Shown in pieces: positions 1-45,109 of a stretch of DNA of 45,109 nt. How positions within the stretch are numbered: the first letter of the stretch is position 1; every line of letters begins with the position of its first letter. The stretch is taken from positions 1 through 45,109 of the forward strand of contig DAHVAM010000002.1 in the NCBI GenBank assembly GCA_027314605.1. Reading direction: 5' to 3'. Source of the DNA: Microcaldota archaeon. GTDB taxonomy: Archaea > Micrarchaeota > Micrarchaeia > Micrarchaeales > CABMGC01. The notes below the pieces were generated by a model. That model saw only the letters and a list, made by a program, of their open reading frames with translations. It ran no database searches and was not told the origin of the DNA. Both the position numbers and the translations under genes were made by a program.

Positions 1-2
1 AA

Positions 3-518
3 ATTCAAAGGTTTGTGGGCTTATTACGCACAGGGAAAAGCATATTGGACGTTGGCTGTGGACCTGGAAAGCACACTAAACAACTTTTGGCTTTGGGGTG
101 TGCTGTCATCAGCATAGATTTTTCCGAAGAAATGCTGAAGGAAGGCAAACGGCTTGTGCCGGAAGGTGACTTTAGATTAATGGATATGCGACACTTAGAA
201 TTCGAAGTAGCAAAATTTGATGGCCTAATCTCTTTCGCCTCGCTTCTACACATCGAAAAGAAAGAAGTTGAAAATGTTCTCGAAGGCTTTAATCGAATAC
301 TTAAAACTGGAGGAATTTTAGCAGTTTCAGTAAGAGAGGGGGAAGGTGAAAGGATAGAAGATGATGGAGGAGTTAGAAGATTTTTCTCGCGATATACCCT
401 GTCTGAATTAACAGAATTCCTTCAAAAGGCTGGCTTCAGGGTATTAGAAACTAGTGTTAGCGTAGGAGAGTCTTCCGGCAAGCCTATTTGGCTAGTTACA
501 TTTGCAGAAAAAGCATAG
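3..518 (+). CDS. SAM-dependent class I methyltransferase, 5'-truncated by window edge
   Basis: ILDVGCGPGKHTKQLLALG motif I; frame stays open upstream of GTG at 15 to the window edge; AT-richer than neighbours. Confidence 0.8.
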   Translation: MQRFVGLLRTGKSILDVGCGPGKHTKQLLALGCAVISIDFSEEMLKEGKRLVPEGDFRLMDMRHLEFEVAKFDGLISFASLLHIEKKEVENVLEGFNRILKTGGILAVSVREGEGERIEDDGGVRRFFSRYTLSELTEFLQKAGFRVLETSVSVGESSGKPIWLVTFAEKA

Positions 519-591
519 TTAGAGACCTTACACTTTAAGAGGTTCAAAGCCAAGGTGCTTACCTGCCAGGCATAAACTCTGCCAAGGCGTC

Positions 592-1905
592 TTATTTGGA
601 AAAAGCCTTTAAAACACTGTCAAGTCTAGTGCCTCGCGGCGCCAGTTCGTAATTCACCTGTATTATGGGCTTGTTTACCTTCATCAACCGGTTCAAGTCA
701 GTCGGCGTCGCCGAAACGGCGAAATCGGATTTTGCCCTGTTTATAGTCGTCCTGAGGTCTTCTATCTCCCTCTTGCTGTAGCCTACTGCTGGGAGTTCAT
801 ACCTTAACTTGGGATATTTATCGAATGTTTTCTTTATTTCGCCTACCGCGAAGGGTTTAGCTTCCACTATCTTGCAGTTGTATTTCTTTGCGAGGACAGT
901 CGCTGCGCCGAATGGCATGTTCCCGTGTGTAATGGTAGGCCCGTCCTCAATCAGAAGGACCCTCTTGCCTTTTATCCTATCGGCATCTTTCGCAGAGACC
1001 ACAGAATCTGCGAATACAATCTCGGCGCTCGGATTGATCTTCTTCAGGTCTTCTACAACTCTCCCGATATCTTTCTTGTTTGCGGAATTTACCTTGTTTA
1101 TTATCAGGATGTCGGCCATCCGCGCCACAGTCTCCCCAGGGTAGTAGTTAAGCTCGTTGCCGGCTCTGAGAGGATCTGCGACTGTTATCATCAGGTCCGG
1201 CCTGTAGAACGGGGCGTCGTTGTTTCCTCCGTCCCATATTATAATGTCCGCTTCTTTTTCAGCCTGCTTTATGATCCTGCCATAGTCAACACCCGCATAA
1301 ACAATGAACCCGTTCCTGATGTGCGGCTCGTAATCCTCCCTCTCCTCTATTGTTGTCTTGTATCTGTCAAGGTCTTCAAGGGTCTCGAAGCGCTCTACCG
1401 CTTGGTCCTTCAGTATGCCATACGGCATCGGATGCCTTATCACGACCACGCGCTTCCCCATTTTCCTCAGGGCCTTCGCAACGTACCTCGAAACTTGGCT
1501 CTTCCCGCATCCTGTCCTGACTGCGCAGACGGCTATCAGGGGCTTACTTGACTTGATCATCGTGTGCACCGGGGAGAGGATCCAGAAATCGGCGCCTGCG
1601 GCGTTGCATATGCTTGCCTTCTCCATGACGTCGGCATACGGGAGGTCGCTGTACGCCATTATGCAAATATCCACATTCAGTTTCTCTATCAGCTCCGTGA
1701 GCTCCGATTCATCATAAATGCGTATGCCTTTCTTGTAAAGCGCTCCCGAGAGCTCCGGCGGATATGTCCTGTCGGATATGTACGGTATTTGATTCGCTGT
1801 GAAAGCAACAACGCTGTATTCGGGATTATCCCTGAACAACATATTGAAGTTATGGAAATCCCTTCCGGCTGCACCAAGTATCAAAACCCTCTTTTTCGCA
1901 GCCAA
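592..1905 (-). CDS. cpgS: Cyclic 2,3-diphosphoglycerate synthetase-like GTPase/P-loop protein; start probably TTG at 1905 rather than ATG at 1977
   Basis: KKRVLILGAAGRDFHNFN N-terminus, P-loop AVRTGCGKSQVSRYV; TATA-like TTTATAAA (about 1939-1947, minus strand) lies inside the longer ORF. Confidence 0.75.
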   Translation of the reverse strand: MAAKKRVLILGAAGRDFHNFNMLFRDNPEYSVVAFTANQIPYISDRTYPPELSGALYKKGIRIYDESELTELIEKLNVDICIMAYSDLPYADVMEKASICNAAGADFWILSPVHTMIKSSKPLIAVCAVRTGCGKSQVSRYVAKALRKMGKRVVVIRHPMPYGILKDQAVERFETLEDLDRYKTTIEEREDYEPHIRNGFIVYAGVDYGRIIKQAEKEADIIIWDGGNNDAPFYRPDLMITVADPLRAGNELNYYPGETVARMADILIINKVNSANKKDIGRVVEDLKKINPSAEIVFADSVVSAKDADRIKGKRVLLIEDGPTITHGNMPFGAATVLAKKYNCKIVEAKPFAVGEIKKTFDKYPKLRYELPAVGYSKREIEDLRTTINRAKSDFAVSATPTDLNRLMKVNKPIIQVNYELAPRGTRLDSVLKAFSK

Positions 1906-2095
1906 CCAATCATCTGATCTTAAAGAGGAGATGCATCTCTTTATAAATATCGGTTTGACGGGAAGCACATCTGGCATAAAGGCATTTCAGCAAGATGCCT
2001 TCCATAACCAAATCGAAACCTAAGCAAAACCAAAATGTTTGGTAGGATATTTAAACTGCGGATTATAATATTTAGACACGTATTTTGATGATATA

Positions 2096-3712
2096 ATGGG
2101 CAGAACTTCGGAGACAAAGAACAGGATATTGGAGCTGCTCAGGGGCGGCAACAAGAGGCTTGTTGACCTTTATCCGGCCCTTGAACTCTCCCCTGCCACA
2201 GTGAGCCAGCACCTGAAGGAACTCAAGGGGATGGGCCTCATATCCGAAGTTGACAATTCGCATTTCAAGAACGAGAAATACTACACCCTCGGACAGAGCC
2301 AGAACAAGGGCATCGGCCCGGATGGCTTTGTCATAGGCAAATCGCTGAGGGACCAATTACCCAAATTCGGCTTTGTGACAACAGGCATAGTTGCAGCAGC
2401 ATTGCTTGCTACCATTTTCTTTTCAAAAGTCCCTGGCCCTTACGGCAGCACACTTAACATACTGCTCACGGATCCGCCTCACGTTCCACTCGGGACCCAG
2501 GCATTGAACATCACCTATTCCTCCATTCAGGTTCATCTGGCCAACGCCAGCCCTGATTCATGGATAAACGTGAATGCCGCAGGCACAGTCGACCTCCTCT
2601 CGTTAGTGAACATGAGCAAGGTCATCGGCTCTGTGAACATGCCTGCAAACTCGATGATCGACATGGCGGCATTCAACATCACCAATGCAAAGATTGTCAT
2701 AGGCAATGTGAGTTATCCTGTCTCGCTCGGCAGCGACAGGGTGGTTGGCGACATAAGCAACAGGGAATTCTTTAACGGGAGCTCCGATCTGCTTGTGGAT
2801 TTCTCCCCTACGATAGTGACGCTGTACAATGCAAACTCCACCTCGTTCGAGATGGTCCCGTCTGTCAGGGCGTTAATGGTGGATAAGCAGCAATTTGCAA
2901 TGCCTATGAACGGCCCTGCCGGCAAGATACTCATGGATAACGAGGCCTGGCGGAGGATTAACGACTCCGGGGCGAGCATAGCTGTAACAAATGCCAGCAT
3001 AACGGCACAGGGAAACAGGACCGACATCAGCCTTGTCATCAAGGATACCTCCAACAGGAGCGTAGATCTTTACAATGTCATCCTATCAGGCAACGAGTCC
3101 CTCTATCTAAACACTGATTGGTTCTATGTGTCAGGGAACGCTTCCCGTGGAACGGCCAGGCGGGTCGTAGTTAGGGCATGGAATGGCGCAGTAATGCCTA
3201 CTGTCAGCATAATGCGGTTCAGGGAGTCGGGAAAAGGCGGAATGCTGGTCGCCACGAGGGTGAACTTCACAAACGCATACAACTGGAGCACCGGCGACAT
3301 CAATTATTCCTGGAAACCGGTTGAAGGACTACTCCCTCCCATGCCAAACGGCGCATGGGCGAAAATGGGCGTGCTCTACATGCCCGTAAACATCAACGTA
3401 GGCTTCGGCCCAGGCGCGGCAGCAGGCATGGCGACGGCATACAGGGTAGGGATGGCAAAGGCGCATCTCGGAGTGATGAGCCTGATAATAAACAACAATG
3501 CAACGCTAAGCGAACCCTCGCTCCCTGGTGTAATATTCAACAATACGCATGGCTACTGGCTGCAGCCCGGGCAGAGTGTCGCCTTGAGCTTCAACGGAAC
3601 CCTTGGGCTCGGCAACGGACTTCTGACGGCCACCTTCACGAACGGCACTTACACTGTGGCTGTTGTGGGGAGCGACGGCGCATTCGCCGATTCTACTATA
3701 AATGTTGGCTGA
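2096..3712 (+). CDS. Membrane-anchored winged-helix protein: N-terminal ArsR-like wHTH, one TM, large extracellular DUF4382-like, sequon-rich region
   Basis: ETKNRILELLRGGNKRLVDLYPALELSPATVSQHLKELKGMGLI wHTH; TM FVTTGIVAAALLATIFF; LLTDPPHVPLGTQALNITYSSIQVHL DUF4382-like start; many NxS/T. Confidence 0.75.
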   Translation: MGRTSETKNRILELLRGGNKRLVDLYPALELSPATVSQHLKELKGMGLISEVDNSHFKNEKYYTLGQSQNKGIGPDGFVIGKSLRDQLPKFGFVTTGIVAAALLATIFFSKVPGPYGSTLNILLTDPPHVPLGTQALNITYSSIQVHLANASPDSWINVNAAGTVDLLSLVNMSKVIGSVNMPANSMIDMAAFNITNAKIVIGNVSYPVSLGSDRVVGDISNREFFNGSSDLLVDFSPTIVTLYNANSTSFEMVPSVRALMVDKQQFAMPMNGPAGKILMDNEAWRRINDSGASIAVTNASITAQGNRTDISLVIKDTSNRSVDLYNVILSGNESLYLNTDWFYVSGNASRGTARRVVVRAWNGAVMPTVSIMRFRESGKGGMLVATRVNFTNAYNWSTGDINYSWKPVEGLLPPMPNGAWAKMGVLYMPVNINVGFGPGAAAGMATAYRVGMAKAHLGVMSLIINNNATLSEPSLPGVIFNNTHGYWLQPGQSVALSFNGTLGLGNGLLTATFTNGTYTVAVVGSDGAFADSTINVG

Positions 3713-3724
3713 GCTGGTATATCT

Positions 3725-4429
3725 ATGAAATCTAAGGGGGAGGCCACAATAAGCGTTGAGCACGTGAAGAAGGTCTATGCCACCAAGAAGCTCGAATACG
3801 TTGCGCTCAGCGATGTCTCGCTCTCGATAAAGAAGGGCGAATTCGTCTCGGTCCTCGGGCCCTCGGGAAGCGGCAAGACGACACTGATGAACCTAATAGG
3901 CACCCTGGACAGGCCCACCCGGGGGAAGATATTCCTGGACGGGGTAGACACCTCTTCACTGGACGACAATCAGCTTGCGCAGATCAGAAACCAGAAAATA
4001 GGCTTCATATTCCAGTCCTATAACCTTGTCCCATATCTCAATGTGCTACAGAATGTCACCTTGCCGCTGATGGTCGAGGCAAAGGACACGCCAGAAAATC
4101 TTGAAAGGGCAAAGTCGCTTCTTATCGAGATAGGCATGGAGAACACATTCGAGAAGAAGCCGAATGAGCTCAGCGGAGGCCAGCAGCAAAGGGTGGCGAT
4201 AGCAAGGGCGCTAGTCAACCAGCCTCCGATAATACTGGGGGACGAGCCTACGGGGAACCTTGACACAAAGACAGCAGAGGCAGTATTGAAACTGCTAACA
4301 AGGGTTTCGAGGGAGAACAATACGACTGTGCTGATAGTCACGCATAACCCGGAACTCACCGAGATAACGGAGAGGAGCATCTATATGAAGGACGGGCTTA
4401 TCGAGAGGGAGACAAAGCACAAGAGATAG
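3725..4429 (+). CDS. ABC transporter ATP-binding protein, MacB/LolD type
   Basis: Walker A GPSGSGKTT, signature LSGGQQQRVAIARAL, Walker B IILGDEPTGNLD. Confidence 0.93.
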   Translation: MKSKGEATISVEHVKKVYATKKLEYVALSDVSLSIKKGEFVSVLGPSGSGKTTLMNLIGTLDRPTRGKIFLDGVDTSSLDDNQLAQIRNQKIGFIFQSYNLVPYLNVLQNVTLPLMVEAKDTPENLERAKSLLIEIGMENTFEKKPNELSGGQQQRVAIARALVNQPPIILGDEPTGNLDTKTAEAVLKLLTRVSRENNTTVLIVTHNPELTEITERSIYMKDGLIERETKHKR

Positions 4430-4458
4430 GCTGATTACGCTTATGCAACGATGATATA

Positions 4459-6111
4459 ATGGAAAAGAAATTGTTTCTGCCTGTTTTTGCGATGGTGGCC
4501 GTGCTGCTCGTCGGCACTGCATTTGCGTCTAGCTCATGCCAGACTTTTTCGACACCCAACATCAAGGTGATAGGAACCGTGTGGGGCAACTCGACGCACC
4601 AGATATCCGCTGCGCCGGGACAGAGGGACGTGCCGCTGACAGTGACGCTGGAGAGCTACGATACCAACTGCGAATTCGAGAATATGGTGGGTTCCCTCCA
4701 GACTTACGGGGGAATAACTGACTTCCAAGGCTCATCAGCCTCGACAACCTACCTGCAGTCAATACAGCCCCCATCGATATTCACGATGACGTTCTACCTC
4801 GACATAGCAAGCAACATCTCCGTAGGACAAAACACGACGCTCACCTTCCCGCTTATCCTGCAGTGGGACTCGTTAAACGGCACGATAAATTCGAAGCAGC
4901 AGATAAACATAGGCGTGCCGATGCACGGCGCTGCAAACCTCACATTCTCGGCATTGAATCCTGACATAACCGCAGGGAAGATAACGAACATAACGCTTGA
5001 GGTGAAGAATACGGGAAGCGGCCTCGCCTCAGGCATAGGCACTGCGATATCCGGGAGCTCCGGAACCGGGGTAAGCCTCCTTTCTCAGCCACAGCAAATA
5101 GAGAACCTGGCGCCTAACCGAACGGCGAACGTGACCTTCAAGGCTTACGTCTCCCCGCAGCAGGCAGGCAACTCGCAGTCAGGCGCATCGATAATACTTG
5201 ACCTCGTCACCCACTACATAAACCCTTACGGGTATAACACGAGCATGGACAGCCAGCTCGGCCTCTTTGCCTCGACGCCGTCATCCTCCTCTCTTCTTGT
5301 CTCTGTAGCCAACCAGAGCCTGCTGGCAGGCAAGATAGTGAAGACAAACATAACGTTAACCAACACTGGCGCAGATCCCATCACAAACGTCTCCGCTGTA
5401 CTGACTCCTGAGAGCCCGCTCAGCATAATAGGCTCTGACAACCTCAACACTGTCTACGAAATACTCCCCGGAAAAAGCGCCGGCCTTCCAGTGGAGCTCT
5501 ACGTGCAGTCCTCCACCAGCGCAGTGGCGACTCTGGACATAGCACTGACGTATACCCTGGACAACCAGCAGAACACAGCCTCAAGGTCGATAAGCTTCAC
5601 GAACCCGGGCTACGTAAACGCGACTATAGTCAGCACCACGATCTCCCCATCCAGCCCTTCCAAGGGAAGCATCTTCTCGATAACCTCGACATTGGATAAC
5701 ATAGGGGCCTCGCCTGCGACTGCCGCATCTGTCACGCCGTTCCCTCCAGCAGGGATAAAGATACTGGGAAGCAACACCTCCTTCCTCGGCACAATACCTA
5801 TAGACACGCCGACAGCGTTCACTGTGAGTTTCACCGCAGACCCAGGCATCGCGGCAGGGGCGTACGCAATACCTGTAAGGCTATCCTACCTGAATAACCT
5901 CAACGAGATCCAGAACCAGACCTTCCACTATACAGTGAACATAGGTTCGTCTTCAGGCATCCAGGTGGCCAACGGCGGCTCCGGCACCACGCGCATCAAA
6001 GGCGGCGGAGGAGGGCTCCTGATAGCTGGAATCGTTGTCATCATAGTGATAGCAGGGGCTGGAGTGTATTTCTATCGCAAGCGCTCCGGGAAGAAGGGGC
6101 ACGCCAAATGA
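4459..6111 (+). CDS. S-layer-like (COG1361/CARDB-type) secreted protein with C-terminal TM
   Basis: Signal peptide, repeated Ig-like domains (ITNITLEVKNTGSG..., VKTNITLTNTGADPITNV...), C-terminal TM LLIAGIVVIIVIAGAGVYFYRKR. Confidence 0.75.
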   Translation: MEKKLFLPVFAMVAVLLVGTAFASSSCQTFSTPNIKVIGTVWGNSTHQISAAPGQRDVPLTVTLESYDTNCEFENMVGSLQTYGGITDFQGSSASTTYLQSIQPPSIFTMTFYLDIASNISVGQNTTLTFPLILQWDSLNGTINSKQQINIGVPMHGAANLTFSALNPDITAGKITNITLEVKNTGSGLASGIGTAISGSSGTGVSLLSQPQQIENLAPNRTANVTFKAYVSPQQAGNSQSGASIILDLVTHYINPYGYNTSMDSQLGLFASTPSSSSLLVSVANQSLLAGKIVKTNITLTNTGADPITNVSAVLTPESPLSIIGSDNLNTVYEILPGKSAGLPVELYVQSSTSAVATLDIALTYTLDNQQNTASRSISFTNPGYVNATIVSTTISPSSPSKGSIFSITSTLDNIGASPATAASVTPFPPAGIKILGSNTSFLGTIPIDTPTAFTVSFTADPGIAAGAYAIPVRLSYLNNLNEIQNQTFHYTVNIGSSSGIQVANGGSGTTRIKGGGGGLLIAGIVVIIVIAGAGVYFYRKRSGKKGHAK

Positions 6112-7439
6112 AGGCGCAAGACACCCTCTGGCTTGCCCTGAAGGGCATCTCGGAGCGAAAGGTCCGCACGGGGCTTACTGTACTCACTGTCATGATAGGC
6201 GTGGCAGCGATAGTCGCGCTCGTCTCCCTCGTGGCAGGTTTCTCGGTCAGCATAAACAAGTCTCTTGAGAGCATCGGGCCTACGGCAATATACGTGGTGC
6301 CGCACCCCTCGCACATCTTCACTGGCAGCGACATTGCTGTCATCGCTTCGCTGCCGAACGTCAGCAGCGTAGTGCCGCTGCTCACAGCCAATGCCAACGT
6401 GACTGTAGGCAACGAGCATGTCCCCGCTACCCTGATAGGGGTGAGCAACTACAGCATCAACGACGTAGCAGGGAACCTTACGCTCATGCAGGGCAGCTTC
6501 TTCAACGATTCCAGCACTTCAACAGCGCTTGTAGGATACAGCGTAGCGTACCCGAACGGCACCGGCACGCTCTCGCCGCTCACGCTCGATGAGCCTGTAT
6601 ACATGACACTTACCTCAAAAGGCGGCAAGAGGGGGGCGACCCTTGTGACGACTGGTGTGCTTTCCAAGTACGGAAGCTCGTTCTTCATCTCTCCGGACAC
6701 ATCGATCTTCATGCCGCTCCCTGCTGCCGAGAACCTACTGGAGACATACTCCTACAGTGAGATAATAGTAAAGGCCAGCAATGCGAGCACTGTAAATTCT
6801 GTCTACAATCTGCTCTCAACGATCTACGGCAACTCGGCAACGATACTTTCAGTGCAGCAGATAGCTGCAACAGTAAGTTCCATACTGGGATCGATAGGAT
6901 TGCTATTAGGCTCTATCGCAGGAGTCTCGCTGATAGTCGCGGGAATAAGCATACTCAGCATAATGATGGTTTCAGTGACTGAGAGAACCCGGGAGATAGG
7001 AATACTCAAGGCGCTGGGCTTCAAGAAGCGCGAGGTGCTCACGCTCTTCCTCGCTGAAGGCCTGATAATCGGGGTGCTCGGAGGCATAGTCGGGCTAGGC
7101 GTAGGCGCAGCGGGATCCTACGCGCTGCCCGGGCTTCTGTCCCACGGCCCTTCCCAGTCTGGAAGTCAGGGAAGCCCCGCGGGCCAATCCTCATCTGGGC
7201 CAAGAGGCGGCGCTGTTGCTGCAGGTGGCGGCGGCGGAGGCGGAGGCCCTTCTGGCAGCTCAAGCTCCGCATCAAGCTCCTCAAGCGGCCTGTCTTCGTC
7301 CTCGATAACGCCTGTGGTCACCCTGCAGGTTGCCATAGAGGCGATACTAATAGCTGTCATAGTCAGCGTCTTCGCAAGCCTTTACCCCGCGTGGAAGGCA
7401 TCAAATGTCGATCCCATAACTGCGCTGAGGACAGAATGA
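6108..7439 (+). CDS. ABC transporter permease, MacB/FtsX type, with Gly/Ser-rich extracellular insert
   Basis: ALKGISERKVRTGLTVLTVMIGVAAI N-terminus, ERTREIGILKALGFKKREVLTLFLAEGLIIG motif, SLYPAWKASNVDPITALR C-terminus; ATGA overlap with previous CDS. Confidence 0.92.
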   Translation: MKAQDTLWLALKGISERKVRTGLTVLTVMIGVAAIVALVSLVAGFSVSINKSLESIGPTAIYVVPHPSHIFTGSDIAVIASLPNVSSVVPLLTANANVTVGNEHVPATLIGVSNYSINDVAGNLTLMQGSFFNDSSTSTALVGYSVAYPNGTGTLSPLTLDEPVYMTLTSKGGKRGATLVTTGVLSKYGSSFFISPDTSIFMPLPAAENLLETYSYSEIIVKASNASTVNSVYNLLSTIYGNSATILSVQQIAATVSSILGSIGLLLGSIAGVSLIVAGISILSIMMVSVTERTREIGILKALGFKKREVLTLFLAEGLIIGVLGGIVGLGVGAAGSYALPGLLSHGPSQSGSQGSPAGQSSSGPRGGAVAAGGGGGGGGPSGSSSSASSSSSGLSSSSITPVVTLQVAIEAILIAVIVSVFASLYPAWKASNVDPITALRTE

Positions 7440-7526
7440 ATCCGTCCTTCAAAGGCAGACTCTTGGATTGCCGGCTGGGCATGGTTCTTTAATCTAAACG
7501 GAGTATTCTCAACATCCTCGGGTTTC

Positions 7527-8231
7527 ATGATGGCCACCCTTTCCGACACTACAGTCGTGCTCCCGACGCTCAACGAGGCTGACAACATACGCAAGGTGGT
7601 CGGGTCGCTTCTTGGGCGGTACAGTAAAATCCACATAATAGTGGCAGATGACGGCTCAGCCGATGGCACAGTCCAGGCCGTAAAAAGGATTTCATTAAAA
7701 AACCGGAACGTAAGGCTCTTGGACAGAAGAAATAGGCCAGTGCATGGACTGGCTGCCAGCATAATGGATGCTGCTCTCCTCGTCAGGACTCCGAATATGG
7801 TAGTGATGGATGCAGACATGCAGCATCCTGTGGGCAAGGTGGGGGAGCTGGCGGAGAAGCTCTCCGAGGCAGAGTTGGTGATAGGCGTGAGGACAAGGGT
7901 AAGGAACTGGGGTTTTTGGAGGCGCCTTGTCTCAAAAACGATCTCTTTCACCGCCTACGCTGTTTTCAAGATCAGGGGCAAGCCAACATCCAACGACATG
8001 ATGTCAGGCTTCTTCGCCATAAAGACGGGACTGCTCCGTGACATAGTCAGGAAAGACAGGAAGGGGTTCGTGGAGAGAGGATACAAGGTGCTGCTTGACA
8101 TACTCAAGATGGCCGGAAGCCGTACGACAATAGCTGAAGTCAATTATTCCACGTTCCACGACCGCACTGTAGGAAAATCGAAACTAGCGCCTAGGCACAT
8201 GCTTTATACCTTGGCTTCCATATTCGGATAG
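7527..8231 (+). CDS. GT2-family glycosyltransferase (dolichyl-phosphate mannosyltransferase-like)
   Basis: TVVLPTLNEADNIRKVV, IIVADDGSADGTVQAV, VVMDADMQHP. Confidence 0.9.
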   Translation: MMATLSDTTVVLPTLNEADNIRKVVGSLLGRYSKIHIIVADDGSADGTVQAVKRISLKNRNVRLLDRRNRPVHGLAASIMDAALLVRTPNMVVMDADMQHPVGKVGELAEKLSEAELVIGVRTRVRNWGFWRRLVSKTISFTAYAVFKIRGKPTSNDMMSGFFAIKTGLLRDIVRKDRKGFVERGYKVLLDILKMAGSRTTIAEVNYSTFHDRTVGKSKLAPRHMLYTLASIFG

Positions 8232-8236
8232 AATAC

Positions 8237-10111
8237 ATGGAGGCAGTGAGGAATACTTTCCGGAATTTTGCAGAATGGGTAAAAAGGAATCCGTATAATG
8301 CTGGATTCTCCGTCTTGTGCCTTGTCCTCCTTTTCTTCGGCGCAGAGATAAACTATTGGAGCAGCCTTGTTCCCGCAGTGGAGTCCCTGGGCCTCGTGGA
8401 GATCGCTCTCTTCTTCTCTTACTCGTATGTGTTCATATCCTCCAGAGGAAGACCAGGCGCGACTGCCCGCCTTTTCATGAAGGTCTCACTCGCGGCATCC
8501 ATGGCAGCACTCTTGCTGGTCTTCCCGCTCTCCGGAAAGGCCCTGAGCCTGGGCATATTGGTGAACACGCTCACGATGATCTCGCCTACAGTTGCCTACG
8601 CCTTTGTCTTTGTCTTCTTCCTGTCGCTCATATCGCTAGGGATTCTTGTCTTGGGAAAAGGCTACAGGCTGTTCGGATACTTCCTTATAGGAATCGCGTT
8701 TATGCTCTTCCTGATCCCCTACTATACTGTATTCGCATCGCACCTTGTAATTCCCTCGGATGAGGTCTTCATCACCTTTGCGGACTCCAAGCTGCTTCTT
8801 CTCCACGGGGCCAATCCGTACAGCAGCGACGTGACGGCTCTTCTCCTTTCAAATTATACGACAGGGATGGTGACCTCGCTGACATACACGACATCGAACA
8901 AGGTCGTAGGAGTCTTCAATTACCCTGCCTTGTTCCTCTTTTCCTCCCTCCCATTCTATCTCGCCTCGGCTGGAAGCAGGTTTCCAGTAATGTTCTTCAC
9001 TGAGCTGCAGGTCGGCGCCTTCCTGCTCTTCCTTCTTCTCGTGATATCTCATTATCTGGGCAGGGATTACTACAAAAAGCCGCTTATCGGAGCGGCTTTC
9101 TTCGCAGCTTTCCTCATGGGAGCGATGTCTTCCCCTGTCGACCTCCTGATGCTCGCCCTGATAATTCTTGCCTATGTAAAACTCGAGAGCAGGTATTCGT
9201 GGGTATTCCTGGGCCTCTGCCTTGCCCTCCAGCAGCTGCTCTGGCTCCCTGTCGCCCTCCTTGTCATATACTCGATCAACAACGAGGGGTGGAGAAAGGG
9301 CATCTACAATGCGGTTGGCTCTGCCGCGATATTCCTCTTATTGGATTCTTATTTTATCCTGCAAGGGCCTGCTGCATTCGTAAGAGGCGTCTTGTATCCG
9401 ATAGGCAACATGATGCCTGAGGCAGGCGGCGCCTTCGGCTATCTCCTAACTGTTGCCTATGGCACCCCTATATCTGCAGCCGGGGCGATATTGGGGATTG
9501 CCGCGCTTTTCTCTGTTCTCGCCATCGCATACGCGAACAACAAGAAGCTGATCCCGATTCTGTGTCTGCTGCCTTTCGAATTCCTTTCGCGCAATATCCA
9601 GTTCTACCTCGCCTTCTTCGTCGCATTCATGTTTGCCATACTCTACGTTGCCGAGAAGGACAGCAGGCCAGGCGGGGGGATAATAGGCAGCTTCATCCGG
9701 AAGCAGAGGCTGCTGCCTGCGCTTGCGGCAGCGTTGGCGCTTATCGGCCTCGCCGTCATCATATACTCGCATGCCCAGTATCTGAAAAACTTCGACCTGA
9801 CGCTGTCAACGCCTTCCTACTCAAAAAGCAGCACAGGAAACCTCACGTCATACTTCTCGCAGTTGCGCTACACCGCTATCTCTCCACTGAACCTCTCTGC
9901 CACCATCTTCGCTGTCTCAAGCACCGGCCCAGGATTCTTCAAGACAATAAACGGAACATCGGGAATAGATCCCACAGGCATAGCGCTGAACGCCAGCAGC
10001 CAGGAAAGGAACATCAGCGTAGGGGTCCTTCTGCCTGCATACGAGAAGATCTACAAGGCGCAGATTGTGCTCTTCAACGACAAGTACGCCTATTTCTCCA
10101 AGCCCGTCTGA
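8237..10111 (+). CDS. Polytopic membrane protein, possible GT-C-type glycosyltransferase
   Basis: About a dozen hydrophobic segments, extracytoplasmic loop SDEVFITFADSKLLLLHGANPYSSDV, 5 nt downstream of the GT2 gene. Confidence 0.6.
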   Translation: MEAVRNTFRNFAEWVKRNPYNAGFSVLCLVLLFFGAEINYWSSLVPAVESLGLVEIALFFSYSYVFISSRGRPGATARLFMKVSLAASMAALLLVFPLSGKALSLGILVNTLTMISPTVAYAFVFVFFLSLISLGILVLGKGYRLFGYFLIGIAFMLFLIPYYTVFASHLVIPSDEVFITFADSKLLLLHGANPYSSDVTALLLSNYTTGMVTSLTYTTSNKVVGVFNYPALFLFSSLPFYLASAGSRFPVMFFTELQVGAFLLFLLLVISHYLGRDYYKKPLIGAAFFAAFLMGAMSSPVDLLMLALIILAYVKLESRYSWVFLGLCLALQQLLWLPVALLVIYSINNEGWRKGIYNAVGSAAIFLLLDSYFILQGPAAFVRGVLYPIGNMMPEAGGAFGYLLTVAYGTPISAAGAILGIAALFSVLAIAYANNKKLIPILCLLPFEFLSRNIQFYLAFFVAFMFAILYVAEKDSRPGGGIIGSFIRKQRLLPALAAALALIGLAVIIYSHAQYLKNFDLTLSTPSYSKSSTGNLTSYFSQLRYTAISPLNLSATIFAVSSTGPGFFKTINGTSGIDPTGIALNASSQERNISVGVLLPAYEKIYKAQIVLFNDKYAYFSKPV

Positions 10112-10165
10112 CCAGCCGTGCGTATAGGTTTTTAAAGCCCAACGAGTTAGTGGTTAACAGAGGCC

Positions 10166-11536
10166 ATGACAATAGCAAGAGACATTGCCGAGTATGCTTG
10201 CTCCTTGGACTATTCGGACTTAAATGGGGAAAGCATCGGAAACATGAAACGGCTCATCGTGGACACTGTGGGCTGCGGCATCGGCGCATTCGACCAGATG
10301 CCTATACGCATGGCGATGAAGGCGCTTAAAGGCTCCGGCAGGGGAAACTCCACCATACTTGGAACCGGCGAGAAGACAAACAGCTGGACAGCCGCCTTCA
10401 TAAACGGCGCCATGACCCGATACTTCGATTACAATGACACCTACGATGCAAAGGAATTTTCACATCCGAGCGACAACATAATGCCTATCCTCGCTGTCGC
10501 AGAGTCTGAAAAGAGAAGCGGCAGGGAGGCGCTTCTGGGCTGCCTGATTGCGTACGAGCTGCAGGCGAGGCTCGCCGACTCGGCAAATCTCTGGAAGAAA
10601 GGCTGGGACCATGTCATATACGGGCTTGTCTCAGTGAGCGCCGCCTCTTCGCGCATGATGGGGCTGTCTGCAGACACGACGGAGCAGGCTATCAACATAG
10701 CCTTGAATTCCCATCTGGTAATGAGGCAGCTGCGCGCTGGAGAATTGTCCATGTGGAAGGCCTTTGCGTTCTCCAACGCCGCGAGAAATGCGATCTTTTC
10801 AGCTGTGCTCGCGAAAGAAGGAATGACAGGCCCCTCTCCTGTATTTGAGGGCGAGATGGGCTTCTTCAATCAGGTCAGCGGCAGATTCACTCTCAACGCA
10901 AGCGACTTCGGAGGAGGCAAGAAGGCCTTCAGGATAAACAAAAACCTCATGAAGTACTATCCTGCGGAGACCAGGGCCCAGGCAGCCATCTTCGCAGCTC
11001 TGGAGCTCAGGAGCAGGATCGGGCCAATCGACGGGATATCGAAGGTAGAGATAGGCGCGGGGGAGGCGACAGTCAAGGTCATAGGAAGCGGAAAGGAGAA
11101 GTGGAATCCCCAGACGAAGGAAACGGCTGACCACAGCATACCCTACATAGTAGCGGCAGCGCTTATGGATGGCAAAGTCGACATCAATACATTCAAAAAG
11201 AGAAGGTTCACCGACAGGAAAACCATCTCGTTCATGAAGAAAATATCGGTCAAGGAGGTTCAAAGATACACCGCCCTTTTCAACAGCGGAGGCACTGTGA
11301 ATGCGGCAGTCGTAAGCATCCTGCTGAAGAACGGCGAGAAATTAAGCAAGGAAGTCATATATCCGAAGGGCCATTGGAAGAACCCTATGGCCGACGAGGA
11401 GATAGAGGACAAGTTCAGGAGGTTGGCCATTGGCAAATTGGGAAATACCGGGGCAGATGCGGCCCTGAAGGCTCTCTGGAACTTTGAAGAAATTACGAGC
11501 ATAGATGGCTTATTTAAGAAACTGCGTTTAAAGTGA
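10166..11536 (+). CDS. MmgE/PrpD family protein (2-methylcitrate dehydratase-like)
   Basis: RYFDYNDTYDAKEFSHPSDNIMPILAVAE and N-terminal DIAEYACSLDYSDL...RLIVDTVGCGIGA typical of the MmgE/PrpD fold. Confidence 0.88.
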   Translation: MTIARDIAEYACSLDYSDLNGESIGNMKRLIVDTVGCGIGAFDQMPIRMAMKALKGSGRGNSTILGTGEKTNSWTAAFINGAMTRYFDYNDTYDAKEFSHPSDNIMPILAVAESEKRSGREALLGCLIAYELQARLADSANLWKKGWDHVIYGLVSVSAASSRMMGLSADTTEQAINIALNSHLVMRQLRAGELSMWKAFAFSNAARNAIFSAVLAKEGMTGPSPVFEGEMGFFNQVSGRFTLNASDFGGGKKAFRINKNLMKYYPAETRAQAAIFAALELRSRIGPIDGISKVEIGAGEATVKVIGSGKEKWNPQTKETADHSIPYIVAAALMDGKVDINTFKKRRFTDRKTISFMKKISVKEVQRYTALFNSGGTVNAAVVSILLKNGEKLSKEVIYPKGHWKNPMADEEIEDKFRRLAIGKLGNTGADAALKALWNFEEITSIDGLFKKLRLK

Positions 11537-12393
11537 TATGGATGGATAAAAACAGGCATAGGCATGCGCTCGAGTTTGTGGACATCGAGAAACTGCCGCC
11601 AAAACCACGGAAGAAGGGAATCGTAGAGGTCAGAGTGCCTTATTACGCATCGTCTCCCACGCTGACATACATAAAGGACCTGCTTGACGCATGGGGAGAG
11701 TACTTTGACGGCATGAAGTTCGCATGCGGCACAATGAGGCTTATGAAGAAGGAGCATGTCGAAGAGATAATAGGCATGTGCCACGACCATGATGTCTATG
11801 TCTCCACCGGCGGCTTCGTGGAGCGGGTGCTGGTGCAAGGTGAAGAAGCCGTGGACAGGTATTTCGGGGAGTGCAAGGATCTTGGCTTCGACGTCGTAGA
11901 GATATCCAGCGGGTTCATCCGTATAGACCTCGAGGACAAGCTCGCCATGGTTAGGAAGGTAAAGAAGATGGGCATGAAGCCAAAACCCGAGATATCTCTC
12001 ATGATAGGCGCAGGCGCAGGTACCCATATTACCGGATACACGACAAAACTAAGGCCTTTGGCGGATTTCTTTGCCGAGGCAAAGGCGCAGATAAAATCCG
12101 GCGCCGAAGTGATAATGATAGAATCCGAGGGCCTGACTGAGGATCTTCCCCCTAACAAATGGAGGAAGGATGTGATAATGGGCCTGATAAAGGAGTTCGG
12201 ATACGGCAGGTTCATGTTCGAGGCCGCCGATCCTGAGGTCTTCAAGTGGTACCTTCTCAACGTATCCCGCGACGTGAATCTCTTCATAGACCATACTCAG
12301 GTCACCGAGTTCAACGCATGGAGGCTAAAGCTATGGGGAGACCCGGGCATATGGAAGGGAAAGAGGATCGAATACAAGGGTGGGAGGCCATGA
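11533..12393 (+). CDS. Phosphosulfolactate synthase (ComA) family protein
   Basis: KPRKKGIVEVR, YFDGMKFACGTMRLM, YVSTGGFVERV, LGFDVVEISSGFI, MKPKPEI...; GTGA overlap with previous CDS (alternative ATG at 11542). Confidence 0.82.
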   Translation: MIWMDKNRHRHALEFVDIEKLPPKPRKKGIVEVRVPYYASSPTLTYIKDLLDAWGEYFDGMKFACGTMRLMKKEHVEEIIGMCHDHDVYVSTGGFVERVLVQGEEAVDRYFGECKDLGFDVVEISSGFIRIDLEDKLAMVRKVKKMGMKPKPEISLMIGAGAGTHITGYTTKLRPLADFFAEAKAQIKSGAEVIMIESEGLTEDLPPNKWRKDVIMGLIKEFGYGRFMFEAADPEVFKWYLLNVSRDVNLFIDHTQVTEFNAWRLKLWGDPGIWKGKRIEYKGGRP

Positions 12394-13409
12394 AGGCAGG
12401 GAGCTGGAAGGTCGCTGTCCTGCCAGGCGATGGCACCGGCCCGGAGATAATAGGTGCAGTCATGCCTGTCATAGACTCGGTTAATAAGAAATTCAAGATA
12501 GACATGAAGCTGACGTTCGGGGATGCCGGATTGAACTGCATCAAGCGGCACGGGACCAATCTCCCAGACAAGACTGTAGAATTGCTGAAGGCCAGCGACT
12601 GCGTGCTAAAGGGACCCATGACGACTCCAGAAGGGGTAGGATCCGAGACAAGCGCCGCTGTAAAGATAAGGAAGATGTTTGACCTTTATGCAAACGTGAG
12701 GCCTGCCAAATCCATGCGCGGCATCAGGGCGCTCAGGGATGACATAGACCTTGTCATAGTGAGGGAGAACTCCGAAGGGATGTATTCGGGCCTCGACTTC
12801 GCCCTCGACAAAGAGACTGCGGTAAGCATAATGGTCATCACAAAGAAGGCCAGTGAGAGGATAGGGCGCTTCGCATTTGAGCTTGCCAAGAAAAGGAAGA
12901 GGCACGTGACGATAGTCCATAAGGGCAACATCCTGAAGACCTCGAACGCGCTCTTGAAGGAGTCGATAGAGCGGATAGGCAAGGGCTACAAGGGCTTCCA
13001 GGTCGACGATGCGCATGTCGATGCTATGGCCCAATGGCTGATAAAGAATCCTGAGAAGTACGACGTGATAGTCACCGAGAACCTTTTCGGCGACATCCTT
13101 TCCGACGAGGCGGCTGCGGTAGTAGGGGGCATAGGGACAAGCCCCTCCGCGAACATAGGGGACGACTACGCTATGTTCGAGCCCGTGCACGGCTCGGCGC
13201 CGAAGTACGCGGGACAGGACAAGATGAACCCGATAGGCACAATAATGGCCGCAAAGATGATGTACGAATGGATGGGAGAGGCAAATGCGGCAAGCTCCAT
13301 AGAGAACGCCGTGAAGAAGTCAGTGAGATCAAAGTTCAGGACATACGATCTCGGGGGAAGAAGCAAATGTTCAGAGGTAGGCAGATACATAGCGGGGAGC
13401 ATAAAATGA
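12390..13409 (+). CDS. icd: Isocitrate dehydrogenase (isocitrate/isopropylmalate dehydrogenase family), NADP-type motif
   Basis: LPGDGTGPEI, VRENSEGMYSG, ENLFGDILSDEAA, HGSAPKYAGQDKMNP; ATG at 12390 overlaps preceding stop (ATGA). Confidence 0.87.
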   Translation: MKAGSWKVAVLPGDGTGPEIIGAVMPVIDSVNKKFKIDMKLTFGDAGLNCIKRHGTNLPDKTVELLKASDCVLKGPMTTPEGVGSETSAAVKIRKMFDLYANVRPAKSMRGIRALRDDIDLVIVRENSEGMYSGLDFALDKETAVSIMVITKKASERIGRFAFELAKKRKRHVTIVHKGNILKTSNALLKESIERIGKGYKGFQVDDAHVDAMAQWLIKNPEKYDVIVTENLFGDILSDEAAAVVGGIGTSPSANIGDDYAMFEPVHGSAPKYAGQDKMNPIGTIMAAKMMYEWMGEANAASSIENAVKKSVRSKFRTYDLGGRSKCSEVGRYIAGSIK

Positions 13410-14758
13410 AAAACGATTACGATGTCATCATAGTCGGCGGAGGGATAACCGGAACCTCGTTGCTGTACACACTGGCTAATTATACCGATATGGACAGAAT
13501 CCTCCTGATAGAAAAATACGGGGACTTTGCGACCTTAAACTCGAATAGCAAGAATAACGCCCAGACTCTGCATTTCGGGGACATAGAGACCAATTACGCG
13601 CTGGGCGAATCGAAAAGAATCAAGGAAGAGGCGCAGCGGGTGCTAAGGTATTTCAGTGGGAAGGAGCCAAGCGCGCGGAAGGGGGTCATCGAGAAATGCC
13701 AAAAGATGGTGCTCGCCGTCGGAGAGGACGAGATGGCTTCCATAGAAAAGACTTACGATTCGGGACTGAAGAGCCTCTTTCCCGGGCTTAGGGTAATAGG
13801 CAGGGGGGAGATAGGAAGGACTGAGCCCAACATAGTGAAGGGAAGGAAGAAGGAAGAAAAGATCGCCGCCCTGCTCTCCGACACAGGATACATGGTGGAT
13901 TTCGGCAAGCTCACGCACATGTTCGCATCTGACGCGCGGAAAGTGAAAGGGAAGAAGATAGACATTCTGTTTAACACAAAAGTGTCGAAGATGGAAAAGG
14001 CAGGCGACTCCTACCGCGTCTTCACCAACAAGAAGAGCTATTCGGCAGGCTTCGTCTCCTTCGCCACCGGAAGCTACAGCCTATATTTTGCAAAATCCAT
14101 CGGAATAGATAAAAACCTCTCGATACTTTCCATAGGCGGGGGCTTTTACACCTCCAAAAAGGTCCTCAGGGGAAAAGTCTACAGGGTCCAGAAAGGGGGA
14201 ATACCATTCGCGGCTGTCCACGGCGATCCCGACATAACGAATCCGAAGATAACCAGGTTTGGGCCCACAGTAACTGTGCCGCCCATGCTGGAGAAAAGGC
14301 ATCTTGGCACTGTCATAGATTACATGAAGACCTTCGATTTCGACCTGCCCACGTTCATAAGCCTGGAGAAAATACTCTTCAACAGGGACATACGGAGGAT
14401 AGTCGCGAGGAACATTGCTTATGGGATCCCAGGTGTAGGCAAGTACGAATTCCTGAAAAACGAGGCAGCGAAGATCGTTCCCGGCCTTAAATACGCGGAT
14501 ATAAGGATGGCAGGCGACATAGGGGGCATAAGGCCCCAGATAATAGACGAGAACAAGCACTCTCTTGTCCTCGGCGCAGGAAAGATAACGCATGGCGGCG
14601 TGATCTTCACCATAACGCCGTCCCCAGGCGCTTCTTCCTGCCTGGCGAATGCGCTGAAGGACACGCTCTATATAGCCGATTATCTGGACAGGAAGTTTGA
14701 TAGGGAAAAGTACGGGGAGGCGCTGGGAGAGGTAACCGAGGCGGCGCTATCTTTCTGA
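13406..14758 (+). CDS. mqo: Malate:quinone oxidoreductase-like FAD protein
   Basis: DYDVIIVGGGITGTSLLYTLANY FAD motif, LNSNSKNNAQTLHFGDIETNY; ATGA overlap with icd. Confidence 0.85.
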   Translation: MKNDYDVIIVGGGITGTSLLYTLANYTDMDRILLIEKYGDFATLNSNSKNNAQTLHFGDIETNYALGESKRIKEEAQRVLRYFSGKEPSARKGVIEKCQKMVLAVGEDEMASIEKTYDSGLKSLFPGLRVIGRGEIGRTEPNIVKGRKKEEKIAALLSDTGYMVDFGKLTHMFASDARKVKGKKIDILFNTKVSKMEKAGDSYRVFTNKKSYSAGFVSFATGSYSLYFAKSIGIDKNLSILSIGGGFYTSKKVLRGKVYRVQKGGIPFAAVHGDPDITNPKITRFGPTVTVPPMLEKRHLGTVIDYMKTFDFDLPTFISLEKILFNRDIRRIVARNIAYGIPGVGKYEFLKNEAAKIVPGLKYADIRMAGDIGGIRPQIIDENKHSLVLGAGKITHGGVIFTITPSPGASSCLANALKDTLYIADYLDRKFDREKYGEALGEVTEAALSF

Positions 14759-15895
14759 CATTGGGACGTATTTCAGGTCAAGTTCTCCCGAGTAATAATC
14801 CAAAGGCCTTATCAGCCTGTTGTCCTGCCAGTATTCCATCATGTGCGCACACCATCCGACCATCCTGCTTGCTGCAAAGAGGGGAGTGAACAATTCCAAC
14901 GGTATGCCCACGGAGACGTAGACCGGCCCCGAGAAGAAATCAACATTCGGCCATATGCCTTTCTGGTTTCCTAGCCTTTCCACCATTATCTTCTCCGCCC
15001 TGAGCTCTATCGCAGTAAGTTTTTTTACCTCCTCTGAAGAGCTGTGCTGCAGCTCCTCAAGAAAGGCCTTGATTATCCTCGCCCTTGGGTCGTATGCCTT
15101 GTACACCCTGTGGCCGAAGCCCATTACCTTCTTCCTGCCCGCCAGCGCATCCTCTATGTATTGCTCCGTGTTCTCCGGCTCGCCGATAGCGTAAAGCATC
15201 TTAAGCGCTGCCTCGTCAGCACCTCCGTGCAAAGGCCCTTTCAGCGCAGCTATGCCTGCCGTCACCGCAGCGTAGATGTCGCTCAAGGTGGAGCCGGCAG
15301 CAATAGTTGTGAAAGTCGATGCGTTTGACCCGTGCTCAGCGTGCAGTATCATCATTATGTCTATTACTCTCGCATCGTTCTCAGTTGGCTTTGCCCCGTT
15401 TAGCATGTAAAGGAAGTTTCCCGAATGGCTGAGGGAGCTGTCAGGGGCGACATACTCCTTTCCGCCTCTAATCCTGCCTATGGCAGCTGTCATGCTGGCT
15501 ACCTGGGATATGAGCCTTATGCTTTTCCTCATGTTCGCCTCGTTTGAATTATCGTATGCGTCTATGTCGTATCCTGGCAGCATCGATATTGCCGTCCTTA
15601 GCGTATCCATCGGGTCGGCCTTCTGCGCCATCTCCGTCATGACTGCAAGAACCGACGGATTGATCTCTCTGGAATTCCTGAGCTGATAGTTGAAGCTGTC
15701 GAGCTCCATCATTGAGGGAAGCTTGCCATACAGGATCAGATAGCAGACCTCCTCAAACGATGAATTCTGGGCAAGTGTCTCGATCGGATAGCCGCGGTAA
15801 TAGAGCCTTCCCAGGTGCCCGTCTATCATGGCGATCTTGCTTTCAGTGTAGTAGACCCCTTCAAGCCCATGGTCGATTATCGGTTTGTCCGTCAT
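14747..15895 (-). CDS. gltA: Citrate synthase (2-methylcitrate synthase not excluded)
   Basis: DHGLEGVYYTESKI, LRYRGYPI-like segment, LHGGADEAALKML, GFGHRVYKAYDPRARI. Confidence 0.93.
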   Translation of the reverse strand: MTDKPIIDHGLEGVYYTESKIAMIDGHLGRLYYRGYPIETLAQNSSFEEVCYLILYGKLPSMMELDSFNYQLRNSREINPSVLAVMTEMAQKADPMDTLRTAISMLPGYDIDAYDNSNEANMRKSIRLISQVASMTAAIGRIRGGKEYVAPDSSLSHSGNFLYMLNGAKPTENDARVIDIMMILHAEHGSNASTFTTIAAGSTLSDIYAAVTAGIAALKGPLHGGADEAALKMLYAIGEPENTEQYIEDALAGRKKVMGFGHRVYKAYDPRARIIKAFLEELQHSSSEEVKKLTAIELRAEKIMVERLGNQKGIWPNVDFFSGPVYVSVGIPLELFTPLFAASRMVGWCAHMMEYWQDNRLIRPLDYYSGELDLKYVPMSER

Positions 15896-15973
15896 CTGCT
15901 TACCGAATAGACAATGAAATGTAATGTTTTATAAAACCGCCGCCATTCGGAGGCGAGGCAGAATATTCCTGTT

Positions 15974-16095
15974 TGGCGGAGGGGAGATTTGAACACCCGA
16001 TCTCTAGATTTCTTAGCAGTCATCGCAAAATTGCTCGTCACTCATAGTGCGTTGCATATGAGTCTAGCGCTCTAACCAGGCTGAGCTACTCCGCC
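15974..16095 (-). tRNA. tRNA-Met(CAT), elongator-like, with a 47-nt intron at about 37/38 (about 16010-16056)
   Basis: Acceptor GGCGGAG/CTCCGCC, D arm GCTC-AGCCTGGTTA-GAGC, anticodon stem CTAGA/TCTAG, mature loop CTCATAA, T arm GGGTG-TTCAAAT-CTCCC (one T:T mismatch). Confidence 0.92.
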
Positions 16096-16125
16096 ATTGG
16101 AAGTATATATCGATTCACAAGCTTA

Positions 16126-16476
16126 TTAAAAGTGAGGGACTGGCTGATAGTATGTCCTTGCAGCCTCCTTTAACTCCTCCATCGCAGAACGGAAATGCGC
16201 ATCAGTCACGCCCAGCTGCTCAAGCACCGGCTTCGCCTGGCGCCACTCTTTCGCCTTTTCGGCATTGTTGCCCCTGCGCAGCATCTGCCTCAGCGTGCCG
16301 CGCACTATCGCAACGCAGATTTCATTGTCAGTGGCGCCGACCATTGCGGCTGTGTTCCTGACGTCAACAAAATTCGTGAATCTTGTCGAACCAGGCCTCC
16401 TGCCCAGAGCCTCCAGTGCGCGCAGGCACGAGAGCTTCATAATCAACGCGTCTCCGTTCGGGACTTTATCCAGCAT
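16126..16476 (-). CDS. Conserved-looking hypothetical protein
   Basis: 116-aa ORF, good coding character, own intergenic spacing. Confidence 0.6.
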   Translation of the reverse strand: MLDKVPNGDALIMKLSCLRALEALGRRPGSTRFTNFVDVRNTAAMVGATDNEICVAIVRGTLRQMLRRGNNAEKAKEWRQAKPVLEQLGVTDAHFRSAMEELKEAARTYYQPVPHF

Positions 16477-16534
16477 CGAATCATTGATAAATCCGACTTT
16501 TTAGGTATTTAGACTTTTTCTGCATGTACGGCGA

Positions 16535-17266
16535 TCAGTGCCTTAGGATGGCAAACCGTTTCATGTACGCTTCGGCCTGGAATATAACGAAGTATGGCAG
16601 CACAAACAGGGAGCTCAGTATTAGGATTATGTACCTTGCGAGGAAGGTGCCTGCTATGGCTATGAACACCGCGGAGATTATTGATAGTATTACGGTTATC
16701 AGGACAAACCACATTACGAAATACTGCGGTTCCCTTGCCACAAGCTTAACGCTGTTCTTCATGGATCTCCAGACCCGCTGGTCGTCCACCACAATGGCGC
16801 TCGGCGCGTAGAAGAAGGGCATGAAGCCGAAGAATCCCACTATGCCTGTGAGAAGTGCCTGTATGCCGAGGTAATACCCTGCCACGTTAGCTATGGTGAG
16901 TATAACTGCGTAAAGTATGAACAACACGAAGACCTTGCCTATGTACTTCTCAATTCCTTGTATGGCGCGCTGGCCTATCTTCAGCTTCGTCTTCCTCGAC
17001 TTGACTATCATGCTTATCGCGACAAAGGCGAAGCTGATGAAAAGCAGGGAGAAGAAAAAGGCAACTATTATGACAGCGAGCCCGATGAAATTGAGGTTAG
17101 TAAAGATGCTCGCAGTCCTCAGGAAGATGCCGCCCATGCTCACATAGGTCGGAAGAGGCGCGAGGAGCGGTATCGCAAACGCTATGACGAACGGTATGGA
17201 AAACAGAAGGGCAAGGTTCCTGTTTTCAACGAAGGTTTCGTATGTGTCTCCAAGTATGTTTCCCAT
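16535..17266 (-). CDS. Polytopic (about 6 TM) membrane protein
   Basis: Repeated hydrophobic segments; MPFFYAPSAIVVDDQRVWRSMKNSVKLV motif. Confidence 0.75.
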   Translation of the reverse strand: MGNILGDTYETFVENRNLALLFSIPFVIAFAIPLLAPLPTYVSMGGIFLRTASIFTNLNFIGLAVIIVAFFFSLLFISFAFVAISMIVKSRKTKLKIGQRAIQGIEKYIGKVFVLFILYAVILTIANVAGYYLGIQALLTGIVGFFGFMPFFYAPSAIVVDDQRVWRSMKNSVKLVAREPQYFVMWFVLITVILSIISAVFIAIAGTFLARYIILILSSLFVLPYFVIFQAEAYMKRFAILRH

Positions 17267-17378
17267 AACTTCACTCCAGAACGCATCAAAACCGAATCAA
17301 TATGAGAGTAAGCAAGGAAGAGGGGCAAGAAAGAAAGGCGGGCCTATAACAGGCCCTGCCCCCAATTTGTCTGCCTTA

Positions 17379-17831
17379 TCATATGCCTCCGAATCCAATG
17401 CCTGCGCAGCTGACTCCTGATGCTGTAGGTATCTGTACGTTTATGGATGATGACAGGCTGAACTTCAGCACCGTGCTTATTATGAACGGAGCCAAGGCGT
17501 AGAGCACTACCATGATTATTCCGCCCATGAGGATTCCCATGCCCCATCCCTGCATTGAGCCCTTAAGGTTTCCTGCAGCAGGCATGAAGTGCGCAAAGGC
17601 GTATAGCGTGCCTCCTACCACAAACATGAATATTGCGAGCAGGCCGATTATCTCCGATATGCCTGCTATGATGCCGCAGAGCGTGCTGGACAGCGTGTAC
17701 TGCTGGCTGCTTGTTGGCGGCACTGACGGCAGGATCTGCGCGTATGCCATGCCCAATGCAAGCGCGCCGAAGACGGCAAAAAACATTGCCATCCTAAATC
17801 TGCCCATTAGACTAAACATTCTTCCATTCAT
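17379..17831 (-). CDS. Small membrane protein, TrbC/VirB2-like architecture (paralog 1)
   Basis: Signal peptide ending GMAYAQ, two TMs; TATA-like TTATAAAT abuts the longer ORF start, so start moved to ATG at 17831. Confidence 0.75.
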   Translation of the reverse strand: MNGRMFSLMGRFRMAMFFAVFGALALGMAYAQILPSVPPTSSQQYTLSSTLCGIIAGISEIIGLLAIFMFVVGGTLYAFAHFMPAAGNLKGSMQGWGMGILMGGIIMVVLYALAPFIISTVLKFSLSSSINVQIPTASGVSCAGIGFGGI

Positions 17832-17910
17832 GGGAATTACCGATAAGTAATGAAATAACATGATTTATAAGGCTTTGCGCCAGCGCGCGGTTTTGTCTAT
17901 AATGTATCAC

Positions 17911-17942
17911 TTGTCCAGAAAGTGTTAATTTTGTCCAGAAAG
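17911..17942. repeat. Two 12-bp direct repeats TTGTCCAGAAAG spaced 20 bp start to start
   Basis: Exact copies at 17911-17922 and 17931-17942. Confidence 0.9.
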
Positions 17943-17951
17943 CCATTTATC

Positions 17952-18359
17952 CTACTTTTCATGTTTAGGCATTTCGTGTTTAGAAAGATAAATCGATATT
18001 CCACCAGTAATGCTTAATAAAATTCCTAGATTAACCAGACCATATGTATTGTAGAAGATTGGGACTATCGTTGAAGTTGCAGCAGAAAGACTACCTACCA
18101 TCAGTACGGTAAATAGCAATAAATTGACTGCTATTACAATAATCCCATATTTTACATGATTGACTGGCTTCCCATAAAATTCATAAGCACAGATTATTGT
18201 TATGAGGCTGACTGCTATGTTAAAAGGCGACCAAACTGTGTCTGTTATGTATGCAATACTCCATACTAACGTAAACATGCCTCCGAGAAAGGTAATTACC
18301 GGAATCCACATTTCTGCTATTTCTTCATTTTTCATAAAACAACCAAGATCGATAAGCAT
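17952..18359 (-). CDS. AT-rich small membrane protein (about 4 TM)
   Basis: 135-aa ORF with four hydrophobic segments; alternative start MKNEE near 18335. Confidence 0.65.
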   Translation of the reverse strand: MLIDLGCFMKNEEIAEMWIPVITFLGGMFTLVWSIAYITDTVWSPFNIAVSLITIICAYEFYGKPVNHVKYGIIVIAVNLLLFTVLMVGSLSAATSTIVPIFYNTYGLVNLGILLSITGGISIYLSKHEMPKHEK

Positions 18360-18505
18360 ATAAGTCTAATTCTCTTTCCAACCTTGTAATTCTATTTCCG
18401 CATCTATTTTCTTCTGAACGAATTTTGAATTTTTATAAACTCGGCTCTATATAATCCATATCTCATAAGACAAACAGCTGGCAGTTGGGGCTCTGCCTGC
18501 ACTCC

Positions 18506-18958
18506 TCATATTGAAGTGGTTGTCGGGAAGCTTGGAGTAGAGGGTACGGAAGGCACAGCGCCGCTGCAGGTTACAGAGCCTGCAGGCCCTATGTTCACAC
18601 CTGTGGATGCGCTGCTGAGGCTGAACTGCAGGACTATGTTCACTATGAACGGAGCCAAGGCATAGAGTATTATCATGATTATTCCGCCCATGAGGATTCC
18701 CATGCCCCATCCCTGGGCAGCTCCCTTGATGTTTCCTGCGGCAGGCAGGAAGTGCGCAAAGGCGTAGAGTGTCCCGCCGACTATGAACATGAAGATGGCC
18801 AGAAGTCCGACGACCTCGCTTATGCCGGCTATGATGCCGCAGAGCGTGCTGGTCAGCAGGTTCTGCTGGACCGACTGCGCGTAGATCAAGGGGATTGACA
18901 CGCCTGCAAACAGTGTAGCCAGCACTGCCAAGGCCACGTATCTCCGCGCGCTTGCCAT
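18506..18958 (-). CDS. Small membrane protein, TrbC/VirB2-like architecture (paralog 2)
   Basis: Shares LLTSTLCGIIAGISEVVGLLAIFMFIVGGTLYAFAHFLPAAGNIKG...GWGMGILMGGIIM with paralog 1. Confidence 0.8.
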   Translation of the reverse strand: MASARRYVALAVLATLFAGVSIPLIYAQSVQQNLLTSTLCGIIAGISEVVGLLAIFMFIVGGTLYAFAHFLPAAGNIKGAAQGWGMGILMGGIIMIILYALAPFIVNIVLQFSLSSASTGVNIGPAGSVTCSGAVPSVPSTPSFPTTTSI

Positions 18959-19001
18959 ACAGATCGCAGTTGATAGTGCACTGTTAGATATTTAAACATG
19001 A

Positions 19002-19631
19002 CTACCAGAGCATCGGCAAGATCCTCTGCTTAACCCTGCGCTTGTAGTCGAGGTAAGGCCTGCCGAGATTCTTGGCAAGCATGTTTTCCTCCATGTCCAT
19101 ACGCAATGCGTACGCAACAAATGGCAGGGCGATCAGAACGGCAATGCTCGCAAGGTTGCCTATGGCCACTCCCAAACCTGCTGAGAAGAGAAGGCCCCCA
19201 AGATAGGAAGGATGCCTTACGTATCTGTAAGGCCCGCTCTCGACCACCTTGTGGTTCTCCCTTACGGAGAGGAAGTGCGTGAACAGAACGCCCATTGACG
19301 ACATGGACCATCGCCTAACTGCCATTCCGGAAAGGACAAGCAGCGAGCCTGCGGTAATGTAAATGTAATAAGGCCCAGGCAGCGCAAGCCTAGGGTAGTA
19401 GAATCCCAGGATCCATGCGGAAGCTGCGGCGAGCCAGAATGCCAGAAGGACGAGTATCGAATTGCCTTTGTCTGTTTTCATACCCTTGGCCAGATCCCTG
19501 ATTATGCTGTATCCCTTTCTGCGAGACATCTTCCGCGCCCAGTTGGATATGGTATAGGCCTCAGAGATGTTAAACGAGGCAACGCTTAGCGCGAAGAAGA
19601 CCGACGCGTAGACAACAGGGCTGTATTGCAT
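19002..19631 (-). CDS. Isoprenylcysteine carboxyl methyltransferase / phospholipid methyltransferase-family membrane protein
   Basis: VVESGPYRYVRHPSYLGGLLFSAGLGVAIGN motif, multiple TMs. Confidence 0.85.
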   Translation of the reverse strand: MQYSPVVYASVFFALSVASFNISEAYTISNWARKMSRRKGYSIIRDLAKGMKTDKGNSILVLLAFWLAAASAWILGFYYPRLALPGPYYIYITAGSLLVLSGMAVRRWSMSSMGVLFTHFLSVRENHKVVESGPYRYVRHPSYLGGLLFSAGLGVAIGNLASIAVLIALPFVAYALRMDMEENMLAKNLGRPYLDYKRRVKQRILPMLW

Positions 19632-19645
19632 GCCTTCGCCATCTC

Positions 19646-20563
19646 TCAGGAATAGGTGGCCACTATGCCGTCCACTATCCCGTTGACGCCTATGCCTCCT
19701 GTAGACCGCACAGAGAGCCTGTGGCTCAAGACAGGCCTCGCAAGGAACTTTATGTCATCGATCGTTACCTCCTTCCTGCCCTCTATGAGGGCCTTCGCCT
19801 TCCCGCATTTCATGAACGAGATGTCTGCCCTCGGGCTCGCGCCCATGACTATGTGTATGTCCTTCCTTGTTGCCGCGACAATTCCTGTTATGTAATCCTT
19901 CACGTTGTCTGGCAAGACTATCGACTTCGCATCCTCCTGCATTCTGAGTATGTCGTCTGTTGTTACGACCTTGTTAACCTCGATGCGCTCCTCCGCCTCC
20001 TTGAGCCTGAGCATCATTCCTTCCTCCTCCCTTGTGGGGTAATCGACAGGTATCCTCATGATGAACCTGTCCGCAAGGACCTTCGGCAGCGGCTCTGTGC
20101 CTTCTATCCTCAGGGGGTTCTGTGTTGCAAACGCATTGAAAGGACTAGGCAGTTTCATTGTCAGTCCGCCCAAGGAGACCTGACGCTCCTCGAGTGTCTC
20201 GAGAAGGGCGCTCATCACTCTAGGCTGCGTCCTGTTCAATTCGTCGAAAAGGAGTATATTGGTGAAGACCGGCCCCTTCTTTACCTGCACCTCGTTCTTC
20301 TCGTCAACATAAGTGTATCCGACTATATCGCTCGGCCCTACGTCCGGCGTCCCCTGGATCCTTTTGAAATCAGCGCTGATGGTGTCTGCGAGCGCCTTCG
20401 TTATCGTGGTCTTGGCTACTCCAGGGACTCCCTCAAGCAGGGTGTGGCCGTCAGCGACAAGGGTTATGAACATCAGCTCAAGCACCTGCTCGTCTCCCGA
20501 GATGTGCTTCTTCAACTCGACAAGTATCTTCTTGTAGGCGTCCTTTGCTTCCAAGTCTCGCAC
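19646..20563 (-). CDS. MoxR-family AAA+ ATPase
   Basis: GHTLLEGVPGVAKTTITKALA Walker A, LLFDELNRTQPRVMSALLETLEERQV, ATQNPLRIEGTEPLPKVLADRFIM. Confidence 0.95.
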   Translation of the reverse strand: MRDLEAKDAYKKILVELKKHISGDEQVLELMFITLVADGHTLLEGVPGVAKTTITKALADTISADFKRIQGTPDVGPSDIVGYTYVDEKNEVQVKKGPVFTNILLFDELNRTQPRVMSALLETLEERQVSLGGLTMKLPSPFNAFATQNPLRIEGTEPLPKVLADRFIMRIPVDYPTREEEGMMLRLKEAEERIEVNKVVTTDDILRMQEDAKSIVLPDNVKDYITGIVAATRKDIHIVMGASPRADISFMKCGKAKALIEGRKEVTIDDIKFLARPVLSHRLSVRSTGGIGVNGIVDGIVATYS

Positions 20564-20599
20564 CAGTATGCGATGAGTCGCTCATTAATTTATAGCTTT

Positions 20600-20751
20600 G
20601 GCTGTTTTTACTTCTGCAATCTGCGGCTCGGGCGAGCTGTGGAAGTCTCAGCCTGCAGCGCAACTCCCCTGCTCCTCTGCTCTGGCAACGCTGGGCGCCG
20701 CACTCGTGCCTTGGGCCGCTGCAGCCTGGCCCTGGCACAGAAACAAAAGCC
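20600..20751. ncRNA. Candidate structured RNA in moxR/rpoF divergent intergenic region (strand unresolved)
   Basis: GC-rich, non-coding; nested complements CTGCAGCG (20653-20660)/CGCTGCAG (20717-20724), GCTC-T-GGCA/TGCC-TT-GGGC, hairpin GGCTC-GGGC-GAGCT, terminal GGCT...TTCTG/CAGAA...AGCC. Confidence 0.35.
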
Positions 20752-20760
20752 AATCAAAAG

Positions 20761-20770
20761 GTTTATATTC
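20761..20770 (+). promoter_or_regulatory. TATA-box-like element for rpoF
   Basis: GTTTATATTC about 30 nt upstream of ATG 20791. Confidence 0.5.
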
Positions 20771-20790
20771 CCGATATCAGATATATAGGA

Positions 20791-21141
20791 ATGATGTTTA
20801 TGTCAGGAAGAAATGACAAGATGGCCAGGATAGTCGCTCTGCCCGAAGCCCTCGAAATCCTCGAAAAGAGGGAGAAGGAGGGAGAGTTCGGATACGAGCA
20901 GACCTTGGCGCTTGACTATGCGAAGAAGTTCTCAAAGATTGACGAGCCGAAGGCAGCCGAGCTGAAGAAGGAGCTGCAGGAATTGGGAATGAGCGAGAAC
21001 ATCGCCATTTCAATCGTCAATGTCATGCCTATGGACGTGACTCAGGTGAAGCAGATACTTGCAAACGACAAGAAGGAGCTTGAGCCAGAGACGGCAGACA
21101 AGGCATTTGCGCTGGTTGAGGGCAACAGGAGCAAGGGGTAA
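20791..21141 (+). CDS. rpoF: RNA polymerase subunit Rpb4/RpoF
   Basis: LPEALEILEKREKEGEFGYEQTLALDYAKKFSKID...; followed by DUF655 gene as in other archaea. Confidence 0.88.
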   Translation: MMFMSGRNDKMARIVALPEALEILEKREKEGEFGYEQTLALDYAKKFSKIDEPKAAELKKELQELGMSENIAISIVNVMPMDVTQVKQILANDKKELEPETADKAFALVEGNRSKG

Positions 21142-21156
21142 CTGTGAAGGTTAGGG

Positions 21157-21744
21157 ATGGGAATGGAAGAAACGGAGCAGAGAACAGGGGATTTGGAAGA
21201 GTATGCCTACGTTCTCGACTACCTGCCTACGGGCAAATCTTTTTCTGTCAGGTCTGAGCCGATAGTGCAGCTGATAGGGGAGAACAAATTCACGCTTCTT
21301 GAGGCGGTCCCAAAGACTGCCGAGATAAAGGTTGAGGAGAGGCTCTACATAGGCAAGGGAGTAAGGGACAAGATTTCACTTATAAAGTCAAGGCTAGCGT
21401 ACGAGAACCTCACTGAAGGCGCAAAGGCGCAGCTTCCGCTTGCTGTAAGCGCGATAATAAAATCACAGGAGAAGAAGTACGTCGACTTTTTCAACAACGC
21501 CTCTCCGCTCAACATCAGGATGCACATGCTCGAGATGCTTCCTGGGATAGGGAAGAAGCACCTCCAGGCCATATTGGAAGCGAGGGAAGACAAACCCTTC
21601 GAGAGCTTCGCCGACATCTCGAAAAGAGTGGCGCTGCTCCAGGATCCTGTAAAGCTGCTAACTGAAAGGGTGCTCATGGAGCTGAAGGGAGAGAGCAGAT
21701 TCTATGTCCTCGCAAGGCCGGCGCACCAGCAGCTCCCAAGGTAA
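21157..21744 (+). CDS. DUF655 family putative RNA-binding protein
   Basis: EEYAYVLDYLPTGKSF..., HhH-like MLEMLPGIGKKHLQAILEARE. Confidence 0.88.
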   Translation: MGMEETEQRTGDLEEYAYVLDYLPTGKSFSVRSEPIVQLIGENKFTLLEAVPKTAEIKVEERLYIGKGVRDKISLIKSRLAYENLTEGAKAQLPLAVSAIIKSQEKKYVDFFNNASPLNIRMHMLEMLPGIGKKHLQAILEAREDKPFESFADISKRVALLQDPVKLLTERVLMELKGESRFYVLARPAHQQLPR

Positions 21745-21796
21745 GGACATCTATCGTATTCTGGCTGGGCTTATTAAAATACTGCAGGATTAGAAA

Positions 21797-22084
21797 TCAG
21801 GCCTTCTGAAGGTGCATCTGCGGGACTACAAGCCTTCTCTTGGTCGACTTGCTGAGCTCCATCTCGACAACATAAGCGTCTCCCCTCCTTCCTATCACTA
21901 TAGCTGTTCTTCCCCTGTACCTCGGATGTGGCACGCTCCTGTTCCTTGTGCTCCTAGGCATTATCACGACCTTGCTTCCATTCTCGAAGTTCTTGATGAG
22001 TTTTGTAAGGCCCATCTGCGACGGCTTGATGTGCCTCGAAAGCCTCCTTGTGCTCCTTGAAAACAGTCCTTTTGACGAACTCAT
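21797..22084 (-). CDS. rpl21e: Ribosomal protein eL21
   Basis: LTKLIKNFENGSKVVIMPRSTRNRSVPHPRYRGRTAIVIGRRGDAYVVEM...VPQMHL. Confidence 0.88.
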   Translation of the reverse strand: MSSSKGLFSRSTRRLSRHIKPSQMGLTKLIKNFENGSKVVIMPRSTRNRSVPHPRYRGRTAIVIGRRGDAYVVEMELSKSTKRRLVVPQMHLQKA

Positions 22085-22133
22085 AATATCAGCATTAACC
22101 TTTGTTCAGTTAGCTTTAACATGGCAGAAAAAC

Positions 22134-22142
22134 ATATAAATA
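22134..22142 (+). promoter_or_regulatory. TATA-box-like element for the TBP gene
   Basis: ATATAAATA about 30 nt upstream of ATG 22171. Confidence 0.6.
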
Positions 22143-22170
22143 CCTTCTTTGCATATCTTACAGTGGTAAA

Positions 22171-22503
22171 ATGCCTAACAACGGCTCCAAGCGGGGTAAA
22201 AAGATAGTCTTGAAGCCGGATTTCAAGATCGAGAACATAGTGGCCAGCGCCGACCTTGGCGTTGAGCTTGACCTGTACGCGATAGCCAAGGCGTCTCCTG
22301 ACGTTGACTATGAGCCTGAGCAGTTTCCCGGGGCGATCTACAAGATACACGATCCCAAGACAGCGCTTCTCCTCTTCAAGAACGGCAAGGTGATATGCAC
22401 GGGATCAAAGACCGAGGCAGACATCCACAGGGCGATAAACATAGTCATCAAGACAGTGCAGAAGTACATAATCACAACAAAGCCTGACGAGAAGAAGGAG
22501 TAG
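22171..22503 (+). CDS. tbp: TATA-binding protein, single-repeat (half-length) form
   Basis: FKIENIVASADLGVELDLYAIAKASPDVDYEPEQFPGAIYKIHDPKTALLLFKNGKVICTGSKTEADIHRAINIV is one TBP repeat; stop follows immediately. Confidence 0.9.
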   Translation: MPNNGSKRGKKIVLKPDFKIENIVASADLGVELDLYAIAKASPDVDYEPEQFPGAIYKIHDPKTALLLFKNGKVICTGSKTEADIHRAINIVIKTVQKYIITTKPDEKKE

Positions 22504-22546
22504 GCAAAACGCTAATAACTGATCTCTTCCTATTGCTTCTGATTCT

Positions 22547-23413
22547 CTGAAAACGCCGAAGCTGCAAAGCGCAATGGAGTACCTGATGACCTACGGCTGG
22601 GCCATACTCATCATCGCTGTCGTTCTGGGAGCCCTTTTCGGACTCGGTTTCTTCAACTCCGCAAATCTTGCGCCAAAAGTTTCCGCAGGGTCTTGCCAAG
22701 TCTACAGGCCAGAAGGCCCGGGTACTACTTCATTCGTCAATTTGGAAGGGACATGCAACAACGAACTGCCGCAGTACGTGGCAAGCTATTCCTCGTCAAG
22801 TTATATAATTACTGGAACTTCGGGATTGCAATATGGCAGCCCAACAATCTCGGAGTTTGCATGGATTTACTATCCCACAGCCGCTACCAACTACCAAAAT
22901 ATATACATATACGCCAGCAATAGCGGTTATAACGGAATTGCACTTGCCGAAGAGCCATCCCCATCGCATCTCTGTGCAAATACGGGCCAGTATGCGTCTC
23001 CGTGCCCCTCAACTACGCTTACATTGAGCGCCGGCGTATGGAATTTTGTAGGATTGGTATACGCCGGTGGTAGCACTTTCACTGTATATCTGAATGGTCA
23101 GGGATCAACGGAGATAAACAGCGGTGTTGTTAACTCGCCTGCAAGTTCTAAGATAGGCGGATCTTTTGGAGGGTGGGCCCCTTTTGTTGGTTTGATTGCA
23201 AACATCCAAGTTTACAATACTTCACTAACGGCAAACGAAATAACAGCCCTTTACGATGAAGGGATAGGGGGCGCGCCGATACTTCCTCAATATCTTGTGG
23301 GGTGGTGGCCGCTGAACGGCAACGCGAACGACTACAGCGGCAATAACAACAATGGCGTTCCGTATAACATAATATACGTGAGTGCATGGACATCGGGGTA
23401 CACGGCTCCGTGA
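22547..23413 (+). CDS. Class III signal peptide / pilin-like protein with LamG domain (copy A), predicted CTG start
   Basis: KLQSAMEYLMTYGWAILIIAVVLGALFGLGFF; LamG-like body; first ATG (22574) lies inside the conserved signal motif. Confidence 0.8.
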   Translation: MKTPKLQSAMEYLMTYGWAILIIAVVLGALFGLGFFNSANLAPKVSAGSCQVYRPEGPGTTSFVNLEGTCNNELPQYVASYSSSSYIITGTSGLQYGSPTISEFAWIYYPTAATNYQNIYIYASNSGYNGIALAEEPSPSHLCANTGQYASPCPSTTLTLSAGVWNFVGLVYAGGSTFTVYLNGQGSTEINSGVVNSPASSKIGGSFGGWAPFVGLIANIQVYNTSLTANEITALYDEGIGGAPILPQYLVGWWPLNGNANDYSGNNNNGVPYNIIYVSAWTSGYTAP

Positions 23414-23434
23414 ACAAAAGGAGCAGTCTGCGGT

Positions 23435-24061
23435 TCACTTCGCCATGCGCCTTGCAGCAAGCCTATACAGCGCGTAGAGGGCAACTGCGAAGATCGCAAC
23501 CGCAATCATGACTATGTATGCGTTGTGCGCGTTGAGTGCGTAATAGCCGAATACGAGCAGGGCAATGTCCCAGACAGCCATGCCTGCTATGGAATAGCCG
23601 TAGAACTTCCTGAGAGGCATCTTCGCAAATCCCGCAGGCAGGCTCACCAGCCCCCGTATCTCCGGAAGGAGCCTGCCTATGAAAACGGTGAAGGCGCCGT
23701 TCCTCTCGAACCACCTGTCGAACGCGTCTAGATGCTCCTGCTTTATGTGGAAATCCTTCAGGTGCCTATAAACGACATCCTTCTCGAGGTAGTAAGCTAT
23801 GTAGTAGTCGATTGTTATCCCGATTATGCCTGCGACAAGGACTATTACGAATACAAGGTAGATGTTGAATGCTCCCTGGGCGGCAAGCAGGCCTGCCAGG
23901 GGAAGGACTATCTCGCTTGGTATCGGCGCAGATGCTGATTCCAGAGTCATAAGGACAAAGACGGCAAGATATCCATAGCTGTTTAGCAGGCTGGTAAGCA
24001 CTGTCCCGGCTCCCGTAAGTATGCCCTGCAATAGGGAGGTAAGGATTGCCTGAGAAGACAT
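23435..24061 (-). CDS. DedA/VTT-family membrane protein
   Basis: ESASAPIPSEIVLPLAGLLAAQG, ERNGAFTVFIGRLLPEIRGLVSLPAGFAKM; TATA TTTATAAG places start at ATG 24061. Confidence 0.92.
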   Translation of the reverse strand: MSSQAILTSLLQGILTGAGTVLTSLLNSYGYLAVFVLMTLESASAPIPSEIVLPLAGLLAAQGAFNIYLVFVIVLVAGIIGITIDYYIAYYLEKDVVYRHLKDFHIKQEHLDAFDRWFERNGAFTVFIGRLLPEIRGLVSLPAGFAKMPLRKFYGYSIAGMAVWDIALLVFGYYALNAHNAYIVMIAVAIFAVALYALYRLAARRMAK

Positions 24062-24164
24062 CAGGTAGATATCGTAAGAAACGCTTATAAAATAACTGTT
24101 TCCGTCTACCCTCGTCCCGATTAATGGAAAGGTATCTATATTCGGGTTATTCAAAGAATATCAA

Positions 24165-25211
24165 GTGAACTTAATGAGAGACGTCAAGTTCTATGAAGCT
24201 ACAAACATTGTAAAGTTGGTGCCTGAGACATTCGAGGATCTCTACCTGCTTGCGATGATAATCTCCACAGGAGATAAGGTTTCATCGCATAGCTATAGGA
24301 GATTCAGGGCCGAGGAGGGAGACGTAGGCGAGCAGAAGGAGGTTTTCATAAAGCTGAATGTGGAGAAGACCGAATTGGACAAAGCCGCAGGCAGGCTGAG
24401 GATAATGGGAAAGATCCTTGAAGGAAGGCCTGAGGAATACGTGAAGATAAACAGCTACCACACGCTGAGCACAGGTCCCGGGGACCTCATGGAGATAGAG
24501 AAGCAGCAGTGGAGCGATTTCATAATTAGGAGAATAAGGCAGGCAGTCGCAGACGCGAAGCGGCCCAAGCTAGGGATCATCGCGATGGATGACGAGAAAG
24601 CGACAATCGCCTACGTGAGGGGATATGGCATTGACTTGACAGGGGAGCTTTACAGCCATCTCAGCAAGAAGATGAAGGAGAAGGATTTCGAGAAGCAGAA
24701 GGAGGCGTATTTCAAGGACATAATAAGCACAGCGGAGAGGATGGATGTCGAGATAGTCATATTTGCCGGGCCAGGGTTCATGAAGGATGACATCAAGAAA
24801 TACATCGAATCGAACAGAATTCCGATTAGGAAGAGGCTGCTGTACGTGGCCGCCGCAGACGCGGAGAGGTCGGGAGTGAGGGAGGTCATGAAGAGCGAAA
24901 TCGTCTCGAAAATCCTCGAGAGCGAGCACGTGAAGAAGGAATTCGAGTATCTCGACCTCTTCTTCAGAGGAATAAGGACGAGCGGCGCTGTTTCAGGAAT
25001 AGATAAGATAAAGGCGGCGCTCGATGAGTACAAAGTCGGCGTGATACTGGTGAACGACTCTGTCCTTAACAGGGATGAGATAAAATCCTTGCTCGACCAA
25101 GCGGATAAGAGCGGCGTGAAGATAGAGATATTCAACTCAGACGACGAGGCAGGAAAGCAGCTAGGTTCCTTCAAGAACATCGCAGCTGTGGAGAAGTCCC
25201 TCCTTAAGTGA
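24165..25211 (+). CDS. pelA: Pelota/Dom34 ribosome-rescue protein
   Basis: IVKLVPETFEDLYLLAMIISTGDKVSSHSYRRF, IIAMDDEKATIAYVRGYGID, VIFAGPGFMKDD; three-domain length. Confidence 0.93.
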   Translation: MNLMRDVKFYEATNIVKLVPETFEDLYLLAMIISTGDKVSSHSYRRFRAEEGDVGEQKEVFIKLNVEKTELDKAAGRLRIMGKILEGRPEEYVKINSYHTLSTGPGDLMEIEKQQWSDFIIRRIRQAVADAKRPKLGIIAMDDEKATIAYVRGYGIDLTGELYSHLSKKMKEKDFEKQKEAYFKDIISTAERMDVEIVIFAGPGFMKDDIKKYIESNRIPIRKRLLYVAAADAERSGVREVMKSEIVSKILESEHVKKEFEYLDLFFRGIRTSGAVSGIDKIKAALDEYKVGVILVNDSVLNRDEIKSLLDQADKSGVKIEIFNSDDEAGKQLGSFKNIAAVEKSLLK

Positions 25212-26261
25212 TCATATTGATACGGCATGCAGCGTAAGCTCCTGCCTGTTGCTCGGTAGCACGCGCAATCCGGTTATCTTGAAATGGCCGCCCAGGGCCT
25301 TCTTCGCCTTCGCTATGAACTTCTCTGCCTTCCTGTCGATGCATTTTATCGTCATTATGAGCTCAGCATTCTTGGAGGCGATTTCCAGGAAGGGAAGAAG
25401 CACGGCGACCGAGTCGCTTGGCTCCATGTTCATGTCGTTGACTATGAGGTCGACCTTGATTCCGTCGAGCTCTGAGACATTCTTCGCGTTTGATTTTATG
25501 TGGACTATGTCGTTCTCACGCAAGTCGTCCTGCAGGGCCTTGCCTCCTTCCGCCACCTTTACCCTGAATCCTCTCTTCTCCAGCGCGCCGTAATCCAGCT
25601 CGCCGTTGTCGACTGCTATGACTTTATATCCTGATTTGGCTAGGAAATCGCTCCATCCGCCAGGTGCCGCGCCAAGGTCCAGCGCTATCCCCCTGCCCCC
25701 TGTCTCAAAATCATCGAAGGCCTGGATCAGCTTCAGCTCTGACCTGCTGATCGCTTCTTTGCTGAATTGATGGTAATGCCTCTCCGGGTTTATGAACTTC
25801 TTTTCCATATCCCCATACTTCAAGACACCCACATAAGCGCGCCGGTTTATCAGGACAGGATAAACCAGGTAGTCGGGATCGAGGATGCTGACATCGTAAC
25901 CGTCTTCCTCCATGCGCTGCCCGATGTAAACTTCTATGTCCTTTGCAGAGTATTCGGTCTTGCAGTTCACATCGAAGCATTCGATCTTCACGCTTCCCTT
26001 CCTGGGAAGAACAGGAAGCACAGCTTCGTAGATGGAATTGCGGTAGTCTGATGCCTCTATGTCCGAAACGCGCCCCAGGGGGAAGATGTTGTAGACAAAG
26101 ACGGGATCGGAGCGAAGGAGCTTTTCAGCGAACTCCTCCTCGCCCGATTCTATGACCAGCGAGGTCACGAACTGGTCGACTATCCTGAACTCTGCTATCT
26201 TCCCCAGCTCCTCAAGGCTGCTCTTCCTGAAGCTGCTTGAGATTATCGCAAGGTAAAACAT
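25212..26261 (-). CDS. THUMP-like + FtsJ/RlmM-type RNA methyltransferase
   Basis: GIALDLGAAPGGWSDFLAKSGYKVIAVD motif I, DLIVNDMNMEP, LIMTIKCID. Confidence 0.85.
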   Translation of the reverse strand: MFYLAIISSSFRKSSLEELGKIAEFRIVDQFVTSLVIESGEEEFAEKLLRSDPVFVYNIFPLGRVSDIEASDYRNSIYEAVLPVLPRKGSVKIECFDVNCKTEYSAKDIEVYIGQRMEEDGYDVSILDPDYLVYPVLINRRAYVGVLKYGDMEKKFINPERHYHQFSKEAISRSELKLIQAFDDFETGGRGIALDLGAAPGGWSDFLAKSGYKVIAVDNGELDYGALEKRGFRVKVAEGGKALQDDLRENDIVHIKSNAKNVSELDGIKVDLIVNDMNMEPSDSVAVLLPFLEIASKNAELIMTIKCIDRKAEKFIAKAKKALGGHFKITGLRVLPSNRQELTLHAVSI

Positions 26262-26284
26262 AGATTAATTATTCTGGAGATATG

Positions 26285-26294
26285 ATATTTATAC
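26285..26294 (+). promoter_or_regulatory. TATA-box-like element for peroxiredoxin
   Basis: ATATTTATAC about 30-35 nt upstream of ATG 26324. Confidence 0.5.
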
Positions 26295-26323
26295 TTGAAA
26301 GACGAGTATATGGTGATGATCTT

Positions 26324-26920
26324 ATGCATACATCATGGAACATAGGCGACCAGGCGCCGGAGATAAAGGCAAAGGCCTGGTTTTCCGAGAGGAACAAGAT
26401 AGAGGAATTCGACCTTTCAAAATACTCAGGAAAGTGGGTGATACTCACATTCTATCCTGGCGACTTCACCTTCGTCTGCGCCACTGACATAGAGGCGTTC
26501 ATGTCAAGCTATGACGAATTCAAGAAGAACGGCGCCGAGATAGTCGCGATAAGCACTGACAGCGTCTTCTCGCACAAGGCATGGAGCGACTCCTCTCCCA
26601 GGGTGAAGCAGAGCAAGATACCGCTCATAGAGGATTTCAACAAGAAGATATCTGCCGAGTACGGCTTCCTCAACCACGAGACCGGAGCCGCAAGGAGGGG
26701 CACAGTCATAGTCGATCCTGACGGAAAGGTACAATACCTTTCCATACACAACGATGCCCTGGGGAAGGATGTAGACCATGTCTTCACCTCGTTCATGGGC
26801 CTGAAGTACGTGAGGGAGACCAAGACTGAGGAAGGGCATGTCTGCGCAATTCCTGCGAACTGGAAGATTGGCAAGAAGGCCCTTGACATCGACGTTGTCA
26901 ATGACATAGGCAAGCTCTGA
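26324..26920 (+). CDS. Peroxiredoxin (AhpC/TSA family)
   Basis: FYPGDFTFVCATDIEAF (PxxxTxxC), C-terminal EGHVCAIPANW. Confidence 0.93.
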   Translation: MHTSWNIGDQAPEIKAKAWFSERNKIEEFDLSKYSGKWVILTFYPGDFTFVCATDIEAFMSSYDEFKKNGAEIVAISTDSVFSHKAWSDSSPRVKQSKIPLIEDFNKKISAEYGFLNHETGAARRGTVIVDPDGKVQYLSIHNDALGKDVDHVFTSFMGLKYVRETKTEEGHVCAIPANWKIGKKALDIDVVNDIGKL

Positions 26921-26944
26921 TCTTCAAGGTGCAAAGAAAAAGCA

Positions 26945-26970
26945 ATTGCGCAGCCAACAGGCTGCGCAAT
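26945..26970 (-). terminator. Perfect 11-bp hairpin between convergent prx and ftsZ, T-rich on the minus strand
   Basis: ATTGCGCAGCC-AACA-GGCTGCGCAAT, followed on the minus strand by TGCTTTTTC. Confidence 0.6.
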
Positions 26971-26986
26971 GAAAATAAAAATAAAC

Positions 26987-28006
26987 TTAGTAGAGCGTGG
27001 AGAGGCTTTCCATCCTGAGCGCCGGCGCATGTTCGTGCTCCTCTTCCTTTTTCGAGCCGAACTTGGCCTTGACTCCTGTTACGACTGACATGACTCTCAC
27101 CGAATCGCCCAGCTCTGGAAGCATCCTTGCGCCGAAGATGACGTTCGCGTCAGGCGCGAGGTCTGTTGTTACGCCCTCTCCGAGCTTTGTTGCGTCGCTT
27201 ATAGTGAGGTTTGTTCCTCCGGCGACGTGAATGAGCGCTCCCTTCGCGCCTCCATAGTCGACCGAGAGCAATGGGTGCGTCCTCGTTGACTTGATGGCCT
27301 GCTCGATCCTGTTGGCCCCGCTTCCGGAACCTATGCTTATGACAGCTGTCCCTGTATTCCTGACCACGTTCCTCAAATCTGCGAAATCGAGGTTTATCAG
27401 GCTTGGGAGCGTTATCGTGTCTGCAATTCCCTTCACTGCGTTGCCAGTCACGTTGTCAACCAGCTCGAATGCCTTCTCTATGGGGAGGTTTGGCACATAC
27501 GAGAGGAGCTTGTCGTTCTCTATGACTATCGTGCAGTCGGCCTGCTTGCCAAGCTGCTCGAGTCCCCACTCGGCCTTCTGCTTCCTGCTTCTTTCAAGGG
27601 CAAAAGGGAATGTGACTGTAGCGATGACAGTCGCTCCTCGTTCGCGCGCTGCCTTTGCGATTATCGGTGCTGAGCCTGTCCCTGTTCCTCCTCCCATGCC
27701 TGCGCAGACGAATACTAGATCGAAGCCTTCAAGCGCAGCATCTATCTCGTTCCTGCTTACCTCTGCGGCCTTTGCAGCCACTTCGGGATAGCCTCCAGCG
27801 CCGAGACCCTGCGTTATGTCCTTTCCGAGCAGGATCTTCTTGTGCGCCTTAATCATGTTGAGGTGGCCGACATCGGTATTCATGGCGATTGTTGTCGCGC
27901 TTTTTATGCCGTTCAGGAACAACCTGTTTACCAGGTTGCTTCCCTGTCCACCGGCCCCTACTACTGCTACCTTAGGCGTATAGAGATCGTAGTCGATTTC
28001 GGTCAT
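26987..28006 (-). CDS. ftsZ: FtsZ (copy 2 of tandem pair)
   Basis: VAVVGAGGQGSNLVNRL, FVCAGMGGGTGTGSAP, T7-loop-like NLDFADLRNV. Confidence 0.95.
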   Translation of the reverse strand: MTEIDYDLYTPKVAVVGAGGQGSNLVNRLFLNGIKSATTIAMNTDVGHLNMIKAHKKILLGKDITQGLGAGGYPEVAAKAAEVSRNEIDAALEGFDLVFVCAGMGGGTGTGSAPIIAKAARERGATVIATVTFPFALERSRKQKAEWGLEQLGKQADCTIVIENDKLLSYVPNLPIEKAFELVDNVTGNAVKGIADTITLPSLINLDFADLRNVVRNTGTAVISIGSGSGANRIEQAIKSTRTHPLLSVDYGGAKGALIHVAGGTNLTISDATKLGEGVTTDLAPDANVIFGARMLPELGDSVRVMSVVTGVKAKFGSKKEEEHEHAPALRMESLSTLY

Positions 28007-28007
28007 T

Positions 28008-29063
28008 TTAGATCATCTCTAAGCCAAACGACTGAGTCGATTTCTCCTTGTCAGCAAACTTACCGAGTATGCTCGAGCCGCTTACTCCGGTTACGATGGC
28101 AACTATCTCAAGTTGGCCCTCGTATCCTGGTATGACTCTTGCGCCCCACTTTACGTTTGCCTTGGGGTCCATCTTCTCTGTGATTATCTCTCCTGCCTTT
28201 ATCGCGTCTCCGAGCGTCAAGTCAGCGGCTCCGGATATGTGGATGAGCGCTCCCTTGGCATTCTCGAAGTCGACGTCAAGAAGCTTGTTCTTGACAACTG
28301 ACTCTGATGCTGACTGCACCTTGTCGTTGCCCTTTCCGGTTCCTACGGATATGAATCCTACGTCACCGCTTCCCATGATTGATCTGACGTCAGCGAAGTC
28401 TATGTTGATAAGGCTTGGCTGCGTGATCGTCCATACAAGTCCGCCGATTGCCTTTGCAAGTATGTCGTCTGCAACGGCGAATGCATCATTCATCGGAAGG
28501 TTTGGCACGAGCTTTACGAGCCTGTTGTTGTCCAATATGATTACGCTGTCCGCGAACTTCCTAAGCTTCTGGATTCCCTCCTCGGCCTTTACCTTTCTGA
28601 CTCTTTCGAGGTCGAATGGGTATGTTACCATCGCTACGACTATTGCGCCCTGCTCCTTTGCAATCTGCGCAATTACAGGGATTGCTCCGGTTCCCGTTCC
28701 TCCTCCCATGCCTGCGCATAGGAAGACGAGCTGCGCTCCAGAGAGAACATCCTCGAGCTGCTGCCTGTCTATCTCTGCGGCCTTTGCTCCTACCTCAGGG
28801 TCTCCTCCAGCTCCCATTCCTCTTGTCATCGTCTTTCCGATGAGTATCTTCTTTATCCGGTCATCAAGGATCTTGAAGTGCTGCGCGTCTGTGTTGACTG
28901 CAACCAATTCAGTGCCCTTTACGCCGACACGTATCAATCTGTTGACTGTGTTATTTCCACCGCCACCACAACCGATTGTCACTATCTTTATCTGCGGAGT
29001 GAAACTCACGCTGCTGTTGTCCACACTGCTTTTACCAAGCAGGTCTGTTCCGAATTCTACCAT
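28008..29063 (-). CDS. ftsZ: FtsZ (copy 1 of tandem pair)
   Basis: IVTIGCGGGGNNTVNRL, FLCAGMGGGTGTGAIP, NIDFADVRSIM; TATA TTTATAAATA upstream. Confidence 0.95.
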   Translation of the reverse strand: MVEFGTDLLGKSSVDNSSVSFTPQIKIVTIGCGGGGNNTVNRLIRVGVKGTELVAVNTDAQHFKILDDRIKKILIGKTMTRGMGAGGDPEVGAKAAEIDRQQLEDVLSGAQLVFLCAGMGGGTGTGAIPVIAQIAKEQGAIVVAMVTYPFDLERVRKVKAEEGIQKLRKFADSVIILDNNRLVKLVPNLPMNDAFAVADDILAKAIGGLVWTITQPSLINIDFADVRSIMGSGDVGFISVGTGKGNDKVQSASESVVKNKLLDVDFENAKGALIHISGAADLTLGDAIKAGEIITEKMDPKANVKWGARVIPGYEGQLEIVAIVTGVSGSSILGKFADKEKSTQSFGLEMI

Positions 29064-29254
29064 CTGATCGCCGATTAACTAATTTATCATTATATTTATA
29101 AAGCTTTCGCAAATCTGCATGTTAGTGGACGTTACACTACGTCAGTATAATTCATTTGTTGGCGCTACGTTTCTTTGGCCTTGTCCGCGCAATCCGCGCA
29201 TAGGATCAGGGCTTATTTTCATTTATCTAAGTAAAAGAACTAATATGCAAGTAT

Positions 29255-30577
29255 TCAATCGAATAGCCTGATTCTCACGACCTTCTTCCTTTCGACCTCA
29301 CTGAGCGAATAATAGACAATTATTAGCGAAAGTATGAGGACTACGCCGACAACCAGCGACACCCTCGGCATCCCGTACATGAACGCAAGTATCGCTATTA
29401 TCGAGATTATCGGCAGGTACGGGTAGAACGGGGACTTGAACTCCGGCTGTTCTCCCCTCCTCCTGAAGTGTATGACGGCTATGCTTGTCATGAGGTACAA
29501 GAAAAGCGCGCCGAAATTGGAGATCGCAGCTATGATGAAGATATTCCCGGAGAAGAGCATCACGATTCCTATCGCAGACGTCAAAATGACTCCGTTCACC
29601 GCCACGTTGCTCTTCGCGTTGTAGCTTCGCATCTGCCCGGGCAGCAGCCTATCCTGGCCCATCTGGTAAAGGAGCCTTGACGAGCCGAGTATCCTTGTCA
29701 CGGTTGCCGATGCTGTCGCGATTAGCGCCCCTATTCCGACGATGATGAAGAGCCAGACCGGCGCGCCTACCTGCCGCAGTGCGTACGTTAGCGGATCTGC
29801 GTTGACGATGTACTTGTTCGCGGGGAGCAGGAAGAGGAGTGCCACTATGACAAGAATGTAGAGGACCATGCTTATGACCACCGACAGGAGGATTGCCTTT
29901 ATTGCAGGCTTTGCGCCGCCCTTCACCACTGACACTATCGAGTTGATCGTCTGGAAGCCGCCGTACGCGAAGAATATGACTACGCTGGCCGAGAAGATCG
30001 CGCCGATGCCTCCCTGCGCCGCGCCTATTGTAAAGTGCGATAATGGGTTGTAATGTGAATTAAGTGCGAAGTAGACAGCAAAAATTACGAAGACCATGAG
30101 GATTCCGGCCTTTATGAGCACAAGCCCGTAGTCGATGTTCGCAGTCTGCCTCACTCCTATGAGGTTTACCATCATCAATATGAAGATCAGCGCTATCGCG
30201 AAAGGTATGGAATAAATCGCTGTGCTGAAGCCTATCAGGCTTGCGAGATAGGCGCCGAAGCTGAGCGCAATCACGGATATGGATGTCCCGAAGCTGAACA
30301 CCGAGATTATCCCTGAGACAAAGCCCAGCTCGCTGCCGAACGCGTGGAAGACATAGGAATATGCGGCGCCTTTCGCATAGGGCATCAGCGAGACCAGCTC
30401 CGAACTCTGCAGCGCCACCATTATGGCGACGATGCCGACGCCAATGAATGCTATTATCGCGTCTGCGCCGGCTATGGCAATCGCCGTGCCGCTCAGAGCG
30501 AATATGCCTGCGCCGATTATGGCGCCCAGCCCGATCGATATGGCAGCGCCTGTGCCTATCTTCGCTTTTTCAGACAT
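29255..30577 (-). CDS. APC-family amino acid permease
   Basis: KIGTGAAISIGLGAIIGAGIFALSGTA, about 12 TMs; start moved to ATG 30577 to avoid overlap with the divergent gene. Confidence 0.92.
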   Translation of the reverse strand: MSEKAKIGTGAAISIGLGAIIGAGIFALSGTAIAIAGADAIIAFIGVGIVAIMVALQSSELVSLMPYAKGAAYSYVFHAFGSELGFVSGIISVFSFGTSISVIALSFGAYLASLIGFSTAIYSIPFAIALIFILMMVNLIGVRQTANIDYGLVLIKAGILMVFVIFAVYFALNSHYNPLSHFTIGAAQGGIGAIFSASVVIFFAYGGFQTINSIVSVVKGGAKPAIKAILLSVVISMVLYILVIVALLFLLPANKYIVNADPLTYALRQVGAPVWLFIIVGIGALIATASATVTRILGSSRLLYQMGQDRLLPGQMRSYNAKSNVAVNGVILTSAIGIVMLFSGNIFIIAAISNFGALFLYLMTSIAVIHFRRRGEQPEFKSPFYPYLPIISIIAILAFMYGMPRVSLVVGVVLILSLIIVYYSLSEVERKKVVRIRLFD

Positions 30578-30650
30578 CAAGTAACCCTGGTCGCCCTTCC
30601 AATCAAATACGATAAGAACTTTCTTAAACTCTACTGAAGTATAAGAGAGC

Positions 30651-31517
30651 GTGGACACATTTAAGATACAATCCGCCATGGAGTACCTGATGACGTACGG
30701 CTGGGCAATCCTGATTATCGGGATTGTCGCTTCTGCGCTCCTCTATATCGTCTTCTCCGGAAACTCGGGCAATGTCTTCCAACCCAGGGCCTCGCCAGGC
30801 AGTTGCATTGTCTATGCCTCAAACCAGCAGGGCAACCTTGGCCTTTCCACGACAGTCAAAAACCTCGAGGGCGCATGCAACAACGAGCTGCCCCTGTACG
30901 TTGCGGAATTCAACGGAGCAGGCAGCTACATAAACATAACCGGTTCCCCTGCCTTGACATCGGGAGCAGCCTACACTGTAGTCCTCTGGATACACTCCGC
31001 GTCGCAGACCGGGGTGTTTTACTCGACATGGGACACTAACGCAAACGGCTATCAGCTGTCCTCTCATTCCGGCGACGCCTCATTCGGGAGCGGAAGTTCC
31101 GGAGACGAATATTCAAACACAATCGTTACGGACGGCAAATGGCATCAGGTGGCCGGCGTATTCAACTCCAGCGGCCTTGGCTCCATATACGTTGACGGAG
31201 TGAAGGTCTTAAGCGCAAGCACCTCAAACACAATCTCCTCGCAAAATGTGCAGATAGGCAGGCAGTCCGGCGCAACCCCATATTACTATAACGTCTCAAT
31301 TGCAAACGTCCAGGTCTACAACACCTCCCTGTCTTCAAATGCGATAGCTGCCCTGTACACGGAAGGGATAGGGGGCGCGCCTGTTGCACTTCCTTGGCTT
31401 GCAGGATGGTGGCCGCTGAACGGCAACGCGAATGACTACAGCGGCAATAACAACAATGGCGTTGCATCAGGTGTCGCATACACTACATCATGGTCTTCCG
31501 GATACGCCGCGCCATAG
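30651..31517 (+). CDS. Class III signal peptide / pilin-like protein with LamG domain (copy B), GTG start
   Basis: VDTFKIQSAMEYLMTYGWAILIIGIV; KWHQVAGVFNSSGLGSIYVDG; IANVQVYNTSLSSNAIAALYTEGIGGAP; WWPLNGNANDYSGNNNNG at C-terminus. Confidence 0.87.
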   Translation: MDTFKIQSAMEYLMTYGWAILIIGIVASALLYIVFSGNSGNVFQPRASPGSCIVYASNQQGNLGLSTTVKNLEGACNNELPLYVAEFNGAGSYINITGSPALTSGAAYTVVLWIHSASQTGVFYSTWDTNANGYQLSSHSGDASFGSGSSGDEYSNTIVTDGKWHQVAGVFNSSGLGSIYVDGVKVLSASTSNTISSQNVQIGRQSGATPYYYNVSIANVQVYNTSLSSNAIAALYTEGIGGAPVALPWLAGWWPLNGNANDYSGNNNNGVASGVAYTTSWSSGYAAP

Positions 31518-31574
31518 TCCCAATCAAATAAGTCAATGTTCTTAAATTCTGACTTTTCAGTAATACTGATAGGT

Positions 31575-32450
31575 ATGACTCTCCTGAAAATCCAATCTGC
31601 GATGGAATACCTGATGACGTACGGCTGGGCCATCCTTATAATCGCCGTGGTTCTCAGCGCATTCTTCGGCCTGGGATTCTTCAATCCCAACACTCTGGCT
31701 CCAAAGGTATCCCCGGGCTCATGCAACGTATACAGGCCCAACGGCCCGGGAAGCACCTCGCTGATAAATCTTGTAGGGACATGCAATAATGGGCTGCCCA
31801 AGTATGCTGCGCAGTTCAACGGCGCAAGCAGCATCGTCGCCATACCTAATACCGGCACATTGAACGGAATGTCCGGCACAGGAGTAATCAGCGTCTGGGT
31901 GAGGACAAGCTCTCCTGCTGCTGATCAGGTGGCATTTTCCACTTGGGACAACACGCCCGACGGTTTCGGCGTAAGGATCCAGGCGGGAGACCCTGCGATA
32001 ATTGCAAACGGGGCCACCAGCGTGGCATCAGCCACTGCAATCAACAACGGGAACTGGCATAACCTGATAGGGGTATGGACAGGGTCAAACTCCCTCGCGC
32101 TGCTTTATGTAGACGGCAAGCTTGCAAACACCGGCAGCATGACATTCTCCGCCTCGGGACTTGACAACGTCATAGGCGCCTGGTGCACCGGCGCCAACGG
32201 GACAAGCTGCGCCCAGAATTTCAACGGGATGATCTCAAACCTGCAGGTTTACAACACCTCGTTCTCGTCCAACGACGTCACAACGCTCTACGACGAGGGC
32301 ATAGGCGGAGCGCCCATCGCCTTGCAATGGCTTGTAGGATGGTGGCCTCTGAACGGGGATGCCAATGATTACAGCGGAAACGGGAACAACGGCGCGGCCT
32401 CGAATGTCATATACACGACCGGCTGGGCTAATGGCTACGCCGCGCCTTGA
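31575..32450 (+). CDS. Class III signal peptide / pilin-like protein with LamG domain (copy C)
   Basis: MTLLKIQSAMEYLMTYGWAILIIAVVLSAFFGLGFF; NWHNLIGVWTGSNSLALLYVDGKL; WWPLNGDANDYSGNGNNG at C-terminus. Confidence 0.87.
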   Translation: MTLLKIQSAMEYLMTYGWAILIIAVVLSAFFGLGFFNPNTLAPKVSPGSCNVYRPNGPGSTSLINLVGTCNNGLPKYAAQFNGASSIVAIPNTGTLNGMSGTGVISVWVRTSSPAADQVAFSTWDNTPDGFGVRIQAGDPAIIANGATSVASATAINNGNWHNLIGVWTGSNSLALLYVDGKLANTGSMTFSASGLDNVIGAWCTGANGTSCAQNFNGMISNLQVYNTSFSSNDVTTLYDEGIGGAPIALQWLVGWWPLNGDANDYSGNGNNGAASNVIYTTGWANGYAAP

Positions 32451-32492
32451 GCGGGCTTAAAACCTTGAACTATAATATAATTTTGTGTTTGC

Positions 32493-33422
32493 ATGCCTGA
32501 ACTCATATGCAGCAACCTGACCAAAACCTATGGCAAGGGGATGAAGGCCTTGGACAAGGTGAGCTTCTCGATCCCAGCACTGGGGATTTTCGCCCTCATA
32601 GGCAGGACCGGCGCAGGGAAAACGACTCTTACGAGGATACTCGCGACAGAGTTGATGCCGACTTCAGGCGCTGCGTCTATAAACGGCATTGACGTGGTCA
32701 ACAATGCCGGCAGACTGCGGGACATGATCGCCGTTCTGCCTCAGGAGTCAAGGGCAGTCGCGTGGCTCACGCCAAGGCAGACGATAATAACCTATCTGAT
32801 GTACAGGGGCGTCGGCTTCTCCGAAGCGAAGAAGAAAGCCGATTCTGCCCTCAGGAAGACGGACATGGACAGGTTTGCAAACACTCTGAACGAGAAGCTT
32901 TCGGGAGGACAGAAGCGGAAAATACTCGTCGCAACAGTCTTGGCGTCAGGCGCTCCCATCATTTTTGTAGACGAGCCGACGACAGGCCTTGATCCCATCT
33001 CCCGGGCGGAACTCTGGGAGGCGTTCAAGATGCTCAAAAAGGACCACTTCGTCTTCCTGACAACACACTACCTCGAAGAAGCCGAAAGGCTCGCAGACAG
33101 GGTTGGCATACTGCACGAAGGAAAGCTGATGGCCCTCGGGACCCTGGACGAGATAAGGAAGCTTGTGAAATACCAGTACAGCATAAGGATACTCGGCAAG
33201 AAGGATGGGATAAAGGTAAAGGAAGGCAAGAAGACCCTCGGAGAAGACGGCTATCTCCAGATAATGACCACGGAAAAGGAGGCCGACGCGCTCTCCAGAA
33301 GATTCATAAAGGGGAAGATAAGGTTTTCGATAAATCCGGTATCCTTGGAGGATATCTTCTATTCGATAGTTAAGAAGCCGATACGCGAAGAGGAAGGCAA
33401 CGGGAAGCAGGAGGAGTGGTAG
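32493..33422 (+). CDS. ABC-2 type transporter ATP-binding protein
   Basis: Walker A GRTGAGKTTLTR, signature LSGGQKRKILVA, Walker B IIFVDEPTTGLDP. Confidence 0.93.
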   Translation: MPELICSNLTKTYGKGMKALDKVSFSIPALGIFALIGRTGAGKTTLTRILATELMPTSGAASINGIDVVNNAGRLRDMIAVLPQESRAVAWLTPRQTIITYLMYRGVGFSEAKKKADSALRKTDMDRFANTLNEKLSGGQKRKILVATVLASGAPIIFVDEPTTGLDPISRAELWEAFKMLKKDHFVFLTTHYLEEAERLADRVGILHEGKLMALGTLDEIRKLVKYQYSIRILGKKDGIKVKEGKKTLGEDGYLQIMTTEKEADALSRRFIKGKIRFSINPVSLEDIFYSIVKKPIREEEGNGKQEEW

Positions 33423-33423
33423 T

Positions 33424-34167
33424 ATGGGAAAAAGCGTGCTTAGCCAGATAAATGCCTCGATACTCATCAATGCAATCTACGCGATGCAAGGCTACCCTGC
33501 GATGCTGATAAGCAACCTCCTCTCCCCGATATCGATCATAATAATAGTGACGTTTGCAAGCCACGGGTCCCTACTGGGCGAAGCGGTATCTGGAGGCCTC
33601 ATAACGGCGTTTGTCGGAGGCGGACTAAGCCTGCAGGCCGACCTGGCGCATCTGAAAAACGATTTCAAGCTTCAGGACATGGTGGTGAGCTCGCCTACAA
33701 GCGCAGGCGTCTATCTTTTCGGCATGGCGATCTCGGAGTTGATATTTCAGATACCTTCGATCATAACCCTGCTGGCACTCGCGTTCTTTTTCGTGCACGC
33801 GACGCTCTTCGCCGCCGCCGAGGTCTTCGCTGTCCTTGTCCTGCTATACGCCTTTTCGATAGTCCTGGGATTTTTCCTTTCGACAGTGTCCTCCGACATA
33901 CTTCAGAGCTGGGCCTTCATAGGCATACTGTCAATACTGCTGACCACGATACCTCCGGTGTACTACCCGATAAATTACATACCGATGCCGTGGAGATACA
34001 TAGCGTACATTTCCCCAACAACGTATGCCGCAGGAATTGTCCAGGTCTCGCTTGGGTACCTGCCCCCGTCGCAAAGCAACATTGCGCTGGACTGGGCCGT
34101 CCTGATAGCATTATGCATAATCCTCTTCGTGATCGCGGTTAAAAAGAACAGGTGGAGGGACGTCTGA
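33424..34167 (+). CDS. ABC-2 type transporter permease
   Basis: Six hydrophobic segments; 1-nt gap from ATPase gene. Confidence 0.88.
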   Translation: MGKSVLSQINASILINAIYAMQGYPAMLISNLLSPISIIIIVTFASHGSLLGEAVSGGLITAFVGGGLSLQADLAHLKNDFKLQDMVVSSPTSAGVYLFGMAISELIFQIPSIITLLALAFFFVHATLFAAAEVFAVLVLLYAFSIVLGFFLSTVSSDILQSWAFIGILSILLTTIPPVYYPINYIPMPWRYIAYISPTTYAAGIVQVSLGYLPPSQSNIALDWAVLIALCIILFVIAVKKNRWRDV

Positions 34168-34172
34168 ATTAA

Positions 34173-35948
34173 TCAGTCGGCAACCTTTGTCTTCTTCTGC
34201 TGGCCGAACATCTCAATTATCTCCTTTGTTGTCGTCGCATCCTCGGCGCTCTTGTCCTCCCTGATTCCTCCGCTGATTATCCTGGGGAATCTCAGCGCGT
34301 ATCCCGTCTCCTCGCCTTTTTCGTTCCTGCTCCTTCCGCACGTATGCATTGGCGACCTCGTTATCTCATCAGCATTCACTGTCACCACGTACCTCGGCTC
34401 CACCCAGAAGTGCGGCGCAATCAGCGAGTCCACGCGCGCAGGCTTTTTCGCGGCCTTTATCCTGTCGAGTATGCGCTTGAATTCCTTCATCTGGTCCTCG
34501 GTGAAGCCTGTCCCGATCCTTGTTATGGTCTCGAACATGTCCCTCTTGTCGTTGTACACTGCGGCAAGGAGCCCCCCGAAGCCGAACTCCACGCGCTGGC
34601 CCCTGCCGCTGTAATATCCGACAATCACCAGGTCTATGGAATCTGAGAGCTCGCTCTTGTAGCTCCTCTTCATCTTTATCCAGCTGAACTTTCTCGCCCC
34701 TGCTATGTATGGAGCGTGCAGGTCCTTCGCGACTATGCCTTCCAGCCCGTTTCCTATCGCTTCAGTGAAGTACATCTCCAACTCCTTCGGAGAGCTGGTG
34801 ATTATCATGTCAGAAGGCCTGATCAATCCCTCCTTTTCGACCATCGAGCTGAGTTTCTTCCTCCTTTCTTCGTAAGGCCTTTTCAGGTAGCTCTCTCCAT
34901 CGCAGTACATGAGATCGAACGCGAAAAGGACAACCGGGAGCTTCCTGCTAAGCTCCTCGACTCCGTGCTTCCTCTTCCTCTGGATGGTCTCCTGGAACGG
35001 GTAGAAAGTTCCTGATATCTCGTCGTACGCTATCGCCTCGCCCTCGAGTATCCCGTTCTCCCCCTTCATCTCGTCCAGCAGCGCCCTCGCTATGTCTGGG
35101 AACATCTCGGTCACGACCTCCAGGTTCCTGGAGAAGAGCCTCACCTCCTTTGTCTTCTTGTTGAAATGGGCCTGAACCCTCATTCCGTCATACTTGCTCT
35201 CAACAGCGCACTTTCCTCCCATCCTTTCCAATATGTCCTCTGCTGTGGGAAGCCTCTCAGCAAGCGCGGGCCTTATCGGGTTGAAAAGGGTGACTTCAAG
35301 GTTCTCTATCCCCTTCACTCCCTGCCTCGACAGCACGTCGGCAACCTTGCCGAGGTCGCTGCAGATGTTGTATGCCGCTTCCAGCTGCGGCTTTAGCGCC
35401 CTCTCGCCTGTAGCCATTTTTGACAGGGCTTCGAGTATGGTCGCGTCCCCGAGCCCCAGCCTCAGCTGCCCCAGGGCCAGCCTTGCGATGTATCTTGCTC
35501 CCAACGGGCTTGAGGAGGCTATCAGCGCAGCGAACAGCTTGATCTTCGTATCCTGGCTTCCCGGGCCGCCTGTCGCCGCGATCTTGCGCATGGTCTCATA
35601 GACGTCATTTATAGTATGCTTCTTGTGCTCCATGCGCCTGAGCCTTGTCGCTTTAGCCAGCTCCTCCGCGGCCAGCCCCATGTCCCCTCTCTTCCTGTAT
35701 CTCCTCGCGACCTCCGACTGTTCATATCCCGTCGCCATGCCTATGGCAGCCTCGGCGTATCTCTCCGCAATCCCCGTCTCAACTGCCTCAAACGGCGGAG
35801 CCAACCTTCCCTGTGTCATGTAGACAAGCTCCCTGATCTCGTCCTTGGAGCTATTCTTGAGAAGCTCAGTGAACACGTCTATCATCTCCAGCCTCGACGA
35901 GATTCCCTCAAGCTTCTCGTAGTAGGACGCGGCTTCGTCGAATAGCAA
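34173..35948 (-). CDS. lig: ATP-dependent DNA ligase
   Basis: Catalytic motif ESKYDGMRVQAHF, EGEAIAYDE, EGIVAKDLHAPYIAGARKFSWIKMKRSY. Confidence 0.95.
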   Translation of the reverse strand: MLFDEAASYYEKLEGISSRLEMIDVFTELLKNSSKDEIRELVYMTQGRLAPPFEAVETGIAERYAEAAIGMATGYEQSEVARRYRKRGDMGLAAEELAKATRLRRMEHKKHTINDVYETMRKIAATGGPGSQDTKIKLFAALIASSSPLGARYIARLALGQLRLGLGDATILEALSKMATGERALKPQLEAAYNICSDLGKVADVLSRQGVKGIENLEVTLFNPIRPALAERLPTAEDILERMGGKCAVESKYDGMRVQAHFNKKTKEVRLFSRNLEVVTEMFPDIARALLDEMKGENGILEGEAIAYDEISGTFYPFQETIQRKRKHGVEELSRKLPVVLFAFDLMYCDGESYLKRPYEERRKKLSSMVEKEGLIRPSDMIITSSPKELEMYFTEAIGNGLEGIVAKDLHAPYIAGARKFSWIKMKRSYKSELSDSIDLVIVGYYSGRGQRVEFGFGGLLAAVYNDKRDMFETITRIGTGFTEDQMKEFKRILDRIKAAKKPARVDSLIAPHFWVEPRYVVTVNADEITRSPMHTCGRSRNEKGEETGYALRFPRIISGGIREDKSAEDATTTKEIIEMFGQQKKTKVAD

Positions 35949-36116
35949 TCAAAAACCCGATATTATGATCATCTTGCTAATAGAACCTATATACTTTGGC
36001 ATGAGCTGCCCTGCGCACCCGTGCTCCTTCCCAAAAAACTGGGAATTATCTCGGAAATCATCCAAAGCTATATAATCTATTAAGTCCTGTATTGTTAGAT
36101 TGGTTAGGTCTGCCAT

Positions 36117-37313
36117 ATGGTCGATGGATCAGGAATCTTCACAAACATAGACGCATTCGTGAAGTATCTTAATGAACACGGGGAGACTGAGAGCACTGTC
36201 CTCGCGCAGAACATGGGGGTCAGCGAGAGGAACATCGAGGAATGGTCCAAGGTACTGGAGAACTCGAAGATGGCGAGGATAACCTACAAGCTAGGAAAGA
36301 TGTATGTAGCGCCGATATCGGCAGGAAGCGCAGGACCTGTGGAGACGAAGCAGATAGTCGAAGTCAAGAAGGCTGTGGTCGGGAGCGAGATCGGCGGTCA
36401 GATGGCTGACGTCAGCAGGCTCACCCAGCGCATAGAGGAGTTCAACAAGTACATAACTGCCAGCGAGAACGTCATCAACACGAATTCAGGGGCGATAAGG
36501 GATGCGCTTGGAAAGATATCCAAGCTGCAGGCCGACGCGGCAAAGAGCTATGAAGAGATAAAGGGCAAGAAGGCAGAGGTGGAGAAATTCTCCGGGGAGC
36601 TCGGCGCCATGATGGACACCCTCTCGGGAGCTTCTGCCCTGGGCACTGTGACAGAGAACAGGAAGAACTCCGTCGCGCTGATGGAGGACATGAAGACCAA
36701 GATACACAACTATGAAGACAGCCTCCACCTTCTGATCAAGAGCTACGAAAACGGGGTCAAGGAGGAGAGGAAGAACCTCCTAGAGTTCGTCAAGAACGCC
36801 ACCACTGAAATCGCCGCGCTGAGGGAGCTGCTCAAGGCGGAGGAGAACAACCTCAAAAAATTCGACAGCACCTACAAGAGCTACAGCAACGAGAGCGCCA
36901 AGGCCAAGCAGATGGTGGAGAAGAACAAGACAGAGATCATGGACGGCGCATCGCAGGCAAAGGCCGAAATGGACAGCATATTCCAGGCGGCTGACGCCGA
37001 ATGGAAAAAGCTCGACGTCATCTTCTCCAAGGCAAAGGAGGGCCTGACCGGATTCGAGGCAGTGCAGGGGGAGATAGAGCAGCTTAAGAAGGACATCGCC
37101 GAAACGGCGAGGGAAACAAGCGAGATAAAGGGACAGATAGAGCAGCTATCGCAGCAGATGAAGGGCGTCGAAGGCAGAAAGCCCGCCGACAGGCAGTCTG
37201 CTGTAGACGAGATAGATTCAGATTCGCGGCAGACATCGAAGAGGATAGCAAAGCAGGAGGAAAAGATAAACCAGATAAAGGAGAAGGTTGATGAATTAGC
37301 GAGCAAGAAGTGA
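36117..37313 (+). CDS. wHTH-like N-terminus plus long coiled-coil protein
   Basis: NIDAFVKYLNEHGETESTVLAQNMGVSERNIEEWSKVLE then about 300 aa of charged heptad-like sequence; 6 nt upstream of pilus ATPase. Confidence 0.7.
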   Translation: MVDGSGIFTNIDAFVKYLNEHGETESTVLAQNMGVSERNIEEWSKVLENSKMARITYKLGKMYVAPISAGSAGPVETKQIVEVKKAVVGSEIGGQMADVSRLTQRIEEFNKYITASENVINTNSGAIRDALGKISKLQADAAKSYEEIKGKKAEVEKFSGELGAMMDTLSGASALGTVTENRKNSVALMEDMKTKIHNYEDSLHLLIKSYENGVKEERKNLLEFVKNATTEIAALRELLKAEENNLKKFDSTYKSYSNESAKAKQMVEKNKTEIMDGASQAKAEMDSIFQAADAEWKKLDVIFSKAKEGLTGFEAVQGEIEQLKKDIAETARETSEIKGQIEQLSQQMKGVEGRKPADRQSAVDEIDSDSRQTSKRIAKQEEKINQIKEKVDELASKK

Positions 37314-37319
37314 TGTTGG

Positions 37320-38831
37320 ATGGCGGACGCTGAGGTCACAAAAAAGAGATATGATTCGTACGGGCTCAATGCACATGGCCTCAATGTAACAGTGAACATC
37401 GAGGACAGCGGAGACTTTGTGCCGCTGTACTCCGTCAATTTCCCGGAGCTTGGCGAAGCTACAAGAACCCTGCTCCTCTCACTCAGGCAGGAATTGCTCG
37501 CAATCGTGCCCATCGATACGAGGAGGGTGGAGGACGAGCAGTACATGAAAGAGCTTATAGAGAAGTACACTGCCGCAGCCAACCTGATGATCGACAGATA
37601 TCTTCCGGGAACATCCGCTGAGCCGATGAGCATACTCATCGCATACCTGATAAACGCCATGCTTGGCCTCGGCGACCTCGAGCCTCTCCTCGCAGACGAC
37701 CATCTCGAGGAGATTGCGGTTAACGATGCCAAGAACCCTGTCTGGGTCTTCCACACCAAGTACCAGTGGTGCAAGACAAACATAACCATGAAAAACGAGA
37801 ACGCCATCTACGACATCGCGGAGCAGATCGGAAGGAGGGTGGGAAGGAGCGTAACTAACCTGGCGCCGCTCATGGACGCTGAGCTGCCCGACGGATCAAG
37901 AGTCAACGCGACTCTCTTCCCGATCTCGCAGAAGGGCAACACTCTGACAATAAGGAAATTCGCTGAAAACCCGTGGACTATGCCTGCCCTGATCGCAAAC
38001 GGCACAGTCTCTGCGGATCTCGCAGCGCTGATATGGCTCTGCATACAGAACGAGATAAGCCTAATAATCTCCGGAGGGACAGCCAGCGGCAAGACCAGCT
38101 TCCTCAACGCGATGAGTATATTCATGCCTGCAAACCACAGGATAATATCCGTGGAGGAAACAAAGGAACTCAGGCTTCCCAGGTTCCTGCACTGGGTGCC
38201 GATGCTTACCAGGCAGTCGAATCCCGAGGGGAAGGGGGAGATAACTCTTTACGACCTTATGATAAACGCGCTGAGGCAGAGGCCTGACATAATGCTTGTC
38301 GGGGAAATCAGGGTAAAGAAGGACGCCGAGACCCTCTTCGAGGCGGTGCACACGGGCCACGCGGTCTACGGCACGGTTCACGCAGACAACGCAGAGGACA
38401 CTATAGTCAGGATGACCAATCCTCCCATCGACATACCCAAGATAATGCTGAACTCGCTCGGAGCCATAGTCACGCTTTTCAGGCACAGAAGGCTCGGGAT
38501 AAGGCGTGTGCTCGAGTTCGGAGAGATGCTTTCAGTTGGAGACATCACTGTCACCGACAGGTGGGACATGAGATCAGACACATTCATACAGCTCAACGCT
38601 CTTTCTAGGCTTGTAGACACGATATCGCTATACGGTGGCTACACCAGAAACGAGATAAAGTCTGACATAGCGGAAAAAGTCAAGATACTGAACTGGATGG
38701 TCAAGAACAAGATTCTCGACGTAGAGGCTTCAGGCGCGGTGGTGGCCAACTACTACAAGGACCAGTCAAAGATAGAGAAGCTTGCCAGCGATGACGTTCC
38801 TTTCAACAAGGACCTTATCTGGGGCTTGTGA
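37320..38831 (+). CDS. Type II/IV secretion system (archaeal pilus/TadA-like) ATPase
   Basis: LIISGGTASGKTSFLNAM Walker A, DIMLVGEIRVKKDAETLFEAVHTGHAVYGTVHADNAEDTIVRM. Confidence 0.95.
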   Translation: MADAEVTKKRYDSYGLNAHGLNVTVNIEDSGDFVPLYSVNFPELGEATRTLLLSLRQELLAIVPIDTRRVEDEQYMKELIEKYTAAANLMIDRYLPGTSAEPMSILIAYLINAMLGLGDLEPLLADDHLEEIAVNDAKNPVWVFHTKYQWCKTNITMKNENAIYDIAEQIGRRVGRSVTNLAPLMDAELPDGSRVNATLFPISQKGNTLTIRKFAENPWTMPALIANGTVSADLAALIWLCIQNEISLIISGGTASGKTSFLNAMSIFMPANHRIISVEETKELRLPRFLHWVPMLTRQSNPEGKGEITLYDLMINALRQRPDIMLVGEIRVKKDAETLFEAVHTGHAVYGTVHADNAEDTIVRMTNPPIDIPKIMLNSLGAIVTLFRHRRLGIRRVLEFGEMLSVGDITVTDRWDMRSDTFIQLNALSRLVDTISLYGGYTRNEIKSDIAEKVKILNWMVKNKILDVEASGAVVANYYKDQSKIEKLASDDVPFNKDLIWGL

Positions 38832-39601
38832 TGGCCGATCCTTACGACGAAGCGGTGCAGAAGATAGCTGCGGCCGAAAAACCCGGGACGGAGAAGCCAG
38901 CAACGAGCATAAACATCGGGGAAGCGCTGTCAGGCAAGGAAAGCTTTGTCATGAGCGCAGACTACAGCGAGGTCGCCTCGAAGATAAACAAGATAGTGCT
39001 CAAGAACATACAGGCAGCGCAGCCTACAGCCGGCATGCCGCTGCAGGAGGCAGTCCAGTACGAAGCGAAGAAGCAGCTAAACGTCGGGATGCAGAGCGCG
39101 GAGAAGGGCTTCTCGGCCCTCAAAGGGATAGGCAAGGGGCTCTCATCGTTCAGGATACAGGTGCCTGGCAGAGAAATACAGGCTGCATCTGCCGCAGCGC
39201 CTGAATCTGTTGCCGCTCCGGACGCCGTTCAGTATGTTGCCACTGAAGCGAAACCACTGCAGAAGGCCATGGCGCCGCATCTGGATTTGGGGAGACTGTT
39301 CGGAAGCATAGGGAAGGAGATAGACAAGGTTGTCGTAAAGGCGCCGCCAAGGAAGGCCGGCGACCCGGAGAGGATCGCCAAGCTGTCAGTGCCTGACCAG
39401 ATAGCCGAGCTCGAGAAGATAAGCCTCGAGGTTTATGAAAAGAAGATGAACGAAGAGGAGCTAGGGAAGTCGAGAAAGGAGCTGCTGGCGCTGCTTAACG
39501 CGACCAAGAACGAGAATCTGGCGAACATAAGCGAGTTCGAGAGGAATCTGATAACCCTCAGGAACGACCGCCTCAAGGAGGCACTCTCGCTGACAGGCTA
39601 G
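38831..39601 (+). CDS. Hypothetical protein in pilus locus
   Basis: ATG overlaps ATPase stop; charged/coiled C-terminal half. Confidence 0.65.
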   Translation: MADPYDEAVQKIAAAEKPGTEKPATSINIGEALSGKESFVMSADYSEVASKINKIVLKNIQAAQPTAGMPLQEAVQYEAKKQLNVGMQSAEKGFSALKGIGKGLSSFRIQVPGREIQAASAAAPESVAAPDAVQYVATEAKPLQKAMAPHLDLGRLFGSIGKEIDKVVVKAPPRKAGDPERIAKLSVPDQIAELEKISLEVYEKKMNEEELGKSRKELLALLNATKNENLANISEFERNLITLRNDRLKEALSLTG

Positions 39602-39695
39602 GGACTTTGCAAATCATAAGTCCTAACTTTTCATGTACAGGCACTCAAGCTTAGTAATTTAATAATAACGGTTTTATCTAATTTAGGCGATTAAA

Positions 39696-41021
39696 ATGGC
39701 GGAAGGCATGGATGGCACTGCTACACCTGGCCCAGCGCCAGCAGCGCCGCAGGTGCAACAGCAGCCGCAGTTCACCAAGAGGAAACAGTTTCTTGGGTTC
39801 AAGATCAGGTCAAAGCCGATAAATCCTCAGGCAGGGCCGAAGCAGGCATCGCCCAAGAAGGAACAAAAATCCTCAGGCCCCAGGCTAAGGAGACCCGAGC
39901 CGTTAGAATGGATAGTCTCTCTGGCGATAGCTGCGGCTGTCGCCGTGGTCACAAGGGACTACGGGTTTTCAGTCATTCAGGGAGCTGTTGCGACTGTTGC
40001 GACATACGTAGTGATCTTCAGTGGCTTTGCGGCATACGAGGCCAGCATGGCGCAAGCACACAGGAAACAGGCGGAGCTGATATCGGTGCTGACTGGAAAG
40101 AAGGCTCCTGCGCAGGCCGCGCCCGCCGCCTCGGCGAAGCCGCCAAAGGCAACCGCAAGGCCAGTAATCAGAGAGGCCGGCGAGAAGAGAGGCCCGCTTG
40201 CGAACTACATCAACTCGATCATAAAGGGGAGAAGAAACCTTGAGAGTGATCTGAGGGGAGTGGATATAAGGAAGAGCCCGTATGAATTCGTAAAGTCGAT
40301 GATGGTCTATGCGCTTGTGATGGCCGTGGCCGTCACGCTGATGATAGTAGTGCTGCTAGAGCACTTTGCCGTCGAGCCGCAACTGCTCATCCTGGCTCCG
40401 GCGATGGGGTTTGCAATCTACATGGCGATGTTCAACAGGTTCCTCATGTTCCCTGCCCAGAAGAATAAGGTAATAGGCAAGAACGTTGAGAGGGACATCC
40501 TCTTCGCCGCAAGGGACGTCGTCATAGGCATGCGATCCGGAATGCCACTATACAATGCAATAACCGCAGTCAGCACAGGCTACGGCGACACGAGCAAGGA
40601 ATTCAGCAGGATAGTGGAGCTTGTGCAGTTGGGCATGCCAATAGAGCAGGCGATGGAAGAGACCAGCGCGAAGAGCGAGTCGAAGACCTTCAAGAGGCTG
40701 ATGCTCCAGGCGAGCGTGAGCATAAAGGCAGGAGTCGACGTTACAGGAGCCCTGCAGGACGTGGTCGACGACGTCGCTCAGGAAAGGATCATAGACCTTA
40801 GGAGATACGGCCAGAAGCTAAACGCCCTCGCCATGTTCTACATGCTCTTCGGAGTCATATTCCCGAGCATGGGGATAGCTGTAGCAACCATAATGTCAAC
40901 CTTCATAAACATCTTCCCTGTGACATATGTGGTCCTTGTGCTCGCGCTGATATTCATAGCATTCGTACAGCTCGTACTGCTCAACATAATGAGGACATCG
41001 AGGCCGGTATTTACATTGTAG
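39696..41021 (+). CDS. TadC/FlaJ-like (T2SSF) pilus membrane platform protein 1
   Basis: ARDVVIGMRSGMPLYNAITAVSTGYGDTSKEFSRIVELVQLGMPIEQAMEE; flanking TMs. Confidence 0.88.
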   Translation: MAEGMDGTATPGPAPAAPQVQQQPQFTKRKQFLGFKIRSKPINPQAGPKQASPKKEQKSSGPRLRRPEPLEWIVSLAIAAAVAVVTRDYGFSVIQGAVATVATYVVIFSGFAAYEASMAQAHRKQAELISVLTGKKAPAQAAPAASAKPPKATARPVIREAGEKRGPLANYINSIIKGRRNLESDLRGVDIRKSPYEFVKSMMVYALVMAVAVTLMIVVLLEHFAVEPQLLILAPAMGFAIYMAMFNRFLMFPAQKNKVIGKNVERDILFAARDVVIGMRSGMPLYNAITAVSTGYGDTSKEFSRIVELVQLGMPIEQAMEETSAKSESKTFKRLMLQASVSIKAGVDVTGALQDVVDDVAQERIIDLRRYGQKLNALAMFYMLFGVIFPSMGIAVATIMSTFINIFPVTYVVLVLALIFIAFVQLVLLNIMRTSRPVFTL

Positions 41022-41028
41022 TGATTAG

Positions 41029-42024
41029 ATGGCGATGAATTTCGAGAGGCTTGTATCAAGGGGCGTTGCAAAGTTCCTGTCAGATGAGTTGGATCTCTCT
41101 GGGCTTAAGATGAGTGTCAACGGGCTGATCGAGATAGGCATCTTCGCCGGATTCGCGCTCTTCGTACTTGTGACGGCGCTAGTCTTCCTTTATCTAAAGC
41201 TTAACATCGTGTTCGCGGCCCTCGGAGGCGTCGCCGCCGCTGTGGTCCTGCTGGTGGCTCTCTATGCGTTCCTCGAATTCAACATCGACAAGAGAAAGAC
41301 CTTCGTCGAGGCCATACTGCCTGATTACATACAGCTGACTGCTGCGAACATGAGGAGCGGGATATCGCTCGACAAGGCCATGATGGCCGCAGCGCGTCCC
41401 GAGTTCAAGTACTTCACCGATGACATAATGCTCATGGACAAGCAGATATACGCAGGCGAGACGATGCAGAACGCGCTTGTCAGGCTGGGGCAGAAGTACA
41501 GGTCAAGGCAACTGCAGCACATGATGCGCATGGTAAACGAGTCCATCAGATACGGGGGGAGCATGAACGACCTGCTGAAGCAGATCGCAAAGGACCTGAG
41601 GAACCAGGCGATGATCCAGAAGGAGATATCCGGGCAATTGTTCCTCTATACCATATTCATAACCTTCGCGGTGCTGATAGGCGCACCGTCTCTCTACGCC
41701 CTGACTAATAAGATGATAAATGTAACTGATGCTGTCTGGGCAGGCATCCTCAGGACCAACCCGTCCGGCCTTCCTTCAACCGGAGTGGCATTCATCAGGC
41801 CCAGCCCTCCGAAGATTACCTCCTCGGAGTATTACAACTTCTCGATCATAGCCGTGCTGATGATAACCTCGCTAGGCGCTCTAATAGTCTCAGCGATCTC
41901 GAACGGCTCGGTGCTCAAGGGCATAAAGTATCTGCCCCTGTTCATAATCGTCGGACTCGCTGTCTTCTTCATAGTCTCGATAGTGATATCCAGCGTCTTC
42001 TCCTCAGTGGGAACGGGGCTGTAA
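41029..42024 (+). CDS. TadC/FlaJ-like (T2SSF) pilus membrane platform protein 2
   Basis: LPDYIQLTAANMRSGISLDKAMMAAARPEF...MRMVNESIRYGGSMNDLLKQIA; TMs at both ends. Confidence 0.9.
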   Translation: MAMNFERLVSRGVAKFLSDELDLSGLKMSVNGLIEIGIFAGFALFVLVTALVFLYLKLNIVFAALGGVAAAVVLLVALYAFLEFNIDKRKTFVEAILPDYIQLTAANMRSGISLDKAMMAAARPEFKYFTDDIMLMDKQIYAGETMQNALVRLGQKYRSRQLQHMMRMVNESIRYGGSMNDLLKQIAKDLRNQAMIQKEISGQLFLYTIFITFAVLIGAPSLYALTNKMINVTDAVWAGILRTNPSGLPSTGVAFIRPSPPKITSSEYYNFSIIAVLMITSLGALIVSAISNGSVLKGIKYLPLFIIVGLAVFFIVSIVISSVFSSVGTGL

Positions 42025-42030
42025 CGACTG

Positions 42031-42570
42031 TCACTCGATGCCGAGGCTGCTGTTTGACCAGAGCTGTATCTGGACCTGGACTGGCTGTCCGTTCAGGACT
42101 GCAGGTATCATAGTCGCCTGGTCGGTGGTTATGTTCTCGCCTGCAGGGTTTATTCCTATGGCGTCGTTGTTTCCCCCTCCTGTTATCGTGATGTAATAAT
42201 CGTACGATACGCCTAGCGCCGGCTTGACATCCTGGTAGTTTGCCTTAGACATATTGAGAAGCGCGCCGACCTTCGACTGCGAAAGAGCGCCTGACGTTCC
42301 GTTCCCCAGCCCTATGCTGAGGTTAGCCCACGTGCCAGGCGAGCCTAGTTGCATGGCATTGTTCCAGTTCGGCGGGCTCCCTGTTGAGAGAATCTGTGTG
42401 CCTAGGCTTTGAAGCTGCGCCTGCATGTGCTGGAGGTTTGCGCCATACGACAGGGAATAGGATCCGCTCACGTTTATCCAGACGAACGTCAGTATGACTA
42501 TGGCAAAGATGAAGATTATTATCGCGAACACGATGTCGAAAGACCAGAACTGCGCCTTCATCCAATGCAC
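42031..42570 (-). CDS. Pilin-like secreted protein with N-terminal hydrophobic helix
   Basis: KAQFWSFDIVFAIIIFIFAIVILTFVWI N-terminus, adjacent to pilus genes. Confidence 0.65.
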   Translation of the reverse strand: MHWMKAQFWSFDIVFAIIIFIFAIVILTFVWINVSGSYSLSYGANLQHMQAQLQSLGTQILSTGSPPNWNNAMQLGSPGTWANLSIGLGNGTSGALSQSKVGALLNMSKANYQDVKPALGVSYDYYITITGGGNNDAIGINPAGENITTDQATMIPAVLNGQPVQVQIQLWSNSSLGIE

Positions 42571-42591
42571 AGAATTAGATACCTAGGAAGC

Positions 42592-42903
42592 CTATTTAGA
42601 CCTATACCTGCGCCTTTGCCCAGCGATAAGCCTTGAACGCATCCTTGCTATCCTTCTCCTTGCAATTATTATCCATAGCCCGGAAACAAGGGCGAGAAGC
42701 CCTACGGCAAGCAGCCCTGGAGATCCCGCCGGGCAGCGGCAGATGGCAAGCGCCCCTTCTGCCGAAGTCCCTACGGGGATATTCGGACATGAGCATATGC
42801 TCCTTGCGCCCTGATACAGGTACAGGAGGAACGAGAGAGCACCGGCAAGCACCCATCCGCTTCCAGCTGCGGCTATGCCTTTCTCACCTGAGCGTATTGC
42901 CAT
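42592..42903 (-). CDS. Small two-TM protein with CxCP motifs
   Basis: CSCPNIP and CRCPAGSP between two hydrophobic segments; overlaps upstream CDS by 20 nt. Confidence 0.5.
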   Translation of the reverse strand: MAIRSGEKGIAAAGSGWVLAGALSFLLYLYQGARSICSCPNIPVGTSAEGALAICRCPAGSPGLLAVGLLALVSGLWIIIARRRIARMRSRLIAGQRRRYRSK

Positions 42904-43702
42904 TGACTATCACCCCCGGTGTCTGGTACGGTATCCTGCCCTGGAAGAAATTGCCCACAGCTATGAACTGGTTCTGGTTTGATGATGTGACCTCTAGGAC
43001 ATCCGAGACCACGCTCACAGTCACGCTCTTGCACAGGAGGCCTGTCATGTTTATGCTGGCGAAGGAGAACGAGCCGAGCGTATTGGCGTTGGGAACCTGG
43101 AGGGTGTCGTAGTGATTCACTACGATGGGATTGTTGTTTAGGAGTATTTCGACGTAGAGCTGGCTGCTAGGCGGCGAGGTTATCTGGAAGTTGAGATAAG
43201 GCTCGACAACGACGAAGCTGGACGAGAGGGTTCCCGGTGTCATCTGCCTGCCCTGCGAATACGTCGTGGCCGCAAAGTTTCCGAAGTAGCCGTTCCATGG
43301 GTGCTGGTAGTATACGCCGTTGTAGTTCGCCCAGCTAAGGTTCAGAGGCGCGCTCCCGAATCCTGACCCGGTGGTCTGCCAGGCAAAGTATGTTCCCGTG
43401 CTGAAATTTCCGTTCCCGACCCAGACGAAATCATTGCTCGGAACGCAGTACGTGCTAAGATTATGCGAGGTCTGGTTCGCCTTTGGCGGAGGGCTTGGAA
43501 GCGGCAACTGCGTTGATGGGGGCGATAGGTTGGAAGAGCCTCCAGAGGCGCTCCTGTTCTGCGTGGCGTTTCCCGCCTTCGGCTTTGACGGCTTCGAGCC
43601 TGCGTTGAGATATAGGATCGCAGCCGCGACTACTACGACGATCAGTACAAGAAGCGCAATTCTAGGGATACCTTCCATCTCCATGAAAGGATTACGATGC
43701 AA
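42884..43702 (-). CDS. Membrane-anchored extracellular hypothetical protein
   Basis: N-terminal TM IALLVLIVVVVAAAILYL then Ser/Pro/Asn-rich linker and extracellular domain. Confidence 0.65.
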   Translation of the reverse strand: MHRNPFMEMEGIPRIALLVLIVVVVAAAILYLNAGSKPSKPKAGNATQNRSASGGSSNLSPPSTQLPLPSPPPKANQTSHNLSTYCVPSNDFVWVGNGNFSTGTYFAWQTTGSGFGSAPLNLSWANYNGVYYQHPWNGYFGNFAATTYSQGRQMTPGTLSSSFVVVEPYLNFQITSPPSSQLYVEILLNNNPIVVNHYDTLQVPNANTLGSFSFASINMTGLLCKSVTVSVVSDVLEVTSSNQNQFIAVGNFFQGRIPYQTPGVIVNGNTLR

Positions 43703-43714
43703 TTATTTTTAGAC

Positions 43715-44806
43715 CTATTTGAATAGGGCAAGGGCGCCTATGATTACCTCTATGAATATGAGCGCTATCACAACCCATTCAAGAAATGATTCGTGCCTTG
43801 AGACTTCTATGTCCGCCACGAACTTCCTCTCCTTGTCTATCGCCTCCAGGTCTGTCTCGAGCGAAGACTTCCACGTATCGAGCTTGAAGATGTTGGAGAA
43901 GAGGGAATAGACCCTTGAAAGGTACCATTCGCCAAGGCCGAAGACTGTGCCATTCACATTATTCAGGACAGCACGCGTGCTGTCGTATATGTTTCCCAGG
44001 GATTTGTTTAGGTTGCCGATCTCCCTCGGATTGAGCGCTCTCGCCGAGCCGAACGTGCTTATGGAATTCAGCGTCTTGCTTGCCGTATCCAGCTTCTCTG
44101 TAAGGATGTTGTGGTATATGCGCATCTCCAGCAGCTGGAGGTTCGCTATCTCCGCTATGAGCAGCTCCTGCTCGTGCAGATATCCCTTGTCTATCATCAC
44201 GGCGCTCTCCCAGCCGACGAAGAGTATGTTGTTAGAGTCGTAGGCTATGCTCTTGTTCAGAATGTAATCTATATAGTCTGATTCCAGCGTATCGCCATCT
44301 TTCTCGTCTATGAGCAACCCTGCTATCAGCTTTCTGGATTTTGACACTATCTGGATCTTGTCGCCCTCTATGTAATAAAATCTATACGTCTCCTTCAACT
44401 GGTTGGTGTTTATGGCCGCATTCTTGGACAAGGCCGACTCCACCTTCTTCCTTGTTTTTGCGACAAGCGACCTTATGAAGTCATTCACCTTCGGGTCAAA
44501 TGTCATCTTTGATATCAGGCCGTACCCACCCTCAGTTATCTGGTGCCTTATGCGTATGGAGAAGGCGCCGAAAAGGTAGACGGCTACCTGCACCTTGAAT
44601 CTCCTAGTCACTCCGTCGAACTCATGGCTCTCCTCCTTCAGATTGAATATGGAGGGGACATCGAAGGTCGCTATCTCCTCAGGCTCCGGTTTCGTGAACT
44701 CGTACTTCGAGAAATCCTCAGGGTTCTCCAGAAGCCTGCTGAGCTGCGGCTCAGTGAAGCGGGTGCCTGTGTCGTACATGAACAAGTAGATGATCTCGCT
44801 TTCCAT
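43715..44806 (-). CDS. RMD1/YagE (DUF155)-like protein with C-terminal TM
   Basis: VAVYLFGAFSIRI, long helical region, C-terminal RHESFLEWVVIALIFIEVIIGALALF; start moved to ATG 44806 after TATA-like TTTATAAT. Confidence 0.75.
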   Translation of the reverse strand: MESEIIYLFMYDTGTRFTEPQLSRLLENPEDFSKYEFTKPEPEEIATFDVPSIFNLKEESHEFDGVTRRFKVQVAVYLFGAFSIRIRHQITEGGYGLISKMTFDPKVNDFIRSLVAKTRKKVESALSKNAAINTNQLKETYRFYYIEGDKIQIVSKSRKLIAGLLIDEKDGDTLESDYIDYILNKSIAYDSNNILFVGWESAVMIDKGYLHEQELLIAEIANLQLLEMRIYHNILTEKLDTASKTLNSISTFGSARALNPREIGNLNKSLGNIYDSTRAVLNNVNGTVFGLGEWYLSRVYSLFSNIFKLDTWKSSLETDLEAIDKERKFVADIEVSRHESFLEWVVIALIFIEVIIGALALFK

Positions 44807-45109
44807 GTCTCTATATGTGCAGGTAGGGATTATAAAGACCGTTGGGGCCTTACCTGACTGCTTTCTATTCTTCCGCGCCGGATCTTGTCGGCGAATCCTG
44901 AGTTCGCAAGGGCAGAGCGTCCCGCCAGGATTTCCTGCGCCTTTCAGATAAGCCATTCTTACTAAAGATCCTCATAAGCTCTGTCTCTGTGCCAAGGCCA
45001 CGGACCCGGGTTTTAAAAAATCGAACCAGGCATAAAAACTTCAGACGGAGCCAAAAACTCTGCCTTCTCCATGCCTGCCGGCAAGCTTAATCTTGCTGCG
45101 CCACCCTGG

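Follow-up and report, generated by a model that had tools for sequence, protein, structure and literature searches.

Can an archaeon read its promoters with half of a TATA-binding protein (TBP)? The two-fold pseudo-symmetry of TBP is a textbook case of a dimer that was duplicated and fused into one chain, and a gene that appears to encode a single TBP repeat, as a preliminary description of its sequence had proposed, raises the question of whether the unfused unit can be a working factor. This gene lies in a stretch of 45,109 nucleotides (the window) from contig DAHVAM010000002.1 of the Microcaldota archaeon assembly GCA_027314605.1.

The window gene encodes one TBP repeat

The reading frame is intact from an ATG start to a TAG stop and encodes 110 aa (Table 1). 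A search with hmmscan matched the repeat family PF00352 once, at residues 17–99, over the whole repeat profile (positions 1–85 of 85; 104 bits, the cut-off being 22.9, E 3.9e-30), and found no second PF00352 repeat in the 110-aa protein, confirming the count of exactly one repeat. The archaeal TBP models of NCBIfam (PRK00394), in which membership means a two-repeat protein of about 180 aa scoring above the model cut-off, gave at best 98.6 bits, below their cut-offs of 181–347, with about half of each model covered, which places the window protein outside that family. No repeat 2 follows downstream, where the next ORF encodes an unrelated LamG-domain protein; this part of the preliminary description stood, while its statement that the next gene begins within about 45 nt depends on a possible non-ATG start at about that distance, the ATG being at 22574. 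The LamG-domain gene (22574–23413) has a pilin-like start (MEYLMTYGWAIL). A sequencing frameshift hiding repeat 2, or a lost second repeat, was ruled out in practice because five sister genomes of the genus, as well as dozens of further species, carry the one-repeat gene too.

Table 1 Features of the half-length TBP locus, in window positions
Feature	Position	Strand	Evidence
Rpo4/RpoF RNA polymerase subunit, conserved neighbour	20791..21141	+	PF03874, 33 bits
DUF655 protein, conserved neighbour	21157..21744	+	PF04919, 209 bits; neighbourhood alike in A_DKE
Ribosomal protein eL21, divergent neighbour	21797..22084	-	PF01157, 59 bits
Divergent intergenic region common to the TBP gene and eL21	22085..22170	.	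eL21-TBP arrangement in other loci
TATA-like box TATAAATA preceding the half-TBP gene	22135..22142	+	(A)ATATAAATACC conserved ahead of the family's A orthologues
Half-length one-repeat TBP, paralogue A	22171..22503	+	110 aa; PF00352 over full profile; AF2 model
Codons of N22-I23-V24, strand S1	22234..22242	+	Expected dyad and minor-groove contacts
Codons of stirrup YEPEQFPG	22309..22332	+	E48 and E50 align to human E284/E286; F52 is the first kinking Phe
Codon of F69, second kinking Phe	22375..22377	+	Motif holding F69 kept in 144/146 halves

The organism is a member of Candidatus Micrarchaeota: the top named match (83%) is a MAG of this phylum, and the hits also include the complete chromosome of Candidatus Micrarchaeum sp. 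A_DKE. When compared by phmmer to the TBP of P. woesei, the window protein scored 85 bits to repeat 2 and 68 bits to repeat 1, its pairwise identities to canonical repeats 1 and 2 are about equal, and the tree described below fails to assign it to one of them, a combination that makes the mixture of repeat-1 and repeat-2 features reported earlier a fair description. The AF2 model is a half saddle (pLDDT 84) whose significant matches are all TBPs, and its best PDB matches are TBPs, most with an rmsd of 0.8–2.3 Å over 77–94 aligned columns.

Residues expected of a general TBP are conserved across the half-length proteins. Among 146 halves, the stirrup YEPEQFPG, the second Phe motif and the Asn of strand S1 were each kept in 144; in a separate alignment V24 is invariant and N22 nearly so, and N22-I23-V24 are the contacts expected at the dyad and minor groove from TBP structures in general. 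The kinking Phe residues, the dyad Asn and the TFB-contact Glu pair are thus present in about 144/146 halves, the glutamates corresponding to C-lobe positions of human TBP that contact TFIIB/TFB (PMC7221094). In the TBP of M. jannaschii (MjTBP), efficient DNA bending needs both Phe sets (PMC4041446), and therefore one half alone should not suffice; judged by these residues, two halves would be needed, each able to dock TFB.

A second half TBP in the same genome

The genome that contains the window (758 kb, 58 contigs, 85% complete) was searched for a full-length TBP elsewhere; none was found in this 85%-complete assembly, as the preliminary description would predict, and a second stand-alone half TBP was found instead. 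This paralogue (B, at G000:C12:7317-7562) is 51% identical to the window gene (A) over 87 columns. The two genes have separate neighbourhoods, A adjoining eL21 and DUF655, and B adjoining a glycosyltransferase, here as well as in A_DKE. A single ordinary TFB of 365 aa is encoded; it has two cyclin repeats, and its N-terminus is rich in cysteine, resembling the usual zinc ribbon. A full TBP was likewise found in none of five sister genomes of the window's genus.

Half-length TBPs are widespread

Half-length TBPs occur through much of Candidatus Micrarchaeota and in a second candidate phylum. PF00352 matches were present in 272/295 genomes of the phylum, and in 95/96 when completeness had to reach 90% and contamination could not exceed 5%. 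Within this high-quality set, 25 genomes have exactly one PF00352 match, each read as a one-repeat ORF (24 A-type or other halves and one, G052, B-type), so that a lone half-length gene is the sole TBP found in each of them. A very divergent partner could nevertheless lie below the PF00352 threshold in these one-half genomes. On the closed chromosome of A_DKE there are two halves, and a full TBP is absent. Much of the window's order (families f1 and f2) has both A and B, whereas several f1 genera have A alone. Two-repeat TBPs, mostly of about 185–220 aa, are found in families f3, f6, f7, f12 and f20. Of the 19 genomes from the second candidate phylum, one of them recorded as Diapherotrites, most have one to three halves, and some two-repeat forms also occur.

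Several loci depart from these patterns. One f2 genome (G093, locus L032) carries a canonical two-repeat TBP beside its half-length matches, perhaps by contamination or transfer. At a contig end (L026, G021:C39), an in-frame partial second copy lies upstream of half-TBP A with 98/99 bases identical, which may reflect either tandem fusion in the very recent past or an edge effect of the assembly. A 726-codon open frame (L358:1463 onward, G314:C8) encodes four divergent TBP repeats, after which come a likely membrane segment and one more domain. An origin from a virus or plasmid was considered and rejected, as viral contigs gave two-repeat TBPs only and the phage records yielded just three TBP genes, all distant and from haloarchaeal viruses.

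The promoter and the eL21 locus

The TATA box attributed to the gene in the preliminary description is retained upstream of its orthologues (Table 1). Among the loci scanned, 70 have eL21 transcribed divergently from TBP, with both half and two-repeat forms represented: the eL21-linked loci include halves of families f1, f2, f8, f11 and f14 and two-repeat genes of the f3 class, f6 and f20, those of f6 and f20 having been read directly. Sharing this locus makes the half forms positional orthologues of the fused ones. One f6 genome (G142, L124) has a half TBP at the eL21 locus, the other f6 members read being two-repeat. In several loci of genus g3, the TBP promoter box between the divergent TBP and eL21 genes is the near-palindrome GGTATATAAATACC, for which autoregulation or a two-way promoter is possible.

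Motif fitting in three genomes, with crude gene calls, recovered an AT box of the TTTWWAAA type and an A-rich, BRE-like stretch upstream of it. Greater symmetry of the TATA core in a one-half genome, which a homodimer would predict, was considered as its signature and rejected, a point against the homodimer reading: across these three genomes and crude gene calls, core asymmetry showed no difference between the one-half (0.068 ± 0.025), A+B (0.072 ± 0.037) and two-repeat (0.077 ± 0.026) genomes.

Two-repeat TBPs within the half-TBP clade

In a tree of 108 repeats over 87 columns, limited by its long branches and few columns, the halves and the two-repeat TBPs of these phyla (the local forms), with each of their repeats, all fell into one clade against canonical repeats 1 and 2 (99/97). 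Placement of local repeat 2 with canonical repeat 2 was rejected (AU p 0.0002), as was that of local repeat 1 with canonical repeat 1 (AU p 0.0001); the half clade siding with canonical repeat 2 gave p 0.28 with the same 108 repeats and 87 columns. By this phylogeny, the local two-repeat TBPs do not appear to be products of the canonical duplication, as both of their repeats fall inside the half-TBP clade. Identity between repeats 1 and 2 is 48–79% in the local two-repeat TBPs, above 60% in all but one, compared to 29–54% in canonical TBPs.

Fusion of halves into two-repeat forms probably happened at least twice according to the tree, since the repeats of G314 pair with each other among the halves of the second phylum (97/83) and a single clade of all local repeats 1 is rejected (p 0.014); a single clade of all local repeats 2 gave p 0.0498. 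Within Micrarchaeota, a single fusion is compatible with the tree (p about 0.25). The presence of several two-repeat TBPs at the eL21-linked locus of the halves fits re-fusion, and gene conversion homogenising the repeats could mimic part of the signal. That the half TBP descends directly from the pre-duplication TBP, with the ancestral homodimer kept and halves later fused anew, seems doubtful to us.

A two-repeat relative with repeats 79% identical (L168) was predicted by AF2 as a full saddle (pLDDT 93, TM about 0.8–0.9 to solved TBPs), a model showing that two nearly identical repeats of the half clade fit the TBP architecture. S1 spans 11–12 residues per repeat in this model and only six (residues 23–28) in the lone-half model; a short S1 is expected if the strand needs a partner, and the two predictions weakly suggest as much.

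A proposed dimeric saddle and its alternatives

Given that the kinking Phe, dyad Asn and TFB-contact Glu are kept in about 144/146 halves, a homodimeric saddle is the best reading, and the window gene probably encodes the general TBP as a single repeat that works as an A/A homodimer. Two subunits would join via strand S1 and rebuild the ten-stranded saddle, each contributing one stirrup with two phenylalanines to kink the TATA box at one end. Each subunit would also bring a glutamate pair able to dock the single ordinary TFB, and direction would be set by TFB reading the upstream BRE rather than by TBP. The A/A homodimer would be the core form; where B exists, A/B heterodimers may restore the repeat-1/repeat-2 asymmetry, and in some relatives the halves would have been fused again into two-repeat TBPs. 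What is observed directly is the sequence, its distribution and conservation, the synteny and the tree; we infer the dimerisation, DNA binding, TFB contact and sole-general-factor role of A, as well as the role of B.

The preliminary description held that the protein must homodimerise or pair with another half. A second subunit does appear to be needed; the genome turned out to encode B as well, and the existence of relatives that have just one half gene argues for homodimers being enough. In the window's own organism, a heterodimer is as easy to envisage as a homodimer because there are two half genes and the genome is only 85% complete. It is conceivable, if rather unlikely, that the A/B heterodimer is obligate, A acting as the repeat-1-like and B as the repeat-2-like part of the saddle in the window's order. 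The coexistence of A and B in many f1/f2 genomes, including closed A_DKE, with conserved neighbours that differ between them, would fit such a division, as would the residue before the S1 Asn, which is E in 50/51 f1 A genes and Q in 16/17 f1 B genes, canonical repeat 2 having Q in 10/10 and canonical repeat 1 having E in 6/10. However, f2 follows the E/Q split less strictly, many f1 genera (including 11 near-complete genomes) have A only, and there is just one half in many other families.

We consider it very improbable that a half TBP works alone, as a monomer bound at one TATA-box end, and leaves the remainder to TFB: although TFB is ordinary and the TFB-docking stirrup is intact, the MjTBP requirement (PMC4041446) speaks against this, a lone half would expose S1 with its conserved dyad residues, and the re-fused forms have restored two repeats. 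Hardly credible at all is that the gene is a minor paralogue or artefact with another role, a full-length TBP being hidden in the missing 15% of the genome. Such a gap does exist in an assembly only 85% complete, and G093 in f2 does have a canonical TBP besides its halves, perhaps as a contaminant, but full TBPs are absent from the five sister genomes, the 25 near-complete one-half genomes and closed A_DKE.

Comparison with known systems

Under the homodimer reading, there are archaea alive today whose working factor appears to be the unfused unit, one named strain among them, A_DKE, having a complete genome; in relatives, fusion seems to have been repeated, as a re-run of an ancient event in the evolution of transcription. 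It becomes testable whether TBP can function when symmetric, how polarity arises without TBP asymmetry and what benefit fusion brings.

The earlier statement that no stand-alone half TBP had been described was nearly right: single-lobe archaeal TBPs are noted in one methods sentence of a 2020 paper (PMC7221094), citing Brindefalk 2013, and that sentence mentions stand-alone archaeal lobes without taxon, function or evolutionary analysis. They are probably the same thing as the halves described here. An account of half-TBP distribution, dimer logic or re-duplication was not found in the literature searched, which left most subscription papers and bioRxiv preprints outside. The N-terminal TBP-like domain of RNase HIII is, like the half TBP, a single nucleic-acid-binding lobe of the TBP fold; in contrast, it is bacterial and part of a nuclease, has mostly Tyr/His in place of Phe and does not conserve the TFB-contact glutamates (PMC7221094). 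Poxviral VITF-3 is a non-standard TBP/TFIIB pair of two chains, and was rejected as a two-chain precedent because these are a tripartite TBP fold and a TFIIB homologue rather than a dimer of half TBPs (PMC12917281). The canonical archaeal TBPs (P. woesei 1PCZ, M. jannaschii 2Z8U, S. acidocaldarius 1MP9) have the same fold per repeat, about 38–47% identity to single repeats, and share the kinking Phe, dyad Asn and stirrup with the half TBP, but they carry two fused, diverged repeats in one chain of about 180 aa where the half TBP has one repeat per chain.

Follow-up and report, generated by a model that had tools for sequence, protein, structure and literature searches.

The LamG proteins encoded in a 45,109-nucleotide stretch of DNA from a Microcaldota archaeon (the window) are very probably archaeal type IV pilins with a circularly permuted LamG jelly-roll head, a reading to which we assign a probability of about 0.87. 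In virtually all LamG pilins of the order, the segment with which a canonical LamG domain begins lies at the C-terminal end of the chain, behind a complete LamG core. Circular permutation was one of two arrangements proposed by the first-pass annotation of this DNA. It is supported by profile homology, by pilins of canonical order from elsewhere in the class and by confident folding of the terminal strand in cis in structural models. The source genome comprises 758 kb, is 85% complete, and has named relatives in Ca. Micrarchaeota. The features of the window that bear on this reading are listed below.

22547..23413, + strand: the third LamG pilin, whose start codon is uncertain
23294..23410, + strand: C-terminal strand segment of the third pilin
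30651..31517, + strand: LamG pilin 1 of the adjacent pair, 288 aa, GTG start
30912..31349, + strand: Laminin_G_3 core of pilin 1, model positions 1-151
31398..31514, + strand: C-terminal segment LAGWWPLNGNANDYSGN...SGYAAP of pilin 1, by profile homologous to the first strand of canonical LamG
31575..32450, + strand: LamG pilin 2 of the pair, open reading frame from 31536
31821..32279, + strand: Laminin_G_3 core of pilin 2, model positions 2-150
32331..32447, + strand: C-terminal strand segment of pilin 2
37320..38831, + strand: T2SSE-family pilus assembly ATPase
39696..41021, + strand: T2SSF-family pilus platform protein
41029..42024, + strand: second T2SSF-family platform protein

The adjacent pair and the third gene at 22547-23413 had each been described as a helix, a LamG core and a terminal segment, and all three are present in that form. 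In pilin 1, a class III signal helix is followed by a linker with two well-conserved Cys residues, the LamG core and the C-terminal strand segment. Pilin 2 more likely starts at the in-frame ATG at 31575 than at 31536. In the third pilin, an in-frame CTG or ATT are candidate starts, and the first ATG falls within the helix. The N-terminus of all three reads K-x-QSAMEYLMTYGWAILII, a short and basic class III-type leader with Gln at +1 and Glu at +5 (K-x-Q-S-A-M-E-Y-L...) that leads into a hydrophobic helix of ~25-29 residues. A Pfam search at E up to 1 returned no pilin or class III signal family in the window pilins. Most pilins of this genome have Leu or Ile just ahead of the predicted cleavage site (window 30651-30761 and 31575-31673). 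This is unusual, as archaeal prepilin peptidases are expected to want a small residue at this position. A scan for sigma-70 promoters and terminators, a type of scan ill-suited to archaea, gave nothing useful.

Alignment to Pfam, which had been suggested as a check of strand order, places a near full-length Laminin_G_3 domain ahead of the C-terminal segment in each protein. The match spans aa 88-233 in pilin 1, 96-248 in pilin 2 and 84-232 in the third pilin, covering positions 1-151, 2-150 and 4-150, respectively, of the 151-position model. Scores of the window proteins against PF13385 (Laminin_G_3) range from 53.8 to 63.4 bits, above the cut-off of 27.6. Past the end of the match, the sequence L(V/A)GWWPLNGxANDYSGN begins at aa 250, 266 and 250 (pilin 1, pilin 2 and third pilin). 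It opens the C-terminal segment common to all three, LVGWWPLNGNANDYSGN, which runs to a near-fixed ending, ...W..GY.AP. The pilins thus resemble PF13385 LamG domains in matching the whole model, from the first core strand to the V(Q/R)xYNxxLS strand, and in possessing the W-x-x-L...DxSGNxNxG segment. They differ in carrying that segment behind the core rather than ahead of it.

Profile comparisons indicate homology between this C-terminal segment and the strand, or segment, with which canonical LamG starts. The sequences flanking 34 LamG cores of other families in the class were scored with an HMM of the segment. Several of these cores come from one protein, so that neither this test nor the rotated-profile comparison below is made up entirely of independent cases: the HMM scored a mean of 6.0 bits upstream of the 34 canonical cores (22 above 3 bits), 0.25 bits downstream of them (1 of 22 above 3) and -0.9 bits on shuffled sequence (10 of 170 above 3). 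A pilin profile rotated by moving the C-terminal segment to the front was then compared with the native profile on canonical domains. The rotated version was better by more than 2 bits on 17 domains and the native one on 2 (Wilcoxon p 3e-4). In many canonical domains the rotated alignment crosses the joint, while the native alignment ends at the end of the core.

LamG pilins of canonical order are also found in the class. About 12 of them, from its other families, are arranged as helix-strand-core, and their chains end soon after the core. One example carries ...LLQGLVAYWKFDDGSGISATDSRG... before the core, then the core, then ...VRLLYENPGYPQ. Members such as L287-L290 and L293 share with the window pilins a class III-type helix and one LamG head in a chain of ~280 aa; unlike them, they place the strand between helix and core and stop directly after the core (LLYENPGYP). 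L286, L287-L290, L293-L296 and L298 appear to be separate helix-LamG fusions. The two sets of pilins offer a clear natural case of circular permutation, with heads in both strand orders within one archaeal class.

Within the order, the permuted arrangement is close to universal. The window genome holds about 20-25 pilin copies (25 matches with the pilin alignment). Matches number 9-60 in every one of 40 related genomes examined, drawn from two families of this order; the match counts take in some non-pilin LamG proteins and fragments. At ~60 matches of ~0.9 kb in 0.8 Mb, the richest genome would devote near 7% of its DNA to such sequences. The helix-core-strand order is seen in 202 of 203 complete LamG pilins of the order, the remaining one having an additional strand match at its end. 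A strand equivalent near the N-terminus had been named beforehand as evidence against permutation; none of the 203 has the strand upstream of the core. Such recurrence, 20-25 copies in one genome and 202 of 203 pilins with the same architecture, argues that the permuted arrangement is not due to chance. When the full pilin profile was searched against 50 genomes of the other families of the class, none of the listed matches spanned it from helix to C-terminal segment. A tandem cluster of more than 10 LamG pilin genes lies in one single-contig genome (G030:C1:581301-604463; L241, L242). Some of its members have identical scores and even spacing and are thus probably near-identical copies.

Where the terminal strand folds was addressed with AlphaFold2 monomer models of both pilins of the pair, built with a 76-sequence alignment. 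The pLDDT values were 85.0 for pilin 1 and 82.7 for pilin 2, and residues 241-288 of pilin 1 were modeled at block pLDDT of 86-95. LVGWW/LAGWW forms a strand in both models and is followed by two short strands. Since a DSSP strand requires a partner, here in the same chain, the C-terminal segment is placed in cis in both. The models strongly indicate that the strand folds back onto its own head, where it would supply the edge strand that canonical LamG takes from the N-terminus. Homology and the length of the Foldseek alignments are the grounds for assigning it to the position of the canonical first strand.

The second arrangement put forward by the first-pass annotation was donor-strand exchange, in which the C-terminal strand of each pilin would detach from its own head and be used to complete the LamG head of the adjacent subunit in the filament. 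Donor-strand fibers are known among other archaeal filaments. The terminal position of the segment, its high conservation and its strand speak for such a mechanism, and domain swapping in a filament is compatible with a cis monomer model. Against it, both monomer models keep the strand within its own chain, and the better of the two does so with high confidence. The core-strand order also occurs in non-pilin surface proteins, some of which, such as L017 and L240, have further sequence behind the strand, so that a filament-specific donor strand is unnecessary to account for it. The same strand order is seen in pentraxins, the closest matches in structure, whose domains are self-contained. Insertion into a neighbor is therefore not borne out, and donor-strand exchange is very unlikely.

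The likeness to pentraxins emerged from a Foldseek search with the pilin 1 model, in which they were the best PDB matches (TM up to 0.73 by target length). The best pentraxin alignments have an rmsd of 3.3-3.8 and 210-222 columns over ~205 residues, compared with only ~160-170 columns for most neurexin and laminin LG domains. Foldseek preserves sequence order, so the pilin heads and the pentraxins share their strand order. In the pentraxin fold, the last strand is C-terminal. Pentraxins (PF00354; CRP, SAP, PTX3) are thus the closest solved folds, with a full-length collinear structural alignment and a jelly-roll closed in cis by a C-terminal last strand, as is predicted for the pilins. They differ in that the pilin heads fall below the Pfam cut-off, sit on a type IV pilin helix and carry the DYSGN segment typical of archaeal LamG. 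The Pentaxin profile matches 24 of 76 family members weakly (E up to 0.1), with individual matches at E 0.006-0.03, and the two matched window proteins score 14.2 and 16.8 bits, under the curated cut-off of 25 bits.

This likeness raises the question of direction. If the pentraxin order were ancestral and the canonical LamG order derived, no permutation would have taken place in this lineage. The structural matches agree with such a history, and in three proteins the Pentaxin profile continues collinearly into the LVGWW strand. Laminin_G_3 fits far better, however, matching 75 of 76 members at E up to 0.1 as opposed to 24 for Pentaxin. In the rest of the class, LamG domains, those of pilins included, have the canonical order, and chains that hold both orders exist inside the order. 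An ancestral pentraxin order is accordingly considered unlikely.

The chains with both orders are found among the larger non-pilin surface proteins of the order, which are arrays of cores (L) and strands (s) in arrangements such as LsLsLs, LsLs, LssL and LssLsL. The number of strands equals that of cores in 12 of 15 such proteins. Some chains (LssL, LssLsL) contain both strand orders, which adds to the value of the family as a case of permutation. In two non-pilin surface proteins, L017 (G000:C1:17000-21500) and L240, repeat-like sequence comes after a permuted LamG domain, and the C-terminus of L017 contains a hydrophobic stretch that probably spans the membrane. Arrays of the LsLs type would be the intermediates expected if a core-strand unit had been excised from a tandem array. 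Under this proposed origin, a unit cut out of a strand-core-strand-core LamG array would couple the pilin helix and linker straight onto the first core strand.

Tandem arrays also invite the view that the C-terminal segment is a structurally idle relic, the beginning of a second LamG domain that was truncated. Its homology to the N-terminal segment of LamG would be explained, and the tandem LamG proteins of the lineage do carry such segments between cores. An idle remnant is difficult to reconcile with the conservation of the segment, which is among the best-conserved parts of the family, with Trp, Leu, Gly, Asp, Tyr and Gly invariant in 76 sequences. Nor would it account for the near-fixed C-terminus of the proteins inspected, for the folding of the segment in the models or for the lack of any other copy of the strand in the core. 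As a description of the present-day segment this view is very improbable; taken as origin only, it is compatible with the permuted LamG head.

Two decayed remnants were also noted in the window genome. In L025 (G000:C9 ~10200-10400), the helix start and the C-terminal segment are nearly joined and the core is missing; L026 (G000:C55 ~1350-1550) is the frameshifted C-terminal part of a pilin. They suggest birth and death of pilin genes. A silent-cassette system was considered and rejected, as both fragments look decayed and not like cassettes.

The permuted pilins combine constant ends with a variable core. Across 177 pilins, identity in the N-terminal part is 91% within and 69% between genomes, and in the C-terminal part 78% and 65%; in the core it is 34% and 32%. 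The first 40 alignment columns of 13 paralogues from the window genome show 100% protein identity and wide differences at synonymous sites, which implies that selection at the protein level, and not recent copying, mainly preserves the ends. Recent whole-gene conversion is rejected for the core, and the synonymous sites of the ends are far from identical. Those sites are nonetheless shared beyond chance, with codon identity in the N-terminal part of 0.36-0.64 against ~0.26 expected, a test that does not separate conversion from codon constraint or age and whose core figure is weakened by uncertain alignment. Homogenization of the constant ends is thus partial at most.

Estimates of dN/dS, made by the simple NG86 method on few close pairs, are ~0.7-1.2 in the core and ~0.1 or below in the N-terminal part for recent paralogues of a same-genus genome, and roughly 0.04-0.26 in the core for orthologue-like pairs between two same-genus genomes. 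The pattern fits gene duplication followed by divergence of the heads, although it is suggestive only. A constant N-terminal part with a hypervariable head is also seen in Neisseria-type variable pilins. The pilins described here differ in forming many full-length paralogues and in keeping the C-terminal end constant too, and cassette transfer would be hypothetical for them.

In the assembled pilus, the leader would be removed by the prepilin peptidase, and the pilin helices would pack as the filament core with the heads pointing outwards. With helix and linker joined to its first core strand, the jelly-roll would be closed by the C-terminal strand. The two T2SSF genes of the window are the only T2SSF matches in the genome, and a single prepilin peptidase (Peptidase_A24) lies on another contig (G000:C58); the assembly is incomplete, so a second pilus system may be missing from it. 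One peptidase, with the ATPase and platform encoded in the window, would assemble many paralogues. Common ends would keep them all fitting one machine while the heads vary.

These observations suggest that one pilus machine serves a repertoire of variable, lectin-like heads whose binding is deduced from their fold alone. The heads would recognize the surfaces of partner cells, a role consistent with the fold, the variability of the heads and the host-dependent life of a related organism as given in passages of PMC5498576. A fuller proposal can be offered tentatively, at rather below even odds. It envisages a mosaic recognition pilus in which dozens of paralogues with constant ends and hypervariable permuted LamG heads, built by one assembly machine, provide a repertoire for binding partner cells. 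The heads would have been diversified by duplication and by relaxed or diversifying selection in genome-reduced, probably host-dependent archaea.

Part of this picture was already known. According to passages of PMC5498576, the ARMAN-2-related archaeon Mia14 has expanded LamG jelly-roll genes, some linked to type IV pilus loci, and a role of the encoded proteins in host contact was proposed. The window genome resembles it as that of a micrarchaeon with many LamG genes, part of them near such loci. The LamG fold is likewise known, and the strand order matches that of pentraxins. The word 'pilin' is absent from PMC5498576 on text search, and passages from it say nothing of strand order or of a pattern of constant ends and variable core. 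Makarova 2016, which deals with archaeal pili, makes no mention of LamG. A literature search on LamG with class III signal peptides, pilins and circular permutation found no description of the architecture; the pilin identity of the family, the permuted order and the constant-end, variable-core pattern were not found in the literature searched. Nor was this large set of candidate adhesins, which makes the attachment of micrarchaea to their hosts testable. Between the third pilin and the adjacent pair, the minus strand of the window also carries two FtsZ-family genes side by side (26990-29063).
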